Part shown: positions 1-64,000 of the stretch, piece by piece
Position numbering within the stretch: position 1 is the stretch's first letter
How the letters are laid out: each line of letters opens with the position of its first letter
Source of the DNA: Gammaproteobacteria bacterium
Lineage (GTDB): Bacteria > Pseudomonadota > Gammaproteobacteria > Steroidobacterales > GCA-2729495
NCBI GenBank assembly: GCA_016874095.1
Contig: VGVH01000004.1
Span: 1 to 64,000, forward strand
Length of the DNA stretch: 64,000 nucleotides
Direction of reading: 5' to 3'
Translations under genes and position numbers: made by a program
Notes under the pieces: model-generated
Seen by the model: only the letters and a program-made list of their open reading frames with translations
Told to the model about the DNA's origin: nothing
The model's database searches: none

Positions 1-191
1 CTGCCCCAGAGGCTGGCGTAGAACAGGTCGCCGGCGTAGTCGAAGCTCGCCTGGATCGCCGGGTCGCCCTCGGTCTGAGAAATGCCGCGGAAGTCGTAGT
101 CGGTGTAGACACCGACCGAAGCACTGACTTCGGCCCTGGCGGCCGCCGCAGCCAGCATCGCCGCGATGATGATCAGAAAACGCGCACGCAT
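1..191 (-). CDS. TorF-family putative porin, N-terminal part (runs off the window edge)
   Basis: I translated this by hand because it is missing from the ORF track. The ATG at 191 opens a clear Sec signal peptide (MRARFLIIIAAMLAAAAARA). The mature start reads VSASVGVYTDYDFRGISQTEG and continues with an FDYAGDLFYASLWG stretch. The aromatic 'Y-D-F-R-G-I-S-Q-T' pattern followed by 'DPAIQ' is typical of the TorF/Gcw_chp family of putative outer-membrane beta-barrels. Only about 63 residues are present, so the barrel itself cannot be assessed. The family is only loosely characterised and the substrate is unknown. The start is followed upstream by a GA/GG-rich stretch that can serve as ribosome-binding site. 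Confidence 0.8.
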   Translation of the reverse strand, partial: MRARFLIIIAAMLAAAAARAEVSASVGVYTDYDFRGISQTEGDPAIQASFDYAGDLFYASLWG

Positions 192-295
192 GTGATCCCC
201 CCTTGAATGGTGGTCGAAGGCGCAACGCCCACGCCCGTGGCAGCGAGTCTAGTCCCGCCACAGCATCAGAAGCAATAAACGTGCCGGGGCAGCCC

Positions 296-1075
296 CTAGT
301 TGAGCGGGATCGACCAGAACCTCGTGCGATCGGGATCGTGGGCGTGATAGACCTGCCCGATCGCATCGGGGTCATCCAGCGCCTGGACCGAGAGACGCGC
401 CAGATCGGCGCGCCGGATCCAGCTCATTGCACCGGTATCGGGCGTCAGATACACACGACCCTGAGCTTCCTTCTCCAGGAGGCCGCCCGGCCGGATGATC
501 GTGTAGGCGAGTCCGCTGGCGCGCAGGTAGTCCTCTGCGCGGGTCTTTTCGGGAAAGAGGTTCTTCAGGAATTGCTGCGCGACCCACGGCGCAGTATCCC
601 AGGAGTCGCCCGCGCCGATCACGCTAACAAGGACGTAGCGGCTGACGCCGGCGGCCTTTGCCGCGTCGATGGCGTTGCGGTTGCCCTCGAAATCGGGGCG
701 CGGCCCCTCGAGGGAACGGGCACCGAGAGTGGACACGACGGCGCGAATGCCGCCGCCGGCGAAGATCGCGGCGAAGTCCCCGGGATTCATCGCGTCGCCG
801 CGGGCGATGCGCGCGCCCGTGGATTCGGCGTCGGCGGTTTTCGAATCCGGGCGCGCCAGCACGATCACGTCGTCGCCCCTGGCCCGCAGCAGCTTCACGA
901 TCTCGAGGCCCGTCGCGCGCGTGCCGCCGATCACCAGCACCGCGCCATTGCCCGGCTGCGTCGACACGGGCGCCAGGCCGGCGTCGGCCCGGTCAGGTTC
1001 GATGCCCGACACGACGATCCAGAGGATCGCGGCTGCGATGAGTCCGAGGAACATCTTTGTCTTTGGATACCGCAT
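296..1075 (-). CDS. NAD(P)-binding atypical SDR / NmrA-like protein with N-terminal membrane anchor
   Basis: A 259-residue protein with an N-terminal hydrophobic segment (FLGLIAAAILWIVVSG), either an anchor or a signal peptide. An NAD(P)-binding Rossmann fold follows: the dinucleotide loop reads VIGGTRATG, and later segments (VSTLGA, YVLVSVIGAG, YTIIRPGGL) match atypical short-chain dehydrogenases of the NAD(P)H-binding/NmrA group. The YxxxK catalytic pair is not evident, which is normal for this subgroup, so it may bind cofactor as a sensor or act on an unknown substrate. The track start at 1108 would overlap dihydroorotase by 19 nt. I prefer the ATG at 1075, which gives a better-placed hydrophobic N-terminus. 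It is the last gene of a minus-strand run after pip and pyrC. An exported Rossmann protein would be unusual, so an inward-facing anchored topology is more likely. Confidence 0.7.
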   Translation of the reverse strand: MRYPKTKMFLGLIAAAILWIVVSGIEPDRADAGLAPVSTQPGNGAVLVIGGTRATGLEIVKLLRARGDDVIVLARPDSKTADAESTGARIARGDAMNPGDFAAIFAGGGIRAVVSTLGARSLEGPRPDFEGNRNAIDAAKAAGVSRYVLVSVIGAGDSWDTAPWVAQQFLKNLFPEKTRAEDYLRASGLAYTIIRPGGLLEKEAQGRVYLTPDTGAMSWIRRADLARLSVQALDDPDAIGQVYHAHDPDRTRFWSIPLN

Positions 1076-1089
1076 CGTATTTCGCTCGA

Positions 1090-2436
1090 TCAGCGCGCGG
1101 CGTGGCACTCGATGCGCCGGCCCGCGATTTCACCGGTGAGCCCGCCGTCGTCCCAGGCGATGACGCCGTTGACGATCGTCGTCTGGACAGTGGAACGCAG
1201 CCGTGCGCCTTCCAGCGGCGACCAGGCGACCTTGTAGAGAATGTCCTCGCCGCGGACTTCGTTGGCGGCCTTCATGTCCACCAGCACGAGGTCTGCCCAG
1301 CAGCCTTCGCGCAGGTAGCCACGATCGCGGATGCCGAAGAGATCGGCAACAGAGTGGCTGGTCTTGCGCACGACCTGCTCGATGGTGAGTGTGCCATCGT
1401 GCACGTGCTCCAGGGCCAGCGGCAACGCGTGCTGCACGAGCGGCAAGCCGCTCGGCGCACGGAGGTAGGGCTGCTCCTTTTCGCGCAGAGTGTGCGGCGC
1501 GTGGTCGGTCGCAACGATATCGAGTCGATCCTCGGCAACGGCGCGCAACAGCGCCTGACGGTCGGCGGCAGTCTTGATCGAGGGGTTGCACTTGATCAGG
1601 TTGCCGAGCTCGGCGTAGTGGGAATCGTCGAACCACAGGTGGTGTACGCAGGCCTCGCCGGTGATGCGCTTGCCGGATACGGGTCCCGGCGTGAACAGCC
1701 CGAGTTCCTTCGCCGTCGTCAGGTGCAGCACATGCAGGCGCGCGTCGTAACGACGCGCGAGCCCGACGGCGAGCGAAGACGAGCGATAGCAGGACTCCTC
1801 GTCGCGGATCAGCGGGTGCGCCGATACCGGCACGTCGTCGCCGTATTGCTCGCGCAGCCGCTGCTCGTTGGCGCGGATGAGGGTCGAGTCCTCGCAGTGC
1901 GTGGCTATCAGCAGGGGGCACTCGGCGAATATCCGCTCCAGTGTGACCGGATCGTCCACCAGCATATTGCCGGTCGATGCGCCCATGAACACCTTGACGC
2001 CGCAGGCCTGCTCGGGACGCAGCGCGCGTATCTCCTCGATGTTGTCGTTCGCAGCACCGAACCAGAACGCGTGGTTGGCACGGGCACGGCCTGCGGCTGC
2101 GAGGTACTTGTCGGCCAGTACCGTGCGGATCACCGCGTTCGGAACGGTGTTTGGCATGTCCATGAAGCTGGTGATGCCGCCGGCCACGGCTGCAGCCGAC
2201 TCGGTCGCGATATCGCCCTTGTGGGTCAGGCCCGGTTCGCGGAAATGGACCTGGCTGTCGATCATGCCGGGCAGCAGGTGCATGCCCCTGGCGTCGATCA
2301 CTCGATCGGCCGCCTGCCCCGCGAGTCCGAAGCCGATGCGCTCGATGCGCCCGGCCCGAACGAAAACATCGCCTTCGGTCACGCTGCCCTCGTTGACCAG
2401 CCGCGCGTTGACGATGAGCAGTGATGTGTCAGTCAT
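1090..2436 (-). CDS. pyrC: Dihydroorotase (amidohydrolase superfamily)
   Basis: Catalyses cyclisation of carbamoyl-aspartate to dihydroorotate in cytosolic pyrimidine synthesis. The 448-residue sequence shows the amidohydrolase landmarks: QVHFREPGLTHKGD at about 62-75, a probable carboxylated lysine K148 in GVKVFMGASTGN, H180 in THCED, H235/H238 in HVLHLTT and D311 in ATDHAPH. The first metal-binding position, usually His-x-His, is Gln-Val-His here (Q62, H64). I recall the same change in the Bacteroidetes-type subfamily with the 'DDQVHFREPGLTHK' signature, so it is probably a functional variant. The start codon overlaps the pip stop codon as ATGA, indicating translational coupling. Allantoinase or hydantoinase is less likely given the DxQVHFREPG and MPNT motifs. 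Confidence 0.9.
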   Translation of the reverse strand: MTDTSLLIVNARLVNEGSVTEGDVFVRAGRIERIGFGLAGQAADRVIDARGMHLLPGMIDSQVHFREPGLTHKGDIATESAAAVAGGITSFMDMPNTVPNAVIRTVLADKYLAAAGRARANHAFWFGAANDNIEEIRALRPEQACGVKVFMGASTGNMLVDDPVTLERIFAECPLLIATHCEDSTLIRANEQRLREQYGDDVPVSAHPLIRDEESCYRSSSLAVGLARRYDARLHVLHLTTAKELGLFTPGPVSGKRITGEACVHHLWFDDSHYAELGNLIKCNPSIKTAADRQALLRAVAEDRLDIVATDHAPHTLREKEQPYLRAPSGLPLVQHALPLALEHVHDGTLTIEQVVRKTSHSVADLFGIRDRGYLREGCWADLVLVDMKAANEVRGEDILYKVAWSPLEGARLRSTVQTTIVNGVIAWDDGGLTGEIAGRRIECHAAR

Positions 2437-3410
2437 AGGGAAGCGTAGCGGTCGGTGGCGCTGACGAGTTCGTGCACAGTACCGGGTTCGAAGGCTGAAT
2501 GCCCGGCATCGTGCACGATGCGCAGCTCCGCCGCCGGCCAGGCGCGATGCAGGTCCCAGGCGGAGGTCATCGGGCAGACGACATCGTAACGACCCTGCAC
2601 GATGACGCCGGGGATTCCCTTCAGTTTCGGCACGTCGCGCAGTATCTGGTCCGGCGAGTCCAGGAATCCGCCGTGCACGAAGTAATGAGCCTCGATCCGC
2701 GCGAGCGCCAGCGCGAAGGCATCTGCGCCGAAGCGGCCGACGGTCTTCTCCGACACCAGCAGGTGGCTGGTCGCGCCCTCCCAGATGGACCAGGCGCGGG
2801 CTGCGGCCTTCGCAACCACGGGATCATCGCCGGTCAGCCGCCGGTAAAAGGCAGAGAGCAGGTCGCCCCGCTCCTGGGCAGGTATGGGCTCGAGATACTG
2901 CTCCCAGCGGTCGGGGAAGATCTCGCTGGCACCGTGCTGGTAGAACCAGGCGAGTTCCGCTGGCCGCAGCATGAAGATCCCGCGCAGCACCAGGGCCTTC
3001 ACCCGCTCGGGGTGGGTCTCGGCGTAGACCAGCGACAGCGTGCTGCCCCATGAGCCGCCGAAGACGACCCACCGGTCGATCCCGAGTTCGCGACGCAGCT
3101 GCTCGATGTCCGCGACCAGGTGCGGGGTCGTGTTCTCCCGCAGCTCGGCATACGGCGTGCTGCGACCGCAGCCACGCTGGTCGAACAGCACGATGCGATA
3201 GCGTTCCGGGTCGAAAAAGCGCCGTGCCGACACATCGGCACCGCCGCCGGGCCCGCCATGGACGAAGACAACGGCATTGCCCGCCGGATTGCCGCACTCC
3301 TCGAAATACACCTCGTGCAGCGCGGACACGCGCATCATGCCCGAGCGGTAGGGCTCGATTTCCGGATACAGGCTCCGGAGTCCGGCAGCGCGTACGGCAT
3401 GCGGTGACAT
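2433..3410 (-). CDS. pip: Proline iminopeptidase (alpha/beta hydrolase, S33)
   Basis: Cytosolic exopeptidase that removes N-terminal proline from peptides. The sequence has the family oxyanion segment HGGPGGGAD, the nucleophile elbow GGSWGS (Ser120 from the chosen start), FDQRGCGRS just before it, the acid in GRYDVVCP and the catalytic His in DAGHSAFEPG. The 325-residue length fits bacterial proline iminopeptidases. The track ORF begins at 3479, but the extra N-terminus has no family character. I start at the ATG at 3410, which precedes the typical LYPEIEPY...G segment. The stop overlaps the pyrC start (ATGA), linking peptide turnover and pyrimidine synthesis in one transcript. The gene is divergent from the M16 peptidase gene, with about 95 bp of shared upstream DNA. 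Confidence 0.93.
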   Translation of the reverse strand: MSPHAVRAAGLRSLYPEIEPYRSGMMRVSALHEVYFEECGNPAGNAVVFVHGGPGGGADVSARRFFDPERYRIVLFDQRGCGRSTPYAELRENTTPHLVADIEQLRRELGIDRWVVFGGSWGSTLSLVYAETHPERVKALVLRGIFMLRPAELAWFYQHGASEIFPDRWEQYLEPIPAQERGDLLSAFYRRLTGDDPVVAKAAARAWSIWEGATSHLLVSEKTVGRFGADAFALALARIEAHYFVHGGFLDSPDQILRDVPKLKGIPGVIVQGRYDVVCPMTSAWDLHRAWPAAELRIVHDAGHSAFEPGTVHELVSATDRYASL

Positions 3411-3505
3411 TGCTGCGCAGTATAACGGCAGCTTCAGTGCCGGGCTTCGGGCAGACGCTGCTAGAATCGCCGACGACATCGGACTTGCCTTTCAGACGCC
3501 GAACC

Positions 3506-6220
3506 ATGCGAACCGCCGCCGCCCTGCTCCTTCTTGCCGCAGCAACCACCCACGCGAAGGACGTCGATATCCCGTTCCACCGCGAGGTCCTGGACAACGG
3601 CCTGACACTGGTCGTGCACGAGGACCGGCGCACGCCGATGGTGGAAGTCAGCATCTGGTACCACGTCGGCTCGAAGAACGAAGTGCGTGGCCGTACGGGT
3701 TTCGCGCACCTGTTCGAGCACCTGATGTTCCAGGGCACCGAGAACTATCGCGGCGAAATCATGAACGCGCTCGAGGACCTCGGGTCGCCGGAGTTCAACG
3801 GCACGACCTGGCTCGATCGCACCAACTATTACCAGACCGTGCCGAAGAACGCGCTCGACAGCGTGCTGTGGCTCGAGTCGGACCGCATGGGACACTTCAT
3901 CGGCGCGGTCACCCAGCCGGTGCTCGATGAGCAACGCGGTGTCGTCCAGAACGAGAAGCGCCAACGGCAGAACCAGCCCTACGGAAAAGTCTACGCGCAG
4001 GTGCAGGCGGGCCTGTTTCCGCCCGAGCATCCGTATTCCTGGGAAACCATCGGCTCGATGGAAGACCTCAATGCCGCGTCGCTGGACGACGTGCGCACCT
4101 GGTTCGAGACCTGGTACGGGCCGAACAACGCGGTGCTCGTCATCGCCGGAGACATCGACACGAAGGACGTCGTCGCCAGGGTCAAGCACTACTTCGGCGA
4201 TATTCCCGCGCGCGACACGCCTGCCCGGCCGGAAGCCTGGATACCCAGGCTCGCCGCGACAAAGCGCATCGCGATGACCGATCGCGTGCCCCAGCCGCGT
4301 CTCTTCATGTCGTGGACGAGCCCGCCGTGGGGCAGCGAAGGCGCGCATCACATGGCGATGGCAGTGGCCATACTCGCGGGCAACAAGAACTCGCGCCTTT
4401 ATCAGCGACTCGTATACCGCGACCAGCTGGCCACCGACGTGGAACTCGATGCCACGGCGTTCGAGATTTCCGGCATCACGAGTTTCGAAGCCTCGCCGAC
4501 GCCGGGAGTGGAGCTGGCGAAGATGGAGGCCGTGGTGCGCGAAGAGATCGAGCGCTTCGCCCGCGGCGGGCCGACGCGGCGGGAGATCGAGCGGGTCCGT
4601 GCCGAGGCGCGCGCATGGTTCCTGCGCAGCATCGAGCGCATCGGCGGCAACAGCGGCAAGGCGGCAACGCTCGCGGAAAGCGAGGTCTACGGCGGCCGGC
4701 CGGACGCCTGGAAGGACGAGATGGCGGCCATCGAGTCGGCATCCGCGGACGACCTGAAGCGGATCGTCGCGGAGTGGCTCACCGGCCCCGCGCTGGTCGT
4801 CGAGGTGCAGCCGGCGCAGGAATCGAAAGTTGCCGCGACTGGCGCCGATCGCACCGGCGGATTGCCCAGGCCCGGGCCGGCGCCGTCCGTGGGATTTCCG
4901 GCGGTGGAAAGCCGCACGCTGGGTAACGGCCTGAAGTTGCTGCTCTCTCCCCGCCCGGGCAGCGGGCTGGTCGAGCTGCGGCTCGTGGTCGAAGGCGGCT
5001 ACGCGACCGATCCGATGCCGTTGATGGGCGTCGCGAACGTCACCCTGGCCATGATGGATGAGGGCACGACGAGCCGCGACGCGCTCGAGATCAGCGACGA
5101 ACTCGCGCTGCTTGGAGCCAACCTCGGCACCGGCGCACAGCTGGATACCTCCAGCATCAGCCTGTCCGTGCCCGGCACCGCGCTGCCTGGGGCGCTGGAG
5201 ATCATGGCTGATATAGCGCGCAACCCGTCCTTCCCGCAGAGCGAACTGGACCGGCTGCGCGGTCTGTTCGAGGCGGCGCTGAAACAGGAAAAAACCCGGC
5301 CCACGTCGATGGGCCTGCGCGTGCTGCCGCAGCTGCTGTTCGGCCGCGGGCACGCGTACGCCCGGCCGCTCACGGGTACTGGCACTGAGGCCACGCTCGC
5401 CGCCATCCGCCGCGAGCACATCGTCGAGTTCCACCGGACCTGGTTCCGGCCCAACTGCGCGACGATCGTCGCTGCCGGCGACACGACGTTGGCCGAGCTC
5501 GGCCCGCTCGTCGAGCGCGCCTTCGGTGGCTGGCAGCCAGGCGAGGCGACGCCGCCCGTCATCGGACCACCGCGGCCGGCGGCCGGCAATACGTTGTACC
5601 TGCTCGACCGGCCAGGCGCCGAGCAATCGGTGATCTTCGCCGGTCAGACGCTGCCGGGCCGCGACAGCCCGGGCGATTTCGCGCTCCAATTCCTGAATAA
5701 CGCATTCGGCGGCCAGTTCTCTTCACGACTGAACATGAACCTGCGCGAAGACAAGCATTGGTCCTACGGTGCGTTCAGCATCGTGGCCGACACGCGCGGG
5801 GCGCGGCCGTTCTTTGCCTACGCCCCGGTGCAGACCGATCGCACCGCCGAGTCGCTGGCCGAGGTCCGCCGCGAGTTCGCCGACATCCTCGCCGCGCGGC
5901 CGGTGGGCGACGAGGAGTTCGCGCGCATCCAGCGCAACGAGGTGCTGGCACTCACCGGCCGCTGGGAGACCAACGCTGCTGTGGTCGGATCGCTGGCAGA
6001 GAGCGTGCGGTTCCGGCTCGCGGATGACTACTGGCAGCGCTACGGGGAGCGGCTGGCAGCTGTCACGGCCGAGGATGTCCGAAGCGTTGTCGGGAGCGAG
6101 CTGAAGCCCGATGACCTCGTGTACGTCATCATCGGCGACCGCAGCAAGATCGAACCGGGATTGAAGGCTGCCGGGTTCGGCGATATCCGCGCCATCGACG
6201 CCGACGGCGAAATCCGCTGA
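3506..6220 (+). CDS. Secreted M16 (pitrilysin/insulinase-type) zinc metallopeptidase, two-module
   Basis: A 904-residue protein with a Sec signal peptide (MRTAAALLLLAAATTHA), so it should act in the periplasm. The N-terminal M16 module carries the inverted zinc motif HLFEH (H68, E71, H72) in FAHLFEHLMFQGT, with a likely distal Glu ligand in QNEKRQRQN near residue 150. The second M16 unit (from about residue 465) has the same fold signature but no HxxEH; the equivalent site reads GVANVTLAMMDEG. Modules of this family commonly pair an active and an inactive half. The track ORF extends upstream to 3050 without family similarity, and the ATG at 3506 immediately precedes the signal peptide. A TAGAAT hexamer at 3462-3467 could be a -10 element. 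The MFS gene starts 2 bp after its stop. Confidence 0.9.
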   Translation: MRTAAALLLLAAATTHAKDVDIPFHREVLDNGLTLVVHEDRRTPMVEVSIWYHVGSKNEVRGRTGFAHLFEHLMFQGTENYRGEIMNALEDLGSPEFNGTTWLDRTNYYQTVPKNALDSVLWLESDRMGHFIGAVTQPVLDEQRGVVQNEKRQRQNQPYGKVYAQVQAGLFPPEHPYSWETIGSMEDLNAASLDDVRTWFETWYGPNNAVLVIAGDIDTKDVVARVKHYFGDIPARDTPARPEAWIPRLAATKRIAMTDRVPQPRLFMSWTSPPWGSEGAHHMAMAVAILAGNKNSRLYQRLVYRDQLATDVELDATAFEISGITSFEASPTPGVELAKMEAVVREEIERFARGGPTRREIERVRAEARAWFLRSIERIGGNSGKAATLAESEVYGGRPDAWKDEMAAIESASADDLKRIVAEWLTGPALVVEVQPAQESKVAATGADRTGGLPRPGPAPSVGFPAVESRTLGNGLKLLLSPRPGSGLVELRLVVEGGYATDPMPLMGVANVTLAMMDEGTTSRDALEISDELALLGANLGTGAQLDTSSISLSVPGTALPGALEIMADIARNPSFPQSELDRLRGLFEAALKQEKTRPTSMGLRVLPQLLFGRGHAYARPLTGTGTEATLAAIRREHIVEFHRTWFRPNCATIVAAGDTTLAELGPLVERAFGGWQPGEATPPVIGPPRPAAGNTLYLLDRPGAEQSVIFAGQTLPGRDSPGDFALQFLNNAFGGQFSSRLNMNLREDKHWSYGAFSIVADTRGARPFFAYAPVQTDRTAESLAEVRREFADILAARPVGDEEFARIQRNEVLALTGRWETNAAVVGSLAESVRFRLADDYWQRYGERLAAVTAEDVRSVVGSELKPDDLVYVIIGDRSKIEPGLKAAGFGDIRAIDADGEIR

Positions 6221-6222
6221 CG

Positions 6223-7476
6223 GTGACACCGACACCCGGGGGCTGGTTCTACGGCTGGCTGATCGCCGGTATCGCGCTGGTCGTCTATTTCTTCACCAAC
6301 GGGCTGTCGATCTTCGTCCCGCAGAATCTTGCGCCACGCCTGATGGAGACCTTCGGCGTGACTGCGGCCGAGGTCGCACGCACGTCGCTCATCACTTTCG
6401 GCGTGACGGCTGTCGTCGCACCGTTCGCCGGCACGCTGGTCGACCGCCTGGGCGTGCTGCGCGTCCTCAAGTCCGGGCTCGTTCTTCTCGGACTCGCCTT
6501 CCTGGCCTATCCGTTCGCGCGCAGCATCAGTGATCTCTACATCCTGCACGCCGTACTCGGCGTCGGGCTGGCGCTGGCCGGGTTGCTCGTCAACGTCGTG
6601 CTGCTCTCGCGCTGGTTCATCGTCCGGCGGGGGCTGGTCGTGGGAGCGCTCGCTGCCGGTTCGAGCCTTGCGGGCGCGATCCTGCCGCTGGCGATCGCGC
6701 CCTGGGCCACCGATCCCGATACCGGCTGGCGTTACGGCTACGGGGCGCTCGCCGTCGCGTTCTGGGTGCTGGCGGCGCTGCCGGGCTTCCTGCTCCTGCG
6801 GGAGAGTCCCGCGAGCGTCGGCCAGACGCCGGATGGACAGGCGCAGACTGCTGCAGTTGCGAACGATACGACCGGCGTCGGTCTCGGTCGCGCCCTCGGC
6901 AGCCGCACGCTCTGGTGCCTTGCGCTGGGCTCGGCCTGCCTGTGGTTCTCGATCCAGGCCATCACCAGCCAGCTCACGATCTTCCTCGAGCAGGAGGTCG
7001 GCTACTCGCCGCTGGAGGCCACCGAACTGTACTCGACGGTGTTCCTGCTCAGCTTCTTCGGCAAGTTCCTGTATGGCGCCGTGAGCGACCGGTTTGCAAA
7101 GCGGCATGTGATGCTCGCCGCCAGCCTGACGCTGCTGGCCAGCTGCTTCTTCCTGTTCGAACCCGCAACGCCGCTCGCCCTGACGACGAATCCCGACCGC
7201 CTGCTGGCGTTTGCGTTGCTCTTCGGCCTGGGGTTCGGCGGCAGCTTCACGATGATCCAGCTCACCGTGGTCGAGAGTTTCGGCCAGCGGGACCTGGGCA
7301 AGATCCTCGGCATCGTCATCTTCGTCGATGCGCTGGGTGGCGCCAGCGGCCCCGCCGTGGCAGGACAGCTGGCGACCAGCGACGGCAGCTATCTCGGGCC
7401 CTTCCTGCTGGTCACGGTCGTGGCCCTGATCGCGGTGGTGAACGTTCTCTGCATCCGGCCTGTCCGGGCGTCTTGA
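6223..7476 (+). CDS. Major facilitator superfamily permease
   Basis: A 417-residue inner-membrane protein with about twelve hydrophobic helices in two halves, separated by a polar loop around residues 200-225. The loop after helix 2 contains GTLVDRLGVLRVLKSG, resembling the MFS G-x-x-x-D-R-x-G motif, and the second half has the equivalent GAVSDRFAKRHVM. The opening GWFYGWLIAGIALVVYFF resembles the monocarboxylate/oxalate-formate antiporter branch (WxxV..A....F), so a small organic acid is a plausible substrate, but this is inference. Translation begins at a GTG only 2 bp downstream of the M16 peptidase stop, so the two are probably cotranscribed. Export or uptake linked to peptide breakdown is possible but not shown. 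Confidence 0.85.
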   Translation: MTPTPGGWFYGWLIAGIALVVYFFTNGLSIFVPQNLAPRLMETFGVTAAEVARTSLITFGVTAVVAPFAGTLVDRLGVLRVLKSGLVLLGLAFLAYPFARSISDLYILHAVLGVGLALAGLLVNVVLLSRWFIVRRGLVVGALAAGSSLAGAILPLAIAPWATDPDTGWRYGYGALAVAFWVLAALPGFLLLRESPASVGQTPDGQAQTAAVANDTTGVGLGRALGSRTLWCLALGSACLWFSIQAITSQLTIFLEQEVGYSPLEATELYSTVFLLSFFGKFLYGAVSDRFAKRHVMLAASLTLLASCFFLFEPATPLALTTNPDRLLAFALLFGLGFGGSFTMIQLTVVESFGQRDLGKILGIVIFVDALGGASGPAVAGQLATSDGSYLGPFLLVTVVALIAVVNVLCIRPVRAS

Positions 7477-7528
7477 TTAGGCGCGCGACGCAGGCAAAAT
7501 ACCGCCGCTCCGAGACAGAGGACGCTGC

Positions 7529-8476
7529 ATGATCCGAGCCGAATCGCTGACCCGCCGCTACGGGCCGCTGACCGCGGTCGACAACCTGAGCTTCATCGTC
7601 CAGCCGGGCGAGGTGCTGGGCTTCCTCGGCCCGAACGGCGCAGGCAAGACGACCACTATGCGGATGATCGCCGGGTTCGTGCCGCCGACTTCCGGTCGCG
7701 CCGAAATCTGCGGCTACTCCGTCGAGGAGCAGTCGCTCGAGGCCCGGCGGCGCATCGGATACCTGCCTGAGGGAGCACCGTCCTACGGGGAAATGTCGGT
7801 ACGCGATTTCCTGCAGTTCGTCGCACGCGTGCGCGGCCTGCGCGGCGACCGGCTGAAGGTCAGGGTCGACGATGTCATCGGCAGGCTGGAACTTGCCGGT
7901 GTGCTGGATCAGCGCATCGAAACCCTGTCGAAGGGGTTCCGCAGACGGGTCGGACTGGCCCAGGCCATAGTCCACGACCCGCCCGTACTCATCCTGGACG
8001 AGCCGACCGACGGACTCGACCCCAACCAGAAGCACCAGGTACGCCAGCTCATCGGCACGATGGCGCGCGACAAGATCATCGTGATCTCCACCCACATCCT
8101 CGAGGAAGTCGACGCCGTCTGCACCCGCGCGATCATAATCGCGGCGGGGCGCATCGTCGCGGACAAGACGCCCGAACAGCTGGCGCGTGATTCGCGCTAT
8201 CACAATGCGGTCACGTTGCGCGTCGAGAAGGCGTCACTCGTGCGGGACATGGCCGCGGAGCTGCGCGGCCTGGAGCAGGTCGCCAGCGTGGACATCGTCG
8301 AGGCGACGCGAACGCTCACCGTTTTCCCTAAAGCCGGTGCCAGTGTCTTCGCGGACGTGTCCGCGCTCGCGACGAGCCGCGGCTGGTCGCTGCAGCAGCT
8401 GACGCTGGAGAACGGCCGGATGGACGAGGTGTTTCGCCGCATCACCACGGAAGCTGCGACGAAAGGGGCCGCCTGA
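7529..8476 (+). CDS. ABC transporter ATP-binding protein, GldA/CcmA-like
   Basis: A 315-residue cytoplasmic ATPase of an ABC-2 type exporter. The Walker A is GPNGAGKT (34-41), the signature is degenerate (LSKGFRRRVGLAQ in place of LSGGQ), the Walker B is VLILDEPTDGLDP, and the switch His lies in ISTHILEEVD. A C-terminal extension of about 100 residues (VTLRVEKASLVRD...) is typical of the GldA/NatA/DrrA branch. Its stop codon overlaps the permease start as TGATG. The four-gene order ATPase-permease-GldG-like-DUF4340 matches the Gld-like ABC loci of Bacteroidetes and also of many non-gliding bacteria, where the substrate is unknown. Confidence 0.92.
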   Translation: MIRAESLTRRYGPLTAVDNLSFIVQPGEVLGFLGPNGAGKTTTMRMIAGFVPPTSGRAEICGYSVEEQSLEARRRIGYLPEGAPSYGEMSVRDFLQFVARVRGLRGDRLKVRVDDVIGRLELAGVLDQRIETLSKGFRRRVGLAQAIVHDPPVLILDEPTDGLDPNQKHQVRQLIGTMARDKIIVISTHILEEVDAVCTRAIIIAAGRIVADKTPEQLARDSRYHNAVTLRVEKASLVRDMAAELRGLEQVASVDIVEATRTLTVFPKAGASVFADVSALATSRGWSLQQLTLENGRMDEVFRRITTEAATKGAA

Positions 8477-9210
8477 TGGACGGGGTACGCATCATCGCCA
8501 GTCGCGAGTTCGCGGCGTATTTCGCGACACCGCTGGCCTACGTGTTCATCGTCATCTTCCTGGCGTTGATGGGCGTGTTCACGTTCTACCTGGGCGGCTT
8601 CTTCGAGCGTGGCCAGGCGGACCTGCTGCCGTTCTTCAACTTCCACCCGTGGCTCTACCTGTTCCTCGTCCCGGCCATCTCGATGCGGCTGTGGGCCGAA
8701 GAACGCAAGTCGGGGAGCATCGAGCTCCTGATGACGCTGCCGGTGACGACCACCGACGCCGTGATCGGCAAATTCGCCGCGGCCTGGGCGTTCACGGCAA
8801 TCGCCCTGGCGCTCACCTTTCCGATCTGGATCACGGTCAACTACCTGGGCGATCCCGACAACGGGGTCATCGCCGCCGCCTACCTGGGCAGCCTGCTGAT
8901 GGCCGGCGCTTTCCTCGCCATCGGGTCGTGCATATCGGCAGCGAACCGCAACCAGGTCGTGGCGTTCATCATCACGCTGGTGGTGTGCTTCGTCTTCCTG
9001 CTCGCCGGGTTCCCGCTGGTACTCGATTTCTTCAGCGGCTGGGCACCCCAGGCGGTGGTCGACACCATCGCTGGCCTGAGCTTCCTGCAGCACTTCAATG
9101 CCATCAGCAAGGGCGTCGTCGACCTGCGCGACGTCGTGTACTTCCTGGTCGTGATCGGCACCTGGCTCTACGCCACGGCCGTCGTGCTCGACCTGAAGAA
9201 AGCCGATTGA
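8476..9210 (+). CDS. ABC-2 type permease, GldF-like
   Basis: A 244-residue integral membrane protein with about six hydrophobic segments. It opens with IIASREFAAYFATPLAYVFIVIF, the REF-x-x-[YF]F-x-[ST]P-x-A-Y pattern of GldF-like permeases. The cytoplasmic loop after helix 2 reads MRLWAEERKSGSIELLMTLPVT, which is highly typical of ABC-2 permeases and is thought to contact the ATPase. It starts inside the ATPase stop codon (TGATG), and the GldG-like gene follows after 10 bp. With the ATPase it should form the transport core; the exported molecule cannot be inferred. Confidence 0.9.
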   Translation: MDGVRIIASREFAAYFATPLAYVFIVIFLALMGVFTFYLGGFFERGQADLLPFFNFHPWLYLFLVPAISMRLWAEERKSGSIELLMTLPVTTTDAVIGKFAAAWAFTAIALALTFPIWITVNYLGDPDNGVIAAAYLGSLLMAGAFLAIGSCISAANRNQVVAFIITLVVCFVFLLAGFPLVLDFFSGWAPQAVVDTIAGLSFLQHFNAISKGVVDLRDVVYFLVVIGTWLYATAVVLDLKKAD

Positions 9211-9220
9211 GGTATCCCAC

Positions 9221-11104
9221 GTGACGGGTTCCACACGCTCGACCTTCGGTCGCCTGGGCCTGCTTGCCCTGGCGGTGCTTTTCATCGTCGCGGTCACGCT
9301 TTCGAACCGCATTCTGCGCGGTGCGCGGCTCGATCTCACCGAGAACCAGCTCTACACGCTGTCTGAGGGCACGGTGCGCGTACTGGGCGCGATCGAAGAG
9401 CCGCTCAACCTCTACTTCTTCTATTCGGACAAGGCCACGACGGACATTCCCTACCTGCGCTCCTACGCGGATCGGGTGCGGGACACGCTGCGGGAGTTCT
9501 CGCAGCACGCGCAGGGCAGGATCACGGTGACCGAGGTCGATCCCATCCCGTTCTCGGACGAGGAGGACCAGGCCACGCAATTCGGCCTGCAGGGCGTGCG
9601 CCTCGACAACTCGGCAGATGCCGTGTTCATGGGCATTGCCGGCGCGAACAGCGTCGGCGACGACGAGATCCTGCCGTTCCTGGATCCCGGCAAGGAAGCG
9701 CTGCTCGAGTACGAACTGGCGAAGCTGGTCTACTCGCTCGCCAACCCGAAGCGGCCCGTCGTGGGTTTGTTGTCGAGCCTGCCGATGAACGCTGGCTTCG
9801 ATCCGATGACGCAGCAGGTGCGCCAGCCCTGGACGATCACCAGCCAGCTGCGCCAGCTCTTCGAGCTGCGCGAGCTGCAGGCGAGCGCTGCCGCAATCGC
9901 CGACGACGTGCAGGTGCTGATGGTCGTGCACCCGAAGGGATTGCCGGAAAGCGCGCTCTACGCGATCGACCAGTTCATCCTGCGCGGCGGACGCGCAATC
10001 CTGTTCGTCGATCCATGGTGCGAGGCCGACCCCGGCGCCGGCGACCCGATGAACCCGGCAGGGGGGATGGCCAGCGGCGGGCGCAGCTCCAGTCTCGACC
10101 GGATCTTCGGAGCCTGGGGCATCGCCGTGGGCACGGACAATTTCGTGGGCGACGACGGCTACGCGCTGCAGGTCTACAGCCCGCAAGGTCAGCCGGTGCG
10201 CGACATCGGCTATGCAGGCATCGACAACACTGGCATCGACCAGGACGATGTCGTGACGGCCGGGCTGTCGCTCCTGCATCTCGGCTACGCCGGCGCGATC
10301 ACCCGCAGTGAAAACGCCCCTGCCGCCGTGACGCCGCTCGTCCGTTCGAGCGAAATCGCCGGCACCGTCGGCACGGCGGCGCTCGGGTTCATGAGCGACC
10401 CCGCGCTGTTGCGCCAGGGCTTCAAGCCGACCGGCGAGCGCTATACGCTCGCGGCCAGGATCACCGGTGATGTGCCGAGCGCATTCGCGGCCGGTCCGCC
10501 GGGTGGCGCCAGCGCCGGCGAAAAGGGGCATCTGGCCAAGGCCGCGAAAGCGATCAACGTCGTCGTCGTGGCCGACGCGGACCTGCTCGCCGACCGCATG
10601 TGGGTCCGTGCGCAGGACTTCTTCGGCCAGCGCGTTGCGAGCGCGTTCGCCAACAACGGCGATTTCGTCGTCAGTGCCATAGACAATCTCCTCGGCAGCA
10701 GCGACCTGATTGGCATACGCGGCCGGGCGAAGTTCTCGCGGCCGTTCAAGGTCGTCGAGGAACTCCGGCGGGGCGCCGAGGACAAGTTCCGGGTAACTGA
10801 GGAACAGCTGAAGCAGGACCTCGACGAGACCGAGCGGAAGCTCGGCGAACTGCAGGCCAGCCGCCAGGACGGCAATGCCCTCATCATGAGCCCGGAACAG
10901 GAAAAGGAAATCGAGGCCTTCCGCGAGAAGCGCGCGACGATCCGTCGCGAGCTGCGCTCCGTGCAACGCACGCTCGATCGTGACATCGAGCGGCTCGGCA
11001 ATCTGCTGAAGGCGGTCAACATAGGCCTCGTGCCGCTGCTCATCACGATAGTGAGCATAGTCGTGCTGATCGCACGCCGTCGCAGCCGGGGTGGCGCGGC
11101 ATGA
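9221..11104 (+). CDS. GldG-family ABC transporter auxiliary protein
   Basis: A 627-residue protein with an N-terminal membrane helix (LGLLALAVLFIVAVTL), a large presumably periplasmic domain and a C-terminal helix (GLVPLLITIVSIVVLIA). The early motifs LDLTENQLYTLSEGT and RSYADRVRDTLREF are those of the GldG/ABC-transporter auxiliary family. Residues about 525-590 (REDKFRVTEEQLKQDLDETE-like, then EKEIEAFREKRATIRRELRS) look like a coiled coil just before the last helix. Translation starts at a GTG preceded by TGAGG. The last codons overlap the DUF4340 gene (ATGA). In the Gld systems this protein partners the permease, but its biochemical role is not established. Confidence 0.88.
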   Translation: MTGSTRSTFGRLGLLALAVLFIVAVTLSNRILRGARLDLTENQLYTLSEGTVRVLGAIEEPLNLYFFYSDKATTDIPYLRSYADRVRDTLREFSQHAQGRITVTEVDPIPFSDEEDQATQFGLQGVRLDNSADAVFMGIAGANSVGDDEILPFLDPGKEALLEYELAKLVYSLANPKRPVVGLLSSLPMNAGFDPMTQQVRQPWTITSQLRQLFELRELQASAAAIADDVQVLMVVHPKGLPESALYAIDQFILRGGRAILFVDPWCEADPGAGDPMNPAGGMASGGRSSSLDRIFGAWGIAVGTDNFVGDDGYALQVYSPQGQPVRDIGYAGIDNTGIDQDDVVTAGLSLLHLGYAGAITRSENAPAAVTPLVRSSEIAGTVGTAALGFMSDPALLRQGFKPTGERYTLAARITGDVPSAFAAGPPGGASAGEKGHLAKAAKAINVVVVADADLLADRMWVRAQDFFGQRVASAFANNGDFVVSAIDNLLGSSDLIGIRGRAKFSRPFKVVEELRRGAEDKFRVTEEQLKQDLDETERKLGELQASRQDGNALIMSPEQEKEIEAFREKRATIRRELRSVQRTLDRDIERLGNLLKAVNIGLVPLLITIVSIVVLIARRRSRGGAA

Positions 11105-12099
11105 GCCAACGCACGCTCCTCGCCCTGCTGGCGACGCTCGCGGTGCTGGCCGCGCTTGCCATTGCGGTTTCGCTGTCGGAGCGCCAGGTTGAATCCGGCA
11201 CGGGCTCGCTGCTGCTGCCGGACCTCAAGGCCGGTTTGAACGACATCGAGCGTATCGTCGTGCGCACGGGCGGGGAGAAGGTCGTCGCCACACTCGTTCG
11301 CGCCAGGGACGGCTGGACCGTGACCGAGCAACAGGACTACGCTGCCGACATCGGCAGGATCCGCAAGCTGTTGCTCGCGCTTGCCGAGGCGAAAATTCTC
11401 GAGGAGAAGACATCCAACGCCGAGCTCTACGACCGCTTGAAGGTCGAGGACATTGCGCTCGCGACAGCCGGCGGCGTTGAAGTAGAACTGGCCAAGGGCA
11501 GTTCGTCGACGAAGGTCATCATCGGTCGCGTGCAGGGCGCGGGCGAGCGCTACTACGTACGGCGCTCCGGCGAGAAGCAGAGCTGGCTGGTGAAGGGCAA
11601 CCTGGATGCAGCCCGGGAAGCGAGCGGCTGGGTCGACAAGACGATCACCGACGTCGCGACGGAACGCATTCAGGCAGTGCGCATCGACTTCCCGGATGGC
11701 AGCGCGACGCAGCTCGTGCGGCCCGCCGACGGCTCCGTCGGTCTGAACCTTGCCGAGCTGCCCAAGGGACGCGAACTGGCCTGGCCCGGTGTCGCCAACG
11801 CCATCGGCGGTGCTCTGGCCGACTTGAGCTTCGACGCCGTCGAGCCCGCCGCCAAATTCGACCCGGACTCAGCCAAGCCGATCACAGCGCGCTTCGAGAC
11901 CAACGATGGCCTGGTCATCGTGGCCGAGACCTGGAAGCTCGCCAGCGGCGAGCGCACACGGTTCCGCGCCAGCGGCGATGAGAAAGCAGCGGCCGAAGCC
12001 GAGCGCATCAACACGCGAGTCGGGGCCTGGGTCTACGCGCTGCCCGACTACAAGCTTGATCACTTCACCAAGCGCCCCGACGACCTTCTGGCCCCCTAG
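11101..12099 (+). CDS. DUF4340 domain protein, membrane-anchored
   Basis: A 332-residue protein with a single N-terminal helix (LLALLATLAVLAALAIAVSL) and a long soluble, presumably periplasmic region. The segments LLLPDLKAGLNDIERIVVRTGG, WTVTEQQDYAADIGRIRKLLLAL and YYVRRSGEKQSWLVKGNLD are characteristic of DUF4340, a family that regularly follows GldG-like genes. It starts within the GldG-like stop codon (ATGA) and closes the four-gene operon. Its TAG stop codon lies inside the left arm of the 75-bp palindrome described separately. The function is unknown; a role as periplasmic accessory of the exporter is inferred from gene order. Confidence 0.87.
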   Translation: MSQRTLLALLATLAVLAALAIAVSLSERQVESGTGSLLLPDLKAGLNDIERIVVRTGGEKVVATLVRARDGWTVTEQQDYAADIGRIRKLLLALAEAKILEEKTSNAELYDRLKVEDIALATAGGVEVELAKGSSSTKVIIGRVQGAGERYYVRRSGEKQSWLVKGNLDAAREASGWVDKTITDVATERIQAVRIDFPDGSATQLVRPADGSVGLNLAELPKGRELAWPGVANAIGGALADLSFDAVEPAAKFDPDSAKPITARFETNDGLVIVAETWKLASGERTRFRASGDEKAAAEAERINTRVGAWVYALPDYKLDHFTKRPDDLLAP

Positions 12100-12167
12100 G
12101 TGCCGGGTCGCAGCTTCGCAGCTTTCGCCCGGCGAAAGCTGCGAAGCTGCGACCCGGCACCTAGGGG
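12093..12167. repeat. Perfect 75-bp palindrome (37-bp arms, one central base) between convergent genes
   Basis: I paired the bases one by one. Positions 12093-12129 are the exact reverse complement of 12131-12167 around a single C at 12130, and the next pair (12092/12168, C/C) breaks the match. The arm begins CCCCTAGGTGCCGGG and contains an internal near-duplication (GCAGCTTC, GCAGCTTT). The stop codon of the DUF4340 gene lies in the left arm and that of the convergent cytochrome-type gene in the right arm, each within a CCTAGG. No T-run follows on either strand, so it is not a textbook intrinsic terminator, although a transcript would fold very strongly in both directions. Confidence 0.95.
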
Positions 12168-14722
12168 CAGGCTGAGAGGCTGTTCACCCATGCGCTGAGC
12201 AATGCCTCGCCGTCGTCGTCTACGAGGGTGGAACCGAGTGGCGGCATGCCGGCGGAGTCGCGCCGCGCCATTCGCGCGATGACGACGGAGCTGCCCGCAA
12301 CTCCCGGTGCGATGAGCCGCGCGTTTGGCAGACCGAGGTCGCCAGCTGCGGGCAGCACGTTGCAGGTGTTGGTGCTGGCAAACAGCGTCGTGTAGCGCAG
12401 GTCCATGCTCGAAGGCGTCGGCCCGCCCGGCCGATGGCAGCCGGAGCAATTGCTGGACATCCAGGCGCGTGCGCGGTCAGCCAGCGGGGCGGCCGTGTTC
12501 GCCGGATTGGCCATGGTCGCGAGCGTGCTGGCCGGGCCCGGCAGCGGTGTCGAGAACATGCCGATGTGGTCCATCGTCTCGAGCTGGTTCGCCGTGCGCC
12601 CGGTCGTCGGGTAGGTGAAGCTGCGGTTGAGCTGGCGCGTATCGAGCCCGAGCGAGAAGTCAGCCACCGCCGTGTGGCACTGCAGGCATTGCGCCTCGCT
12701 CGGGAAGATCCATTGCTGCGTGCCGACCGTCTTGGTCTTGCCGCCGCGCACACGGGTTGCAGCGGTCTGTGCGTCGTTCCACTCGTAGGTGTATCCGGCC
12801 CAGGCACCGTCCGGATGGCGCATGAAGAGGCGGGTCTCCACCAGCTTCCCGGCCAGCGCGAAACTCTTCATCAGCACGGTGCCGTTCGGGAACGACCAGT
12901 CGGCTGTCGAGCGAGTTATCGTCGTGCTGTTCGGCAAACCGATGTGGCGGCTCTTGATCGCACCATCCGACCAGAACGGTGCGTTGATGTCGTAAGGCAC
13001 GAGTCCGCTCGCAGGCAATGTCGGATTCGCGGCGTTGACGCAGCCTGTCGCCGCGAGGTCGTCCGGCACCGGATCGGGATTGCCGCCGCCGCCCGAGGGC
13101 ACGAGCCTGTTGATCGTGCCGCCGTCGTAATCGGCGTAGTAGATCTCGCCATCTATACCGCGGGCGAAGTCAACGATGCCGTGCACCGTGTCGATCAGCT
13201 GCACGGCCGTGTAGCCGCCGGCGCCGTTGCTGGTCAGCGCCCAGATGCGGCCGGAACCGAAGTCACCGAACACGTAGCGCCCGGCCAGAGCCGGGATCGC
13301 CGTACCGCGGTACACGTCACCGCCCGTCACCGAGATATTCCCGTCAGTGCCGTATGGGTACTCGTACACCGGGTCGATATATGGAGGATTCGCGCAGCGG
13401 CTGGCGTTGAAGCCCAGAGTTCCCTCGCGGCAACTCCAGCCGTAGTTCCCACCCAGGTTGATCTGGTTGATTTCCTCGCGCTCCTTCTCGCCGACATCGC
13501 CGAGCCACAGGGCGCCGGTCTGCGAGTCGAAGCTCCAGCGCCAGGGATTGCGGAAGCCCCAGGCGTAGATCTCGGGACAGGCCTGCGCATTGCCTGTCGG
13601 CCCGCAGCGTGGATTCGGTCCGAAGGGATTGTCGGAAGGAATGTTGTAACCCGGTGTCGGGAACGCAACGCCGAGGACGTTGATGCGCAGCATCTTGCCG
13701 GCGAGGCGGGTCAGGTCCTGGCCACGATTGTTCGGGTCCTCGTTCTGGCTCGCATCTCCGATGCTGATGTAAAGCGAGTTGTCGGCGCCGAAGGCGATGT
13801 CACCACCCTTGTGCGTCCCGGTCGACTGGTCGACCCGCAACAGGATCTGCTCGGTCGATCCGGCGAGGGTCGGCGTCGTGGCGTTGTCGAGTATGAATCG
13901 CGAAATGCGCGATTCCTGCGCGGTACCCGTACCGGTGTAGGAGACGTACACCTCGCGTGTAGTGGGAAAGTTCGGGTGAAACGCGAGGCTGAGCAGGCCA
14001 CCGGAATTCGCAGCGTTGACCCGACCGGAGAGATCGAGCCAGGTCGACGTACCGCCCGGGTTTGCGGTGCTGAACACGCGGATGCGGCCGCTCTGCTCCA
14101 GCACGAACCAGCGGCTGCCGTCGCCCGGCGCCTGCAGTATTTTCGTCGGCGAAGAAAAATCCGGAGCGGCCGGATAGGCATCCACCGCGGTCACGCCGGT
14201 GGGCGCCGTGCCACGCGCCGGAGCGACGCAGCCGGCATTCGACGGGCGCGAATCGAGGCCGAAGGTCGCATCATCGTCGAGGATGGTGACCGTCGCGCTC
14301 GTATCCGGGAGATCGGCATTGACAGCGTCGCTCAACTCGAGCGTCAACGTCTCGTTGGATTCGACCAGCGTGTCGCCGATGACCGGCACGCTGATGACCG
14401 CCGAGGTTACGCCTGCCGGAAACGACAGTGTCCCGGAAGCGCTCACGAAATCCATGCCGGCGGTTGCCGTGCCCGCGGCGGTGGCCCATGAGACCGTCAC
14501 GTCCGCCGTGCCCACGTCGGACAGTGTCACGGCGATGGCGCGCGCGCTGGTACCGGTATTCCCCTCCTGCACGCTGGCATTGAGGATGCGAATCTCGAGG
14601 GCCGTAGCGTCCGGATCTTCGGCACCGCCACCCCCGCAGGCGGCAAGGGCAAGGACGTTCGCGCCCGCGAAAAGGACTCGCAGGCGGACGGATTCCGCGA
14701 TTCGACGGAGCAGTTGAGACAC
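12161..14722 (-). CDS. Lipoprotein fusing Calx-beta, PQQ-type sugar dehydrogenase propeller and SO2930-type diheme cytochrome region
   Basis: An 853-residue exported lipoprotein: a signal peptide ends in a lipobox ALAAC (Cys29) followed by a glycine run. Residues about 40-155 form a Calx-beta-like domain (VQEGNTGTSARAIAVTLSD, TLELSDAVN, ILDDDA). Residues about 170-575 resemble the glucose/sorbosone dehydrogenase propeller (AFHPNFPTTREVYVSYTG, GGDIAFGADNSLYISIGDAS, GFRNPWRWSFD, LGDVGEKEREEIN). The C-terminal part matches the SO2930 family (YDINAPFWSDGAIKSR, RLFMRHPDGAWAGYTYEWND) and has two heme c motifs, CLQCH near 679 and CSGCH near 759. I place the start at the GTG at 14722, which has GAGGA 9 nt upstream; the track start at 14839 adds residues without a signal. 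It probably oxidises a sugar or alcohol and passes electrons to its own hemes; the substrate is unknown. Confidence 0.85.
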   Translation of the reverse strand: MSQLLRRIAESVRLRVLFAGANVLALAACGGGGAEDPDATALEIRILNASVQEGNTGTSARAIAVTLSDVGTADVTVSWATAAGTATAGMDFVSASGTLSFPAGVTSAVISVPVIGDTLVESNETLTLELSDAVNADLPDTSATVTILDDDATFGLDSRPSNAGCVAPARGTAPTGVTAVDAYPAAPDFSSPTKILQAPGDGSRWFVLEQSGRIRVFSTANPGGTSTWLDLSGRVNAANSGGLLSLAFHPNFPTTREVYVSYTGTGTAQESRISRFILDNATTPTLAGSTEQILLRVDQSTGTHKGGDIAFGADNSLYISIGDASQNEDPNNRGQDLTRLAGKMLRINVLGVAFPTPGYNIPSDNPFGPNPRCGPTGNAQACPEIYAWGFRNPWRWSFDSQTGALWLGDVGEKEREEINQINLGGNYGWSCREGTLGFNASRCANPPYIDPVYEYPYGTDGNISVTGGDVYRGTAIPALAGRYVFGDFGSGRIWALTSNGAGGYTAVQLIDTVHGIVDFARGIDGEIYYADYDGGTINRLVPSGGGGNPDPVPDDLAATGCVNAANPTLPASGLVPYDINAPFWSDGAIKSRHIGLPNSTTITRSTADWSFPNGTVLMKSFALAGKLVETRLFMRHPDGAWAGYTYEWNDAQTAATRVRGGKTKTVGTQQWIFPSEAQCLQCHTAVADFSLGLDTRQLNRSFTYPTTGRTANQLETMDHIGMFSTPLPGPASTLATMANPANTAAPLADRARAWMSSNCSGCHRPGGPTPSSMDLRYTTLFASTNTCNVLPAAGDLGLPNARLIAPGVAGSSVVIARMARRDSAGMPPLGSTLVDDDGEALLSAWVNSLSACP

Positions 14723-14887
14723 CGCTGGATTTCCTCGCGACTCACCGCCAGGCCGCACGCAACGCCCACACGACGACGGGCACAAGAATTGTAGCTGCCG
14801 GCGCACGATACCGTGATCGTGTCTCATCCTGGCGAGCATGCGTCGCAGCGCGACCCGAGCTGCTGTGCTGCGACGCAGTCGAGATTC

Positions 14888-15592
14888 CTATCTCGACTGC
14901 CCTCGGCTTCCGAACCGCAGCGCCGTCACGGCCAGCGCGAGGATATTCAGCGCGTCGCCGATGAATCCCGGGATCGGCCCTACCAGCCGCGGCGGCATGC
15001 CGAGCAGAGCGAATGCCGCCATACCACCAGCGAACATCCACGGCCAGCGACCCTGCCGCCAGACGAGCGCACCCGCGATCACCAGCGCCGGAAGCGCGAC
15101 GAACCCTGCCCGCGGGAAGTGAGATGCAACGGCGATCCCCGGCTGCCCGGCGCTGCAGGCCTGCTCGGCCAGCACGGAGGGTACGTAGCGCAGCGTGTCA
15201 CGCCAGCAGGCCGGATACAGAGCGCCGGGGTCCAGCACGTAGCGCCAGTCGAGAGCGAGCAGCACCATGGCCAGCACGCACACGGCGCCCATGGCAGCGC
15301 GCGACGCGAGCCAGCGAACGCCTGCCATCCGCGCCAGCGCAGCCGCGATAATGATCGTGAGCGGCAGCGAGAGATTGAAGAGGACGAAGCGCGGCACGCT
15401 CAGCGACTCCAGCAGCGGCCCCTCGCCGATGAGACTGCCGAGCCCCACCAGCGCCGTGTCGTACGGGAGCGCTGCAGCGAGGAACAGGATCATCGACAGC
15501 ACCAGGCCCCTGCGCGCGAGCCAGTGGCGCAGCAACCAGACTACCAGGACGGTGTCGGCCGCGGCCAACACCAGCATCGCCGTGGAGTACAT
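14888..15592 (-). CDS. Polytopic membrane protein of unknown function
   Basis: A 234-residue protein with roughly seven hydrophobic segments, for example MLVLAAADTVLVVWLL at the N-terminus, FNLSLPLTIIIAAALA and AGFVALPALVIAGALV. I do not recognise a family. There are three Cys, two of them in the loop about residues 128-150 (PACWRD, EQACSAG), which might be periplasmic and disulfide-linked. It starts 11 bp after the stop of the anchored methyltransferase on the same strand, so the two are probably one transcript. Between this gene and the next (14723-14887) I see no further coding or clear regulatory signal. Confidence 0.65.
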   Translation of the reverse strand: MYSTAMLVLAAADTVLVVWLLRHWLARRGLVLSMILFLAAALPYDTALVGLGSLIGEGPLLESLSVPRFVLFNLSLPLTIIIAAALARMAGVRWLASRAAMGAVCVLAMVLLALDWRYVLDPGALYPACWRDTLRYVPSVLAEQACSAGQPGIAVASHFPRAGFVALPALVIAGALVWRQGRWPWMFAGGMAAFALLGMPPRLVGPIPGFIGDALNILALAVTALRFGSRGQSR

Positions 15593-15603
15593 CGCGGCAG
15601 TCC

Positions 15604-16551
15604 TCAGGGCGCCGGCGCGACGGTCTCGCCGCCGTCGGTGGCAACATCATCCATGGCAGGTGCCGCGCCTTCGCCCACGCCAGCTGACGAGCCGGGCTTG
15701 CGAAAGCGGAGCGTCGCGCGATCGCTCTCGCCGACTGCGAGGTACTTCTCCCGATCCTTGTCGCCGAGAGCCAGCGTCGGCGGCAGGGTCCACACTCCTT
15801 CAGGGTGATCGCTGGTGTCGCGCGGATTGGCATTGATCTCGGACGTCGCCTCGAGCACGAAGCCAGCGCGCTCGGCCAGCCCCGTGACGTAGTCCTGGCG
15901 GACGTAACCGGATTCGGCCCTGGGATCCTGCGGCTTGTCGCCAGCCGCGCGGTGCTCCTCGACGCCCAGCACGCCGCCGGGCTTCAGCGCGCGATACATC
16001 GCGGCGAACACGGCTTCCGCCTGGCCGGCATCCATCCAGTTGTGCACGTTGCGGAAAGTCACGACCATGTCGGCGGTGCCGGCGGGTACGAATTCCAGCT
16101 TCTCCGGCGGCGAAAGCACTGCCATCTCGACCTTGCCGTAAAGCGCGGGGTGCGCAGCCAGTTTCTCCGCGTACACCTTCAGGTTGCGCTGCACGTAATC
16201 GTCCTGCGTGGCGGGATCCCAGTGGGCTGCGATGTAGCGGCCCTTGTCGTGCAGATAAGGCGCAAGAATCTCGGTGAACCAGCCTGCACTCGGCCAGATT
16301 TCGACGACGGTCATGTCAGGCCGGATACCGAAGAACTCCAGCGTCTCCTGCGGGTGTCGGTATACGTCGCGCGCGCGGTTTTCTGCCGAGCGATGTTCGC
16401 CGGCAATGGCGGTGGCGAGCGAGCTCTCCTCGATTACCGGAGGCGGCGGTGGCGCTTCATCGCCCGGGGTCGGCGGCGGTGGCTCAGTGCCGCAGCCAGC
16501 GAGGGCCGCGAGCAGTGCGCTCGCCGCGAGGTAACGAATCTCGTTCGCCAT
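15604..16551 (-). CDS. SAM-dependent methyltransferase-like lipoprotein (COG4798 type)
   Basis: A 315-residue protein with a lipoprotein signal peptide (YLAASALLAALAGC) and then a proline-rich linker (EPPPPTPGDEAPPPPP). The folded part reads HPQETLEFFGIRPDMTVVEIWPSAGWFTEILAPYL, an exported variant of the class I methyltransferase motif I in which the usual G-x-G-x-G is replaced by WPSAGW. Later segments (ADMVVTFRNVHNWM, ALKPGGVLGVEEHRA) match motifs IV-V. This predicted-methyltransferase family is frequently exported, which is puzzling because SAM is cytosolic, so the enzymatic activity is uncertain. The C-terminus (about 40 residues) is low complexity. It precedes the unknown membrane protein gene by 11 bp. 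Confidence 0.8.
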   Translation of the reverse strand: MANEIRYLAASALLAALAGCGTEPPPPTPGDEAPPPPPVIEESSLATAIAGEHRSAENRARDVYRHPQETLEFFGIRPDMTVVEIWPSAGWFTEILAPYLHDKGRYIAAHWDPATQDDYVQRNLKVYAEKLAAHPALYGKVEMAVLSPPEKLEFVPAGTADMVVTFRNVHNWMDAGQAEAVFAAMYRALKPGGVLGVEEHRAAGDKPQDPRAESGYVRQDYVTGLAERAGFVLEATSEINANPRDTSDHPEGVWTLPPTLALGDKDREKYLAVGESDRATLRFRKPGSSAGVGEGAAPAMDDVATDGGETVAPAP

Positions 16552-16629
16552 GACGGTACTCCCGCGCGCGCCAGGGCGCGATGCGGGGACTCTATCAAAA
16601 TCGGCCTGTGGAATGACCGGTGGCCGGGT

Positions 16630-17280
16630 TCAGCCTGTCGCGGCCATCTGGATGTGACTCAGCTTGGCTGGCTGCGGCCAGCGATAGAACTGGCGCAGTT
16701 CCCGCAGCATGCCGGCGCGCGGGCGGCCTGCCGGATAGCGGCAGCTCAAGCTGCGGCAGTAGCGGGCGGCTAGCCGGTTGGCATCTGCGTACCGGTCCCT
16801 TGCAGCAGGCGCCAGGGCCGGGTCGAAACCGGGGGCGTCGAACAGCTGGTCGAGCAGCCGGCGGCGAGCGGCCTCGGAGTCGGCGCCCGGCAGCGAACCG
16901 GCAGTGACGAACTTGTCGATCTCCGCCTGCAGCTCGAGCTCGAGGAGGGTAACGGCCTTGTCGCGGGCCGCATTCCAGGCGACGTAATTGAAGTGGCTCA
17001 CGCCTTCGAGAGCGAGCAACAGGTCAGCTGTGCTGCCAGAGGAGAATCCGGCGGACAACTGCAGCGGCGCGAGTCGTCCGACGACCGCGGGGTCGAGGAA
17101 CAAGGCAAGCCCAAGCTCGCCGTCCCTCTCCTCCACGAAGAGTTGCTCCCCACAGAACTCGCGCGAGTCATCACTGTCGAGACCGAGCCAGTTGCGATCG
17201 GTGATCAGGTAGTCGCGGACGTCCTCCGCGAGGTCGAGGTCGTAGATACCGAGCAGAAGCTGCTGCAGGTCGCGGATCAT
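16630..17280 (-). CDS. Uncharacterised protein, paired with the preceding gene
   Basis: A 216-residue soluble protein without signal peptide or membrane helices. I cannot assign it to a named family. Its sequence looks conserved rather than random: an acidic N-terminal region (LLLGIYDLDLAEDVRDYLITD), a central LLLALEGVSHFNYVAWNAARD, an LLELELQAEIDKFV helix, DRYADANRLAARYCRSL and a C-terminal LRELRQFYRWPQPAKLSHIQ. The track start (17331) lies inside the neighbouring gene. The ATG at 17280, 7 bp after that gene's stop codon, gives a compact operon and a natural N-terminus. It sits downstream of the tail-sheath-like gene on the same strand. Together with its partner it may act in the same unknown process. 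Confidence 0.7.
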   Translation of the reverse strand: MIRDLQQLLLGIYDLDLAEDVRDYLITDRNWLGLDSDDSREFCGEQLFVEERDGELGLALFLDPAVVGRLAPLQLSAGFSSGSTADLLLALEGVSHFNYVAWNAARDKAVTLLELELQAEIDKFVTAGSLPGADSEAARRRLLDQLFDAPGFDPALAPAARDRYADANRLAARYCRSLSCRYPAGRPRAGMLRELRQFYRWPQPAKLSHIQMAATG

Positions 17281-17287
17281 GACCGCT

Positions 17288-17923
17288 TCAGTGCTCGTAG
17301 CGGCGAATGCCCTGCTGCGTGGGGGTGACACCGGCTGCCATCAGCAGCCGGCTCGCGCGCGGACTGCCGGTCAGCAGCCACTGCTCGTAAACGCGCAGGA
17401 GATCGGCGTCCCGGCCGCTCGCGATCGCACGCACCTCGTTCAGCACATCGACAAGACCCGGAAATTTCGCGGCCAGTTCGGCGAAGACCTCAGCCAGCGC
17501 GGCGGCGCGGATGCTGGAGCGACTGTCCTGGGCCAGGGAGCGATAGGCGCCGCCGCCCATGCCGATGTAGTAGTCGATGCCGACGGCCCGGTCGCGCAAG
17601 CTGTCGGCGAAGAAGCCCGCCGTGAACAGCGCAAAATCGCCCAGCCGCTGCAGAAGGAACAGGCGCTCTTGGCGACTCTCGGTGGCAACGGCCTCGGCGA
17701 GCATCAGCGCCAGCGGGCGGTTCCTGCCGCTACCGGTCGACTCGTGTTCCACGGCATCGCTGCGCGCGTGCAGGGTGAGCAGATTCACGACGTAGCGCGA
17801 AGTTTCGCGCTCGATGGTTACGTGATTGGCAGCCAAAGCCGCGTCGAGGGAGTCGCGGAAGAACCCCTCGAGACTCGCCACAGGGACGAGTGTCCTGCGA
17901 TCGGGTGATACGGACTCTGCCAC
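17288..17923 (-). CDS. Uncharacterised helical protein upstream of another unknown gene
   Basis: A 211-residue, mostly alpha-helical soluble protein beginning at a GTG. No family name can be given. Notable stretches are VNLLTLHARSD, RPLALMLAEAVATESRQERLFLLQRLGDFALFTAGFF, GIDYYIGMGGGAYRSLA and VFAELAAKFPGLVDVLNEV, which look like tightly packed helices with many conserved-type glycine and aromatic positions. It precedes the 16630-17280 gene by 7 bp and follows the sheath-like gene after 131 bp of apparently non-coding DNA (17924-18054), where I see no clear promoter or hairpin. The pair seems to be a functional unit. Its link to the sheath-like protein rests on gene order and strand only. Confidence 0.7.
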   Translation of the reverse strand: MAESVSPDRRTLVPVASLEGFFRDSLDAALAANHVTIERETSRYVVNLLTLHARSDAVEHESTGSGRNRPLALMLAEAVATESRQERLFLLQRLGDFALFTAGFFADSLRDRAVGIDYYIGMGGGAYRSLAQDSRSSIRAAALAEVFAELAAKFPGLVDVLNEVRAIASGRDADLLRVYEQWLLTGSPRASRLLMAAGVTPTQQGIRRYEH

Positions 17924-18054
17924 TGCGAGTTCCCGCCGGATCGATCCTAGGCTTTCCCGAATCTAGCGGCATACGGGTGTTGCGGCCGTGGACGACTTCA
18001 CGGGTCGGCCAGGACTTGCACTCGCGGTGATCGAGTGCTGGCGACAGGAAGAAG

Positions 18055-19581
18055 TCAGCCCGCCAGTGCGAGACCCGGCTTCCAGGTGATCTCGCGCGAA
18101 AGGCTCATGCCTGGTGCGTGTGACACTTCGAATGCGACGAATTCGCCCGGCCGGTTGAGGGCGAGCCCGACCGTGATCGTGAGCAGCAGCTCACTCCCGG
18201 CCGCGCGTCTTTCGCAGCGCACGAAAAACGCTTCACGCGGCTCCGCTCCAGCAAGCAACCCCCTCGCGCGCAAGGCGGCCAGGTACTGCTGCAACTGGTC
18301 CTGCACCTCGGAGTCCGCCTGGTCACCGCCCGGCTCGAAGGCCGCCCAACGTGTGTAGCGGAGGACACCGCCCATCACGATCAGCGCTATGCGCCGCTGC
18401 CGCAGGCTGTTCCAGGGCGTCGGCCCGCCCGATCGGGCCATCGTCGTCAGTCCGGCCAGCTCGATCTTCCCCGCGCTGCGCACCAGCGTATTGACGCCGA
18501 GACGCCCGAGCTGGTGCACATCGCCTTCCTCCAGCGCGAGTACCGGCCTGCTGCGGCCCAGTGACAGCAGCGGACGCTTCACGGTGGCAAGGTCCCATGC
18601 CGCGAGTGCGCCCGCGATTGCCCCGGCCGCGCTCAGGTGGCCGCGGGGATCGCCGTGCGGCGGGCTTTCGAGCGCCGGAAAATAGGTAATCGCGTTCGGG
18701 CTGGTGAAATCGCGTTTGCGCTGCACGCGCACCGCATCGTCGACCTCGCCCCAGCTCCCGGGCGGATCGAGCAGCAGCAGCGCAGATCGCTCGCGGCAGT
18801 AACCGTCCGCCGCGAACAGCGCGACCGGCCCCAGCGTCGCGCCGGTCGCGCCAGGCACAAGCGTGACGAAATCGACCCAGGGCACCTGTTCCAGCGCGAA
18901 GAGACCGGTACTCTCCTCCCGCGAACCGATCAGGTCGTAGTCCGTCGGTGCGTTGTCTCCCTGCCAGTCCCAGCGGCCGTAGACGTAGTTCACGACGTTA
19001 CCGGAACCGACGGTACGGGTCGGTCGCTCGGCCGGAAGGGGTCCGGCGAGCCGCACCAGACCGGAACGCTCGAGAACAGTACCGATGAACTCCGCATGGC
19101 CCGGCTGGAGGCTCAAGCCCTGGTAGACCTCCTGCTCCTCGACGAGCGGTTGCGACGGGGAGCGACAGCGATGGATAACCAGGTTGAATCGCAGCCGGTC
19201 AGCAGACGCCGTTCCGTCATGATCGACCGAAGCGCGTAGGTGCTCGAGGGGGCCCGGATTACGCGCCTCGAGTTTCAGGTCGCCGCACAGACCCGGCAGC
19301 GTAATCTGGTTGCAGCGCGCGGAGCGGCTGACGCGCACGACGACAGCCTCCCTGCCGCCATTCTCGAAATACTGGTACAGCAGGAATTCCGTCCGGCTCG
19401 GGTAACCGGGCACGCTGAAACGCGCCAGGAATTCCTCGAGGCTGTGCACAGCGACGGGAATATTCACCGGACCGCGCGGTGCCGGTCCGATGAAGGCAGC
19501 GACGCTCACCCGCTCCACAGGTATGACCTGACCGCGGGGCGGGATCTCGACGACCGAGATGCCGCGACTGACCGGATCCAA
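18055..19581 (-). CDS. Phage/contractile-injection tail-sheath-like protein, orphan
   Basis: A 508-residue protein resembling the contractile tail sheath family (phage sheath FI type). The N-terminus reads GISVVEIPPRGQVIPVERVSVAAFIGPAPRGPVNIPV, followed by FLLYQYFENGGREAVVVRVS, both standard sheath features. The C-terminal domain has LRYTRWAAFEPGG, a helix, EAFFVRCER and LTITVGLALNRPGEFVAFEV, the end of a polymerising sheath subunit. The start is a TTG at 19581 with GAGGGG 9 nt upstream; no better start is nearby. No tube, baseplate, spike, ATPase or terminase gene is in the window, so this is neither a complete prophage nor an intact injection system locus. Two unknown genes follow downstream and a broken L,D-transpeptidase lies upstream. 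Confidence 0.85.
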   Translation of the reverse strand: MDPVSRGISVVEIPPRGQVIPVERVSVAAFIGPAPRGPVNIPVAVHSLEEFLARFSVPGYPSRTEFLLYQYFENGGREAVVVRVSRSARCNQITLPGLCGDLKLEARNPGPLEHLRASVDHDGTASADRLRFNLVIHRCRSPSQPLVEEQEVYQGLSLQPGHAEFIGTVLERSGLVRLAGPLPAERPTRTVGSGNVVNYVYGRWDWQGDNAPTDYDLIGSREESTGLFALEQVPWVDFVTLVPGATGATLGPVALFAADGYCRERSALLLLDPPGSWGEVDDAVRVQRKRDFTSPNAITYFPALESPPHGDPRGHLSAAGAIAGALAAWDLATVKRPLLSLGRSRPVLALEEGDVHQLGRLGVNTLVRSAGKIELAGLTTMARSGGPTPWNSLRQRRIALIVMGGVLRYTRWAAFEPGGDQADSEVQDQLQQYLAALRARGLLAGAEPREAFFVRCERRAAGSELLLTITVGLALNRPGEFVAFEVSHAPGMSLSREITWKPGLALAG

Positions 19582-19631
19582 TGCCTGGTACCCCTCGCAA
19601 CAACGCGGGCTATCTTAGTCGAACGGTGCGA

Positions 19632-20369
19632 TTACTGTCCGGCGCCGGTTGCCTCGGACTTCAGCACGGCGTCTTCGCCCGTGAACCAGTCGTAGGTCAC
19701 GACGTTCTGTACGCGGCGGGCGGCCGCCACGCCGGCAACAGCGTCCTGGCTGCCGGCCATGATCGCGACCGGGAATCCGCACCGAGCGGGTTGTCCGGCC
19801 CCGGCGGCGCCACGGCGGGCAGCGGATCCCCCCGCCTCTGCATGCTCCTTGCGGATCGAGGCTGGTACGCGCCAGACCGGAGCCTTTTTCTTCCGCGTGA
19901 CGCGAGTCCGCCCCAGCGGTGTCGCCCAGCCCTCCCGGCCAATGCTGATCGGGAAAGTATGGACTACGGGCGTCGCACTCTTCTGCACCTTCGGATACCA
20001 GAACAGGCGTTTCGAGACGACGTTGAGGACGATGCCCTCGCGCGGCGGGACGAGTTCCGTACCCTCCCCCGGCAACCAGGGATCGACGCCCGGGTTTGCC
20101 TCGAGCATTTCGTCATAGCCGAGGTCGTAGGCCTGGGCAACGTCTATGAAGGTGTCCTTTTCGCGGCTGCGCATCACCTGCAACTCGCCCACGATGTTGC
20201 CTGCCGCCGGAAGGTCGAACCGCGTCGTCGGAAGCGGCGGCAGCTCGGCCGGCGCTGCCCGCGCTGCCGGCTACTCCGGCAGGAACAGCAGCGAACAGCC
20301 GGTGCAGAGCAAGGTCACCGCAGCCACCGCGGCGATGCGCATGGCGACCTGGTGCCCGATCCGCATCAT
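19632..20369 (-). pseudogene. Degenerate lipoprotein L,D-transpeptidase (YkuD/ErfK type)
   Basis: The reading frame opens at 20369 (ATGA overlap with the M48 gene) with a lipoprotein signal (VTLLCTGCS). It hits an in-frame TAG at 20273-20271 soon after the signal peptide. The frame then continues with a LysM-like region (DTFIDVAQAYDLGYDEML, ANPGVDPWLPGEGTELVPP) and the L,D-transpeptidase start (FPISIGREGWATPLGRTRVTR, ASIRKEHAEAG). At a run of six G near 19825-19835 the family-like sequence switches frame (GDPLPAVAPPGPDNPLGA), as expected from one extra G. The catalytic SHGCIR region is not found in any frame, so an internal deletion is also likely. The remaining C-terminal piece (TYDWFTGEDAVLK) is in the original frame. 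It almost certainly lacks activity. Confidence 0.82.
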
Positions 20370-21142
20370 TTGCCGCAGGCCGGTTTCTTGCCGGCGGCGC
20401 GCGCAGCGTTGTAGATCTGGAGTGTCTCGGGAAGCTCCGCTATCAGCTGGTTGATGCGCTTCTCCGGCGCCGGATGCGTCAGCATGAACTCGGGAGGTCG
20501 CCGCTTCTCGTTCTGCTGCATGTTGTTCCAGAAGGGCACGGCCTGGCGGGGATCGAATCCGGCAGCTGCCATGTAGCGCAGGCCCACCACATCGGCTTCC
20601 GACTCGTTGCCGCGCGTGAACGGCTTGTTCAGGCCAAGGTCGGCAATAAGGCTGCCGAGGGCCGCCCCGCTATTGCCCGTGCCGGTCAGGATCGCGAGCC
20701 CGCTCACGCCGATATTCGCGGTCGCGGCCCGATTGGCGCGCTCGAGGCTGTGTTTCTCCGTCACGTGTGCGATCTCGTGACCGATTACCGTTGCCAGCTG
20801 GTCCTGGTTGTCCATCCGCTTGAGAATCCCCGAGAACACGCCGATATTCCGGCCAGGCATGGCGAAGGCGTTTGCCTCGTCGTTCTCGAAGACCTCGACA
20901 TCCCACTCCAGCTCGTCGTAGTCGTCAGGCAGCTCGCGGACGATGGCGTTGACCACGCAGTTCACGTACGCACGGGTGCGGGCGTCCTTGACCACGTCGC
21001 CCTGGCGGCGCATCTGCTCGAACGCGACCTGCGACTGGCTGTCTATCTCGCTCTCCGTGACCAGCGGCAAGGCACAGCCGGCGGCGACGCCAAGCGTCGC
21101 TGCAGCTGCGGCAAGCAAGCGGAACTCCGCGGACATGCGCAT
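20366..21142 (-). CDS. M48-family zinc metallopeptidase lipoprotein
   Basis: A 258-residue protein with a lipoprotein signal (lipobox GVAAGC, Cys23) and a periplasmic M48 domain. The zinc motif is HEIAH (H122-H126) in VIGHEIAHVTEKH, and the third ligand is probably E180 in NESEADVVGLRYM. AFAMPGRNIGVFSG is also typical of the LoiP/BepA/YggG group, which takes part in outer-membrane protein quality control. The track start at 21343 lies inside sohB. I choose the ATG at 21142, which has GAGGG upstream. The stop overlaps the start of the broken L,D-transpeptidase (ATGA), so the two once formed a coupled envelope pair. BepA-type TPR repeats are absent. Confidence 0.9.
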   Translation of the reverse strand: MRMSAEFRLLAAAAATLGVAAGCALPLVTESEIDSQSQVAFEQMRRQGDVVKDARTRAYVNCVVNAIVRELPDDYDELEWDVEVFENDEANAFAMPGRNIGVFSGILKRMDNQDQLATVIGHEIAHVTEKHSLERANRAATANIGVSGLAILTGTGNSGAALGSLIADLGLNKPFTRGNESEADVVGLRYMAAAGFDPRQAVPFWNNMQQNEKRRPPEFMLTHPAPEKRINQLIAELPETLQIYNAARAAGKKPACGK

Positions 21143-21215
21143 CACGACACCCTCGCGGCGATTATAGACCCGGCAACCGGGGCGAGGGATTCGACCGCCG
21201 GGCGCAGGCGGCGGT

Positions 21216-22244
21216 TCACGGCAGGGATCCTTCCTTCTGCCGCTGGGCGATCCAGAGCTCGACCTGGTCGGCGGCGGCACGCACGGCGGCAAGCAGGCGC
21301 TCCTGCAGGCTGTGGCGGGCCTTGTAGGTGACATGGAAAACATCGGCCCGCTCCGTTGCGGCCAGCAGGTAGTCGTCGCTCGAACCGAGCTCGTCGATCA
21401 GGCGCAACTCCAGGGCGCGCGTGCCATACCAGTGCTCGCCGGTGGCGACCGCCTCGATATCCAGCTGCGGCCGGTTTGCCACCACCATGTTCTTGAACAA
21501 CGCGTGAACCTCCTCGAGTTCCTCGCGCAGTTTCGCGCGGTCTTCCTCGGTGTTCCTGCCGAACATCGTCACCGTACGCTTGTACTTGCCGGCGGTGACC
21601 TGCTCGAAATCCACGCCACGGTCGGTCAGTGCCCGGTTGAAGTTCGGGATCTGCGCGATCACGCCGATCGATCCGACGACAGCGAACGGCGCGGCGATGA
21701 TACGGTTCGCCACGCAGGCCATCATGTAGCCGCCGCTCGCCGCGCCTTTGTCGACGATTGCGGTCAGCGGAATGCCGCGCGAACGCAGTCGCGCCAGCTG
21801 GCTGGCAGCGAGGCCGTGTTCGTGCACCGCGCCACCGAAATTCTCGAGCCGCAGTACCACCTCGTCGCGCGCGGTGGCGAGCGACACCACCGCCGTGATC
21901 TCCTCGCGCAGCGAGCTGACTGCGGTTGCACGGATATCGCCCTTGAAGTCGATGACGAATACGCGCGGCTTTGGTTCAGCCTTGTCGGCGGACTTCTCCG
22001 CAGCCTTGCGCTGTTTTTCCTCGCGCTTGGACTCTTTCTTCCACTCGGCCTTCGACAGCGCCGCCTGGCGCAGCGGCGCAGTGAGCTCGCGCAGGCTGTT
22101 GTTCAGCTTCTCGACCGTGAGGTGGCCGACGGCACTGCCCTTGCGTGACAGCGCCACGATGACCAGCGTCGTCGCGCCGGCGGCGGCGACGAAGGTGACT
22201 GCCTTGGCCAGGAACAGGCCGTATTGGAAAAGAAACTCGGTCAT
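21216..22244 (-). CDS. sohB: Inner-membrane serine protease SohB (S49)
   Basis: A 342-residue member of the S49 signal-peptide-peptidase family, close in length to E. coli SohB. The N-terminus has a membrane helix (AVTFVAAAGATTLVIVAL), then a Lys/Glu-rich linker (KKESKREEKQRKAAEKSADK). The protease domain starts at VFVIDFKGDI. The likely Ser/Lys dyad is S170 in DKGAASGGYMMA and K222 in AGKYKRTVTMFGR; VGSIGVIAQIPN forms the oxyanion/substrate strand. The active site should face the periplasm, where it degrades membrane-associated peptides. It lies between lipA (35 bp upstream) and the M48 lipoprotein gene (73 bp downstream), all on one strand. Confidence 0.93.
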   Translation of the reverse strand: MTEFLFQYGLFLAKAVTFVAAAGATTLVIVALSRKGSAVGHLTVEKLNNSLRELTAPLRQAALSKAEWKKESKREEKQRKAAEKSADKAEPKPRVFVIDFKGDIRATAVSSLREEITAVVSLATARDEVVLRLENFGGAVHEHGLAASQLARLRSRGIPLTAIVDKGAASGGYMMACVANRIIAAPFAVVGSIGVIAQIPNFNRALTDRGVDFEQVTAGKYKRTVTMFGRNTEEDRAKLREELEEVHALFKNMVVANRPQLDIEAVATGEHWYGTRALELRLIDELGSSDDYLLAATERADVFHVTYKARHSLQERLLAAVRAAADQVELWIAQRQKEGSLP

Positions 22245-22279
22245 GCATTGCTACCCGTGGAATCCGCCGCGCCCGTCGC

Positions 22280-23284
22280 TCAGCCCAGTCCTGCGTTGCT
22301 GCGTTCGAGCGCGCGCTCCGCGCGATAGCTGGAACGGACCAGCGGCCCTGACACGACTTCAGTGTAACCGAGCGCAAGTCCCTGCTCCCGGTAGCGGGCG
22401 AACTCGTCCGGGTGAACGAAACGGCGTACCGCCAGGTGGTTCGAGGTCGGCTGGAGGTACTGGCCCAGCGTCAGCAGGTTGCATCCGGCTGAGCGCAGGT
22501 CCTGCATCGCCTCGACGATTTCCGCGTCGGTCTCGCCAAGACCCAGCATGAGGCTGCTCTTGGTGAGGATATCGGGACGTGCCGCGCTGGCAATGCGCAG
22601 CACTTCGAGCGACTGGTCGTAGGTGGCGCGCGGATCGCGGACTTCGCCGGTCAGGCGGCGGACCGTCTCGAGGTTATGGGCAAAGACGGCCAGATCCGTC
22701 GCCACCACGGTACGAACCGCGGCCTCGTCTCCGGCGAAATCGGGCGTCAGCGCTTCCACTGCGGTCTGCGGGCAACGCGCCCGGATGGCCTCGATGCAGG
22801 CGCCGTAGTGCGCTGCGCCGCCGTCGGGCAGATCGTCGCGGTCGACGGAGGTGAGCACGATGTAACCGAGCCCCATCAGCTCGACCGTGCGGGCAGCGTT
22901 GGCGGGTTCCTCCGGGTCGATCCAGCCGTGCGGATTCCCGGTGTCCACGGCGCAGAAACGGCAGGCGCGGGTGCAGACACTGCCCATGAGCATGATCGTC
23001 GCGGTGCCGTTGCCCCAGCACTCCCCGATATTCGGGCAGAGCGCGTCCTCGCAAACCGTCGACAGCCGGTGCTCGCGCACGACGGCCTGCACGGCGCCAT
23101 AGCGACCGCCGCCCGGCGCCTTGGCGCGCAGCCAGGGAGGCTTGCCGCCGCGGACCAACTCAACCGGCCCGGCCGTCCGCTTTATGCCGTTCTTGATAGC
23201 CGTGAAGCCGGCCGCCGTGCGGTACTTCTCGCCGCTGCGGGCGTCGGCTTCGGTGACGACGGCGATGCCACGGAGCTCGCTCAT
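22280..23284 (-). CDS. lipA: Lipoyl synthase (radical SAM)
   Basis: Inserts two sulfur atoms into octanoylated lipoyl domains of pyruvate and oxoglutarate dehydrogenases and of the glycine cleavage system. The 334-residue protein has the radical SAM cluster C104-x3-C108-x2-C111 (VCTRACRFC), the auxiliary cluster cysteines C78, C83 and C89 ([12 protein letters not shown]) and the C-terminal RSSY motif whose serine also ligates that cluster. The track start at 23335 overlaps the terminator of the neighbouring gene; I start at the ATG at 23284. LipB is not adjacent. Upstream lies an intrinsic terminator at 23334-23361, so lipA must have its own promoter in the short 23285-23333 region. Confidence 0.96.
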
Positions 23285-23333
23285 GCGGGTATTCTGGCAC
23301 GTGGCATGACCCGATGGGCCAGTTGTGCGGACC

Positions 23334-23361
23334 AAAAAAAAGCCCGGCCATACGGCCGGGC
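23334..23361 (-). terminator. Intrinsic (rho-independent) terminator
   Basis: On the minus strand an 8-bp GC stem (GCCCGGCC/GGCCGGGC, 23354-23361 pairing with 23342-23349) with a 4-base loop is followed directly by eight T (23341-23334). This is a textbook intrinsic terminator. It ends the transcript of the 65-residue gene at 23423-23620 and separates it from lipA. Confidence 0.93.
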
Positions 23362-23422
23362 AATACAGGGGAAAGACGGTGCGACCACGGGAGCCCGCGG
23401 GCTCCCCGACATCAGACGAAAA

Positions 23423-23620
23423 TCAGTGCACCCTCGACCAGTTCAGCAGCTCAACGGCGTTGGCATCCAGGTTGAAGTTCTTGGCGAGGATCGCCTCGAT
23501 CTCCGCTGGATCGAGTACCGTGTTGGCCGGCTGGTTCAGCTCGACCACCCCGGTGTACTCGTCCGCCATACCGACATCTGCCGACTTCAGCAGGAAGCGC
23601 GTGTAGTACTTGGCGTGCAT
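23423..23620 (-). CDS. Small hypothetical protein (65 aa)
   Basis: A 65-residue soluble protein without recognisable family. It contains RFLLKSADVGMADEYTG and ends AVELLNWSRVH; the central part is rich in Asp, Asn and Ala (DPAEIEAILAKNFNLDA), suggesting a small alpha/beta fold. GTGGAG lies a few nt upstream of its ATG as ribosome-binding site. It stands alone, with a strong terminator 62 bp downstream and about 190 bp of upstream DNA (23621-23811) shared with the divergent OmpA-domain gene. The single-gene unit with a dedicated terminator argues that it is really expressed. Confidence 0.72.
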   Translation of the reverse strand: MHAKYYTRFLLKSADVGMADEYTGVVELNQPANTVLDPAEIEAILAKNFNLDANAVELLNWSRVH

Positions 23621-23811
23621 GGCTCCACTCTAGGCGGCACCCGCTATTGATTCTGTGAAGAGGCGCGCAATTCCACCATCCGCATAACTGCCGGGAATCA
23701 CTCGAAATACGGCTGGATTTCTTCCCATCCCGAGTGTTGCGGCCCTCTAAGCCGCTGCCCGGCCGCTGTGCTATAGATGCGACCGGTTCCGGTTTTCGTG
23801 ACGCCAGTCCC

Positions 23812-25218
23812 ATGAAGCGTTATCCCAGCGTTCGGTTCGCGGTCCTGCTCGCCGCGTTGATCATTGCGATATCGCCGGGGCGCGGCTCCGAACCAGCTGA
23901 GCCCGTCGATGCCGCGCGCGCCGCCGCTGAAGCCGTCGAGGCAGCCCTCTTCGCACCTGGCGCATACGGCGCAGGCCTGGCCGCGCGCGACAAGGCTGCT
24001 GCCGACGCAGAAGAGAAGTTCAGGCAGGCTGCGCGGCAGGCGGCCGTTGCCCGCGAGCGTTTCGCTGCAACGCTTAGGAAGCGTGAAGAAGCCCGTTCGG
24101 CAGAGGCTTACCTCCTCGCTCCGCAACCGTGGGCGCGCGCCGAGGCGATGCTCGGCCAGGCGGCACAGCGACTTGAACGTGCGGCCGAGGAAGCGGCAGA
24201 CGAGCGCGCCGCGGAGGCCCTCGCCCTCTACGATGCCGCCGAACTCGCCGCGCTCAAGGCCGCAGTGTTGACGGCAGCGCGCACGAAGGTCATGGAACTG
24301 GAACCGTCCGGCGCCGACCGACTGGCTCCCCGCACGAGCCAGCGCGCCCGCGACCTGCTGGCAGGCGCCGAGGCCGAACTCGATGCGGACCGGGGGCGGC
24401 AGGAGGCCGCCGGCCGGCTCGCCGCCGAATCACTGGAGAGAGCGCGCCATGCGCTGGCGCTGGCCGGCTGGCTGCGCAGCGCGCGTGAACGCGACGGAAC
24501 CGCCGAGGACACGCTCCTCGCCTGGCAGGAATCGTTGCGGCGTTCCGCGACGGCTTCCGGCGAGACTCTCGACTTCTCCGCGGGACCCGATGCCGCGAGC
24601 GCCGCCCTTGCCACAGCCGTTGCGAAATTGCGCGGACTCGCCACGGAACAGGCTGCGGCATTGGCGGAACGCGGACGCCAGATCCAGGCGCTCGAGGAAG
24701 AGATCAGGGAACTCGATGCCAGGCTGGCTGCAGCCGGCAGCGAAGCGCGGTCTCTCGGGGAGCGGCTCGCGGAGCGAGAGCGTGCCATCGAGCAGTTCGC
24801 GCGACTCGAGCAGGCCTTCGCTGCGGGTGGAGCAACGGTGCTGCGCCAGAGCGAGAACATCATCGTGCGGCTGACCGGGCTCAGTTTCGCATCGGGTTCT
24901 TCCAGGCTGCCTGGTTCTGCGCAACAGCTGCTCGATGCGCTGCGCGAGGCAGTCAATATCTATCCGCGGGCGAGTTTCGCGCTCGAGGGCCACACTGACT
25001 CGAGCGGTGACAGCGCTGCCAACCAGCGGCTGTCCCAGTCGCGCGCCGAGGCGGTAAGAACCTACATGGTCGGAACGCTCGAAGTGCCGGAAGGTCGCGT
25101 AACTGCCGTCGGATTCGGCGATACGCGACCTGTGGCGAGCAATGCCAGCCCGGATGGGCGCGGCCAGAACCGTCGCATCGACCTGCTGATCGAGCCCCGT
25201 GAGTCGCTAACGCCCTGA
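23812..25218 (+). CDS. OmpA C-terminal domain protein with long coiled-coil region
   Basis: A 468-residue exported protein. The signal peptide is MKRYPSVRFAVLLAALIIAIS. Residues about 30-370 are dominated by Ala, Glu and Arg in helical, coiled-coil-like runs (for example LEEEIRELDARLAAAGSEARSLGE). The C-terminal 85 residues form an OmpA-like peptidoglycan-binding domain: LSFASGSSRLPGSAQQLLD, LEGHTDSSGD with the meso-DAP-contacting Asp, and NQRLSQSRAEAV with the conserved Arg. It probably links the envelope to peptidoglycan as a periplasmic spacer. The ATG at 23812 is chosen over the longer track ORF because the signal peptide begins there. Its last 12 nt overlap the end of the convergent lipase-like gene. 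Confidence 0.86.
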   Translation: MKRYPSVRFAVLLAALIIAISPGRGSEPAEPVDAARAAAEAVEAALFAPGAYGAGLAARDKAAADAEEKFRQAARQAAVARERFAATLRKREEARSAEAYLLAPQPWARAEAMLGQAAQRLERAAEEAADERAAEALALYDAAELAALKAAVLTAARTKVMELEPSGADRLAPRTSQRARDLLAGAEAELDADRGRQEAAGRLAAESLERARHALALAGWLRSARERDGTAEDTLLAWQESLRRSATASGETLDFSAGPDAASAALATAVAKLRGLATEQAAALAERGRQIQALEEEIRELDARLAAAGSEARSLGERLAERERAIEQFARLEQAFAAGGATVLRQSENIIVRLTGLSFASGSSRLPGSAQQLLDALREAVNIYPRASFALEGHTDSSGDSAANQRLSQSRAEAVRTYMVGTLEVPEGRVTAVGFGDTRPVASNASPDGRGQNRRIDLLIEPRESLTP

Positions 25219-26127
25219 AACCCGCCGCACCTCATCGCGCCACCACCGCGCGACGATCGCGCCGCAGGCCGGATGCGACAGGTACCCGTAGCACTTGTGC
25301 ACGTTCAGGCCATCGGGGTTGCGGAACCAGGTCATGAGATCGAGCTGGTCGGTGATTTCATCGACCAGCCCCAGCGCGCGCATCTCGCCCCAAATACCGG
25401 CGAAGCGCGCATCGAGCGTGGTCATCTCGCCTATGGCCGCGATGTTCTTCCAGCGGCGGATGCGGGTCGGGAAGCGTCGCTCGCCCGACTGTCCTGACCC
25501 GAGGAGTCGGCTGCGCACGAAGCGCAGCCCCAGCGGGCTGCCTACACTGAGGAACAGGTCGACTTTCTGCGGAGCGGCGAACAAATGCGACAGCTCCCAG
25601 AGCGCGTCGAAGGCGATGACGGAACCCAGGCTGTGCCCGATGAGCAACACGCGGCGCTCGTGCCGCCAGGCATCGAGCAGCGCATCGCCGACCATCTTCC
25701 TGACCTGGACTGCAACACCGCGCTCGTTGGCGAAATACCGGCGGATATCGCGAAGCGTCGCGCGCATGTTCGGGTCGCTGACGAGATCGAACAGCGGCGG
25801 AAACGCATCGCTCAACCGGTACAGCGCCCGCTGCATACGCCGGCCGAGGGATCGCGCCTCGCGCCGGTCCCGCGGCTCCGGCCCCGGGAGCGCAAGCAGA
25901 CGCTCGATCCCGGCCTGGTCCAGGGAAATGTCCCGCTGCGTGTCGTAGAACACATGCGCCCAGGAAACGAGTTTGAACGCGGCGGGATGGCGCGCCAGGT
26001 CTGCGCCAGCATCCGCGTCGGCGCGTGAGACGCCGGCCGTCAGGCAACGCCAGAGGGCCGCGTGGTGGTCGGCAGTCGGCGGTTTCGGCTTGATGCCGGG
26101 CACGTAGATGATCAGCGGATCGCTCAC
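25207..26127 (-). CDS. Alpha/beta hydrolase (lipase-like) of unknown substrate
   Basis: A 306-residue protein starting at a GTG that overlaps the stop codon of the HAD gene (GTGA). It opens with LIIYVPGIKPKPP, a hydrolase first strand with oxyanion-type loop, and has the nucleophile elbow GHSLGS in VLLIGHSLGSVIAFDALW. VDLFLSVGSPLG fits the strand after the nucleophile. A candidate catalytic His lies in NVHKCYGYL near the C-terminus. There is no signal peptide, so it is probably cytosolic. The substrate cannot be derived from the sequence; lipase, esterase or thioesterase activity is possible. Cotranslation with a phosphatase suggests a shared small-molecule pathway. Confidence 0.72.
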   Translation of the reverse strand: MSDPLIIYVPGIKPKPPTADHHAALWRCLTAGVSRADADAGADLARHPAAFKLVSWAHVFYDTQRDISLDQAGIERLLALPGPEPRDRREARSLGRRMQRALYRLSDAFPPLFDLVSDPNMRATLRDIRRYFANERGVAVQVRKMVGDALLDAWRHERRVLLIGHSLGSVIAFDALWELSHLFAAPQKVDLFLSVGSPLGLRFVRSRLLGSGQSGERRFPTRIRRWKNIAAIGEMTTLDARFAGIWGEMRALGLVDEITDQLDLMTWFRNPDGLNVHKCYGYLSHPACGAIVARWWRDEVRRVSGR

Positions 26128-26810
26128 GCGCCCACCAGGTCCGCAAGCGCCGCCAGATCGGCCACGCGGTGCGTCGCAGGCTCGAGGGACGACGGCCAGG
26201 CATGCAGCCCGCGGTCTACCCAGACCGCCTGCATGCCGGATGCGCGGGCACCGGCAACGTCACTCAGCGGGTTGTCACCGGCGTGGAGTATCTCGCCCGG
26301 CTGCAGAGACAGCGCCTCGCTGACCGACAGGAAGGCGCGTGCATCAGGCTTTGCCGCGCCGATGGCAAAGGCCGTGAACACCGCGCCGAAGTACTGCTGC
26401 AATCCGATCGCGGCGAGGTCCGCGGTGCCGTTCGTGAGCGCCACCAGTGGCCCGCGCCGCGCGAGCCGTGCGAGCGCTGGCTCGACATCGTCGAACAGAA
26501 CCAGCCTATTGCGGACGCGCTGGAACTCGGCAAAAGCGGCCTTCGCCAGCGAGTCGTCGTAACCGCTTTCGCGGGCCATCCGGGCGAACGTCGTCTGCCT
26601 GAGAAATGGCAGATCGTGACCGCGGTCGGGATGGGCCAGGCCGACCTCGAAGCGCAGGCGGCGCATCGCCTCGGGCGTGAACCGCTGAGTGATCCGCGGG
26701 TAATGCCGCGCGAACCAGTCGTGCACGGCACGTTCGGCACGCACGATCGTCGGGCCGAGATCCCAGAGCGTGTCATCGAGATCGAGGCAGACGGCTTTGA
26801 CGTGGACCAT
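26124..26810 (-). CDS. HAD-superfamily hydrolase (phosphatase)
   Basis: A 228-residue HAD subfamily IA phosphatase. Motif I is CLDLDDTLWDLG with nucleophile and acid/base Asp, motif II is LVALTNGTAD, motif III's lysine is in IGAAKPDARAF and motif IV is HAGDNPLSDVAGA. The helical cap sits between motifs I and II, placing it near the YjjG/phosphoglycolate phosphatase group. The track start (26858) precedes the first strand by unneeded residues; the ATG at 26810 is directly before MVHVKAVCLDLDD. The substrate is not predictable. Its stop overlaps the GTG of the lipase-like gene. Confidence 0.88.
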   Translation of the reverse strand: MVHVKAVCLDLDDTLWDLGPTIVRAERAVHDWFARHYPRITQRFTPEAMRRLRFEVGLAHPDRGHDLPFLRQTTFARMARESGYDDSLAKAAFAEFQRVRNRLVLFDDVEPALARLARRGPLVALTNGTADLAAIGLQQYFGAVFTAFAIGAAKPDARAFLSVSEALSLQPGEILHAGDNPLSDVAGARASGMQAVWVDRGLHAWPSSLEPATHRVADLAALADLVGA

Positions 26811-26882
26811 TGAGCGGGCCGCGGGCTGGCGCGATTGGCCTGAAGGCCGCATTGTCACGGCTACGGCGCCGGGGCGCCAGCG

Positions 26883-28178
26883 TCAGCTGCCGACGGCGCG
26901 CTTGCGATCGGCGCGGAAGCGCCCGGTCTCGATGTGCGAGGATCCCGCGTCCTTGACGACGACGCGATTGCGCCCGTCTTCCTTGGCCTGGTAAAGGGCC
27001 TCGTCCGCAAGCTGTATGGCGCCCTTGAGGCTGCGCTCCCCGTTGGCAGCGACGACGGCCACACCCACGCTGACAGTGAGGAAGCGGCTGGCCCCGGACT
27101 CCGCGTGCGGGATCTCCATCGTCTCGACGCGTTGGCGCAGGTGCTGCGGCAGTTCGCGCGAGAAGTCGCTGGGCGGGCCGTAGAGGACCAGAGACATTTC
27201 TTCGCCACCGAGTCGCGCTGCGCAGTCGAGCGGACGCTGCGCGCCCAGCGAAATCACCTTGGCCACGCGCTTCAACGCATCGTCACCGGCCTGGTGCCCG
27301 TAGAGGTCGTTGTAGGCCTTGAAGTGGTCGATGTCGAACAACATTATCGTTATCTGCCCGCCGTCGCGTCGCGACTGCCGCCAGATGCGCTCCATATAGG
27401 CGTTGTAGGCACGGCGGTTGTAGAGGCCGGTCAGTCCATCCCGCTCGGCGAGATCCTCGAGGATTCCCTTGTTCCTGAACGATTGCCGGGCAGTGACCTC
27501 GAGCTGGAAGCAGCAAAGGGCGCCGACTGCGTTCACGGCCGCGAGCAGGATCGCCTCGAATGCGGTTTCATGCAGGCCGAATTTCCAGTGAAACAGGCCC
27601 CAGATGTAGGTGGCGGTGATCGTGAGCGCCGTGGTTGCTGCGTACCAGAAAAGCAGGCCGGATATGAGCCAGACGATCATGATCCAGGCGACTTCCGTGG
27701 CGAAATAGTATGGCGTGCCGTGCAGGCTCGCACGCAGGGTGACGGAGGTTACGATCAGCCCGGTGAGCAAGGTGCTTGCGGCGAGTAGCGGCTGATAGAG
27801 GTAGTGACGCTCGCGCTGGTACGAGGCCATCAGGGTGGCCATCAGCAGCGGCATAAGTACGGCGAGACCGAACGTCGCGGTGACAGGCGTGATGTTGTCG
27901 CGTGCGAGTCCGAACCCGGTAAGAAATACCACCGCAAGCGTGACGATGACCAGCAACGGCCGAACCTTCGGATAGTTCAGGTCTGCGTAGTGCTGGCGGA
28001 ACTGCTCTTCGACGTAGCGGGTGAATCGCAGGCGCGCCAAACCGCGGCGGTGCTGTTCGCCCACCAGCGTGCTCAGATCAAGATCGCGCGTCGACACGTG
28101 GCTTGCCCCATCGCGCCACCGCGCCCCGGTGGCCAACACCGGAAGGCTATCGGGGATGCGCCGGTGCAACTGAGGCAT
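26883..28178 (-). CDS. Membrane-bound diguanylate cyclase (GGDEF family)
   Basis: A 431-residue protein that should make cyclic-di-GMP. Residues about 73-228 hold six hydrophobic segments that form a membrane sensor region of no named family. The GGDEF domain begins at DGLTGLYNRRAYNAYM and contains FDIDHFKAYNDLYGHQAGD. The signature is GGEEM (324-328), where Met replaces the usual Phe/Tyr. The inhibitory site RxxD is present as RPLD exactly five residues upstream (315-318), so product inhibition is likely. Activity is probable because the catalytic Glu and the metal-binding Asp are intact. The gene is divergent from the 28272 gene, with about 93 bp between them. Confidence 0.9.
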   Translation of the reverse strand: MPQLHRRIPDSLPVLATGARWRDGASHVSTRDLDLSTLVGEQHRRGLARLRFTRYVEEQFRQHYADLNYPKVRPLLVIVTLAVVFLTGFGLARDNITPVTATFGLAVLMPLLMATLMASYQRERHYLYQPLLAASTLLTGLIVTSVTLRASLHGTPYYFATEVAWIMIVWLISGLLFWYAATTALTITATYIWGLFHWKFGLHETAFEAILLAAVNAVGALCCFQLEVTARQSFRNKGILEDLAERDGLTGLYNRRAYNAYMERIWRQSRRDGGQITIMLFDIDHFKAYNDLYGHQAGDDALKRVAKVISLGAQRPLDCAARLGGEEMSLVLYGPPSDFSRELPQHLRQRVETMEIPHAESGASRFLTVSVGVAVVAANGERSLKGAIQLADEALYQAKEDGRNRVVVKDAGSSHIETGRFRADRKRAVGS

Positions 28179-28271
28179 GATTCACACTTCCGGGCGGCCT
28201 GCACGGCGTGACGCGGCGCGCAGCGCTCCGTTATGCTGCGCGCCATCTCTCGCCGGACTTCTGAACCAACG

Positions 28272-28871
28272 ATGAACATGGGGCGAACCCGGTCGGCGTT
28301 CGAAGTTGCAGCGGCCGCAGCCGGTATCGCAGCGGTGCTTCTGCTCGGCACTTTCGCCCTGCGCCAGAAGCTTCCCGCGCCTGCCAGGCCAGCCGCATCC
28401 ACTGCGGGCGGCTTCATGCCCTGCGATATCCCCGGCGGCGGCTACTGGCGCGGCAGCATCCACGGCGACGGCGCGCTCACGATCGACTGGGGCGGCCCAA
28501 CGCTCGGTTGCGACGGGAACCTGCGACCGGACGGCGGCGTACGACTGTTTTTTGCGGGCGAGCCGACTGAGGACGGTCACAGGTTGATACTGGTGATCGG
28601 CATCGGCGCCTCACTGGATGCCCTGGCCGGCAGGGAGCTGGCAGCGAATGTGACCTTGATCGATGAATCGAGGAGCCGTTTCTTCAGCAGCTCGGACGAA
28701 CGCTGCTTCGCAAGGATTGCCGCCGTCGAGAAACTACAGGGGTACGCAACCGCCTATCGCGTTGCAGGGGAACTCTACTGCGCCGGCAGCCTGCCGGCCG
28801 TGGCCGGGCCGGAGTCGGTGACGCTCGGGGACATGCAGTTCGCCGGCCGGTTCGATGCGGGTGATCTATGA
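28272..28871 (+). CDS. Hypothetical anchored or secreted protein
   Basis: A 199-residue protein with an N-terminal hydrophobic segment (AAAAAGIAAVLLLGTFALRQKL) and then a soluble domain that should lie in the periplasm. I do not recognise it. There are four Cys (MPCDIPG, LGCDGNL, ERCFARI, LYCAGS), compatible with two disulfides. The ATG at 28272 is chosen over the track start because it precedes the hydrophobic segment directly. The stop overlaps the start of the DUF192 gene (ATGA), so both are translated together and probably work in the same compartment. Confidence 0.7.
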   Translation: MNMGRTRSAFEVAAAAAGIAAVLLLGTFALRQKLPAPARPAASTAGGFMPCDIPGGGYWRGSIHGDGALTIDWGGPTLGCDGNLRPDGGVRLFFAGEPTEDGHRLILVIGIGASLDALAGRELAANVTLIDESRSRFFSSSDERCFARIAAVEKLQGYATAYRVAGELYCAGSLPAVAGPESVTLGDMQFAGRFDAGDL

Positions 28872-29329
28872 AGCGCGCGTTGATCGGGGCGGGGCTGATG
28901 CTGTGTTTGCTCAGCAGGATGGCCGACGCCGCAGAGCCTGCCTTCCTTCTCAGGGAGTTCCGGCAGGTGCAGGGCATGCTGGAGTCGGCCACAGGCTGCC
29001 AGTTCCTGGACGTGTGGCTCGCCGTCACTCCTGAGCAGCGCGCACAGGGCCTGATGTACGTGCGTGAACTCGGCGCCTACGAGAGCATGCTCTTCACTAC
29101 GCCGCAACCCGCGGTACTCAGCATGTGGATGAAAAATACCTATATCCCGCTCGACATGATCTTCATCGGCACGAACAGCCGTGTCTCGAGCATCGCGGCC
29201 GACAGAGTACCGCTCTCCGAGGAAAGCGTGAAATCCACGGAACCGGTGGTCGCCATCCTCGAGGTAAACGGGGGCTATGCCGCTCGCCACCGCGTACGCC
29301 ACGGTGATCGGTTCGTGCTATTCAATTGA
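28868..29329 (+). CDS. DUF192 family protein, exported
   Basis: A 153-residue protein with a Sec signal peptide (LIGAGLMLCLLSRMADA) and one DUF192 domain. The family landmarks are visible: FLDVWLAVTPEQRAQGLMYVREL, MLFTTPQPAVLSMWMKNTYIPLDMIFI, and the C-terminal VAILEVNGGYAARHRVRHGDRF. DUF192 proteins are widespread small periplasmic or secreted beta-barrels of unknown biochemical role. It is coupled by ATGA to the preceding hypothetical gene and overlaps the end of the convergent HIT gene by 8 bp. Confidence 0.92.
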   Translation: MKRALIGAGLMLCLLSRMADAAEPAFLLREFRQVQGMLESATGCQFLDVWLAVTPEQRAQGLMYVRELGAYESMLFTTPQPAVLSMWMKNTYIPLDMIFIGTNSRVSSIAADRVPLSEESVKSTEPVVAILEVNGGYAARHRVRHGDRFVLFN

Positions 29330-29741
29330 GCGCGGCTGCCAGCAGCTCACCCAGCTGCCCCCGATCGACCGCGCGTCGCGTGCCTTCACGGCGCTGCGGC
29401 GCCCAGATTGCGTCGGGGAAGTGCGGGTCATCGGCAAACCTCGGGATCACGTGCCAGTGCAGATGGGGAACCTGGTTGCCAAGCGACGCGATATTCATCT
29501 TGTCCGGATTCAGCAACTCACGCAGCGCCGCCTCCACGGCCAGGGTCACCCGCAGGCAATGCGCGCGATCGGGCTCCGCCAGATCGCTCATCTCCCGGAC
29601 GTGGCGGCGCCAGATGACACGACAAAGTGCCGGATAGGCCGCTTCGCCGGCGATGACGACGACGCAACGGTCGTCTGCCCACACGGATGGCGTCGCGGGT
29701 TCGCTGCATAAGGGGCAAGGTATCGCTCCGGCCTCACTCAT
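29322..29741 (-). CDS. HIT-family nucleotide-binding hydrolase
   Basis: A 139-residue histidine-triad protein. The active-site motif is PHLHWHVIPR with the three His of the triad, preceded by LNPDKMNIASLGNQV as in Hint/Fhit-like enzymes. Near the N-terminus a CPLC pair could bind zinc. HIT proteins hydrolyse nucleoside phosphoramidates or adenylylated compounds; the precise substrate is open. The ATG at 29741 gives a natural N-terminus (MSEAGAIPCPLC); the track's GTG start lies inside the permease gene. It overlaps the end of that permease gene by 8 nt and is the last gene of the long minus-strand run that begins with TerC or earlier. Confidence 0.9.
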   Translation of the reverse strand: MSEAGAIPCPLCSEPATPSVWADDRCVVVIAGEAAYPALCRVIWRRHVREMSDLAEPDRAHCLRVTLAVEAALRELLNPDKMNIASLGNQVPHLHWHVIPRFADDPHFPDAIWAPQRREGTRRAVDRGQLGELLAAALN

Positions 29742-30972
29742 GGCGCAGCGCCTCGATGGGATCCATGCGCGCGGCACGCAGCGCTGGCCAGCTCGCGAAA
29801 ACGAGATTGACGAGCATGGCCACGGCCAGCGCGGTCAGCGCGTTGCCTGACTCGAAGACGAACGGCAGATTCGCCACGGCCGACGCGGCCCGCGAGGCGA
29901 GCCAACCGACCGCAAGGCCTGCAACGGCGCCGAGCGACGCGAGCAGCAGTGCCTCGAAGGCGAACTGGAAAAAGATGTCGGCGGCCGTCGCGCCGAGCGC
30001 ACGGCGCGTGCCGATCTCGCGGGTGCGGTCACGCACAGCGATCCAGGCGATGGCAAGGACGCCGATGCCCGAGACGACCAGCGCCGAGAAAGCCACCCAC
30101 CGCACCAGGAAGCCCAACCGCTCCGCGGAGGCAAGCTGCGTGGCAATCAATTCCTTCTGGCTGCTGACACGGAAGTCCGCGGGCCGGAAAGCAGAGATCC
30201 GGTGTCGTGCGCGCAGCAGTTCCTCGACATCGACAGAGACGGGCTCCATACGATCGCCGGCTGCGAGCTCGAGCAATATCGAACCGTAGTGCTCCTGATT
30301 CAGGAGGCGGCGCATGGCCGTAGTAAGCGGCACATAGACCTGCTGGTCCTCGTTGGTGATATCGAGCCCCTGGCCGCGCTCGGACAGAACGCCGACAACG
30401 GTGAACGGCACCCGATTGATGAACAGCCGCTCGCCGACCGGCGACTCGTCACCGTACAGGAATTGCGCGACCGCATGCCCGAGCAATGCAACTCGTGTCG
30501 ATCGGCGGACATCCTCGTCGTAGAACGACTCGCCACTCGCGAGGGGCCAGTGCTTGATCGGGAAGAAGTCCGGTTCCACACCGATGACCGGTGAAACGCG
30601 GGAATTGAACCCGGCTTTCAGCCTCAGGCCTGATGAGACAACCGCCGAGGACCGCCGGATTCCGCCGATCTCCCGGCGAATCGCGGCCAGGTCGGCCTCC
30701 CGCAGCGTGGTGACGATCGTGCCGGTCCGTTCGCGTCCGCCGGACGCCCGGCTCTGCTCGGCGTTGACGACGATGACGTTGGCGCCGAGCCGGCGGATCT
30801 TTTCGATCACGAGCGAGCGGCCGCCCGAGGCATAGTTGACTGCAGTCACCGCGCCGGCGACACCGAGGGCGGCGCAGGATACGACCAGCAGCGAGCGGAC
30901 GCGGAATCGCCACGCCTGGCGCAGCGCGCCCGGCAAGAGGTGGCGCCAGCGGCTCCAGCGGGAATCCAACAC
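29734..30972 (-). CDS. MacB-like ABC permease (FtsX family), second copy
   Basis: A 412-residue FtsX/MacB-type permease: one helix near the N-terminus (SLLVVSCAALGVAGAVTAV), a large periplasmic domain (MacB-PCD type, with VIGVEPDFFPI and PFTVVGVLSERGQGLD), and three C-terminal helices with VRDRTREIGTRRALGATAADI, the classic cytoplasmic loop. It ends WPALRAARMDPIEALRHE. The start is a GTG at 30972 with GAGGG 5 nt upstream, 8 bp after the stop of the first permease. It has no ATPase domain of its own. With the first permease it probably makes a heterodimeric export complex using the separate ATPase and adaptor. Confidence 0.9.
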   Translation of the reverse strand: MLDSRWSRWRHLLPGALRQAWRFRVRSLLVVSCAALGVAGAVTAVNYASGGRSLVIEKIRRLGANVIVVNAEQSRASGGRERTGTIVTTLREADLAAIRREIGGIRRSSAVVSSGLRLKAGFNSRVSPVIGVEPDFFPIKHWPLASGESFYDEDVRRSTRVALLGHAVAQFLYGDESPVGERLFINRVPFTVVGVLSERGQGLDITNEDQQVYVPLTTAMRRLLNQEHYGSILLELAAGDRMEPVSVDVEELLRARHRISAFRPADFRVSSQKELIATQLASAERLGFLVRWVAFSALVVSGIGVLAIAWIAVRDRTREIGTRRALGATAADIFFQFAFEALLLASLGAVAGLAVGWLASRAASAVANLPFVFESGNALTALAVAMLVNLVFASWPALRAARMDPIEALRHE

Positions 30973-30980
30973 TGCGTCCC

Positions 30981-32204
30981 TCAGGAGCGCAGCGCCTGGA
31001 TCGGATCGACCCTCGTGGCAGCCCAGGCCGGTTGCAGCCCGAACACCAGTCCGACCGCAGCCGACAGCGATGCGGCGCCTGCGACGGCGCTCCACAGGAT
31101 CGTGGGCGGCAGGCTGGCCAGCGTCGTCACGATCAGGGTCCCGCCGACGCCGATGGCGATGCCGGCAAACCCGCCGACCAGCGAGATGACCACAGCCTCG
31201 ATCAGGAACTGCGCGAGTATGTCGCCGCGACTCGCCCCGACGGCGCGCCTGACACCGATTTCGCGGTGCCGCTCGCGAACCGCGATGAGCATCAGGCTCA
31301 TGATGACGGTACCGCCGATCAGTGTCGCGACGAACGAGACGCCTGTCAGTATCTTGCGCAGCGTGGAACCGACGTCGACGATGCGGTCAACCTGCGCCTG
31401 CGGACTCGTGACGGTGAAATCGTCTTCCACGGGCGGGACAATGCCGTGCCGCTCCCGCATGAGGGCGGTGATATCCGCGATAGCCTGCTCCGCCCGGGAT
31501 GGGTCGCGCAGCTGGGCCATCATGCCGGTGTAGTAGTCGCGGCGGAAAAGCCGCTTGGCTGAAGTCTCCAGCGGGATGAACAGGATGTTGTCCATGCTGG
31601 CACCGCCCGGACCCACGCCGCGCGACTTCATGATGCCCTTCACCTGGAACGGGACATCGCCGATGCGCACCTGCTTGCCGAGCGGGTCCTCGTCCTGGAA
31701 GAGCGCCTTCTGCAGATCGACGCCGATGACGGCCACGCGCGCGAGCGACTCGTTGTCTTCCGCGGTGATGCCGCTGCCGATGGCCACGTCGTCACCGCGC
31801 ACCTCCGCCCAGTTCGACGAGATGCCCATGACGGACGGGCTTTCCGCGCGATCCCGGTAGGTCACCTCGACGTCGGTCGCGAACTGCACGGTGGCCACCT
31901 GCTTCACGAGCGGCACTTCACTTTCGATCGCCCGCGCGTCGTTGGCGTCCAGCACGGGCGGTACGGTAACCACCGAGGGCATGCCACGTGTGCTCGCACG
32001 GCCCGGGTTGACGATGACGACATCGAAAGTCCCGAGCATGTTCTTGAAGCGCTCCATGACCTGCTTGCGGGTCGCCTCGCCCACCGAGGCAAGCGCGGTG
32101 AGCGACGCGACACCGAGCGTAACGCCCAGCATCATGAAGAAACTGCGCAGCTTGTTGCGCCGGATGCTGCGCAGGGCCATCAGGAACAGATTGCCGATCC
32201 GCAT
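30981..32204 (-). CDS. MacB-like ABC permease (FtsX family), first copy
   Basis: A 407-residue permease of the FtsX/MacB family. The N-terminus MALRSIRRNKLRSFFMMLGVTLGVASL is the family start. A periplasmic domain follows (VMGISSNWAEVRGDDVAIG, PFQVKGIMKSRGVGPGG). The C-terminal helices surround the loop VRERHREIGVRRAVGASRGDI and the protein ends PAWAATRVDPIQALRS. It lies 9 bp after the ATPase gene. Family members with this arrangement are part of tripartite efflux pumps (MacAB-TolC) or lipoprotein/peptide exporters; the substrate is not evident. It is similar in layout to, but clearly diverged from, the second permease. Confidence 0.92.
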   Translation of the reverse strand: MRIGNLFLMALRSIRRNKLRSFFMMLGVTLGVASLTALASVGEATRKQVMERFKNMLGTFDVVIVNPGRASTRGMPSVVTVPPVLDANDARAIESEVPLVKQVATVQFATDVEVTYRDRAESPSVMGISSNWAEVRGDDVAIGSGITAEDNESLARVAVIGVDLQKALFQDEDPLGKQVRIGDVPFQVKGIMKSRGVGPGGASMDNILFIPLETSAKRLFRRDYYTGMMAQLRDPSRAEQAIADITALMRERHGIVPPVEDDFTVTSPQAQVDRIVDVGSTLRKILTGVSFVATLIGGTVIMSLMLIAVRERHREIGVRRAVGASRGDILAQFLIEAVVISLVGGFAGIAIGVGGTLIVTTLASLPPTILWSAVAGAASLSAAVGLVFGLQPAWAATRVDPIQALRS

Positions 32205-32213
32205 GCTGCCTCC

Positions 32214-32912
32214 TCAACCGGTAGTCGCAGCGGATCGCTGCGCCATCGGTTTATCGCTCGCGATGACGCCGTCGCGTATGACCAGCTCGCGCCTGGCAAA
32301 CGCGGCCACCGCTTCGTCGTGGGTGACCAGCACGATGGTACGGCCTTCGCGATGCAGCTCGGTGAAAAGCCGCATGACGCTCTCGCCCGCCGCGGAATCG
32401 AGATTACCAGTCGGCTCATCCGCGAGTATCAATGGCGGATCGTTCATCAACGCCCGGGCGATCGCGACGCGCTGCTGCTCGCCGCCGGACAACTCGGTGA
32501 CGAAATGGTCCGCGCGTTGGCCCAGGCCGACGCGCTCCAGGATTGTCCTCGCACGTGCCCGATCGACCTGGCCTTCGGCATACAGCGCGGGAACTTCCAC
32601 GTTTTCGAGCGCGGTCGTCCTGGGCAGCAGGTTGAATGACTGGAAAACGAAGCCGATCTTGCGGTTTCGGACGCGTGATCGCGCGATATCGTCGAGGTGG
32701 GATACATCCTCGCCGTCCAGGCGATATTCGCCTGTTGTTGGTGTATCGAGGCAGCCGATGATATTGAGGAGAGACGACTTGCCGGAACCCGACGCGCCAC
32801 GGATGGTCACGAATTCTCCGCGGGCAATGTCGAAGCTCACGTCCCGCAGCGCCGGCACGTCAGTGCCGTCGCCGCGGGTATAGGTGCGCTTCAGGTGGTT
32901 CAGGCTGATCAT
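32214..32912 (-). CDS. MacB/LolD-type ABC transporter ATP-binding protein
   Basis: A 232-residue ATPase. Walker A is GASGSGKSS, the Q-loop region reads KIGFVFQSFNLLPRTTALENVEVP (typical of the MacB/LolD group), the signature is LSGGEQQRVAIARAL, Walker B is LILADEPTGNLD and the switch His is in LVTHDE. It is shared by the two permeases that follow. The start codon overlaps the stop of the membrane-fusion gene (TAATG), so adaptor and ATPase are translated in a fixed ratio. Confidence 0.94.
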   Translation of the reverse strand: MISLNHLKRTYTRGDGTDVPALRDVSFDIARGEFVTIRGASGSGKSSLLNIIGCLDTPTTGEYRLDGEDVSHLDDIARSRVRNRKIGFVFQSFNLLPRTTALENVEVPALYAEGQVDRARARTILERVGLGQRADHFVTELSGGEQQRVAIARALMNDPPLILADEPTGNLDSAAGESVMRLFTELHREGRTIVLVTHDEAVAAFARRELVIRDGVIASDKPMAQRSAATTG

Positions 32913-33988
32913 TACAGGTCTCCGCTCGACGAAGGAGGCGACGGATTCGCGAGGACGCGATCACCGGTCTCCAGACCCTGTCTGATTTCGCTGTAGGCCG
33001 AGTCCCGCGTACCGACGCTGACACCGCGCCGCTCGAGGCCTGCCGGCGTCTCGACCATGACATAGCGCTCGGCCCCCTCACGGAGCACGGCTGAACTCGG
33101 CACGACCAGGGTCTGACGCTCCGCGGTCAGCACGGAAACGTTGGCCGTCATGTCGGGCTTGAGCAGCGTCGCAGGCGACGTTATGCGGATCATGACTTCG
33201 AAATTGACGACACCAGAGATGATCGTGCCCTTGGGCGCGATGCGGGCCACGACACCAGAGTGCTCGTCCGCCGGATAGGCCTCGACCGTGAAAGTCACGG
33301 GATTTTCGATCGCCACCCCGCCGATGTCGGTCTCGTCGACCATCGCTATCAGTTCGAGCGCGTCGTCCTCGATGATCGTTGCGAAAGTAGGCGTCGTGAA
33401 GGCGGCAGCTACTGTCTCGCCCTCCTGCGTACTGACGGACGCAACGGTCCCCGAAATGGGCGAGCGGATTACCGCGTATCCCAGGTCGGTCTCGACCACG
33501 GCGGCGTCGCGTCGCGCCTTTTCGAGCCTGGCCGTCGCCGCATCGACCGCGATGCGGGCGTCCTCCACCTGGCTCTCGGCGACGAGTTTCTGCGCGTCCA
33601 TCTTCTCGGTCCTGGCGAGATCGGCTTCGGCGAGACGCAACTCCTGCTGCTGGACCGCCACCTGCGCGCGTGCCTGCGCCAGCCGGGCTTCAAGGCCGCG
33701 TGCGTCGATGCGCGCTATTACGTCGCCCTTGGTAATGTGGGACCCGACCTCGACATTGAGCTGCTCGACGATGCCCGACAGCTGCGATCCGACGCGCACT
33801 TCCCCGCCGACCCGCAGGCGCACGATGCCGGTTGCCAGCACGGTCGATGCCATGGTGCGCCGTTCCGGCGTGGTGAAGACACGGTCCCCTGTTTCGTCAC
33901 CGCCGGCGGCCAGTTGCTGCCAGGCAAACCATGAACCGGCCGCAACGACCGTGGTCGCCAGTAGCACAACCAGCCCGACGCGAGTCAC
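32912..33988 (-). CDS. MacA-like periplasmic adaptor (membrane fusion protein)
   Basis: A 358-residue HlyD/MacA family adaptor. It has an N-terminal anchor (VGLVVLLATTVVAAGSWFA), the first half of the lipoyl domain (VRVGSQLSGIVEQLNVEVGSHITKGDVIARID), a coiled-coil hairpin of about 70 residues (ARLAQARAQVAVQQQELRLAEADLAR...), the second lipoyl half (AVIRSPISGTVASVSTQEGETV) and a beta-barrel domain (VTFTVEAYPADEHSGVVARIAP). The start is a GTG overlapping the stop of the preceding gene (GTGA). It would bridge the inner-membrane permeases and an outer-membrane channel, which is not encoded nearby. Confidence 0.93.
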   Translation of the reverse strand: MTRVGLVVLLATTVVAAGSWFAWQQLAAGGDETGDRVFTTPERRTMASTVLATGIVRLRVGGEVRVGSQLSGIVEQLNVEVGSHITKGDVIARIDARGLEARLAQARAQVAVQQQELRLAEADLARTEKMDAQKLVAESQVEDARIAVDAATARLEKARRDAAVVETDLGYAVIRSPISGTVASVSTQEGETVAAAFTTPTFATIIEDDALELIAMVDETDIGGVAIENPVTFTVEAYPADEHSGVVARIAPKGTIISGVVNFEVMIRITSPATLLKPDMTANVSVLTAERQTLVVPSSAVLREGAERYVMVETPAGLERRGVSVGTRDSAYSEIRQGLETGDRVLANPSPPSSSGDL

Positions 33989-34464
33989 TTCGCCTGCTTC
34001 TCGTACACCATGACCATCGGCTCCTTGTTGGGCCGCTGGTTCGTCACTGTCATCGTCTTCCCGTCAACGGACAGTTCCCGAATCTCGGTCTTCACGACCT
34101 TCGTGCCGGGCACAGCACCCTCGCTGGTCCATTTGACGACCAGTTTCGCGCCATCCCATTGCGCCACCGTCTCAGCCTTGTCGCCCATCGCGCCCTCATT
34201 GGCTACGCCTTTGCCGCCGAGGTCGTAACTCACCAGGCGCTTCGTCGTCTTCATCATGAAGGTGGAGCTGAAGTCGATCACCAGCGATGCAGTTGTCTGG
34301 CGGACGACCACGGTTTCGTCGACCGCGGACACCATGCCGAGGTTCTTGCCCTTCTTGTTGTTCAGCGTCCACGTTCCATTGAAGTCGGGCACAGCCGCGA
34401 TTGCGCCGCACGAGAAAATCACCAACAAAGCCAGCAATGTTGATATGAGCCTGGAATTGTTCAC
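33985..34464 (-). CDS. Secreted small beta-rich protein of unknown function
   Basis: A 159-residue protein with signal peptide (NNSRLISTLLALLVIFSCGAIAA) and a domain that starts VPDFNGTWTLNNKKGKN and is rich in alternating hydrophobic beta strands (LVIDFSSTFMMKTT, KLVVKWTSEG, TMTVTNQRPNKEPM). The F-x-G-x-W opening is seen in lipocalin-like and other small barrels, but I cannot assign a named family. The GTG at 34464 is preceded by GGAGGG at 8 nt, which decides the start over the track's 34488. The stop overlaps the adaptor's GTG (GTGA), implying a role connected with the exporter, possibly as a substrate-binding or cargo protein. Confidence 0.75.
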   Translation of the reverse strand: MNNSRLISTLLALLVIFSCGAIAAVPDFNGTWTLNNKKGKNLGMVSAVDETVVVRQTTASLVIDFSSTFMMKTTKRLVSYDLGGKGVANEGAMGDKAETVAQWDGAKLVVKWTSEGAVPGTKVVKTEIRELSVDGKTMTVTNQRPNKEPMVMVYEKQAK

Positions 34465-34489
34465 GTCAGTTTCCCTCCGGTGGATCACG

Positions 34490-34918
34490 CTATGGCACCA
34501 GCACGACCGGTACCGAGGCCGAGCGTACTACGGCCAGTGCCACCGAGCCGACCACCGCGTCGGCAAGGAAGCCGCGACCATGGGCGCCGATTATGATCTC
34601 GTCCGCCCCCGTGCTGCGGGCGAACTCGGCGATTTTCGCGGCCGCCTCGCCGACACCGATATGCAGCGTCGGCTCGATGCCACCTGAGCGCAGCCGCGCA
34701 GCCGCAGATTCAAGCGCCGCCTCCCCTTCCTCGCGGTAATACGCATCCAGGCTGCCCTGGCGGATGAAGAGCTTGACGTTGACGCCGGCCAGCGATGGCT
34801 GCACGTTGAGGAGATGGACTCTGACCGGCCCGCTCTCGACCGCGTGGCGGCGCAGCGCATAGTCCGCTGCTCGCAATCCGAATTCAGATCCGTCAGTAGC
34901 AACCAGCAGGGTCGTCAT
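34490..34918 (-). CDS. Universal stress protein (UspA family)
   Basis: A 142-residue single-domain Usp. It starts TLLVATDGSEFGLRAADYAL and has the ATP-binding motif G-x2-G-x9-G-S in GAHGRGFLADAVVGSVA, so it belongs to the nucleotide-binding branch. FARSTGADEIIIG fits the strand before the loop. Its ATG overlaps the TerC stop codon (ATGA). Translational coupling of Usp with a TerC-like protein suggests a joint stress response, but the sequence alone does not show which stress. Confidence 0.94.
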   Translation of the reverse strand: MTTLLVATDGSEFGLRAADYALRRHAVESGPVRVHLLNVQPSLAGVNVKLFIRQGSLDAYYREEGEAALESAAARLRSGGIEPTLHIGVGEAAAKIAEFARSTGADEIIIGAHGRGFLADAVVGSVALAVVRSASVPVVLVP

Positions 34919-35655
34919 GGGGGACCTCCGTTCTCGCTGCGCTTGCCGTCATGGCGAACGAGGTCAACTGGCGCCGCAGTAGCGGCCGCACGGTGCGCAG
35001 CGAGACAGCCGACGGCGACGACGGCCACGGCTCCAGACACTGCAGCGGCCAGTGGCGCCCAGTCCGGCATCTTTGCGCCGAGGTCCGCGAGCACCGCGTC
35101 ATGCACGATCATGTCTCCGCCGATCCACCCGAGCAGGGCAGCGCCACCGAGGATCACGACGGGAAAGCGATCCATCAGCTGCAGTACGAAGCGGCTGCCC
35201 CAGACGATGATCGGTACGCTCACGATGAGTCCGAACACGACCAGGCCGACATGCCCCTTCGCGGCGCCTGCGATCCCGATGACGTTGTCGAGACTCATGA
35301 CCGCGTCGGCCACGATGATCGTCTTCACGGCGCCGGCAAGGTGGGTGCTCGCGTCAATTTCCCGCCCGTCGTCCTCGTCATGCGGCAGCAGCAGCTTGAT
35401 GCCGATCCACAGCAGCAGCAGGCCACCGACGATCTTCAGGAACGGAATCTTGAGGAGTTGCAGCGCAAAGAAAATAAGCGCAACCCGCAAGCCGATTGCA
35501 CCGGCCATGCCCCACCAGATGGCCTGGCGGCGCTGTGCCTCCGGCAGCCGCCGCGAAGCGAGCGCGATCACGATGGCGTTGTCACCGCCCAGCAGGATGT
35601 CGATCGCTATGATCTGGCCGACCGCGATCCAGAATTCGGGGGAGTTGAAGTCCAC
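34915..35655 (-). CDS. TerC/YjbE-family integral membrane protein (putative metal exporter)
   Basis: A 246-residue membrane protein with about seven helices. The two acidic repeats of the family are present: IIAIDILLGGDNAIVIALA in the first half and VADAVMSLDNVIGIAGAAKG in the second. The loop between them is acidic (LLPHDEDDGREID). Members of this family have been linked to manganese or other metal efflux, often supplying secreted metalloenzymes. The start is a GTG at 35655. I looked for a yybP-ykoY-type manganese riboswitch in the 69-bp upstream gap and did not see one. It overlaps the Usp gene at its end. Confidence 0.9.
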   Translation of the reverse strand: MDFNSPEFWIAVGQIIAIDILLGGDNAIVIALASRRLPEAQRRQAIWWGMAGAIGLRVALIFFALQLLKIPFLKIVGGLLLLWIGIKLLLPHDEDDGREIDASTHLAGAVKTIIVADAVMSLDNVIGIAGAAKGHVGLVVFGLIVSVPIIVWGSRFVLQLMDRFPVVILGGAALLGWIGGDMIVHDAVLADLGAKMPDWAPLAAAVSGAVAVVAVGCLAAHRAAATAAPVDLVRHDGKRSENGGPP

Positions 35656-35724
35656 TGTTGTACTTTGGCGCTGCTACAGCGGCAGTTTACCGGCAGCGGC
35701 CGCCCGTCGGGGAGCTATCCCTCG

Positions 35725-36108
35725 TCATTGCGCAGCGGCAGCCCGACAGCGGACTTCATATCGCTGGTCGCGCCGGGCGGGATTGTCTTCCATGAAGTCG
35801 AAGGGGCGCTTCCTGAGGATTTCACGACCTGCAGGACACATGCCGCGCAGCTCGAGCCATTCGTCGAGCCAGCGCATGCGCTCGGCCTCGGCAGTCGCGT
35901 CGTTGTCCGGAAACTCGGCGGTTATGCTGACGTCGAAATAGAAGACGTCACGCGAAGCGCCACCGGCCCCGTCCCTGGGTTGCGTGATCTCGCTGAACCT
36001 GTGGCGGTTATACAGATCCGGTGAATCGAAGGCCGCACAGGACACCAGCATCGCGATCGCCGGCGCCACGAACGGCGTCCACCAGCGGCTACCCATCCAG
36101 GCGGTCAT
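35725..36108 (-). CDS. Hypothetical lipoprotein
   Basis: A 127-residue protein with a probable lipoprotein signal (FVAPAIAMLVSC, lipobox LVSC). The mature part is highly charged, with DVFYFDVSITAEFPDNDATAEAERMRWLDEWLELRG and two further Cys (RGMCPAG, EVRCRA) that may form a disulfide. No family is recognised. It sits 49 bp after gltS and 69 bp before the TerC gene on the same strand, so cotranscription with either is possible. Confidence 0.65.
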   Translation of the reverse strand: MTAWMGSRWWTPFVAPAIAMLVSCAAFDSPDLYNRHRFSEITQPRDGAGGASRDVFYFDVSITAEFPDNDATAEAERMRWLDEWLELRGMCPAGREILRKRPFDFMEDNPARRDQRYEVRCRAAAAQ

Positions 36109-36157
36109 CGTTATTTCTCCTAAGCGTCGGGACTCCGGCGCTGCAGGGATGAATCGC

Positions 36158-37378
36158 TCATCGCAGGAAATTGACGAAACTGGTCACGATCAGCGCGTTG
36201 GCGAAATCGATGAAGAACGCACCGACGAGCGGGATCACCAGGAATGCGCGCGGCGCGGGACCGAAACGCGCCACCAGCGAGCGCATGTTGGCGACCGCAT
36301 TGGCCGTCGTGCCGGAAGCAAAGCCAATGAAGCCGCTGGCCATGACTGCCGAGTCGTAATCCCGCCCCATGAGCCGGAACGACAGGAACCAGGCGAGCAG
36401 CAGCAGCGTCACGATCTGCGCGAACAGGATCACGAAGAGCGGCAGCGCCTGGCTCGCCAGCTGCCAGACCTTGAGGTCCATCAGTGCTACCACGAGAAAG
36501 ATGTTGAGGGCGAAACCGCCGATGAACTCCATGGCGTTTTCATCGATCTTCAGCCAGTCGGTGGCCTCGTCCAGGTTGCGCAGCACCGACGCGACGATCA
36601 TGGCGCCGATGTAGGCCGGCAACGTGAATCCGGCATCCTGGATGTAGCGGCTCAGTACGCTGCCGATACCCATCGCGATCGCGATGACGACAAGATTGCG
36701 CACGAAGCCGGTGTTTTCGCGTTCGACCTCGATCGTGATCTCGCGGACGGGATAGGTGGTCGGAAAGGCGAGCTCCCGATCGAGTTCGCGCACTGCCCGC
36801 CCCTCAGGCGCGAGACCATGGCGGCGGATCAGCGCCGTTCCGAGCGGATTGCCGGCGATGCCGCCGCAGACGATGCCGAACACCGCCGCCGTGATCGCGA
36901 TCACTGCAGCTCCATCGAGTCCGGCCTCCTCGAACAGCGGCGCGAAAGCAAGCCCGGTTGCGGGACCGCCCATCAGGGTCACGGAACCTGCCATGACACC
37001 GAGCAAGGGCGAAAGGCCGAGCATGCTGGCGATCGCGACACCGACGCCGTTCTGGACGAGACACACGACGATCGAGAAAAGCAGGAACACGACTACCGCC
37101 GCGCCACCCCGCCTGAGCAGCGCCAGGCTCGCCCCCATGCCGATGGTAGTGAAGAAGGCGACGTTCAGCGTCTGCTGGGCGCTGGTGTCGAGTGTGACGT
37201 TGACGAAGCGGTCCCGGCAGACGAACACGACGAGCGCGAAAGCCAGGCCACCGACGACCGCCGAGGGAATGTTGAGACGGTCCAGCAGGCTGACACGTTC
37301 CCGCAACTTCACCCCGGCGTAGTAGACGACGGCAGCGAGGGCCAGGGTCTGCAGCAGGTCGAGTTTCAGTTCCAGCAT
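36158..37378 (-). CDS. gltS: Sodium/glutamate symporter GltS
   Basis: A 406-residue inner-membrane carrier with about ten hydrophobic helices in two inverted halves. The reentrant-loop signatures are GVMAGSVTLMGGPATGLAFAP in the first half and GFIGFASGTTANAVANM in the second. It also has the early motifs LNIPSAVVGGLAFAL and FFTTIGMGASL. These are typical of the ESS family. It imports glutamate with sodium. I start at the ATG at 37378; the track's extra seven residues add nothing. It is divergent from the acyl-CoA ligase gene across a 68-bp gap in which no clear promoter pair stands out. Confidence 0.93.
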   Translation of the reverse strand: MLELKLDLLQTLALAAVVYYAGVKLRERVSLLDRLNIPSAVVGGLAFALVVFVCRDRFVNVTLDTSAQQTLNVAFFTTIGMGASLALLRRGGAAVVVFLLFSIVVCLVQNGVGVAIASMLGLSPLLGVMAGSVTLMGGPATGLAFAPLFEEAGLDGAAVIAITAAVFGIVCGGIAGNPLGTALIRRHGLAPEGRAVRELDRELAFPTTYPVREITIEVERENTGFVRNLVVIAIAMGIGSVLSRYIQDAGFTLPAYIGAMIVASVLRNLDEATDWLKIDENAMEFIGGFALNIFLVVALMDLKVWQLASQALPLFVILFAQIVTLLLLAWFLSFRLMGRDYDSAVMASGFIGFASGTTANAVANMRSLVARFGPAPRAFLVIPLVGAFFIDFANALIVTSFVNFLR

Positions 37379-37446
37379 GGCGGCAGACTCTACACGCATC
37401 CCTGCCCGGATGGTGCAGCCGCGCGGGCTGTGCGACGATCCACACC

Positions 37447-39102
37447 ATGCGCGGCCTCATGATGGACGTACCGCTCACGACGACGGCGATACTGCGCCAC
37501 GCTGAGCGGATGCACGCGAGCCAGCAGATCGTGTCCCTGACCGCCGATCATCCCTCGCCTGCCGATCCCTGGCGCTACTCCTTTGCCGACCTTGCGGCCC
37601 GTACGCGCCGTCTCGCCAACGCGCTTTGCCGCAAAGGGCTGCGGCAGGGCGACCGCGTCGCGACCCTTGCGTGGAACGATTCGCGGCATGTCGAGCTCTT
37701 CTATGCCGTGGGCGGCGCTGGCCTGGTGCTGCACACGCTGAACCCGCGACTGGCCCCGGAGCAGATCGCCTGGATCTGCAACGACGGTGGAGCAACACTG
37801 CTGTTCGCGGCGCCGGAGTTCGCGCCGCTGCTCGACGGCCTGGCCGCCGGACTCGAGCATGTGCGCCAGGTCGTCTGGCTGACGGACGCCGCACACCGCC
37901 CGCAGGGAAACTCGGCACTTGCGACGGCAGCAAACGACTACGAGTCTTTGCTGGCAGCCGAAAGCCCCGATTTCGACTGGCCGGCAATCGACGAGCGCGA
38001 GGCCAACGCGCTTTGTCATACCTCAGGCACTACCGGCAATCCGAAGGGCGTGCTCTACAGTCACCGCTCCACCGTATTGCATGCGATGGCGGGATCGATC
38101 GCGGACGTTATCGGCATGCGCGCTACCGACACCGTGTTGCCGGTCGTGCCGATGTTCCACGTGAATGCCTGGGGCGTGCCTTTCATTGCACTCTTGAACG
38201 GCGCGCGGCTCGTGTTGCCGGGGCGCGGAGCCGGCGATCCGGCGACGCTCGCCACGCTGATTAATGGCGAGCGTGTGACGCTCGCGCTCGGGGTTCCAAC
38301 GGTGTGGCTGGCCCTGCTGCAGCACCTTGAGAAAACCGCAACCACATTGCCGAGCCTGGCGCGGACGATCGTGGGCGGCGCGGCCTGCCCGCCCGCCATC
38401 ATGGACGAGTTCCGCGAAAAGCACGGCGTGGAGACGCTGCACGCCTGGGGCATGACCGAGATGTCGCCGATCGGAACCATGAACGCGCCGATGCCGGGCG
38501 AGGAAAAGCTGGACGATGCCGGGCGCCGGGCGCGGCGGGCCAAGCAGGGGCGCGCCGTGTTCGGCGTCGACCTGCGCATCGTCGGTGATGGAGGTGCGGA
38601 ACTGCCCTGGGACGGGCGGGCATTCGGCGCGTTGCAGGTCCGCGGGCCATACATCGCCGCCGGCTACTACGGCCACGACACGAGTCCCGCGCACGCCAGC
38701 GGCTGGTTCGACACGGGCGATGTGGCAACGATCGACCCGGACGGGTTCGTGCAGATCACCGACCGCACCAAGGACGTCATCAAGTCGGGCGGCGAGTGGA
38801 TCAGCTCCATCGAGCTGGAGAACCACGCTGTCGGGCATCCCGCCGTGGCCGAAGCGGCTGTCATCGGCGTACCCCACCCGAAGTGGTCGGAGCGGCCGCT
38901 GCTGCTTGCCGTCCTGAAGTCCGGCCAGACGGTGAGCCGCGAGGAATTGCTCGCCCATGTCGCCGGCCGCGTCGCCCGCTGGTGCGTACCTGACGACGCG
39001 GTATTCGTTGGGGAAATCCCCCACACCTCGACCGGCAAGATCAACAAGCTCGCGTTGCGCGAGCGCTACCGTGATCACTACGCGAAGGAGAGCCCGACAT
39101 GA
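37447..39102 (+). CDS. Fatty-acyl-CoA synthetase (AMP-forming)
   Basis: A 551-residue member of the ANL superfamily. The ATP/AMP-binding motifs are [67 protein letters not shown], and the catalytic C-terminal Lys in [13 protein letters not shown]. The sequence layout is that of medium/long-chain fatty acid ligases (AlkK-like). It activates a carboxylic acid to its CoA thioester, feeding beta-oxidation or lipid synthesis. Alternative ATGs exist at 37459 and 37462, and no strong ribosome-binding site decides between them. The MAPEG gene overlaps its end (ATGA). Confidence 0.92.
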
Positions 39103-39488
39103 CCATTCACGTCACAGCGCTCTACGCGGGGCTCCTCGGGTTGATGCTGATCGCGCTCGGTCTCAGGGTTGCGCAGCGGCGGCTTAGGTTGCGCATCGGC
39201 CTGGGAACCGGCGAGAACGTGGAGATCGAGCGCGCGGTCCGCGTCCACGGCAACTTCGTCGAATACGTGCCCTTCGCCCTCATCCTGATGGCGTTCTACG
39301 AGGCCGGCGGCGGCCCGCCCGCGGCGCTGCACGCCGCCGGCATCGTCCTGATCATCGCGCGCATCGCGCACGCAGCCGGGCTTACCGGCAGCAGCGGCCG
39401 CTCGCCCGGGCGCTTCGGCGGCACCGTGGCGACCTGGTTGCTGATCGTCGCGCTGTCGGTCGCGAACGTCGTGCAGGCGGTGAACTGA
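39099..39488 (+). CDS. MAPEG-family membrane protein
   Basis: A 129-residue protein with four hydrophobic segments. The family motif region VRVHGNFVEYVPFALILMAFYE with the conserved N-x-x-E-Y-x-P is present, followed by RIAHAAGL. MAPEG proteins include microsomal glutathione transferases and eicosanoid enzymes; bacterial members are largely uncharacterised. Its start overlaps the stop of the acyl-CoA synthetase gene (ATGA), suggesting lipid-related detoxification. A second, only distantly similar MAPEG protein is at 58249-58686. Confidence 0.92.
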   Translation: MTIHVTALYAGLLGLMLIALGLRVAQRRLRLRIGLGTGENVEIERAVRVHGNFVEYVPFALILMAFYEAGGGPPAALHAAGIVLIIARIAHAAGLTGSSGRSPGRFGGTVATWLLIVALSVANVVQAVN

Positions 39489-39491
39489 CCG

Positions 39492-41213
39492 TCAACGCAG
39501 GCTGGGTGGAAAGCGGCTGACCGGACCGCCGGCCACGAACAACCGCTCGCCCTTGCCCTCCTCGAACGAGCGGCAGCCGCTGTCGCGCCCGGGATTCCAC
39601 TTGAGGAAGTAGCGGCTTGCATCCAGCGGGCCGCTGAGCGCTTCCACCGTGCCGCGACGATAGTCGTATATCAGCAGGGAGCCGTATGCGTACGGGCCAT
39701 GCCGCTCGCCCCAGTTCGCGGTGTAGATGCCCTCTTCCGTCACCCGGAGCCGCGGCGAGACAACGTCAGCCGCCAGGCTGCTGTCGCGATACTGGAGCCG
39801 GACTGCACCGGCGGTATCCCACCAGCTGTCGAATACTACCGATGGGCCGACGTACGGGCAGACGCCGTCAAGGAGCACGGTCGAGCCGGGCCTCAACTGT
39901 GGAACCGCCTTCGCAAGCGACGCCAGTACAGCCTGTTGCCTGAGCCAGGCTTCACCCCAGTAGAAGCCGATGACGTTGACGATCAGAAATCCCGCCGCGG
40001 CAACGACCGCGACGACACCGGCAAAAACGAATTTTCGCGCGGCAACCGAACGCAACAGGGAAACCAGCCGGCCCAGGATGGCAACCAGACCCAAGGCAAT
40101 ACCCAGGGAGGAAGCAAGGCCGATGCGATTGCTGATTCCGGTGGAGGTGATCCCCGCATTGAAAGTAATGAAGAAGATCGAATAGCCACCGACGAAAATG
40201 ACGGCGGCGGCAATGACAAGAGGAAGGTATGCGCTTCTGTCGAAAGATGCCGCCTCACTGCGCAGCGCGCGCATCAGCCAGGCAAAAACGACGATGCCGC
40301 AAAGGCCAGCGGCTGCAACGGCCCATCCAACTTCATGGCGACCAAGGATATCGGCTAGCACTCGCGGCAGGCCGACTCCGAAGTCACCCGCCACCGTGAC
40401 GGCTGCTGCATCGAAGACAAGCCTGCCGAAGAATTCGAAGTGGTCGGCGAGTTCCGCAGGCCGCATGCGCGCCGTAAAAACGGCCTTGTAGATGCCGCAG
40501 CCCACCAGGATCGCAAGCTGCAGCACTGCGAACGGGACATGCTCGCGCCAGGGCAACGGGCCTCCGCCAGCCATCGCCCGCTGCCGCCAGGCCACAAGGA
40601 GCGGACTGAGCAGGAAAAGCGGCATGAAGATCTCGTAGCTCATGACGCTCACGAAAAGGCCGGTCGCGGAGACCAGCCGCCACTTCGACCGGAACTCCGG
40701 GCGCTCTGCCGCGGCACGCAGATCCGCGAGCAGCGACACCGCGTATCCGACGAACGAGAGTGGTATCTGGATGCACACGAACCAGTAACGGACGGTCGCA
40801 TAGTGCGGCAGCAGCGCCCAGACGATCGCTGTGGCGAGGGCAAAACTGCGGCTGATACCGAGCGCCAGCAGCAGCCGGTAGTACAACACGGCGCCGGCAC
40901 CGAGCATCGCCGTGTTCACGAGATGGTGGCCGAGCGGCTGGTCCCCGAACAGCGCCAGCAGAGTCGCGGCGTAAACGGCGTGGACCGGCCGGGTGATGAT
41001 GCTGTTGGTAAGGAAGAAAGTGCGGCTGTAGATGTCGGCGAGCGACATCGTCGGGCCGCCCATCTGCACGTACCAGAGGAAGCTCCAGTCATCGCTGTAG
41101 AAGCCGAGGAATGGCAGGTACAGCGCAGCCGAAGCTGCGACCAGCGCGAAGATGAATGCACTGTCGGCCAGCCGCTCGCGGCGTGCTGTGTGCAAGGACT
41201 CAGCGGCCTGCAT
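39492..41213 (-). CDS. Large polytopic membrane protein, GT-C glycosyltransferase-like
   Basis: A 573-residue protein with roughly eleven hydrophobic helices in the first 450 residues and a C-terminal soluble domain of about 130 residues. The first predicted periplasmic loop carries FLGFYSDDWSFLWYVQ, an acidic pair typical of GT-C fold lipid-linked sugar transferases, and the next helices have a matching pattern (TRPVHAVYAATL, ALLPHYATVRYW). No named family could be assigned. The start at 41213 lies within the last 14 nt of the FkbM gene. The neighbour makes a methyltransferase commonly found in polysaccharide or glycolipid loci, so surface glycan modification is a reasonable inference. Confidence 0.7.
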   Translation of the reverse strand: MQAAESLHTARRERLADSAFIFALVAASAALYLPFLGFYSDDWSFLWYVQMGGPTMSLADIYSRTFFLTNSIITRPVHAVYAATLLALFGDQPLGHHLVNTAMLGAGAVLYYRLLLALGISRSFALATAIVWALLPHYATVRYWFVCIQIPLSFVGYAVSLLADLRAAAERPEFRSKWRLVSATGLFVSVMSYEIFMPLFLLSPLLVAWRQRAMAGGGPLPWREHVPFAVLQLAILVGCGIYKAVFTARMRPAELADHFEFFGRLVFDAAAVTVAGDFGVGLPRVLADILGRHEVGWAVAAAGLCGIVVFAWLMRALRSEAASFDRSAYLPLVIAAAVIFVGGYSIFFITFNAGITSTGISNRIGLASSLGIALGLVAILGRLVSLLRSVAARKFVFAGVVAVVAAAGFLIVNVIGFYWGEAWLRQQAVLASLAKAVPQLRPGSTVLLDGVCPYVGPSVVFDSWWDTAGAVRLQYRDSSLAADVVSPRLRVTEEGIYTANWGERHGPYAYGSLLIYDYRRGTVEALSGPLDASRYFLKWNPGRDSGCRSFEEGKGERLFVAGGPVSRFPPSLR

Positions 41214-42021
41214 GGATGTCGAACCACTCCCCGACGCCGCCGGACGCCAGTTCCAGGTCAATGTCGTGCAGTGACTGCCAGACGGCGAGCATTTGCTCCA
41301 CGGTCATCCACTCGGGCGGAAGGTCGGCACCGAACGGGCCGCTCGAGCCGCGCGGGAAGCGCCAGTCGCCCAACCTGGCCGGCGCCAGCAAACGCCGGGC
41401 TCTCTGGCGCAGGCGGTACGCCGCCATGTTCAGTGGCTCGCGCGACCGCTTTCTTCTCGCCGCGAGTTCCGGCTCCAGGTTGGCCGGCCCCAGCGTCTGC
41501 AGGTCGTTCTGTCGTACGCAATGAAAACGCCGGTACCCAAAGGCCGCGAGCCTGCGAATGTCACTGTCACCGGCGGCATGGTCCATTTCGATCGATACAA
41601 AGTCGGGAGCCGCACGATCTTCGATCGCATCGAGACAGAAACGGTCGGCGCCTTCGATATCGACCTTCAGGTAATGAGGCACACCATGCTTCTCAAAGAG
41701 AAAGCCCAGTGGTATCCCGGGCACCTTTATCGTGCGCACGTCGCCGCCCAGCATGGCGGCGTGTTCCGCGTCCACGGACGCGAGCATGTCGAACCGCGAC
41801 GACACATGCAGCTCCACCTCGCCGGGCGCGGCCGCGATGGCGACGTTCTCGATGCACAGCTGGCCGCGGGCGATTTCCGCGGCGAATCGCGCCCTGGCGG
41901 GTGCTATCAGCTCCGGGTTCGCCTCGATCGCGACGACCCGAAAGCCGCGATGCAGGTAATAGGCGGTGTCGTTGCCATTGTGCATGCCGACGTCGTAGAC
42001 GAGATCGCGCTGGACGCTCAT
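41200..42021 (-). CDS. FkbM-family SAM-dependent methyltransferase
   Basis: A 273-residue enzyme. It opens DLVYDVGMHNGNDTAYYLHRGFRVVAIEANPEL, the FkbM form of methyltransferase motif I (D-V-G-x-x-x-G) and the acidic end of strand 2. LKVDIEGADRFCLDAI and VSIEMDH are the other family motifs. FkbM enzymes O-methylate sugars or polyketides. About 80 C-terminal residues extend beyond the core (RRKRSREPLNMAAYRLRQRARR...). The track ORF begins far upstream in a shadow frame; the real ATG at 42021 overlaps the symporter stop codon (ATGA). Confidence 0.9.
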   Translation of the reverse strand: MSVQRDLVYDVGMHNGNDTAYYLHRGFRVVAIEANPELIAPARARFAAEIARGQLCIENVAIAAAPGEVELHVSSRFDMLASVDAEHAAMLGGDVRTIKVPGIPLGFLFEKHGVPHYLKVDIEGADRFCLDAIEDRAAPDFVSIEMDHAAGDSDIRRLAAFGYRRFHCVRQNDLQTLGPANLEPELAARRKRSREPLNMAAYRLRQRARRLLAPARLGDWRFPRGSSGPFGADLPPEWMTVEQMLAVWQSLHDIDLELASGGVGEWFDIHAGR

Positions 42022-43559
42022 GCGCTGCCCATGATCATGCGCCGCTCCTTGGCGTCGTACGCGGCCAGTGCCGAAGGCTCCGGTTTCAGGAGCGAAACGA
42101 GGATGCCCGCGGCGAAACCGAGCGGTATGGTAAGCAGCGCCGGGTTCTTCAGCGGGAACAGGGCTTCCGGCCTGCCGAGCAGGTCCACCATGATGGTTGG
42201 CGACAGGGCGATGAGCACGAGACTGGAGACCGTCCCGACGATGATCGCGGTGACGGCGCCGGCCGTGGTGAAGCGCCGCCAGAAAATCGACAACACCAGC
42301 GCCGGGAAATTGCCCGAAGCCGCGACGGCAAACGCGAGTCCTACCATGTAGGCGACGTTCTGCCCCTTGAAAAGGATGCCGAGGAGTATTGCCACCACGC
42401 CGAGCACGACCGTTGCCACGCGCGCGACGAGTATCTGCTCGTCGCGCGGCGCATCGCCGCGCCGGTGCACGGACACCCACAGATCATGGCTGAGGGCGGC
42501 GGCGCCCGAGAGCGCGAGGCCGGCGACCACCGCGAGGATCGTCGCGAACGCCACGGCGGCGATGAAACCGAGCAGGCCTGTGCCGCCGAGCACCTCGGCG
42601 AGCAGTGGCGCGGCCATGTTGCCGCCCTGGTCGACCAGCAGGATGGCTTCGCGCCCCACCAGAACCATGGCGCCGAAACCCAGGACGAAAGTCATCAGAT
42701 AGAAGGCGCCGATCAGCCCGGTCGCCCAGAACACGGACTGCCGCGCTGCGCGCGCGTCGGGCACCGTATAGAACCGCATGAGTATGTGCGGCAGCCCCGC
42801 GGTGCCGAACATCAGGGCAAGACCGAGCGAAACGGCGTCGAGCGGATTCGCCACCTGCTTGCCCGGCGCCAGCACTTCTGGTCCGTACTCCGCCGCCGCA
42901 GCCGCAAAGAGCTGCACGGGACTGAAGCCGAAACGGGACAGAGTCAGGAAGCAGAGCAATGCGGCGCCACCGAGCAGCAACACCGCCTTCACGATCTGCA
43001 CCCAGGTCGTCGCGATCATGCCGCCGAACAGTACGTAGGCCAGCATCACCCCACCGACGATCACCACGGCGCTTTCGTAGGAAATGCCGAACATGAGCTT
43101 GACGAGGTTGCCGGCGCCGACCATCTGCGCGATCAGGTACAGGGACACGACGGCGAGCGTCCCGATTGCGGCGGACACGCGCACCGGCACCTGCCGCAGC
43201 CGGAAACTGACGACATCCGCAAAGGTGTAGCGGCCGAGATTGCGCAGCGGCTCGGCGATCAGGAACAACACGACCGGCCAGCCCACGAGCCAGCCCGTCG
43301 AATAGATGAGGCCGTCGAAGCCCGACAGCGAGACCAGCCCGGCAATGCCGAGAAAGCTCGCGGCGCTCATGTAGTCCCCGGCAAGCGCAAAGCCGTTCTG
43401 GCGCCCGCCGATCGAGCGCCCCGCTGCAAAGAACTCCTCGGTGGTCCTGGTGCGCCGCGCAGCCCACCAGGTAATGGCCAGGGTCACCGCGATGAAGGCG
43501 AGGAAAAACGCAATCGCGGTCGCGTTCGGCTCGCCGAGATTCGATGCACCGGGGTTCAT
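42018..43559 (-). CDS. Sodium:solute symporter, ActP (acetate permease)-like
   Basis: A 513-residue transporter of the SSS family with about thirteen helices. Sequence landmarks are FFAAGRSIGGRQNGFALAGDYMSAASFLGIAGL, GWLVGWPVVLFLIAEPLRN, YVLFGGMIATTWVQIVKAVLL and MFGTAGLPHILMRFYTV, all typical of the ActP/acetate branch. It probably takes up acetate or another short monocarboxylate. Its start overlaps the stop of the DUF485 gene (ATGA), the usual yjcH-actP arrangement. An acs (acetyl-CoA synthetase) gene, often next to this pair, is not in the window. It overlaps the FkbM gene at its end. Confidence 0.92.
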   Translation of the reverse strand: MNPGASNLGEPNATAIAFFLAFIAVTLAITWWAARRTRTTEEFFAAGRSIGGRQNGFALAGDYMSAASFLGIAGLVSLSGFDGLIYSTGWLVGWPVVLFLIAEPLRNLGRYTFADVVSFRLRQVPVRVSAAIGTLAVVSLYLIAQMVGAGNLVKLMFGISYESAVVIVGGVMLAYVLFGGMIATTWVQIVKAVLLLGGAALLCFLTLSRFGFSPVQLFAAAAAEYGPEVLAPGKQVANPLDAVSLGLALMFGTAGLPHILMRFYTVPDARAARQSVFWATGLIGAFYLMTFVLGFGAMVLVGREAILLVDQGGNMAAPLLAEVLGGTGLLGFIAAVAFATILAVVAGLALSGAAALSHDLWVSVHRRGDAPRDEQILVARVATVVLGVVAILLGILFKGQNVAYMVGLAFAVAASGNFPALVLSIFWRRFTTAGAVTAIIVGTVSSLVLIALSPTIMVDLLGRPEALFPLKNPALLTIPLGFAAGILVSLLKPEPSALAAYDAKERRMIMGSA

Positions 43560-43843
43560 CCGGCCTGTCCGTCGCCGTCGATCGCGCCGCGCTGCCGGTC
43601 GAAATGCAAGTTGGCCCAGCGCACGTAGACCCAGGTCGTCAGCCAGGCGCCCACGATCACCAGCGCGCCGGCGAGAATCCCGACCGACAGGCCCGGCGCC
43701 ACCTCACGGGCCATCAATCCCTGTGCGAAGGCAACCGCGAAGATGAACCCGAAGTAGAGCAGGAACACCGCCCCGCTGAGCGCGATGGCGATGCGCCAGC
43801 GTGCCGCGGCCAAAGCGCGGATGCGATCGTCGCCCGTGTTCAT
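43556..43843 (-). CDS. DUF485 membrane protein (YjcH-like)
   Basis: A 95-residue protein with two hydrophobic helices (AIALSGAVFLLYFGFIFAVAF and VGILAGALVIVGAWLTTWVYV). FLLYFGFIF-x-VAF and the C-terminal TTWVYVRWANLHFDRQ match DUF485/YjcH, the small partner of ActP transporters. The ATG at 43843 is preferred over the track start because the protein family begins near there. It is cotranslated with the symporter (ATGA). The 65-bp gap to prfC contains nothing obvious. Confidence 0.9.
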   Translation of the reverse strand: MNTGDDRIRALAAARWRIAIALSGAVFLLYFGFIFAVAFAQGLMAREVAPGLSVGILAGALVIVGAWLTTWVYVRWANLHFDRQRGAIDGDGQAG

Positions 43844-43908
43844 CGCCTGCTTCTCCCCCTGGAGACGCAGCATAGCCCGTCATTGAGGGTGAATCACCAG
43901 TGCCGCCC

Positions 43909-45513
43909 TCACGCCGCCATCTGCGGCGCCAGCTCCCGGGTCGCGGCGAAGGCGATGTCGGGCCATTTCTCCTGCACCAGGCGCAGGTTGATCATCGTGG
44001 GCGCGAAGTAGACGAGACTGCCGGCGACGTCCTGCGCGATGTTCGTCATGTAGCGATCGCGGAAATCCTTGAGCTTTTTCGCATCGGCCGACGTGATCCA
44101 GCGCGCCGTCGTCACATCGACTCCCTCGAACGCGGCCTCAACGCCGTATTCGTCCTTGAGCCGGTAGGCCACGACATCGAATTGCAGCATGCCGACGGCA
44201 CCCAGGATGAGATCGTTGCCGAGCAGCGGTCGGAAGAACTGTGTCGTGCCCTCCTCCGACAGCTGTTCGAGACCCTTCTGCAGCTGCTTCATGCGCAGTG
44301 GATCCTTGAGCCGGACGCGGCGGAACAGTTCGGGCGCGAAGCTCGGGATGCCGGTGAACTGCAGCGACTCGCCTGCAGTGAACGTGTCGCCCACTGCGAT
44401 AGTGCCGTGGTTGTGCAGTCCGATGATGTCTCCCGCCCAGGCTTCGTCGATGCGGCCGCGATCTGCCGCCATGAAGGTGAGCGCGTCGGAAACACGCACT
44501 TCCTTGCCGAGGCGCACGTGGAAGAGCTTCTGCCCGGTGGTGAACTTGCCGGAGCAGATCCGCATGAAGGCGATGCGGTCGCGATGCTTCGGGTCCATGT
44601 TCGCCTGGATCTTGAATACGAAGCCGCTGAGCGGAGCCTCGTCGGCAATCACTTCGCGCGTGGTGGTCTTCCGTCCGCGCGGCGGCGGCGCGTGCTCGAC
44701 GAAGAAATCGAGCAGCGGCTGCACGCCGAAATTCACCATCGCCGAGCCGAAGAAGATCGGCGCCTGCCTGCCTGCCAGGTAGGCGGCAGCGTCAAAAGGA
44801 TGGGACGCACCCTTCACCAGCTCGAGCTCGTCGCGCAGTTCCGCGAGCATGTCGTCGCCGATGGCTGCGGCGAGCTTCGGGTCGTCGAGTCCCTTGAAGA
44901 TGGTCGAGTCCTGGCGGGTGAAATTGCGGCCGGCTTCGTAGAGATGCACTTCGTCGTCGAGCAGGTGATAGACGCCCTTCAGGCGCGAGCCCATGCCGAT
45001 GGGCCAGGTGACCGGCGCGCACTGGATCTTCAGGATGCGCTCGATCTCGTCGAGAAGGTCGATCGGACTGCGACCCTCGCGATCCAGCTTGTTGACGAAG
45101 CCCATGATCGGCGTGTCGCGCAGGCGGCAGACGTCCATAAGCTTGATCGTGCGCTCTTCCACGCCCTTCGCGCCGTCGACCACCATCAGCGCCGAATCGA
45201 CGGCCGTCAGCACGCGGTAGGTGTCCTCGGAGAAGTCGGCGTGCCCCGGCGTGTCGAGCAGGTTCACGATCCGGTCGCGATAGGGAAACTGCAGCACCGA
45301 AGAGGTGACGGAGATGCCGCGCTCCTTCTCGAGCGCCATCCAGTCGGACGTAGCGTGCGTCGTCGCCTTCCGCGCCTTGACCGATCCGGCCATGCGGATA
45401 GCCCCGCCGAAGAGCAGCAGCTTCTCCGTCAGCGTCGTCTTGCCCGCGTCCGGATGCGAAATGATCGCAAACGTGCGCCGGCGGGTGATTTCCTGTGTCA
45501 GGGGGGTCGACAT
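43909..45513 (-). CDS. prfC: Peptide chain release factor 3
   Basis: A 534-residue GTPase that recycles RF1/RF2 from the ribosome after termination. G1 is [21 protein letters not shown]3 is [18 protein letters not shown] and G4 is NKLDREG. The RF3-specific switch region ([28 protein letters not shown]) and the C-terminal domain ([15 protein letters not shown]-type) are present. The ATG at 45513 gives the family N-terminus ([21 protein letters not shown]); the track's start adds 27 residues that belong to the divergent upstream region. It is divergent from the S-formylglutathione hydrolase gene. Confidence 0.96.
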
Positions 45514-45522
45514 GGGGCGCGC

Positions 45523-45552
45523 AGTATACGGGCAGGCGGACAATCCGGCTAA
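45523..45552 (-). promoter_or_regulatory. Candidate sigma-70 promoter for prfC
   Basis: On the minus strand TATACT (45528-45523) is a good -10 hexamer. With 18 bp spacing a TTAGCC (45552-45547) could be a weak -35. The -10 ends 9 nt before the prfC ATG, implying a very short leader. It also overlaps the start region of the divergent hydrolase gene. Based on motif match only. Confidence 0.35.
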
Positions 45553-45553
45553 G

Positions 45554-46429
45554 ATGCCGGACATGCAGCCACCGGCCGGCTTCACGCTCCTCAACCGCTA
45601 CCGCGTGTTCGGCGGCTGGCAGCAGTTCTTCAGCCACTCGTCTACGAACACGCACTGCGACATGCGTTTCGGCCTGTACCTGCCGCCGCAGGCCGAGGCC
45701 GGCCGCGTGCCGCTCCTTATATATCTGGCCGGACTGACCTGCACCGAGGAGACTTTTGCGATCAAGGCAGGTGCGCAGCGAATCGCCGCGGAACTCGGCC
45801 TCGCGGTCCTCACGCCCGACACCAGTCCCCGTGTGCGGCTGCCGGGCGACGACGAGAGCTGGGATTTCGGGCTCGCTGCGGGCTTCTACCTCGACGCGAC
45901 CGAGGCGCCCTGGTCCACGCACTACCGCATGTACAGCTATGTCGCGAGCGAACTGCCCTATGCCCTCGCGCGATCCTTTCCGGTCGATACCGCCCGCATG
46001 GGCATCTTCGGCCACTCGATGGGCGGTCACGGGGCGCTAACCATCGGCCTCAAGCATCCGGAGCGATTCCGGACGCTCTCGGCGTTCGCTCCCATCAGTG
46101 CTCCGATGCAATGCCCCTGGGGTCAGAAGGCATTGCCGCGATATCTCGGCGAGAACCGCGACGCGTGGCGGCGCTACGATGCGACCGAGCTCGTGGCCAC
46201 CGTGCGCAACGCGGCGCAGCGCGCACCGCTGCTGGTCGATCAGGGCCTGGACGACGAGTTCCTCGCGAAACAACTCATGCCTGAGAAGCTGGAGGCTGCA
46301 TGCCGAGCCGTCGGCTATCCGCTGACCTTGCGCCAGCATGCGGGCTACGGGCATGGATACTGGTTCGTCTCGACCTTCGTCGAGGACCATCTGCGCCATC
46401 ACGCGCGCGGACTTTCGGCTGCGGCATGA
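45554..46429 (+). CDS. fghA: S-formylglutathione hydrolase
   Basis: A 291-residue esterase-fold enzyme that hydrolyses S-formylglutathione to formate and glutathione, the second step of glutathione-dependent formaldehyde oxidation. It shows [13 protein letters not shown] near the N-terminus, [28 protein letters not shown], the PDTSPRG-like [12 protein letters not shown], the nucleophile [12 protein letters not shown], the acid in DQGLDDEFL and the catalytic His in GYGHGYWF. An in-frame ATG at 45563 is an equally possible start. The formaldehyde dehydrogenase (frmA/adhC), usually adjacent, is absent here. Its stop overlaps the start of the next gene (ATGA). Confidence 0.95.
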
Positions 46430-47232
46430 CCGTGGTGGACGAGCCGACGCTCCGCATCAGCGCCTTCCTCGGCATGTTCCTGCTGGTTGCGCTGTGCGAA
46501 CGGCGCTGGTCCTGGCGCGCCGTCACGCGAGCCCGCCGCTGGCCGGCGAACCTGTCGCTGCTCGCACTTGATGCGCTGTTGCTGCGCCTCGCCTTCCCCG
46601 CCGCCGCAGTGGGATTCGCGCTGTTAGCGGCGTCTCGCGGCTGGGGCTTCCTCGCCAGCGTGGATCTGCCGACCGCGGTGGAGTGGGCCATCGCCTGCCT
46701 GGCCCTCGATGCGGCGATCTGGCTGCAGCATCTCCTGTTTCACCGCGTGTCCTGGCTCTGGCCCCTGCACCGCGTGCACCATAGCGATACCGGTATCGAT
46801 GTGACGACGGGTGTTCGCTTCCATCCGCTGGAGATCCTGATCTCGATGGCGGTGAAGGCGGCCGTGATCGTGACGCTCGGCGCAGCCGCTGGCGCAGTGC
46901 TCGTGTTCGAGGTCGTGCTCAGTTCGAGCTCGCTGCTGAACCACGGCAACCTGCGCCTGCCCAGCCGGTTGGAACCGCTGCTGCGGCTCGTGCTGGTCAC
47001 GCCCGAGATGCACCGCGTCCACCACTCCTGGCACGCGACTGAAATGAATGCGAACTACGGCTTCACGCTGCCCTGGTGGGACCGCCTCTTCGGCACCTAC
47101 CTGCCCGTATCACGCGACGGGGCCGACGGGCAGACCACCGGCCTGCATGAGTGGCGGTCGACACAGGACGGGGGATTCGTCGCTTTGCTGCTGCACCCGT
47201 TTCGTCAGCCGGCGAATGGGGTCGCAGGATGA
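46426..47232 (+). CDS. Fatty acid hydroxylase / sterol desaturase family membrane di-iron enzyme
   Basis: A 268-residue membrane protein with about five hydrophobic segments. The di-iron histidine motifs are HLLFH (H102, H106), HRVHH (H115, H118, H119) and a second HRVHH in TPEMHRVHHSWHATEMNANYG, which together form the metal site of the FA_hydroxylase superfamily. It oxidises a lipid, sterol-like or carotenoid substrate in the membrane; the exact one is not predictable. The start is chosen at 46426 (ATGA overlap with fghA) because the track's longer ORF is out of context. It overlaps the following MBL gene in the same manner. Confidence 0.92.
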   Translation: MTVVDEPTLRISAFLGMFLLVALCERRWSWRAVTRARRWPANLSLLALDALLLRLAFPAAAVGFALLAASRGWGFLASVDLPTAVEWAIACLALDAAIWLQHLLFHRVSWLWPLHRVHHSDTGIDVTTGVRFHPLEILISMAVKAAVIVTLGAAAGAVLVFEVVLSSSSLLNHGNLRLPSRLEPLLRLVLVTPEMHRVHHSWHATEMNANYGFTLPWWDRLFGTYLPVSRDGADGQTTGLHEWRSTQDGGFVALLLHPFRQPANGVAG

Positions 47233-48296
47233 CCGGCGAGCACGCCCTCCGCTACCCGCTCGGCGAGACCCTGCCCGAGCCCGGCACCGCCGTCGAAGTG
47301 GCGCCCGGCGTGCGCTGGCTGCGCATGCCTCTGCCCTTCGCGCTGAACCATATCAACCTCTGGCTGCTGCGCGATCGGGTCGACGGGAGGGACGGCTGGT
47401 GCATCGTCGACTGCGGCATCGCTGACGAGGCAACCCGTTCCGCCTGGGAGCAGGTGTTCGCCACCGGCATCGACGGACTGCCGGTGCTGCGGGTGATCGT
47501 GACGCACCTGCACCCTGACCACGCCGGTCTCTGCCACTGGCTGACCGAGCGCTGGCGCACCGAGCAGAGCGAGTGCAGGCTGTGGATGAGCGCAACGGAC
47601 TTCGCCGCCGCACGGGTGATGATCGCGAACGGTTCTGCCGTGGGTGGCGACGGAGCCGCGAACTTTTTCCGCCGGCATGGGCTTACGGATGAAAAATCGC
47701 TCGAGCAGGTCCGGCTGCGCTGGCGCTACTACGCGAACATGGTACCGGCGATGCCGGATGGCTACCGGCGGCTGATGGATGGGCAGGTGGTCGTCGTGGG
47801 CGAGCATGCCTGGGAGTGCATCGCCGGCTACGGCCACGCGCCCGAGCACATCTCGCTGTGGTGCGCGAAGACGAACGTACTGATTTCCGGCGACATGGTG
47901 CTGCCCAGGATCAGTACCAACGTCAGCGTCGGTCACACCGAACCCGAGGGTGATCCCCTGCCGCTGTACCTGCGGTCCATCGCCGCGATGCGCCGGTTGC
48001 CGGGCGATACCCTGGTACTGCCGTCGCACGGCAAGCCCTTCATGGGTCTGCACAACCGCGTGATCCAGCTGGAGCAGCACCACAAGGAGCGTCTCGACGT
48101 CGTGCGCTCGGCCTGCAGCGGCCAGCCGCGCAGCGCCGGCGAGCTTCTGCAGGTGATGTTTCGCCGTTCACTCGACCTGCATCAGACGACGTTCGCGATG
48201 GGCGAGGCCATAGCGCACCTGAACGCCCTCGCCGGCCGCGGCGAGGTGCGCCACGCCCTGCATCCGGACGGCGTCATCCGCTTCGAATCCCGTTAG
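47229..48296 (+). CDS. Metallo-beta-lactamase fold hydrolase
   Basis: A 355-residue MBL-fold enzyme. The metal-binding motif is THLHPDHAG (H93, H95, D97, H98). Further ligands probably come from the GYGHAPEHIS region and ISGDMVLP (Asp). The C-terminal helical domain (about residues 285-350, containing LDVVRSACSGQPRSAGELLQVMFRR) resembles the LACTB2/glyoxalase-like MBL group with a winged-helix-type tail. It may act on a thioester or phosphodiester; lipid, CoA or glutathione thioesters are possible given the fghA context. Translation is coupled to the preceding hydroxylase gene (ATGA). Confidence 0.88.
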   Translation: MTGEHALRYPLGETLPEPGTAVEVAPGVRWLRMPLPFALNHINLWLLRDRVDGRDGWCIVDCGIADEATRSAWEQVFATGIDGLPVLRVIVTHLHPDHAGLCHWLTERWRTEQSECRLWMSATDFAAARVMIANGSAVGGDGAANFFRRHGLTDEKSLEQVRLRWRYYANMVPAMPDGYRRLMDGQVVVVGEHAWECIAGYGHAPEHISLWCAKTNVLISGDMVLPRISTNVSVGHTEPEGDPLPLYLRSIAAMRRLPGDTLVLPSHGKPFMGLHNRVIQLEQHHKERLDVVRSACSGQPRSAGELLQVMFRRSLDLHQTTFAMGEAIAHLNALAGRGEVRHALHPDGVIRFESR

Positions 48297-48322
48297 GAGC
48301 GGCCGCAGTCGCCGGCTACAAT
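48293..48322 (+). promoter_or_regulatory. Candidate sigma-70 promoter for dusB
   Basis: TTAGGA (48293-48298) and TACAAT (48317-48322) are separated by 18 bp and could act as -35 and -10. The -35 overlaps the stop codon of the MBL gene, and the -10 ends 9 nt before the dusB ATG. The -35 match is weak, so this is a tentative call. Confidence 0.35.
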
Positions 48323-48331
48323 GCCGGCCGC

Positions 48332-49315
48332 ATGAAGATCGGCCCGCACCTCATCGATCCGCCGCTGATCCTCGCGCCCATGGCGGGGGTTACCGACAAG
48401 CCGTTTCGCCTGCTCGCCCGCAGGCTCGGCGCGGGCCTTGCCGTGTCGGAAATGACCATCGCCGATGCCAGGCTGTGGGGTACACGGAAGTCGCGCCAGC
48501 GCATGGACCATTCCGGCGAGCCCGGCCCGGTGAGTGTACAGATCGCAGGCTACGACCCGCAGATGCTGGCCGATGCGGCACGACACAATGTGGCGCTGGG
48601 CGCGGACATCATCGACATCAACATGGGCTGCCCGGCGAAGAAGGTCTGCAATGTTGCTTCCGGTTCCGCGCTGCTCCGCGACGAGCCGCTGGTCGCGCGC
48701 ATCCTGGAGGCTGTGGTGGCGGCGGTGGCCGTACCGGTCACGCTCAAGATGCGCACGGGCTATACGCGCGGCGAGCGCAACGCGCTCACCATCGCGCGCC
48801 TCGCGGAAGCTGCCGGAATCGCCGCCATCGCCGTGCACGGCCGCACCCGCGAGGACCACTTCAATGGCGCTGCCGAGTTCGACACAGTGGCAGCGGTGAA
48901 AGCGGCCGTGGGCATTCCCGTCATCGCCAACGGCGACATCGCCACCCCGGAGCAGGCGCGAGCGGTATTCGACCAGACCGGCTGCGACGCGCTGATGATC
49001 GCGCGCGCGGCGCAGGGTCGGCCATGGATCTTCCGCGAGATCGCCCACTTCCTGGCGACCGGGGCGCATCTGCCCGAGCCGGGGCCCGGCGAAGTAGGCG
49101 ACATCCTGCTCGGCCACGTGGCGGCGCTGCACGAGTTCTACGGCCCGCAACAGGGACTGCGAATTGCCCGAAAGCACATCGGCTGGTACACCGACACGCG
49201 CCCTGATGGCGAGGCGTTCCGGAGCCGGGCGATTCGAATCGCCGATGCTGCTGACCAGCTTGACGCGGTGCGCGGATATTTCGACGCGCTGCCCGACGGG
49301 CGTGCGGCCGCCTGA
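48332..49315 (+). CDS. dusB: tRNA-dihydrouridine synthase B
   Basis: A 327-residue flavoenzyme that reduces uridine to dihydrouridine in tRNA (position 17 in the DusB class). The N-terminus LILAPMAGVTDKPFRLLARRLGAGLAVSEM and the catalytic loop INMGCPAKKVCNVASGSALL are diagnostic, with Cys100 as the general acid. VTLKMRTGYTRGERNA, AVHGRTREDHFNG and VIANGDIATPEQA are FMN-barrel strands. The C-terminal helical tRNA-binding domain is complete (ARKHIGWYTDT). In enteric gammaproteobacteria fis follows dusB; here an ABC-F gene follows 24 bp later, so fis is not linked. Confidence 0.96.
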   Translation: MKIGPHLIDPPLILAPMAGVTDKPFRLLARRLGAGLAVSEMTIADARLWGTRKSRQRMDHSGEPGPVSVQIAGYDPQMLADAARHNVALGADIIDINMGCPAKKVCNVASGSALLRDEPLVARILEAVVAAVAVPVTLKMRTGYTRGERNALTIARLAEAAGIAAIAVHGRTREDHFNGAAEFDTVAAVKAAVGIPVIANGDIATPEQARAVFDQTGCDALMIARAAQGRPWIFREIAHFLATGAHLPEPGPGEVGDILLGHVAALHEFYGPQQGLRIARKHIGWYTDTRPDGEAFRSRAIRIADAADQLDAVRGYFDALPDGRAAA

Positions 49316-49339
49316 AGCGGCGCAACACCCTCTTCCAGC

Positions 49340-51262
49340 GTGGCTCTCGTTCGCCTGAATCAGGTGTCCGTCGCCTTCGGCGACGTGCCGATCTTCCGCG
49401 AGGTCGACTTCAGCATCGAGGCCGGAGAGCGAGTCTGTCTCATCGGCCGCAATGGCGCCGGCAAGACCACGCTCATGCGCCTTATCGCCGGCACTCAACA
49501 ACCCGACAGCGGCGAGATCGCGCTGCGCAACGACGTGGTCGTGAGCCAGCTCGAACAGGAGCTGCCGGGTGATCATGGACTCAGCGTTCGGGAGATCGTG
49601 CGCACCGGACTCTCCGATATCGATGCGCTGTTAGAACGCTTCGAGTCACTGGCCGCAAGGCGCGATGCACAGTCCGAAGCGGAATCGCAAAGGCTGCAGC
49701 AACGCATCGACCTGCTCGACGGCTGGCGCCTCGACCAGCGGGTGGAGACCATCCTGAGCGAGCTGTCGCTGCCCGGGGAGCGCAAACTCGGCGAACTGTC
49801 CGGCGGATGGCGCCGCCGCGTCGGGCTGGCGCGCGCGATCGTGTCGCGACCCGACCTTCTGTTACTCGACGAACCGACGAACCACCTCGACCTGGTCAGC
49901 ATCGAGTGGCTGGAACGGCGCATCGCACGCTTCGACGGTGCGGTACTGTTCACCAGCCACGATCGGGCCTTTCTCGACCGTATCGCCACCCGCATCGTCG
50001 AGATCGACCGCGGTCGCCTTGTGAGCTTTCCCGGCGACTACGTGGAGTTCCTCGAGCGCCGGGAGCAGATGCTCGAGGATGAGAAGGCGGCGAACGCGCT
50101 GTTCGACAAGAAACTCGCCTCCGAGGAGGCTTGGATCCGCCAGGGCATCAAGGCGCGGCGGACACGCAACGAGGGCCGTGTCAGAGCGCTCAAGAAGCTG
50201 CGCGTGGAGCGGGCAGCGCGGATTGGGCCGACGCGTCGTGCCCGGATTTCCATCGAGCAGGCTGAGGCTGGCGGGCGCAAGGTGATCGAAGCGCGGGCTA
50301 TCGGGCACGGCTATGGCGGCCGCGTGCTCTTCCGCGACCTCAATGTGAAAATCATGCGCGGCGAGCGCATTGCATTGATCGGCAACAACGGAGTCGGCAA
50401 GACCACGCTGCTGCGCATCCTGCTCGGCGAGATTGAACCGGACCACGGATCGCTCAAGCTCGGCACCGGAATCGAAATCGGCTACTTCGGTCAGATGCGC
50501 GAGACGCTCGACCCGGAGAAAACGGTCGCGGAAGTGGTAGGCAACGGCTATGACTTCGTGCGGCTGGACGGCCGCGAAGTCCACGTCATCGGTTACCTGC
50601 AGGGATTCCTCTTCAGCGCGCGCCGGGCAATGACGCCGGTAAAGGCCCTGTCCGGCGGCGAGAGGAACCGCGTCATCCTGGCGCGACTGTTCACGCGTCC
50701 GACGAATTTGCTGATACTCGATGAACCGACGAACGACCTCGACGTCGAGACGCTGGAGGTACTCGAGGAGCAACTGGTCAACTACCCCGGCACGTTGATC
50801 ATCGTCACGCACGACCGCATATTCGTCGACAGCGTGGCGACAGGCACGCTCGCTTTCGAACAGGGCGGTGTCGTGCGTCGTTACCCGGGTGGATACTCGG
50901 ACTGGCTGTCCCAGGGCGACGAGCTCGCGGTTGCCGACGCGGACGAGGCGGCAGCGGCCCGCGCCCCGAAACCGTCCGGCAGCGGTGGAGAACAGAAGGC
51001 GCAGCGCACCACCCTGAGCTACAGGGACCAGCGCGAACTGGAGGCGACCGGGCCCGCCATCGAAGTCCTTGAGCGGGAAATCGCCCGGCTCGAGCAGGAC
51101 GTCGCGTCCCCGGGCTTCTACGAGCGGCCGTGGGCGGAGACCGAACCTGTACTGACGGCCTTGCGCGAGCGGCAGTCCGACCATGATCGGCTTACCGCGC
51201 GATGGCTGGAACTGGAGGACCTGCGTGAACGACTGGCGAACCCGGTCCGCAAGGGTTCATGA
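49340..51262 (+). CDS. uup: ABC-F family ATPase (Uup)
   Basis: A 640-residue cytosolic protein with two ATPase modules and no membrane part. Walker A motifs are GRNGAGKTT and GNNGVGKTT; the signatures are LSGGWRRRVGLARA and LSGGERNRVILARL; Walker B motifs are LLLLDEPTNHLD and LLILDEPTNDLD. The interdomain linker is Lys/Arg-rich (KARRTRNEGRVRALKKLRVER), as in Uup. The C-terminal 80 residues form a coiled coil (YRDQRELEATGPAIEVLEREIARLEQDV), the Uup-specific DNA-binding tail. Uup-type proteins influence ribosome function and transposon excision. It starts at a GTG. The stop overlaps the next gene (ATGA). Confidence 0.93.
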   Translation: MALVRLNQVSVAFGDVPIFREVDFSIEAGERVCLIGRNGAGKTTLMRLIAGTQQPDSGEIALRNDVVVSQLEQELPGDHGLSVREIVRTGLSDIDALLERFESLAARRDAQSEAESQRLQQRIDLLDGWRLDQRVETILSELSLPGERKLGELSGGWRRRVGLARAIVSRPDLLLLDEPTNHLDLVSIEWLERRIARFDGAVLFTSHDRAFLDRIATRIVEIDRGRLVSFPGDYVEFLERREQMLEDEKAANALFDKKLASEEAWIRQGIKARRTRNEGRVRALKKLRVERAARIGPTRRARISIEQAEAGGRKVIEARAIGHGYGGRVLFRDLNVKIMRGERIALIGNNGVGKTTLLRILLGEIEPDHGSLKLGTGIEIGYFGQMRETLDPEKTVAEVVGNGYDFVRLDGREVHVIGYLQGFLFSARRAMTPVKALSGGERNRVILARLFTRPTNLLILDEPTNDLDVETLEVLEEQLVNYPGTLIIVTHDRIFVDSVATGTLAFEQGGVVRRYPGGYSDWLSQGDELAVADADEAAAARAPKPSGSGGEQKAQRTTLSYRDQRELEATGPAIEVLEREIARLEQDVASPGFYERPWAETEPVLTALRERQSDHDRLTARWLELEDLRERLANPVRKGS

Positions 51263-51564
51263 TCGGTCTTCCCATGCTCGTCGCCATCGCCATACACACC
51301 CACTCCGATGGTCGCCTTCACGCCTGCGCTCCGGACTTCTCCGGCTGTGCCGTGAGCGGGGCGCTCGAGGAAATCGTGCTCCCCACCCTGCGGCTGCAGG
51401 TGGAGGACGAGATCACGGCGCGATTGCTGAACAAGGCTGCGCTGCCGGAAACCCGCAATGGCGATCCGCCGCGCGGAGCCGGGCAGCCCGGCGTACGATG
51501 GGCCAACATCCACATCAATCTCGGCCACCTCGTGGCCCTGGCGAAAACCCAGCAACGCGCATGA
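51259..51564 (+). CDS. Small hypothetical protein
   Basis: A 101-residue protein starting within the uup stop codon (ATGA) and ending in an ATGA overlap with the next gene. It is not recognised. It has HTHSDGRLHACAPDFSG near the N-terminus and a helix-like middle (TLRLQVEDEITARLLNKAALP), then a Gly/Pro-rich tail and WANIHINLGHLVALAK. The tight coupling on both sides supports reality more than the sequence does. Cys and His near the N-terminus could bind a metal. Confidence 0.55.
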   Translation: MIGLPMLVAIAIHTHSDGRLHACAPDFSGCAVSGALEEIVLPTLRLQVEDEITARLLNKAALPETRNGDPPRGAGQPGVRWANIHINLGHLVALAKTQQRA

Positions 51565-51848
51565 AATCCAACGACAAGATCGTTCACCGCGGTGCCACGA
51601 TGACGGCGGACTGGCCCGAGCGCATCCGCCTCGCCCAGAAAGTGCAGCACTGCGAGATCGGCGGCGAGATCCTGCCGCGCATCCGTTACGGCCACGAGCG
51701 CGCCGACCTGGCCGGCAACAAGGGTCCCTGCCTGTCCTGCGGTGTCATCGCCGGCGAGTTCCACGTCGAAGGCTGCCCGAAGGAGCAATGCCCAGGCTGC
51801 GGGGCGCCGCGGTTCACCTGCGACTGCGAGCCTTACGAAGACAGCTGA
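51561..51848 (+). CDS. Small zinc-ribbon-like protein
   Basis: A 95-residue protein. The N-terminal half reads VTADWPERI-like (MTADWPERIRLAQKVQHCEIGG) and the second half has a cysteine pattern compatible with a zinc ribbon: CLSCG, then VEGCPKEQCPGCG and TCDCE. I have the impression of a conserved small family but cannot name it. The track's longer ORF (51183) is a shadow at its front; the real ATG is at 51561 (ATGA overlap) or 51600. It precedes the CREST-type gene by 9 bp. Confidence 0.68.
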   Translation: MKSNDKIVHRGATMTADWPERIRLAQKVQHCEIGGEILPRIRYGHERADLAGNKGPCLSCGVIAGEFHVEGCPKEQCPGCGAPRFTCDCEPYEDS

Positions 51849-51857
51849 GGTGTTCAC

Positions 51858-52607
51858 TTGAACATCCGCGACGGCGTACTGGGACTGGTGACCCTCGCCG
51901 CCGTCGCGACGGCGCTGTCGATCGCGCCGGTGCCGCAGGACCCGGCCTACCACGACTTCGCCGACCAGCGCACGATCCTCGGCATTGCGCATTTCTGGAA
52001 CGTCGCGAGCAATCTCCCCTTCCTGCTGGTCGGCGCACTGGGGCTTGCCGCCACTTCCCGCCTGCATGCAGCGACACATCGCCCCGCCTACCTGATTTAC
52101 TGCACAGGCGTCATGCTGGTCGCGCTCGGCTCAACCTGGTATCACCTCGCGCCATCCACTGAAACACTGCTCTGGGACCGACTGCCCATGACAGTCGCGT
52201 TCATGGCTTTTTTAGCTATGGTGATCGGCGACCGCATTTCCTCAGCGCTTGGCCGTACTCTCTTGTGGCCGCTGCTCGCGGCGGGTGCCGCGTCGGTCGG
52301 CTACTGGTATTGGTCCGAGCTCGCCGGCCGCGGCGACCTGCGGCCGTATGGCCTCGTGCAATTCCTGCCCATGCTGCTGATCGCGATCCTGCTGCTCATG
52401 AGTCGCGGGCCAGGGCTGCGCGGTGGCTGGGTATGGGCGTCGCTCGCGTTTTATGCGGCGGCCAAGCTCGCTGAATTCTTCGACGCGGGCATCCTTGGCC
52501 TGACCTCCGGCTTCAGCGGCCACAGCCTGAAACACCTGCTCGCCGCGGTCGCGGCCGGATGCACCTTGCGCTCGTCGCTCGAGAGCGGGCGAGTCTTGAC
52601 CCGTTGA
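51858..52607 (+). CDS. CREST/alkaline-ceramidase-like membrane hydrolase
   Basis: A 249-residue protein with about seven hydrophobic helices. The residues expected for the CREST superfamily are visible: Ser in GSTWYHLAPS (S92 and H96), Asp in LLWDRLPMTVAFMA (D107) and two His in SGHSLKHLLAAV (H222, H226). These make a zinc-dependent hydrolase site in related alkaline ceramidases and adiponectin receptors. A lipid amide substrate is therefore likely but unproven. It starts with an ATG-like TTG at 51858 and lies directly after the zinc-ribbon-like gene. Confidence 0.82.
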   Translation: MNIRDGVLGLVTLAAVATALSIAPVPQDPAYHDFADQRTILGIAHFWNVASNLPFLLVGALGLAATSRLHAATHRPAYLIYCTGVMLVALGSTWYHLAPSTETLLWDRLPMTVAFMAFLAMVIGDRISSALGRTLLWPLLAAGAASVGYWYWSELAGRGDLRPYGLVQFLPMLLIAILLLMSRGPGLRGGWVWASLAFYAAAKLAEFFDAGILGLTSGFSGHSLKHLLAAVAAGCTLRSSLESGRVLTR

Positions 52608-52834
52608 ACCAGTCGGGCGCCTTCGTCGTGTTCGCGCTGGCTGGCGCGTTCTCGCCCGGCCCGAACAACACGCTGGCGATGCTCTCGGGCGTACATGGCG
52701 GCATGCGCGCCGTGCTGCCGATGCCGGCGGTGGCCCTGGCGGTGCGGCTGCTCGGGGCCGCCTACCTTATCGCCGCGCTGCTGGCGATTACGGCGATCGC
52801 CGGCGTATGGTCGCAACTGCAAGAGGAATGGTGA
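52604..52834 (+). pseudogene. Remnant of a LysE/RhtB amino-acid exporter
   Basis: About 76 residues remain. The N-terminus FVVFALAGAFSPGPNNTLAMLSGVHGGMRAVLPM is the typical start of LysE/RhtB exporters, including the SPGPNN signature. After it the sequence jumps to AVRLLGAAYLI, which in intact members lies about 30-40 residues further on, so an internal deletion is apparent. The C-terminal two thirds are missing and the frame runs into GVWSQLQEEW. The start (TTG 52604) overlaps the preceding CREST gene. It is not expected to function. Confidence 0.75.
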
Positions 52835-52899
52835 TGCCAGGTCAAACCGGGCAAGTGGATCGTCGCGTTCGACGGACTCTACACGCGGAGATGACTGCG

Positions 52900-53307
52900 A
52901 TGAGCAAGCGTATGGAAGGTCGATGCCTCTGTGGCGCTGTTACCGTTTCTGCGCCTGCCAGGCGCGAAATGTCCGCCTGCCACTGCGGGATGTGCCGTCG
53001 CTGGGGCGGCGGACCGTTGCTTGCGGTGCATTGCGGGGGTGAAGTCACGGTCGGTCCGATGGACAAAGTCAGCGTCTTTCGATCGTCGGAATGGGCCGAA
53101 CGGGCGTTCTGCAGCCAGTGCGGAACCCATCTTTACTACCAGCTCCTGCCGAAGGGTGAATACGTCGTGCCGGCCGGCGTGTTCGACGGGAACGGGAAGT
53201 TCGAGCTGCACCTGCAGATCTACGTCGACCGCAAGCCGGGCAACTATGCCTTCGCGAACCGGACCCGGGAGATGACCGAGGCCGAGGTCCTCGCGATGTT
53301 CGGCTAG
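52900..53307 (+). CDS. GFA-family (glutathione-dependent formaldehyde-activating enzyme-like) protein
   Basis: A 135-residue zinc protein with the Gfa/CENP-V fold. Zinc ligands are in GRCLCGAV, SACHCGMCRRW and AFCSQCGTHLYYQL. GVFDGNGKFELHLQIYVDRKP is the family C-terminal part. The family was named for a formaldehyde-activating role with glutathione, but many members have other or unknown roles. The S-formylglutathione hydrolase at 45554 may be functionally related but is distant. I choose the ATG at 52900, where GGAG lies 9 nt upstream, over an ATG at 52891. Confidence 0.88.
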   Translation: MSKRMEGRCLCGAVTVSAPARREMSACHCGMCRRWGGGPLLAVHCGGEVTVGPMDKVSVFRSSEWAERAFCSQCGTHLYYQLLPKGEYVVPAGVFDGNGKFELHLQIYVDRKPGNYAFANRTREMTEAEVLAMFG

Positions 53308-53355
53308 CGCTGCGGCCGAACTGCGATACCATCCGGGAGTCAGGGAGTAACGCGG

Positions 53356-53682
53356 ATGACAGTCAGCTACGAGAGCGGACACGCGAACCGGACCAACCTC
53401 ATCATTCACCTGTTGATGGTGCCGTTGTTCGTCTACGGCACGCTGCGGGCTGGCTGGCTGCTGCTGAACCTGCACCCGTTCCGGGCCTTCCCCTGGCTGT
53501 TCGTGCCACTGTTTGCCCTCGCGGCACAGGGCGCCGGACACCGCCGGGAGAAAATCGCGCCGCAACCCTTCAAGGGAGTCCGGGACTTCCTCAAGCGCAT
53601 CTTCGCGGAACAGTTCTTCCGCTTCTGGGTGTTCTTCCTGAGCGGCGGATGGTGGCGGAACCTGCGGAGCACGGGTCCATGA
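53356..53682 (+). CDS. Small membrane protein, Mpo1/DUF962-like
   Basis: A 108-residue protein with two hydrophobic helices (LIIHLLMVPLFVYGTL and FPWLFVPLFALAAQG). The arrangement H-x-N-x-x-N-L-I-I-H at the start, and GHRREKIAPQPFKGVRDFLKRIFAEQFFRFWVFFL in the second half, is reminiscent of the Mpo1-like/DUF962 family, some of whose members are fatty acid dioxygenases. I am not certain of the assignment. The gene is coupled to the ICMT-like gene (ATGA). About 48 bp separate it from the GFA-like gene. Confidence 0.68.
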   Translation: MTVSYESGHANRTNLIIHLLMVPLFVYGTLRAGWLLLNLHPFRAFPWLFVPLFALAAQGAGHRREKIAPQPFKGVRDFLKRIFAEQFFRFWVFFLSGGWWRNLRSTGP

Positions 53683-54143
53683 AATTCCTCGAGTGCCTGG
53701 TGCCCCCACCCGCCGTCGGCATCGTTGCCTGCGTACTCATGTGGTTCGCGCGCGATATCGGCCCGCATCTGCCGTTGCCATTCGTGGCCCGGGTGCTGAT
53801 CGGCGTGGCCCTCGCTGCGTTCGGCATGGCCCTGGCCGGTCGTTGCGCCCGCACCTTCATCGGCGCCAGGACGACTCTGAATCCGACGAAGCCAGCCGAA
53901 GCAACGGTGCTCGTCACGCACGGGGCTTTCGCCCGCTCGCGCAATCCGATGTACGTCGCGATGGGCGTGATCGTGATCGGCTGGGGAATCGGCCTCGGGG
54001 CAATACCGGCGCTGCTGCTCGGACTGCTGCTCTTCGTGCTGTGGATCACCCGCTTCCAGATCCTGCCGGAGGAGCGTGCGCTGCGCGACCTCTTCGGCGC
54101 GGAATTCGACGCCTACTGCGCGCGCGTGCGCCGCTGGGTCTGA
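53679..54143 (+). CDS. Isoprenylcysteine carboxyl methyltransferase / PEMT-like membrane protein
   Basis: A 154-residue membrane methyltransferase with four hydrophobic segments. The cofactor-binding C-terminal motif is visible: VTHGAFARSRNPMYVAMGVIVIGWG, and then QILPEERALRDLFGAEFDAYCARVRRWV. The R-N-P-M-Y and E-E-x-x-L signatures are typical of the ICMT/PEMT superfamily. The methyl acceptor (lipid, isoprenoid or thiol) is unknown. The ATG at 53679 overlaps the preceding stop codon. It converges with the CoA-transferase gene with 6 bp between the stop codons. Confidence 0.88.
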   Translation: MKFLECLVPPPAVGIVACVLMWFARDIGPHLPLPFVARVLIGVALAAFGMALAGRCARTFIGARTTLNPTKPAEATVLVTHGAFARSRNPMYVAMGVIVIGWGIGLGAIPALLLGLLLFVLWITRFQILPEERALRDLFGAEFDAYCARVRRWV

Positions 54144-54149
54144 CCGGCC

Positions 54150-55313
54150 TCAGCCGGGAACCGCGCCGCTCACCCGCAGCGCTGCGATCTCGCCGTCACT
54201 CAATCCCGCATCGCGCAGAACTGATGCAGCGTCGGCGTTGAGCGCGGGCACGCGAAAGTCGGCGCGGCCAGGCTCGGCGGCGTAGCGGACCGGCAAGCCG
54301 ATGTGGGGGTTGCCCTCGCCGTCGGCGCTGATCATGCCGCGGGCGACCGCCTGCTCATGGGCAAAAGCTTCCTTAAGATCCAGCACCTCGCCCCAGCAGA
54401 GATCCTTGTCGCGGAACCAGTGGCGCCAGTGCTCGAGCGTCTCGCGGCCGAAAGCTTCGCGCAGGAAAGCCGTCAGCGGTGCCTGCTGCGGCCCCGGCGC
54501 TGACAATCCCAGCGCAACCAGGTCGGGGCGGCCCAGGCCGTGCAGCAGGCTTTCCACGAATTTGTGTTCGTTGCCGCTGAGAGTGAGGTAGCGGCCGTCC
54601 GCCGTGCGATACACGTTGTAGAACGCACGACCGCCCCAACCGCGCTCGTTCGGGATGTCGTGGGCGCGGCCTTCCGCGAATATCGGGCCGACCACGTTCT
54701 GCGTCCAACCCAGTGTCGCGTCGTGCATGGAGATGTCGATGTAGTCGCCGCGGCCGGTGACCGTGCGCCGGTACAGCGCCATCAGGATGCCGGAGAGCGC
54801 CGTCAGCGACGCGCACATGTCCGCGGCAGGCATGCCCGGCAGCGCCGGCTCGCCGTTGGTGCCGCGATTCAGGTTCGCCACGCCGGCCAGGGCCTGGATG
54901 CTCAGGTCGTGCGCCGGCCGGTCGCGCAGCGGTCCCGACTGGCCGAAAGCGGTGATCGAGCAATAGACGATGCGCGGATTAACCGCCGACACGGCGGCGT
55001 AGTCGATGCCGAGCCGCGCCGCGACACCGGGACGGAACGCTTCGACGAAAACGTCGGCCCGCGCCACGAGCCGCATCAGGACGGCGCGCGCTTCCGGCAG
55101 CTTCAGGTTCAGGCACAGGCTCTTCTTGCCGCGATGGGTGGAGCGGAACCAGGGGGTGTGGCCGTTCTTCACCGGACCGAAGGCCCGCGCGGGCTCGCCG
55201 CCCGGTGGCTCGATCGAGATGACTTCGGCGCCGTGGTCGCACATCGTCTGAGTGAGATGCGGCCCGGGCAGGAGCAGCGACAGGTCGAGCACCCGCACGC
55301 CGTCGAGTTTCAT
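54150..55313 (-). CDS. Family III CoA-transferase (CaiB/BaiF), second subunit or paralogue
   Basis: A 387-residue family III CoA-transferase. GVRVLDLSLLLPGPHLTQTMCDHGAEVISIEPPGGEPAR is the N-terminal CoA-binding region. A candidate catalytic Asp lies in GMPAADMCASLTALSGI, aligned with the AMACR/FRC nucleophile. RGDYIDISMHDATLGW is the second conserved block. It forms an interlocked dimer and moves CoA between carboxylic acids, or racemises 2-methyl-acyl-CoA in AMACR-like members. It starts at the ATG at 55313, overlapping the stop of the other CoA-transferase gene (ATGA). The two are different enough to have separate roles or to form a heteromer. Confidence 0.9.
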   Translation of the reverse strand: MKLDGVRVLDLSLLLPGPHLTQTMCDHGAEVISIEPPGGEPARAFGPVKNGHTPWFRSTHRGKKSLCLNLKLPEARAVLMRLVARADVFVEAFRPGVAARLGIDYAAVSAVNPRIVYCSITAFGQSGPLRDRPAHDLSIQALAGVANLNRGTNGEPALPGMPAADMCASLTALSGILMALYRRTVTGRGDYIDISMHDATLGWTQNVVGPIFAEGRAHDIPNERGWGGRAFYNVYRTADGRYLTLSGNEHKFVESLLHGLGRPDLVALGLSAPGPQQAPLTAFLREAFGRETLEHWRHWFRDKDLCWGEVLDLKEAFAHEQAVARGMISADGEGNPHIGLPVRYAAEPGRADFRVPALNADAASVLRDAGLSDGEIAALRVSGAVPG

Positions 55314-56524
55314 GAACCGACCTTGACGACGCCGGCAGCGGCAAGCTTGCTGATTCGTTCGTCGCTGTAGCCGATCTCGCGCAGCAGTGATGCCGTATCG
55401 GCGCCGAGGGCCTGACAGGCCTTGCCCGGCAGGCGTTGACCATCGAAGCGCAGCGGGTTGGCCAGAAGGCGCAGGTCGGCGCGCGCAGGATGTGGCACGT
55501 TCTCGACCATGCCGACATCCCTGACCCACTGGCTGTCCAGCGCCTGCGGCATGTCGAGCACGGGCGCGACAGGCAGCAATGTGCCGAGCCTTGCGAGCCA
55601 GTCGGCGGTGGTGGAGCGCGACATCACCTCATCGAGTTCAGAGGTGAGTGCAGCGATATTCTGCCGTCGCGCGGTCATCGTCGCGTAGCGGGGATCGCGA
55701 CCCAGTTCGGGGCAACCGAGCGTCTCGATCAAGCGTTCCCAGAACCGGTCCTTCATGCACATGACCATGATCCAGCCGTCCGCCGTGCGCACCAGCTGCA
55801 CGGGCGCCAGCGACGGGTGCGCGGACCTGGGCATGCGCGTGGTGACCGTGCCCTCGTTGAGATACCAGGTGGCCGGATAGCTCAGCTGATGCAGTGCCAC
55901 GTCGAACAGGCAGGCGTCGATATCGCAGCCGCGCCCGCTACGCTCGGCGCCGCGGATGGCCGCGAGCAGGGCCAGGCCGCCCGTCAGGCCCGTCAGGAAA
56001 TCGATGATCGAAAGGCCCATACGCGTCGGAGGGCCATCAGGCTCGCCCGTCAGCGCCATGTAGCCCGCTTCCGCCTGCATGAGGTAGTCGTACCCCGGGC
56101 GCGCCTCGCGGGAGTTGTTGCGGCCGTAGGCGGACAGATGCGCACAGACGATGCGCGGATTGATCCGCGCGAGCTTCGGATACGTCAGACCGAGCTTGTC
56201 CGGCAGATCGCCGCGCAGGTTGTTCATCACGGCCTGCGACGTGCGCGCCAGCGAGTGCAGCACCTCCTGGCCCTCGCCGCTCTTGAGGTCGAGAGCGATG
56301 CTGCGCTTGTTGCGGTTGAAGGTCTGGAAGTATTGCGAGTCGTCACGCTCTCCCAGGTAATGCGGCCCGACGCCACGACTCGCATCGCCGCCGGTCGAAG
56401 GATCCTCCAGCTTGATCACCTCGGCGCCGAGATCGGCGAGGAACATCGAGCCGTAGGGGCCCGCGCCGAATGACTCGCAGGCGAGGATACGCAGGCCCTC
56501 GAGCGGCCGCAGCACCTGGTTCAT
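55310..56524 (-). CDS. Family III CoA-transferase (CaiB/BaiF), first subunit or paralogue
   Basis: A 404-residue family III CoA-transferase. It opens LEGLRILACESFGAGPYGSMFLADLGAEVIKLEDPSTGGD and continues with FNRNKRSIALDLKSGEG. The catalytic Asp candidate is in MGLSIIDFLTGLTGGLAL. GRGCDIDACLFDVALHQ is the second block. Family members transfer CoA from a donor such as succinyl-CoA to an organic acid. Its start overlaps the stop of the acyl-CoA dehydrogenase gene (ATGA), and its end overlaps the second CoA-transferase, giving a tightly coupled module. Confidence 0.92.
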   Translation of the reverse strand: MNQVLRPLEGLRILACESFGAGPYGSMFLADLGAEVIKLEDPSTGGDASRGVGPHYLGERDDSQYFQTFNRNKRSIALDLKSGEGQEVLHSLARTSQAVMNNLRGDLPDKLGLTYPKLARINPRIVCAHLSAYGRNNSREARPGYDYLMQAEAGYMALTGEPDGPPTRMGLSIIDFLTGLTGGLALLAAIRGAERSGRGCDIDACLFDVALHQLSYPATWYLNEGTVTTRMPRSAHPSLAPVQLVRTADGWIMVMCMKDRFWERLIETLGCPELGRDPRYATMTARRQNIAALTSELDEVMSRSTTADWLARLGTLLPVAPVLDMPQALDSQWVRDVGMVENVPHPARADLRLLANPLRFDGQRLPGKACQALGADTASLLREIGYSDERISKLAAAGVVKVGS

Positions 56525-57687
56525 GCCGGATTTCTCTCGATCAGCTGCCTGGCAATGATGATGCGCTGGATCTCGTTCGTGCCCTCACCGATGCACATCA
56601 GCGGAGCGTCGCGGAAGTAGCGCTCGACGTCGAACTCGGTCGAGTAGCCGTAGCCGCCGTGTATGCGCATGGCATCCATGCTGTTGTCGACGGCGGCCTC
56701 GGAGGCGAAGAGCTTCGCCATCCCGGCCTCCATGTCGCAGCGCTCGCCCGCGTCGTACTTCTTCGCGGCGGCTTCCACCAGCAGCCGGGCGGCTTCGCAG
56801 CGTGTCGCCATGTCGCCGAGCTTCAGCTGTATCGCCTGGTGCTCGGCGATCGGCTTGCCGAAGGTCTTCCGCTCCTGCGCGTAGCGCACTGAGTCGCGTA
56901 AAGCTGCGTTCGCAAGGCCCACACCGCGTGCGGCGACGTTGATGCGGCCGAGCTCCAGGCCGCCGACGGCATGCTGGAAGCCACGGCCCTCGACCCCGCC
57001 GACCAGCCGGTCGGCGTCGACGCGAAAACCATCGAAGACCAGCTCCGCGCTGTCGATCGCCTTGTAGCCGAGCTTCTCGAGCTTCTTGCCCTCGGTGAAC
57101 CCGGGGCCCTTCTCGACGACGAACATGCTCATGCCCTTGTGGGGCGGATCGGCCGCGGTATCGGTACGCGTGAGCAACGCGAAGCAGGTGCCGTGGATGC
57201 CGTTGGTGATCCAGGTCTTCGTGCCGTCGATCAGGTAGCCCCCGCCGTCGCGGCGCGCCGTGGTGCGGATGCGCTGCAGATCGGTGCCGGCGTTCGGCTC
57301 GGTGAGGCCCAGCCCGCCACGCAGCTCGCCGGTCGCGAACCGCGGCAGGAAGCGCTGCTTCTGCTCCTCGGTGCCGAAACGCTCGACACAGGCCGCCATG
57401 ATCAGGTGCGAGTTGAAGATGCCGGTCGGCGCCATCCACGCCTCGGAAATGATCGTGACGAGCCGGGCATAGGTGGAGGCGGAAAGCCCCAGGCCGCCGT
57501 ACTGCGCCCCGATCGTTGCGCCGAACAGGCCAAGCTCCTGCATCTGGGTGACGAGATGGTGCGGATACTCGTCAGCGTGGTCGTACTGGCGCGCGATCGG
57601 CCTGACCTCGCGTTCGACCCAGGCCTGGATCGCGCCGAGGATCTGAGTCTCGTCTTCCGCGCTTGTCTGGTTGCGTGCTGCGGTCAC
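56521..57687 (-). CDS. Acyl-CoA dehydrogenase
   Basis: A 388-residue FAD enzyme that introduces an alpha,beta double bond into an acyl-CoA. FGTEEQKQRFLPRFATGELRGGLGLTEPNAGTD, KTWITNGIHGTCF, YAQERKTFGKPIAEHQAIQLKLGDM and GGYGYSTEFDVERYFRDA are the family motifs. The likely catalytic Glu is in CIGEGTNEIQR. The start is a GTG at 57687 with AGGAG 7 nt upstream, which decides it over the track's 57768. It is 11 bp after the MaoC gene and overlaps the CoA-transferase gene. Isovaleryl- or short/branched-chain substrates are plausible. Confidence 0.94.
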   Translation of the reverse strand: MTAARNQTSAEDETQILGAIQAWVEREVRPIARQYDHADEYPHHLVTQMQELGLFGATIGAQYGGLGLSASTYARLVTIISEAWMAPTGIFNSHLIMAACVERFGTEEQKQRFLPRFATGELRGGLGLTEPNAGTDLQRIRTTARRDGGGYLIDGTKTWITNGIHGTCFALLTRTDTAADPPHKGMSMFVVEKGPGFTEGKKLEKLGYKAIDSAELVFDGFRVDADRLVGGVEGRGFQHAVGGLELGRINVAARGVGLANAALRDSVRYAQERKTFGKPIAEHQAIQLKLGDMATRCEAARLLVEAAAKKYDAGERCDMEAGMAKLFASEAAVDNSMDAMRIHGGYGYSTEFDVERYFRDAPLMCIGEGTNEIQRIIIARQLIERNPA

Positions 57688-57698
57688 TCGCGGGCTCC

Positions 57699-58214
57699 TC
57701 AGTAATCTGACCTGTCGTCGACGGCGTGCCCGCGCTTCGGGATCAGCATCGAGCGCTCGAATTCGCACACCACGGTGCCCGCCTGGTTGCGGCCGGTCGT
57801 GCGGATGGTGACGACACCGGCCGTCGGTCGTGATTTCGACTCGCGCACCTCGAGCACCGCCGACTCCGAATACAACGTATCGCCGACGAACAGGGGCGCC
57901 GGCAGCCGGATCTCCTTCCAGCCGAGATTCGCAATCGCCTTGGCACTCGTGTCGGACACGCTCATGCCCACGACCATCGCCACCGTCAGCGGGCTGGCCA
58001 CCAGGCAGCGGCCGAACTCGCTCTTCCTGGCGTACTCGTGATCGAAGTGCAGCGGATGCGTGTTCATGGTCAGCAGCGTGAACCAGGTGTTGTCCGCCTC
58101 GTTGATCGTCCGGCCGGGCCGATGTTCGTAGACATCCCCGACGGTGAAATCCTCGAGATACCTACCCGCCGACTGGCGATATCGTCCGGGCGCGATCTGC
58201 TTGCTGCCTGACAT
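57699..58214 (-). CDS. MaoC-family dehydratase (hot-dog fold)
   Basis: A 171-residue (R)-hydratase-like protein. GRYLEDFTVGDVYEHRPGRTINEADNTWFTLLTMNTHPLHFDHEYA contains the Asp-His pair (D...N-x-H-P-L-H-x-D) used by MaoC hydratases; FGRCLVASPLTVAMVVG follows. This version resembles mesaconyl-CoA hydratases and related enzymes with a T-x-N-x-H-P motif. The ATG at 58214 is chosen over the long track ORF. It is the first gene of the acyl-CoA module. It is divergent from the MAPEG gene with only 34 bp between the starts. Confidence 0.92.
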   Translation of the reverse strand: MSGSKQIAPGRYRQSAGRYLEDFTVGDVYEHRPGRTINEADNTWFTLLTMNTHPLHFDHEYARKSEFGRCLVASPLTVAMVVGMSVSDTSAKAIANLGWKEIRLPAPLFVGDTLYSESAVLEVRESKSRPTAGVVTIRTTGRNQAGTVVCEFERSMLIPKRGHAVDDRSDY

Positions 58215-58248
58215 GCCTTGCCCCCCGCACTGCGAGTCACCTAGGTTA

Positions 58249-58686
58249 ATGGTTTCCGGGAGCGGATGCCCGCCGCATGGCGCCCTCGCCTGCGTCGCCA
58301 TGGCACTGCTGGCCGCGGCGGTCGCCGTGCGCATGTTCCGCTCACGCGTGGCCGAGATGCGCGAGAAGCGCATCAATCCGCAGAAGCTCGCCAACTCCAT
58401 CGGGATACAGGCGAACCTGCAGGACGTCCAGGCTGCCGACAATTTCCGCAACCTGCTGGAGGCGCCGGTGCTGTTCTACGCGTTGTGCGCGCTGCTGATC
58501 GCGACGGGCAAGGCGTCGCTGCTGTTTGCGGCAGGCGCCTGGATCTATGTGGCGCTGCGCGTCGCGCACAGCGTGATCCACTGCGGCTACAACCGCGTCA
58601 TGCAGCGCTTCTACGCCTACGCGGCCAGTGGCGCCGTGCTGCTCAAGATGTGGATCGGCTACGGGGCGGTGCTGCTCGCTGCCTGA
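58249..58686 (+). CDS. MAPEG-family membrane protein (second copy)
   Basis: A 145-residue membrane protein with about four hydrophobic segments. MREKRINPQKLANS and NFRNLLEAPVLFYALCALL are the MAPEG landmarks (N-x-x-E-x-P-x-x-F-Y), followed by RVAHSVIHCGYN and YAYAASGAVLLKMW. It belongs to the bacterial MAPEG subgroup and is only distantly similar to the protein at 39099. The start is uncertain: ATG 58249, with AGG 5 nt upstream, is preferred over the track start at 58144. It overlaps the end of the convergent peptidase gene by 28 bp. Confidence 0.88.
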   Translation: MVSGSGCPPHGALACVAMALLAAAVAVRMFRSRVAEMREKRINPQKLANSIGIQANLQDVQAADNFRNLLEAPVLFYALCALLIATGKASLLFAAGAWIYVALRVAHSVIHCGYNRVMQRFYAYAASGAVLLKMWIGYGAVLLAA

Positions 58687-60965
58687 AGCGGGGGGCCAGC
58701 CAGGGCCTCGTCGAAGAACCTCACCACCGTCCGCAGCGCATGCAGCCCGCTCACCGGCTCGCGGGTGAGCCCGTGCTTGCCGCCGGGGTAGGTCATCAAG
58801 TCAAAGGGCTTGCCGAGGGACTGCAACTTCGCGAACAAGGCCGTGCTGTGCGTGAAGAGCACGTTGTCATCGGCCATCCCGTGGATCACGAGAAGTTTCC
58901 CTTTCAGCCGATCCGCCCAGCTGAGCACGTCGCCCGCGGCGTATCCAGGCGCGTTGTCCTGCGGCGTGCCCATGTAGCGCTCGGTGTAGTGGGTGTCATA
59001 GAGACGCCAGTCCGTGACCGGCGCACCTGAGACGGCCGCCGCGAAATGATCAGGCGCCTGCAGGATGCACATGAGGGCCATGTAGCCGCCGTAGCTCCAG
59101 CCGAATACGCCGATGCGCGCCGGATCGACGTAGGGCAGCGTGCGCAGGTACTCGACGCCACGGACCTGGTCGGCCACTTCCACACTGCCCATCCGCCGGT
59201 GCAGGGCTGACTCGAAGGCACGACCGCGGAAGCCCGTGCCGCGATTGTCGAGCGAGAACACCACATAGCCGCGCTGAGCCAGGAACTGGTGGAAGGCGGC
59301 GTCGTTGGCGCGCGGGCTGTTGCCCCAGGCGTTGCCGACCTCCTGGGACTCCGGTCCGCCGTATACGTCGACGATCACCGGATACCGCCGGCCAGGCTCG
59401 AGCACCTTCGGCCTGACCAGCTTCCAGTGCAGGGTCTGCCCGTCTTCTGCCGTGAGCGTGCCGAACTCGGTTGGTGAATGCAGGTCCCGGTAACGCGTGT
59501 AGGGATGGTCAGCATCGAGGCGGTTCTCGACCATGACGGCAATCTGCCGACCGGTCGCGTCGCGCAGGGTGATGGATGGTGGTGTCTCGGCCGTGGACCG
59601 GGTATCGACGAAGTACCTGGCGTTTTCCGACATGGCAATGCGGTGCCAACCCGCGCCTGTCGTGATACGCGCAACCGCGCCGCCCGACAGCGGCACGCGA
59701 TAGAGATGCCGCTCGATCGGCGAGTCCCGGTTGGCGGTGAAGTAGACCTGCCCGCGCTGCTCGTCGACACCTGCTACGCCGCGACCGCGCCCCGTCGCCA
59801 CGACCATCCACTCGCCCGAGGTCAGCGGCCTCACGAGCGTGCCGTCGTTTTCGTAAAGGTAAAGGTGCCGGAATCCGCTGCGATCCGAAGCCCAGATGAA
59901 CCGCCGTGACCGCTCGAGGAAGACCAGATCGTTGTGCAGGTTGACCCAGGTGTCGGAGGTCTCGGAAATCAGCGTGCGCGTGCTGCCGCTCACGGGATCC
60001 GCGGCCAGCAGGTCGAGCTTCCTCTGGTCGCGGCTCTGGCGCTGGACGGCGAGCTGGCGGGAGTCGGGGAACCAGTCGACACGGGCGAGATATATGTCCG
60101 TCTCCGCGCCAAGGTCGACCCGCACCGGCTCGCCGCCATCGAGCGGCACGACGCGGAGTTCGACCAGCGCATTCGCCCGGCCAGCGGCCGGGTAGCGCTG
60201 CGTGATCACGTCGGTGCGGTCGGCCTGTATCTCGAAGCGCCTGACTTCGTCGACCGGTGACTCGTCGACAACGGTGTAGGCGATGTAGCGTTCGTCCGGC
60301 GACCACCAGTAGCCCGTGTCGCGGTTCATTTCCTCCTGCGCGATGAACTCGGCCACCGCGTAACTGACGACACCGGCCGCAGGCGGTGTCACGCGCCGCT
60401 CCTGGTCGTTGCCCAGATTGCGGACCCAGAGTGCGCCGTCGCGCAGGTAGCTCACGTAATTGCCGCGGGGCGAGTAACGCGCGTCAGCCTCTGCGCCCTC
60501 CGTCGCAGTCAGGCGGCGGACCGCGCTCGCCGCGGGCCTGCGCAGGTCGTAGGCCCAGAGGTCGCCCGACAGCGGCACCAGCAACCGCTTCCCGTCCTCC
60601 GAGAATTCGTACTCGACGATGCCGGAAAACGCCGCAGTGCGCTGGCGCTCGCGGCGCGCGGCTTCCTCGGCGGAGATGCGCTCCTCCGCCACGAGCGCAG
60701 CGGAGTCGACCAGCAGGCGGTGGCGTCGCCGGGCGATGTCATAGGCCCAGAGGTCGAACTGCCCGGCATTCGACGCCTTGCCGCGCTGGTAGACCACGAG
60801 CTGCGCGTCGGGCGAGAACTGCAGGCCGCGCAACGAGGCGCCCGAGAGATCGGGACTTTCGAAAAGCCGTTCGAGGGTCAATGGCTCGGCCGCAGCGGCG
60901 AACGGAATCAGCGCGGCCAGGAGCATGGCGTGACAGTGACCGGAACACGCTGGCATAGTCGGCAT
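58659..60965 (-). CDS. Dipeptidyl peptidase IV-type serine peptidase (S9B), exported
   Basis: A 768-residue periplasmic peptidase with an N-terminal signal peptide (AMLLAALIPFAAAAEP). The first 500 residues form an eight-bladed propeller with the substrate-anchoring double Glu in VAEFIAQEEMNRDTGYWWSPDE. The C-terminal alpha/beta hydrolase has the nucleophile GWSYGGYM (S624), the acid in HGMADDNV (D699) and the His in GGKHGL (H731). It removes X-Pro or X-Ala dipeptides from peptide N-termini. Another in-frame ATG at 60926 is possible. Together with proline iminopeptidase it points to use of proline-rich peptides. The gene is divergent from the aldo/keto reductase gene. Confidence 0.94.
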   Translation of the reverse strand: MPTMPACSGHCHAMLLAALIPFAAAAEPLTLERLFESPDLSGASLRGLQFSPDAQLVVYQRGKASNAGQFDLWAYDIARRRHRLLVDSAALVAEERISAEEAARRERQRTAAFSGIVEYEFSEDGKRLLVPLSGDLWAYDLRRPAASAVRRLTATEGAEADARYSPRGNYVSYLRDGALWVRNLGNDQERRVTPPAAGVVSYAVAEFIAQEEMNRDTGYWWSPDERYIAYTVVDESPVDEVRRFEIQADRTDVITQRYPAAGRANALVELRVVPLDGGEPVRVDLGAETDIYLARVDWFPDSRQLAVQRQSRDQRKLDLLAADPVSGSTRTLISETSDTWVNLHNDLVFLERSRRFIWASDRSGFRHLYLYENDGTLVRPLTSGEWMVVATGRGRGVAGVDEQRGQVYFTANRDSPIERHLYRVPLSGGAVARITTGAGWHRIAMSENARYFVDTRSTAETPPSITLRDATGRQIAVMVENRLDADHPYTRYRDLHSPTEFGTLTAEDGQTLHWKLVRPKVLEPGRRYPVIVDVYGGPESQEVGNAWGNSPRANDAAFHQFLAQRGYVVFSLDNRGTGFRGRAFESALHRRMGSVEVADQVRGVEYLRTLPYVDPARIGVFGWSYGGYMALMCILQAPDHFAAAVSGAPVTDWRLYDTHYTERYMGTPQDNAPGYAAGDVLSWADRLKGKLLVIHGMADDNVLFTHSTALFAKLQSLGKPFDLMTYPGGKHGLTREPVSGLHALRTVVRFFDEALAGPPLQAASSTAP

Positions 60966-60998
60966 GATCGCAGGCTGAACCCGCCACCATTGTCCCAG

Positions 60999-61895
60999 AT
61001 GACGACGAGAAGGGAACTGATCCTCGCAGCCGCCGGCACCGCGCTCGGAGTGCCGGCGCTGGCCGCGACCGCGGCGCCGATCCTGCGGAAGGTGCCATAC
61101 AGCGGCGAGGCCGTGCCGGTGATCGGGCTGGGCACATCGCGCACTTTCGACGTCGATCCCGCCTCCCCGGCATTCCAGCCGCTGGTCGGCGTGATGGAGG
61201 AATTTTTTGCCGGCGGCGGGCGGCTGATCGACTCATCGCCGATGTACGGTCGGGCGGAAGGCGTCACCGGGGCGCTGCTCGGCAAGACGAGGCGGCAAGG
61301 TGCCGCCGTCGTAGCGACCAAGGTATGGACGGACGGTCGCGACGCCGGGATCGAGCAGATGAACATGTCGTTCGCGCGGCTGGGCGTCACGCGTATGGAC
61401 CTGATGCAGGTCCACAATCTCAAGGATTGGCGCACGCACCTGCCGGTGCTGCGGGAGTGGAAGGCCGCCGGCAAGATCCGTTACCTCGGGATCACCACCT
61501 CGTTTGCGCCCCAGTACGCCGATTTCGCAGCGGTGATGCGCGCCGAGCAGCTCGATTTCGTGCAGCTCAACTACAGCATCGGCGAACGTGAAGCCGAGAA
61601 GGTGCTGTTGCCGCTCGCACGCGACCGCGGCATCGCGGTGCTGGTCAACCGCCCCTTCATGCGGGCGGAGCTTTTCCGCCGCGTTGCGGGGCGCACCCTG
61701 CCCGGCTGGGCGCGGGACATCGGCTGCGAGAGCTGGGGCCAGGCCATGCTCAAGTGGATCGTCGCGCACCCCGTCGTCACCTGCGTCATCCCGGCATCGG
61801 CCAAGGCGGCCAACATGCGCGACAACATGCGGGCAGGCTTCGGGGAACTGCCCGACGAGGCATTGCGCGCGCGCATCGCCGCCGACGTCGGCTGA
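60999..61895 (+). CDS. Aldo/keto reductase family protein with Tat-like signal
   Basis: A 298-residue AKR barrel protein. Its N-terminus MTTRRELILAAAGTALGVPALAATAAP resembles a twin-arginine export signal. The catalytic tetrad is visible: D78, Y83 (IDSSPMYGRAE), K108 (VVATKVWTDG) and H139 (LMQVHNLKDW). The barrel end FGELPDEALRARI is standard. Exported AKRs are rare but known. If truly exported by Tat it would carry NADPH with it or have another role. It converges with the RluA-MTase gene with 4 bp between the stop codons. Confidence 0.88.
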   Translation: MTTRRELILAAAGTALGVPALAATAAPILRKVPYSGEAVPVIGLGTSRTFDVDPASPAFQPLVGVMEEFFAGGGRLIDSSPMYGRAEGVTGALLGKTRRQGAAVVATKVWTDGRDAGIEQMNMSFARLGVTRMDLMQVHNLKDWRTHLPVLREWKAAGKIRYLGITTSFAPQYADFAAVMRAEQLDFVQLNYSIGEREAEKVLLPLARDRGIAVLVNRPFMRAELFRRVAGRTLPGWARDIGCESWGQAMLKWIVAHPVVTCVIPASAKAANMRDNMRAGFGELPDEALRARIAADVG

Positions 61896-61899
61896 GGAC

Positions 61900-63495
61900 T
61901 CAGCCGAGCCGCAGCCACAGCCCCTTGAGATAGGCCGGTTCGTCCCGCGAGATCGGAAAGTCCGGCGGCTGCGCTGCCCAGTACTGGCACTCGATGCGCC
62001 GCCCGGCCGCATGCACGGCTTCCCGGACGACATCGATGAAGCCTGCCGGCTCGAGCCGCGCGGCATTGCTCGCAGCGAACAGGACGCCGCCAGGCGCAAG
62101 CACGGCCAGCGCAGCCGAGACGAGCCGCCCGTAGTCGGACTCCGCGCGGAACACGCCATGCTCCTTCGACTGCGAGAAGGTCGGCGGGTCGAGCAGGACG
62201 ATGTCGAAACGCCGGCCCTTCTTCGCGAGCCGCCGCAGCCAGTCGAAAGCGTCGCCGTAGATGAAGTCGTGGCCTCCGGCATCGAGCCCGTTCAAGGTGA
62301 AATTGCGCCGGCCCCACTCGAGGTACTTCTTCGACAGGTCGAGACTGGTAACGGTGGCACCGGCCAGTGCCGCAGCCACGGAGAATGCACAGGTGTACGC
62401 GAAGGTGTTAAGCACCGTACCGCCAGCAATCCCGGGCAACGGAAATTTCGCAGCGACATGACCTGCCAGCAGGCGCCTCCGGTTGTCTCGCTGGTCGAGA
62501 AAAATGCCGACCGAGTAACCCTCTTCGAACGACAACTCGAACTCGATACCGTTTTCGCGCGCCCTGAAGCGCGCCGGGGCCGGCTCGCCCGATACGAGCC
62601 GTGGCGAGGCGTCCTCTGCATCGAGACGCTGCAGATTGCGGGTCAGGGTCTTGTGATAGATGCCGGCGATGCCACTTCCGGCCAACGACTCGAGTCGCGC
62701 GATGTCGCCCGGCCCGGGCAACGCGGCGGACTGGTGCAACAGCCAGCGGTCGAATCGATCGACGCGCGCACCGGGCCAGCCGTCGGCCGCGCCGTGCACC
62801 AACCGCAGCGTGTTGGTCTCGGCCGGATCAGCCAGCGCCGCGCGACGAGCCTGGCCGATGTCGGCGGCAAAATCGGCGGGCAGCTCGAAGCTCACCGGCG
62901 CGTCGATTCCGGGATGGTGGAATGCGAGTCGCTCGGCGTGCAGGCACAGCCGCGGTGCGGGGGCGCCACCGTAGAGGGCGTCGCCGAGCACCGGGAATCC
63001 AAGCGCAGCAGATTGCACGCGGATCTGGTGCGTGCGGCCGGTCACCGGCTCGGCCAGAACCGCGTGCACCTGCGGCGGAAACCCCGGTGGCGGCGGTGTC
63101 GGCGCGAATGCGGTTACCGCCTCGTCACCCTCGTCCGCCGTGGCGACGTACACCTTGCCGCGACGGGCAAGGCATGCGCGGGACTCGATCCGACTGCCGG
63201 GCGGCACGCCCGCAGTCAGCATCCGGTATTGCTTGCGCACCGCACGCGCCTCGAACTGGCGGGCGAGCGAGCGACGCGCCAGTGCCGACTTCGCGAATAC
63301 GAGCAGGCCCGAGGTGTCCTTGTCGAGCCGATGCAGATTCGCAAGCTCCGCCCAACGCGGCTCGCGGTCGCGCAGCCACTCGTAGATGCCCTCGCCGAGG
63401 TAGTCGTCGGGCGCATGCGTGTTCCAGCCCGCCGGCTTCGCGACGATGACGATGTGCTCGTCCTCGTGGAGGACGCAGGGCGGGGAACGGTTCAT
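61900..63495 (-). CDS. Fusion of RluA-type pseudouridine synthase and COG1092 rRNA methyltransferase
   Basis: A 531-residue protein with two recognisable enzymes. The N-terminal 220 residues are an RluA-family pseudouridine synthase without S4 domain: VLHEDEHIVIVAKPAGWNTH, LHRLDKDTSGLLVFAKS (catalytic D58) and PVTGRTHQIRVQ. Residues about 225-531 form a Rossmann methyltransferase of the RlmI/RlmK type (COG1092): YSVGIFLDQRDNRRRL, NTFAYTCAFSVAAALAGA and LLDPPTFSQSKEHGVF. The start at the ATG 63495 is chosen because the upstream track residues lack family similarity. It would install two modifications, probably on 23S rRNA; both active sites look complete. Confidence 0.88.
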   Translation of the reverse strand: MNRSPPCVLHEDEHIVIVAKPAGWNTHAPDDYLGEGIYEWLRDREPRWAELANLHRLDKDTSGLLVFAKSALARRSLARQFEARAVRKQYRMLTAGVPPGSRIESRACLARRGKVYVATADEGDEAVTAFAPTPPPPGFPPQVHAVLAEPVTGRTHQIRVQSAALGFPVLGDALYGGAPAPRLCLHAERLAFHHPGIDAPVSFELPADFAADIGQARRAALADPAETNTLRLVHGAADGWPGARVDRFDRWLLHQSAALPGPGDIARLESLAGSGIAGIYHKTLTRNLQRLDAEDASPRLVSGEPAPARFRARENGIEFELSFEEGYSVGIFLDQRDNRRRLLAGHVAAKFPLPGIAGGTVLNTFAYTCAFSVAAALAGATVTSLDLSKKYLEWGRRNFTLNGLDAGGHDFIYGDAFDWLRRLAKKGRRFDIVLLDPPTFSQSKEHGVFRAESDYGRLVSAALAVLAPGGVLFAASNAARLEPAGFIDVVREAVHAAGRRIECQYWAAQPPDFPISRDEPAYLKGLWLRLG

Positions 63496-63598
63496 GGCGC
63501 GGTCAACGGCAGGGCGCGACCCGCATGATACCGCGACGGTCCGGGCGGCTGTGCTAGGCTCGACCACGACCCGCACTGAAGTTGCCGGAGGAAGAGCC

Positions 63599-64000
63599 AT
63601 GCAGTCGGAATTCGTCGCATCACTCATGAATCGCCGCGAGGCGGTGCAGTCGTCGCTGCTGTTGGCGATGGCGGGCGCAGCGGCCGGCTGTGCACCGGCG
63701 ACGCCGCCGACGGACAGCAGCGCGACGGCCGCCGGCCCGAGCGGCAAGCCACTCGACTACTCCAATCCGGTCGACAACCTCTATGCCTTTGGCAAGATCT
63801 GGGCCGGCTACGAGGAGCCGGTGATCGGCGGCTTCCACGGCCTCATGTACCTGCGCATCCCGGGCAAGCGCATGATTCCGGTGTTCGGTTATACCGGCAC
63901 GGGCGTGCTGCTCGCGAAGCAGGATCCGGACGGTTCGCTCTGGGTGAAGTCGCGCGAGACCGGCTACTTCACCGACCTCGTTACCGGCGACATCCTCGAG
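63599..64000 (+). CDS. DUF1838 family protein, N-terminal part (runs off the window edge)
   Basis: I translated this by hand; it is not in the track. An ATG at 63599 is preceded by GGAGGAAGAG. The N-terminus has an NRREAVQSS segment and a lipobox (GAAAGC), a twin-arginine-like lipoprotein signal. The mature part (YSNPVDNLYAFGKIWAGYEE, PGKRMIPVFGYTGTG) and the YFTDLVTGDILE stretch resemble DUF1838 proteins, a family of unknown function. About 134 residues are seen; the rest lies beyond the window. Confidence 0.72.
   Translation, partial: MQSEFVASLMNRREAVQSSLLLAMAGAAAGCAPATPPTDSSATAAGPSGKPLDYSNPVDNLYAFGKIWAGYEEPVIGGFHGLMYLRIPGKRMIPVFGYTGTGVLLAKQDPDGSLWVKSRETGYFTDLVTGDILE

Follow-up and report, generated by a model that had tools for sequence, protein, structure and literature searches.

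A gene near the end of the 64,000-nucleotide stretch of gammaproteobacterial DNA analysed here (hereafter, the window) encodes a pseudouridine synthase and a methyltransferase in a single chain, which raises the question of what these two enzymes do together and whether one of them merely brings the other to RNA. The initial annotation had described the product as an S4-less RluA-type synthase joined to a COG1092 methyltransferase without its usual PUA domain, and had suggested that the synthase may replace the PUA domain as the RNA-binding part, a single binding event then serving both modifications. The features considered below are as follows.

61900–63495, minus strand: fusion gene for an RluA-type pseudouridine synthase and a COG1092 (RlmK-like) methyltransferase; 531 aa plus stop, with full-length homologues
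62866–63495, minus strand: pseudouridine synthase domain, residues 1–210, S4-less; PF00849, Foldseek match to RluA (2i82)
63307–63333, minus strand: synthase catalytic motif HRLDKDTSG, residues 55–63, with catalytic Asp58; R56, L57, D58, T61 and G63 invariant
61903–62859, minus strand: methyltransferase domain, residues 213–531, PUA-less; PF10672, RlmI/SMU.776/RlmK-like folds
62164–62190, minus strand: motif IV, DPPTFSQSK, residues 436–444; as in RlmK (DPPTFSNSK), unlike RlmI (DPPKFVENK)
62059–62070, minus strand: motif VI, SNAA, residues 476–479; Asn477 aligns with the catalytic Cys of m5C enzymes

Domain architecture and predicted structure

The reading frame runs without a stop from an ATG at position 63495 and encodes 531 aa. 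Pfam assigned residues 14–163 to PF00849 (PseudoU_synth_2, 1.3e-21) and residues 286–526 to PF10672 (Methyltrans_SAM, 3.2e-26), and found neither an S4 nor a PUA domain in the 531-aa protein. By contrast, PUA_3 was detected by Pfam in the RlmI-like protein of the same genome (L003, 2.2e-17) and also in the homologue L082. Sequence matches in the PDB part at approximately residue 210, with RluA and RluC at residues 7–209 and SMU.776, RlmI and PH1915 at approximately residues 217–527, and the two halves abut without a long linker. A frameshift, a misassembly or a chance reading frame can be dismissed because the same full-length form is present in tens of unrelated assemblies. The intact frame, the Pfam assignments, the PDB split and the independent homologues thus bear out the view of two RNA-modifying enzymes in one chain. 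The description of the halves was likewise correct: the synthase has the PF00849 match and the RluA fold and no detectable S4 domain, and the methyltransferase has the PF10672 match and no PUA domain found by Pfam. No curated NCBIfam family spans the whole protein, and the window contains no Rfam match.

An AlphaFold2 model built from 25 fusion sequences, all of which match the same families as the window fusion, had a mean pLDDT of 90.7 (at least 50 in every segment) and a pTM of 0.88; the predicted placement of the two halves relative to each other is gauged by pTM alone. Foldseek aligned the synthase half with RluA (2i82, TMt 0.82) and the other half with COG1092 methyltransferases, and no solved chain among the matches listed resembled the whole two-domain protein. 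The neighbouring gene (60720–61895, plus strand) encodes an aldo/keto reductase (PF00248) with an apparent Tat-type leader (TTRRELILAAAG) and is unrelated to the fusion.

Catalytic centres and the chemistry of the methyltransferase

The PF00849 fold and the catalytic Asp in the HRLD motif place the N-terminal half in the RluA family. Among 64 aligned fusions, its residues R56-L57-D58, T61, G63, K88, Y90 and T155-H156-Q157 are invariant. None of the equivalog cut-offs was reached (bits/cut-off: RluA, 88/286; RluC, 82/378; RluD, 68.9/351; TruC, 67.2/328), and in the tree the fusion synthases group on a separate branch (support 100, length 1.34), apart from E. coli RluA, RluC, RluD and TruC. E. 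coli RluA, which makes 23S Ψ746 and tRNA Ψ32, shares the S4-less RluA fold and the HRLDxxTSG centre and is the best structural match among synthases; however, it is unfused and approximately 33% identical to the fusion synthase, which branches separately. The N-terminal half would be a pseudouridine synthase that is active and belongs to a separate subfamily within the RluA family.

A class I SAM fold, a DPP motif and the PF10672 match assign the C-terminal half to the COG1092 methyltransferases, and D386, D436-P437-P438-T439, S441 and N477 are invariant in the same 64 fusions. The annotation had left m5C and m7G as alternative products, which are, to our knowledge, the only ones known for COG1092-type enzymes. 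E. coli RlmI (YccW) makes 23S m5C1962, and the Cys of motif VI is the nucleophile of m5C enzymes. RlmI has the same COG1092/PF10672 core and fold as the fusion methyltransferase, but RlmI-type enzymes carry an N-terminal PUA domain and the motif VI Cys, whereas the fusion has neither. Motif VI reads SCS in E. coli RlmI and in L003, SNN in E. coli RlmK and SNAA in the fusion. Because the invariant Asn477 occupies the position of RlmI's catalytic Cys, m5C chemistry is unlikely, and of the two products it is m7G, the RlmK option, that is favoured.

Alignment with E. coli RlmK and L048 revealed a Cys-less core with DPPTFSxSK and an SxN motif VI, which together with YLxW make up the RlmK-like signature of the fusion methyltransferase. 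The RlmKL model NF008748 gave 130.9 bits over 171 residues, the densest per-residue score among the methyltransferase families, although its cut-off was not reached. The ML tree divides the PUA/RlmI-like enzymes (100/99) from RlmK, the stand-alone Verrucomicrobiota enzymes and the fusions; lacking a true outgroup and with a long RlmK branch, it places RlmK on the fusion side of the split but does not define a rooted clade. That the half makes a 23S m5C, as RlmI or the C2499 enzyme does, would be in line with the best whole-domain NCBIfam score, which belongs to NF033380 (23S m5C2499; 169.5 bits over 318 residues, cut-off 650). We nevertheless regard this as very improbable given Asn477 and the fact that the genome already encodes a PUA-containing RlmI-like protein, L003, with SCSC in motif VI. 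Our best guess from the sequence is guanine-N7 methylation, as in m7G2069, by a C-terminal half that would be a class I methyltransferase of the Cys-less, RlmK-like kind.

The annotation had asked whether one of the two active sites is inactive. No dead centre was found, each being invariant in the 64 fusions, and both halves look catalytically active. Another cysteine, C369 (62389–62391, minus strand) in SAM-motif I (FAYTC), is also invariant (64/64 fusions); E. coli RlmI and RlmK have Gly here, as do some of the stand-alone enzymes from other Verrucomicrobiota.

Distribution of the fusion and loss of the synthase

The search for this domain architecture in other genomes, which had been proposed as a check, recovered the fusion in two phyla. 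A scan of GTDB contigs yielded 28 relatives, mostly full-length fusions from Verrucomicrobia subdivision 3 (Limisphaerales/Pedosphaera) plus a few from Gammaproteobacteria. In the verrucomicrobial order of the Limisphaerales/Pedosphaera type, 108 of 116 genomes had a match at 1e-33, and at least 87 of the 116, counted among the matches listed, had both halves in one frame; in some of the others the match is interrupted by contig ends. Across a phylum-wide sample of 241 genomes, the fusion was found only in the query genome and the methyltransferase alone in 19 others (1e-50). The gammaproteobacterial family of the window has the fusion in 11 of 37 genomes, two of these interrupted by contig ends: 7 of 10 in its own genus, 4 of 5 in a second genus and none in the remaining genera. 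A class-wide sample of Gammaproteobacteria contained it in 1 of 369 genomes, the window's own. From this pattern, we infer that the fusion probably arose in Verrucomicrobiota and was later transferred to a few Gammaproteobacteria. No plasmid matched the fusion at 1e-30, and no phage record covers most of the protein.

No neighbouring gene common to the fusion loci of both phyla was seen. Certain kinds of neighbour recur in some loci. A second COG1092 methyltransferase paralogue, judged to be of the PUA type from its relative L082, lies within approximately 5 kb of the fusion in five loci (L010, L013, L015, L017 and L019). A gene for a CPBP/CAAX-type membrane protease-like protein, identified by eye, lies near the fusion or the solo methyltransferase in nine (L007, L014, L021, L022, L026, L029, L031, L136 and L137), and in several loci it nearly touches the start of the fusion or solo gene.

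Other Verrucomicrobiota possess stand-alone methyltransferases of approximately 290–330 aa, with neither PUA nor synthase, which adjoin the fusion clade in the tree. Those in L149–L159 (38–45% identical, tblastn) have the same core and an Asn-type motif VI but no synthase domain, and are the nearest relatives outside the fusion clade. Within Limisphaerales, methyltransferases without an intact synthase (L030, L130–L137) are interspersed with the fusions in the ML tree, whose starred branches require at least two changes. The N-terminal stretch of L136 matches the fusion-synthase profile (E = 6e-4 at Z = 1000; best shuffled decoy, 9.2) and has lost the catalytic HRLD motif; its sister L137 appears similar by eye and falls below the profile threshold. 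L136 therefore carries a decayed remnant, the methyltransferase having been retained while the synthase decays. Judged by their sequences, several Limisphaerales have lost the synthase and kept the methyltransferase, and no PUA domain was gained. The reverse case, a fusion-type synthase kept without the methyltransferase, was not seen, the sole candidate (G016) stopping at a contig end. Upstream of the L030 methyltransferase, a match containing two stops had suggested another decayed synthase, an idea that was rejected once all three frames had been read.

These solo forms bear directly on the idea that the synthase took the place of the PUA domain and serves mainly as an RNA-binding part that delivers the methyltransferase. 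The missing PUA domain, the RNA binding of the synthase fold in RluA (2i82, matched by Foldseek) and the confident full-length AlphaFold2 model all agree with it, yet we consider it unlikely. Orthologues in other Verrucomicrobiota have neither PUA nor synthase, the solo enzymes of Limisphaerales are maintained once the synthase is lost, with no PUA gained, and the synthase catalytic residues are invariant, which RNA binding alone would not require. Since the methyltransferase occurs with neither domain and survives the loss of the synthase, the synthase did not simply replace the PUA domain, and this part of the annotation was not sustained.

Proposed function and relation to known systems

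Among the host's other RNA-modification genes, RluC (L002), the RlmI-like protein (L003), RluD (L004) and RlmD (L005) were assigned by sequence, by tree position and by adjacent genes, yfiH and maf among them. A search of the host genome gave no match of RlmKL size and neither RluA nor TruC as a stand-alone protein, and a UPF0020 search of it gave marginal matches only. At all candidate sites checked, the base in the host 23S rRNA agrees with that of E. coli, and G2069 and its neighbours are identical, so that none of these sites is excluded. In the window's own genus, the three of ten genomes without the fusion likewise yielded no RlmKL, and the modified site is thus not indispensable. For the same reason, there is no support for the notion that gene exchange within the family has let the fusion substitute for RluA or RlmKL.

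A known precedent for such an arrangement is RlmKL (YcbY), in which the K and L domains, fused in E. coli, make m7G2069 and m2G2445, respectively; the two domains can work as individual enzymes, are separate proteins in other bacteria and cooperate (PMC11194073). The fusion resembles RlmKL in having two rRNA-modifying domains per chain and shares the YLEW, DPPTFSNSK and Asn-type motif VI character of the K half. The partner differs: it is a second methyltransferase, RlmL, in RlmKL, and a pseudouridine synthase (PF00849) in the fusion.

We consider the overall best explanation, held with middling confidence, to be a bifunctional RNA-modifying enzyme with RluA-type and RlmK-like halves. As the enzyme families suggest, rRNA would be the substrate, and G2069 of 23S rRNA in helix 74 would be the prime candidate for methylation. 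Both active sites would probably work on nearby 23S rRNA positions during 50S assembly, in the manner of fused RlmK/RlmL; the m7G chemistry, the site and the coupling of the two reactions are all proposed on these grounds. The methyltransferase would be the older core activity and the synthase a later, dispensable second activity. More tentatively, and with considerable doubt, the fusion may represent an undescribed bifunctional class whose halves, a new RluA subfamily and an RlmK-like enzyme, jointly equip a single spot in the peptidyl-transferase region of the 50S subunit with pseudouridine and m7G, one half being needed for the efficiency of the other.

Because some lineages have lost the synthase, the two activities are not obligatorily coupled. 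The halves may even act on unrelated RNAs, e.g., tRNA U32 and 23S rRNA, with the fusion only fixing stoichiometry or expression. RluA, the closest S4-less structural relative, is annotated for both 23S U746 and tRNA U32, and the synthase has been lost independently of the methyltransferase; still, the one-chain form has long been conserved in most of one order and occurs in a second phylum as well, which suggests a benefit of linkage, and we rate separate substrates as possible but rather doubtful. Far less probable is a hypermodified spot, produced if the methyltransferase acted on the protein's own pseudouridine product or on its direct neighbour. Such a modification would go beyond the m5C and m7G known to us for enzymes of this type, and several lineages keep the methyltransferase in the absence of the synthase, even though the physical linkage and the invariance of both sites would suit it. 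A two-step case of this kind is known in m3Ψ1915, made by RluD and then RlmH (listed in PMC4119055), although RlmH is a SPOUT enzyme. Our preferred reading remains the bifunctional enzyme with RluA-type and RlmK-like halves.

In three loci (L023, L043 and L145) from one genus of the window's family, a gene for a DbpA-like DEAD-box helicase, identified by eye, adjoins the fusion. DbpA-type helicases take part in 50S assembly, and this neighbour is a possible hint at the substrate of the fusion. The same Verrucomicrobia encode a further fusion (L162:1288–3240, plus strand; also L163 and L164), in which an RluA-type synthase with HRLDANTTG is joined to a TrhO-like part comprising UPF0176_N and rhodanese domains (tRNA U34 hydroxylase family).

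No description of the synthase–methyltransferase fusion was found in the papers searched, which were mostly open-access; domain databases may already include the architecture through automatic annotation. The protein is a genuine, conserved and apparently undescribed combination of known enzyme types, which pairs base isomerisation with methylation in one conserved chain. As natural forms with and without the synthase occur in one order, coupling by fusion is testable in matched species. In organisms that lack RlmKL, the fusion is a candidate to supply the missing RlmK function.
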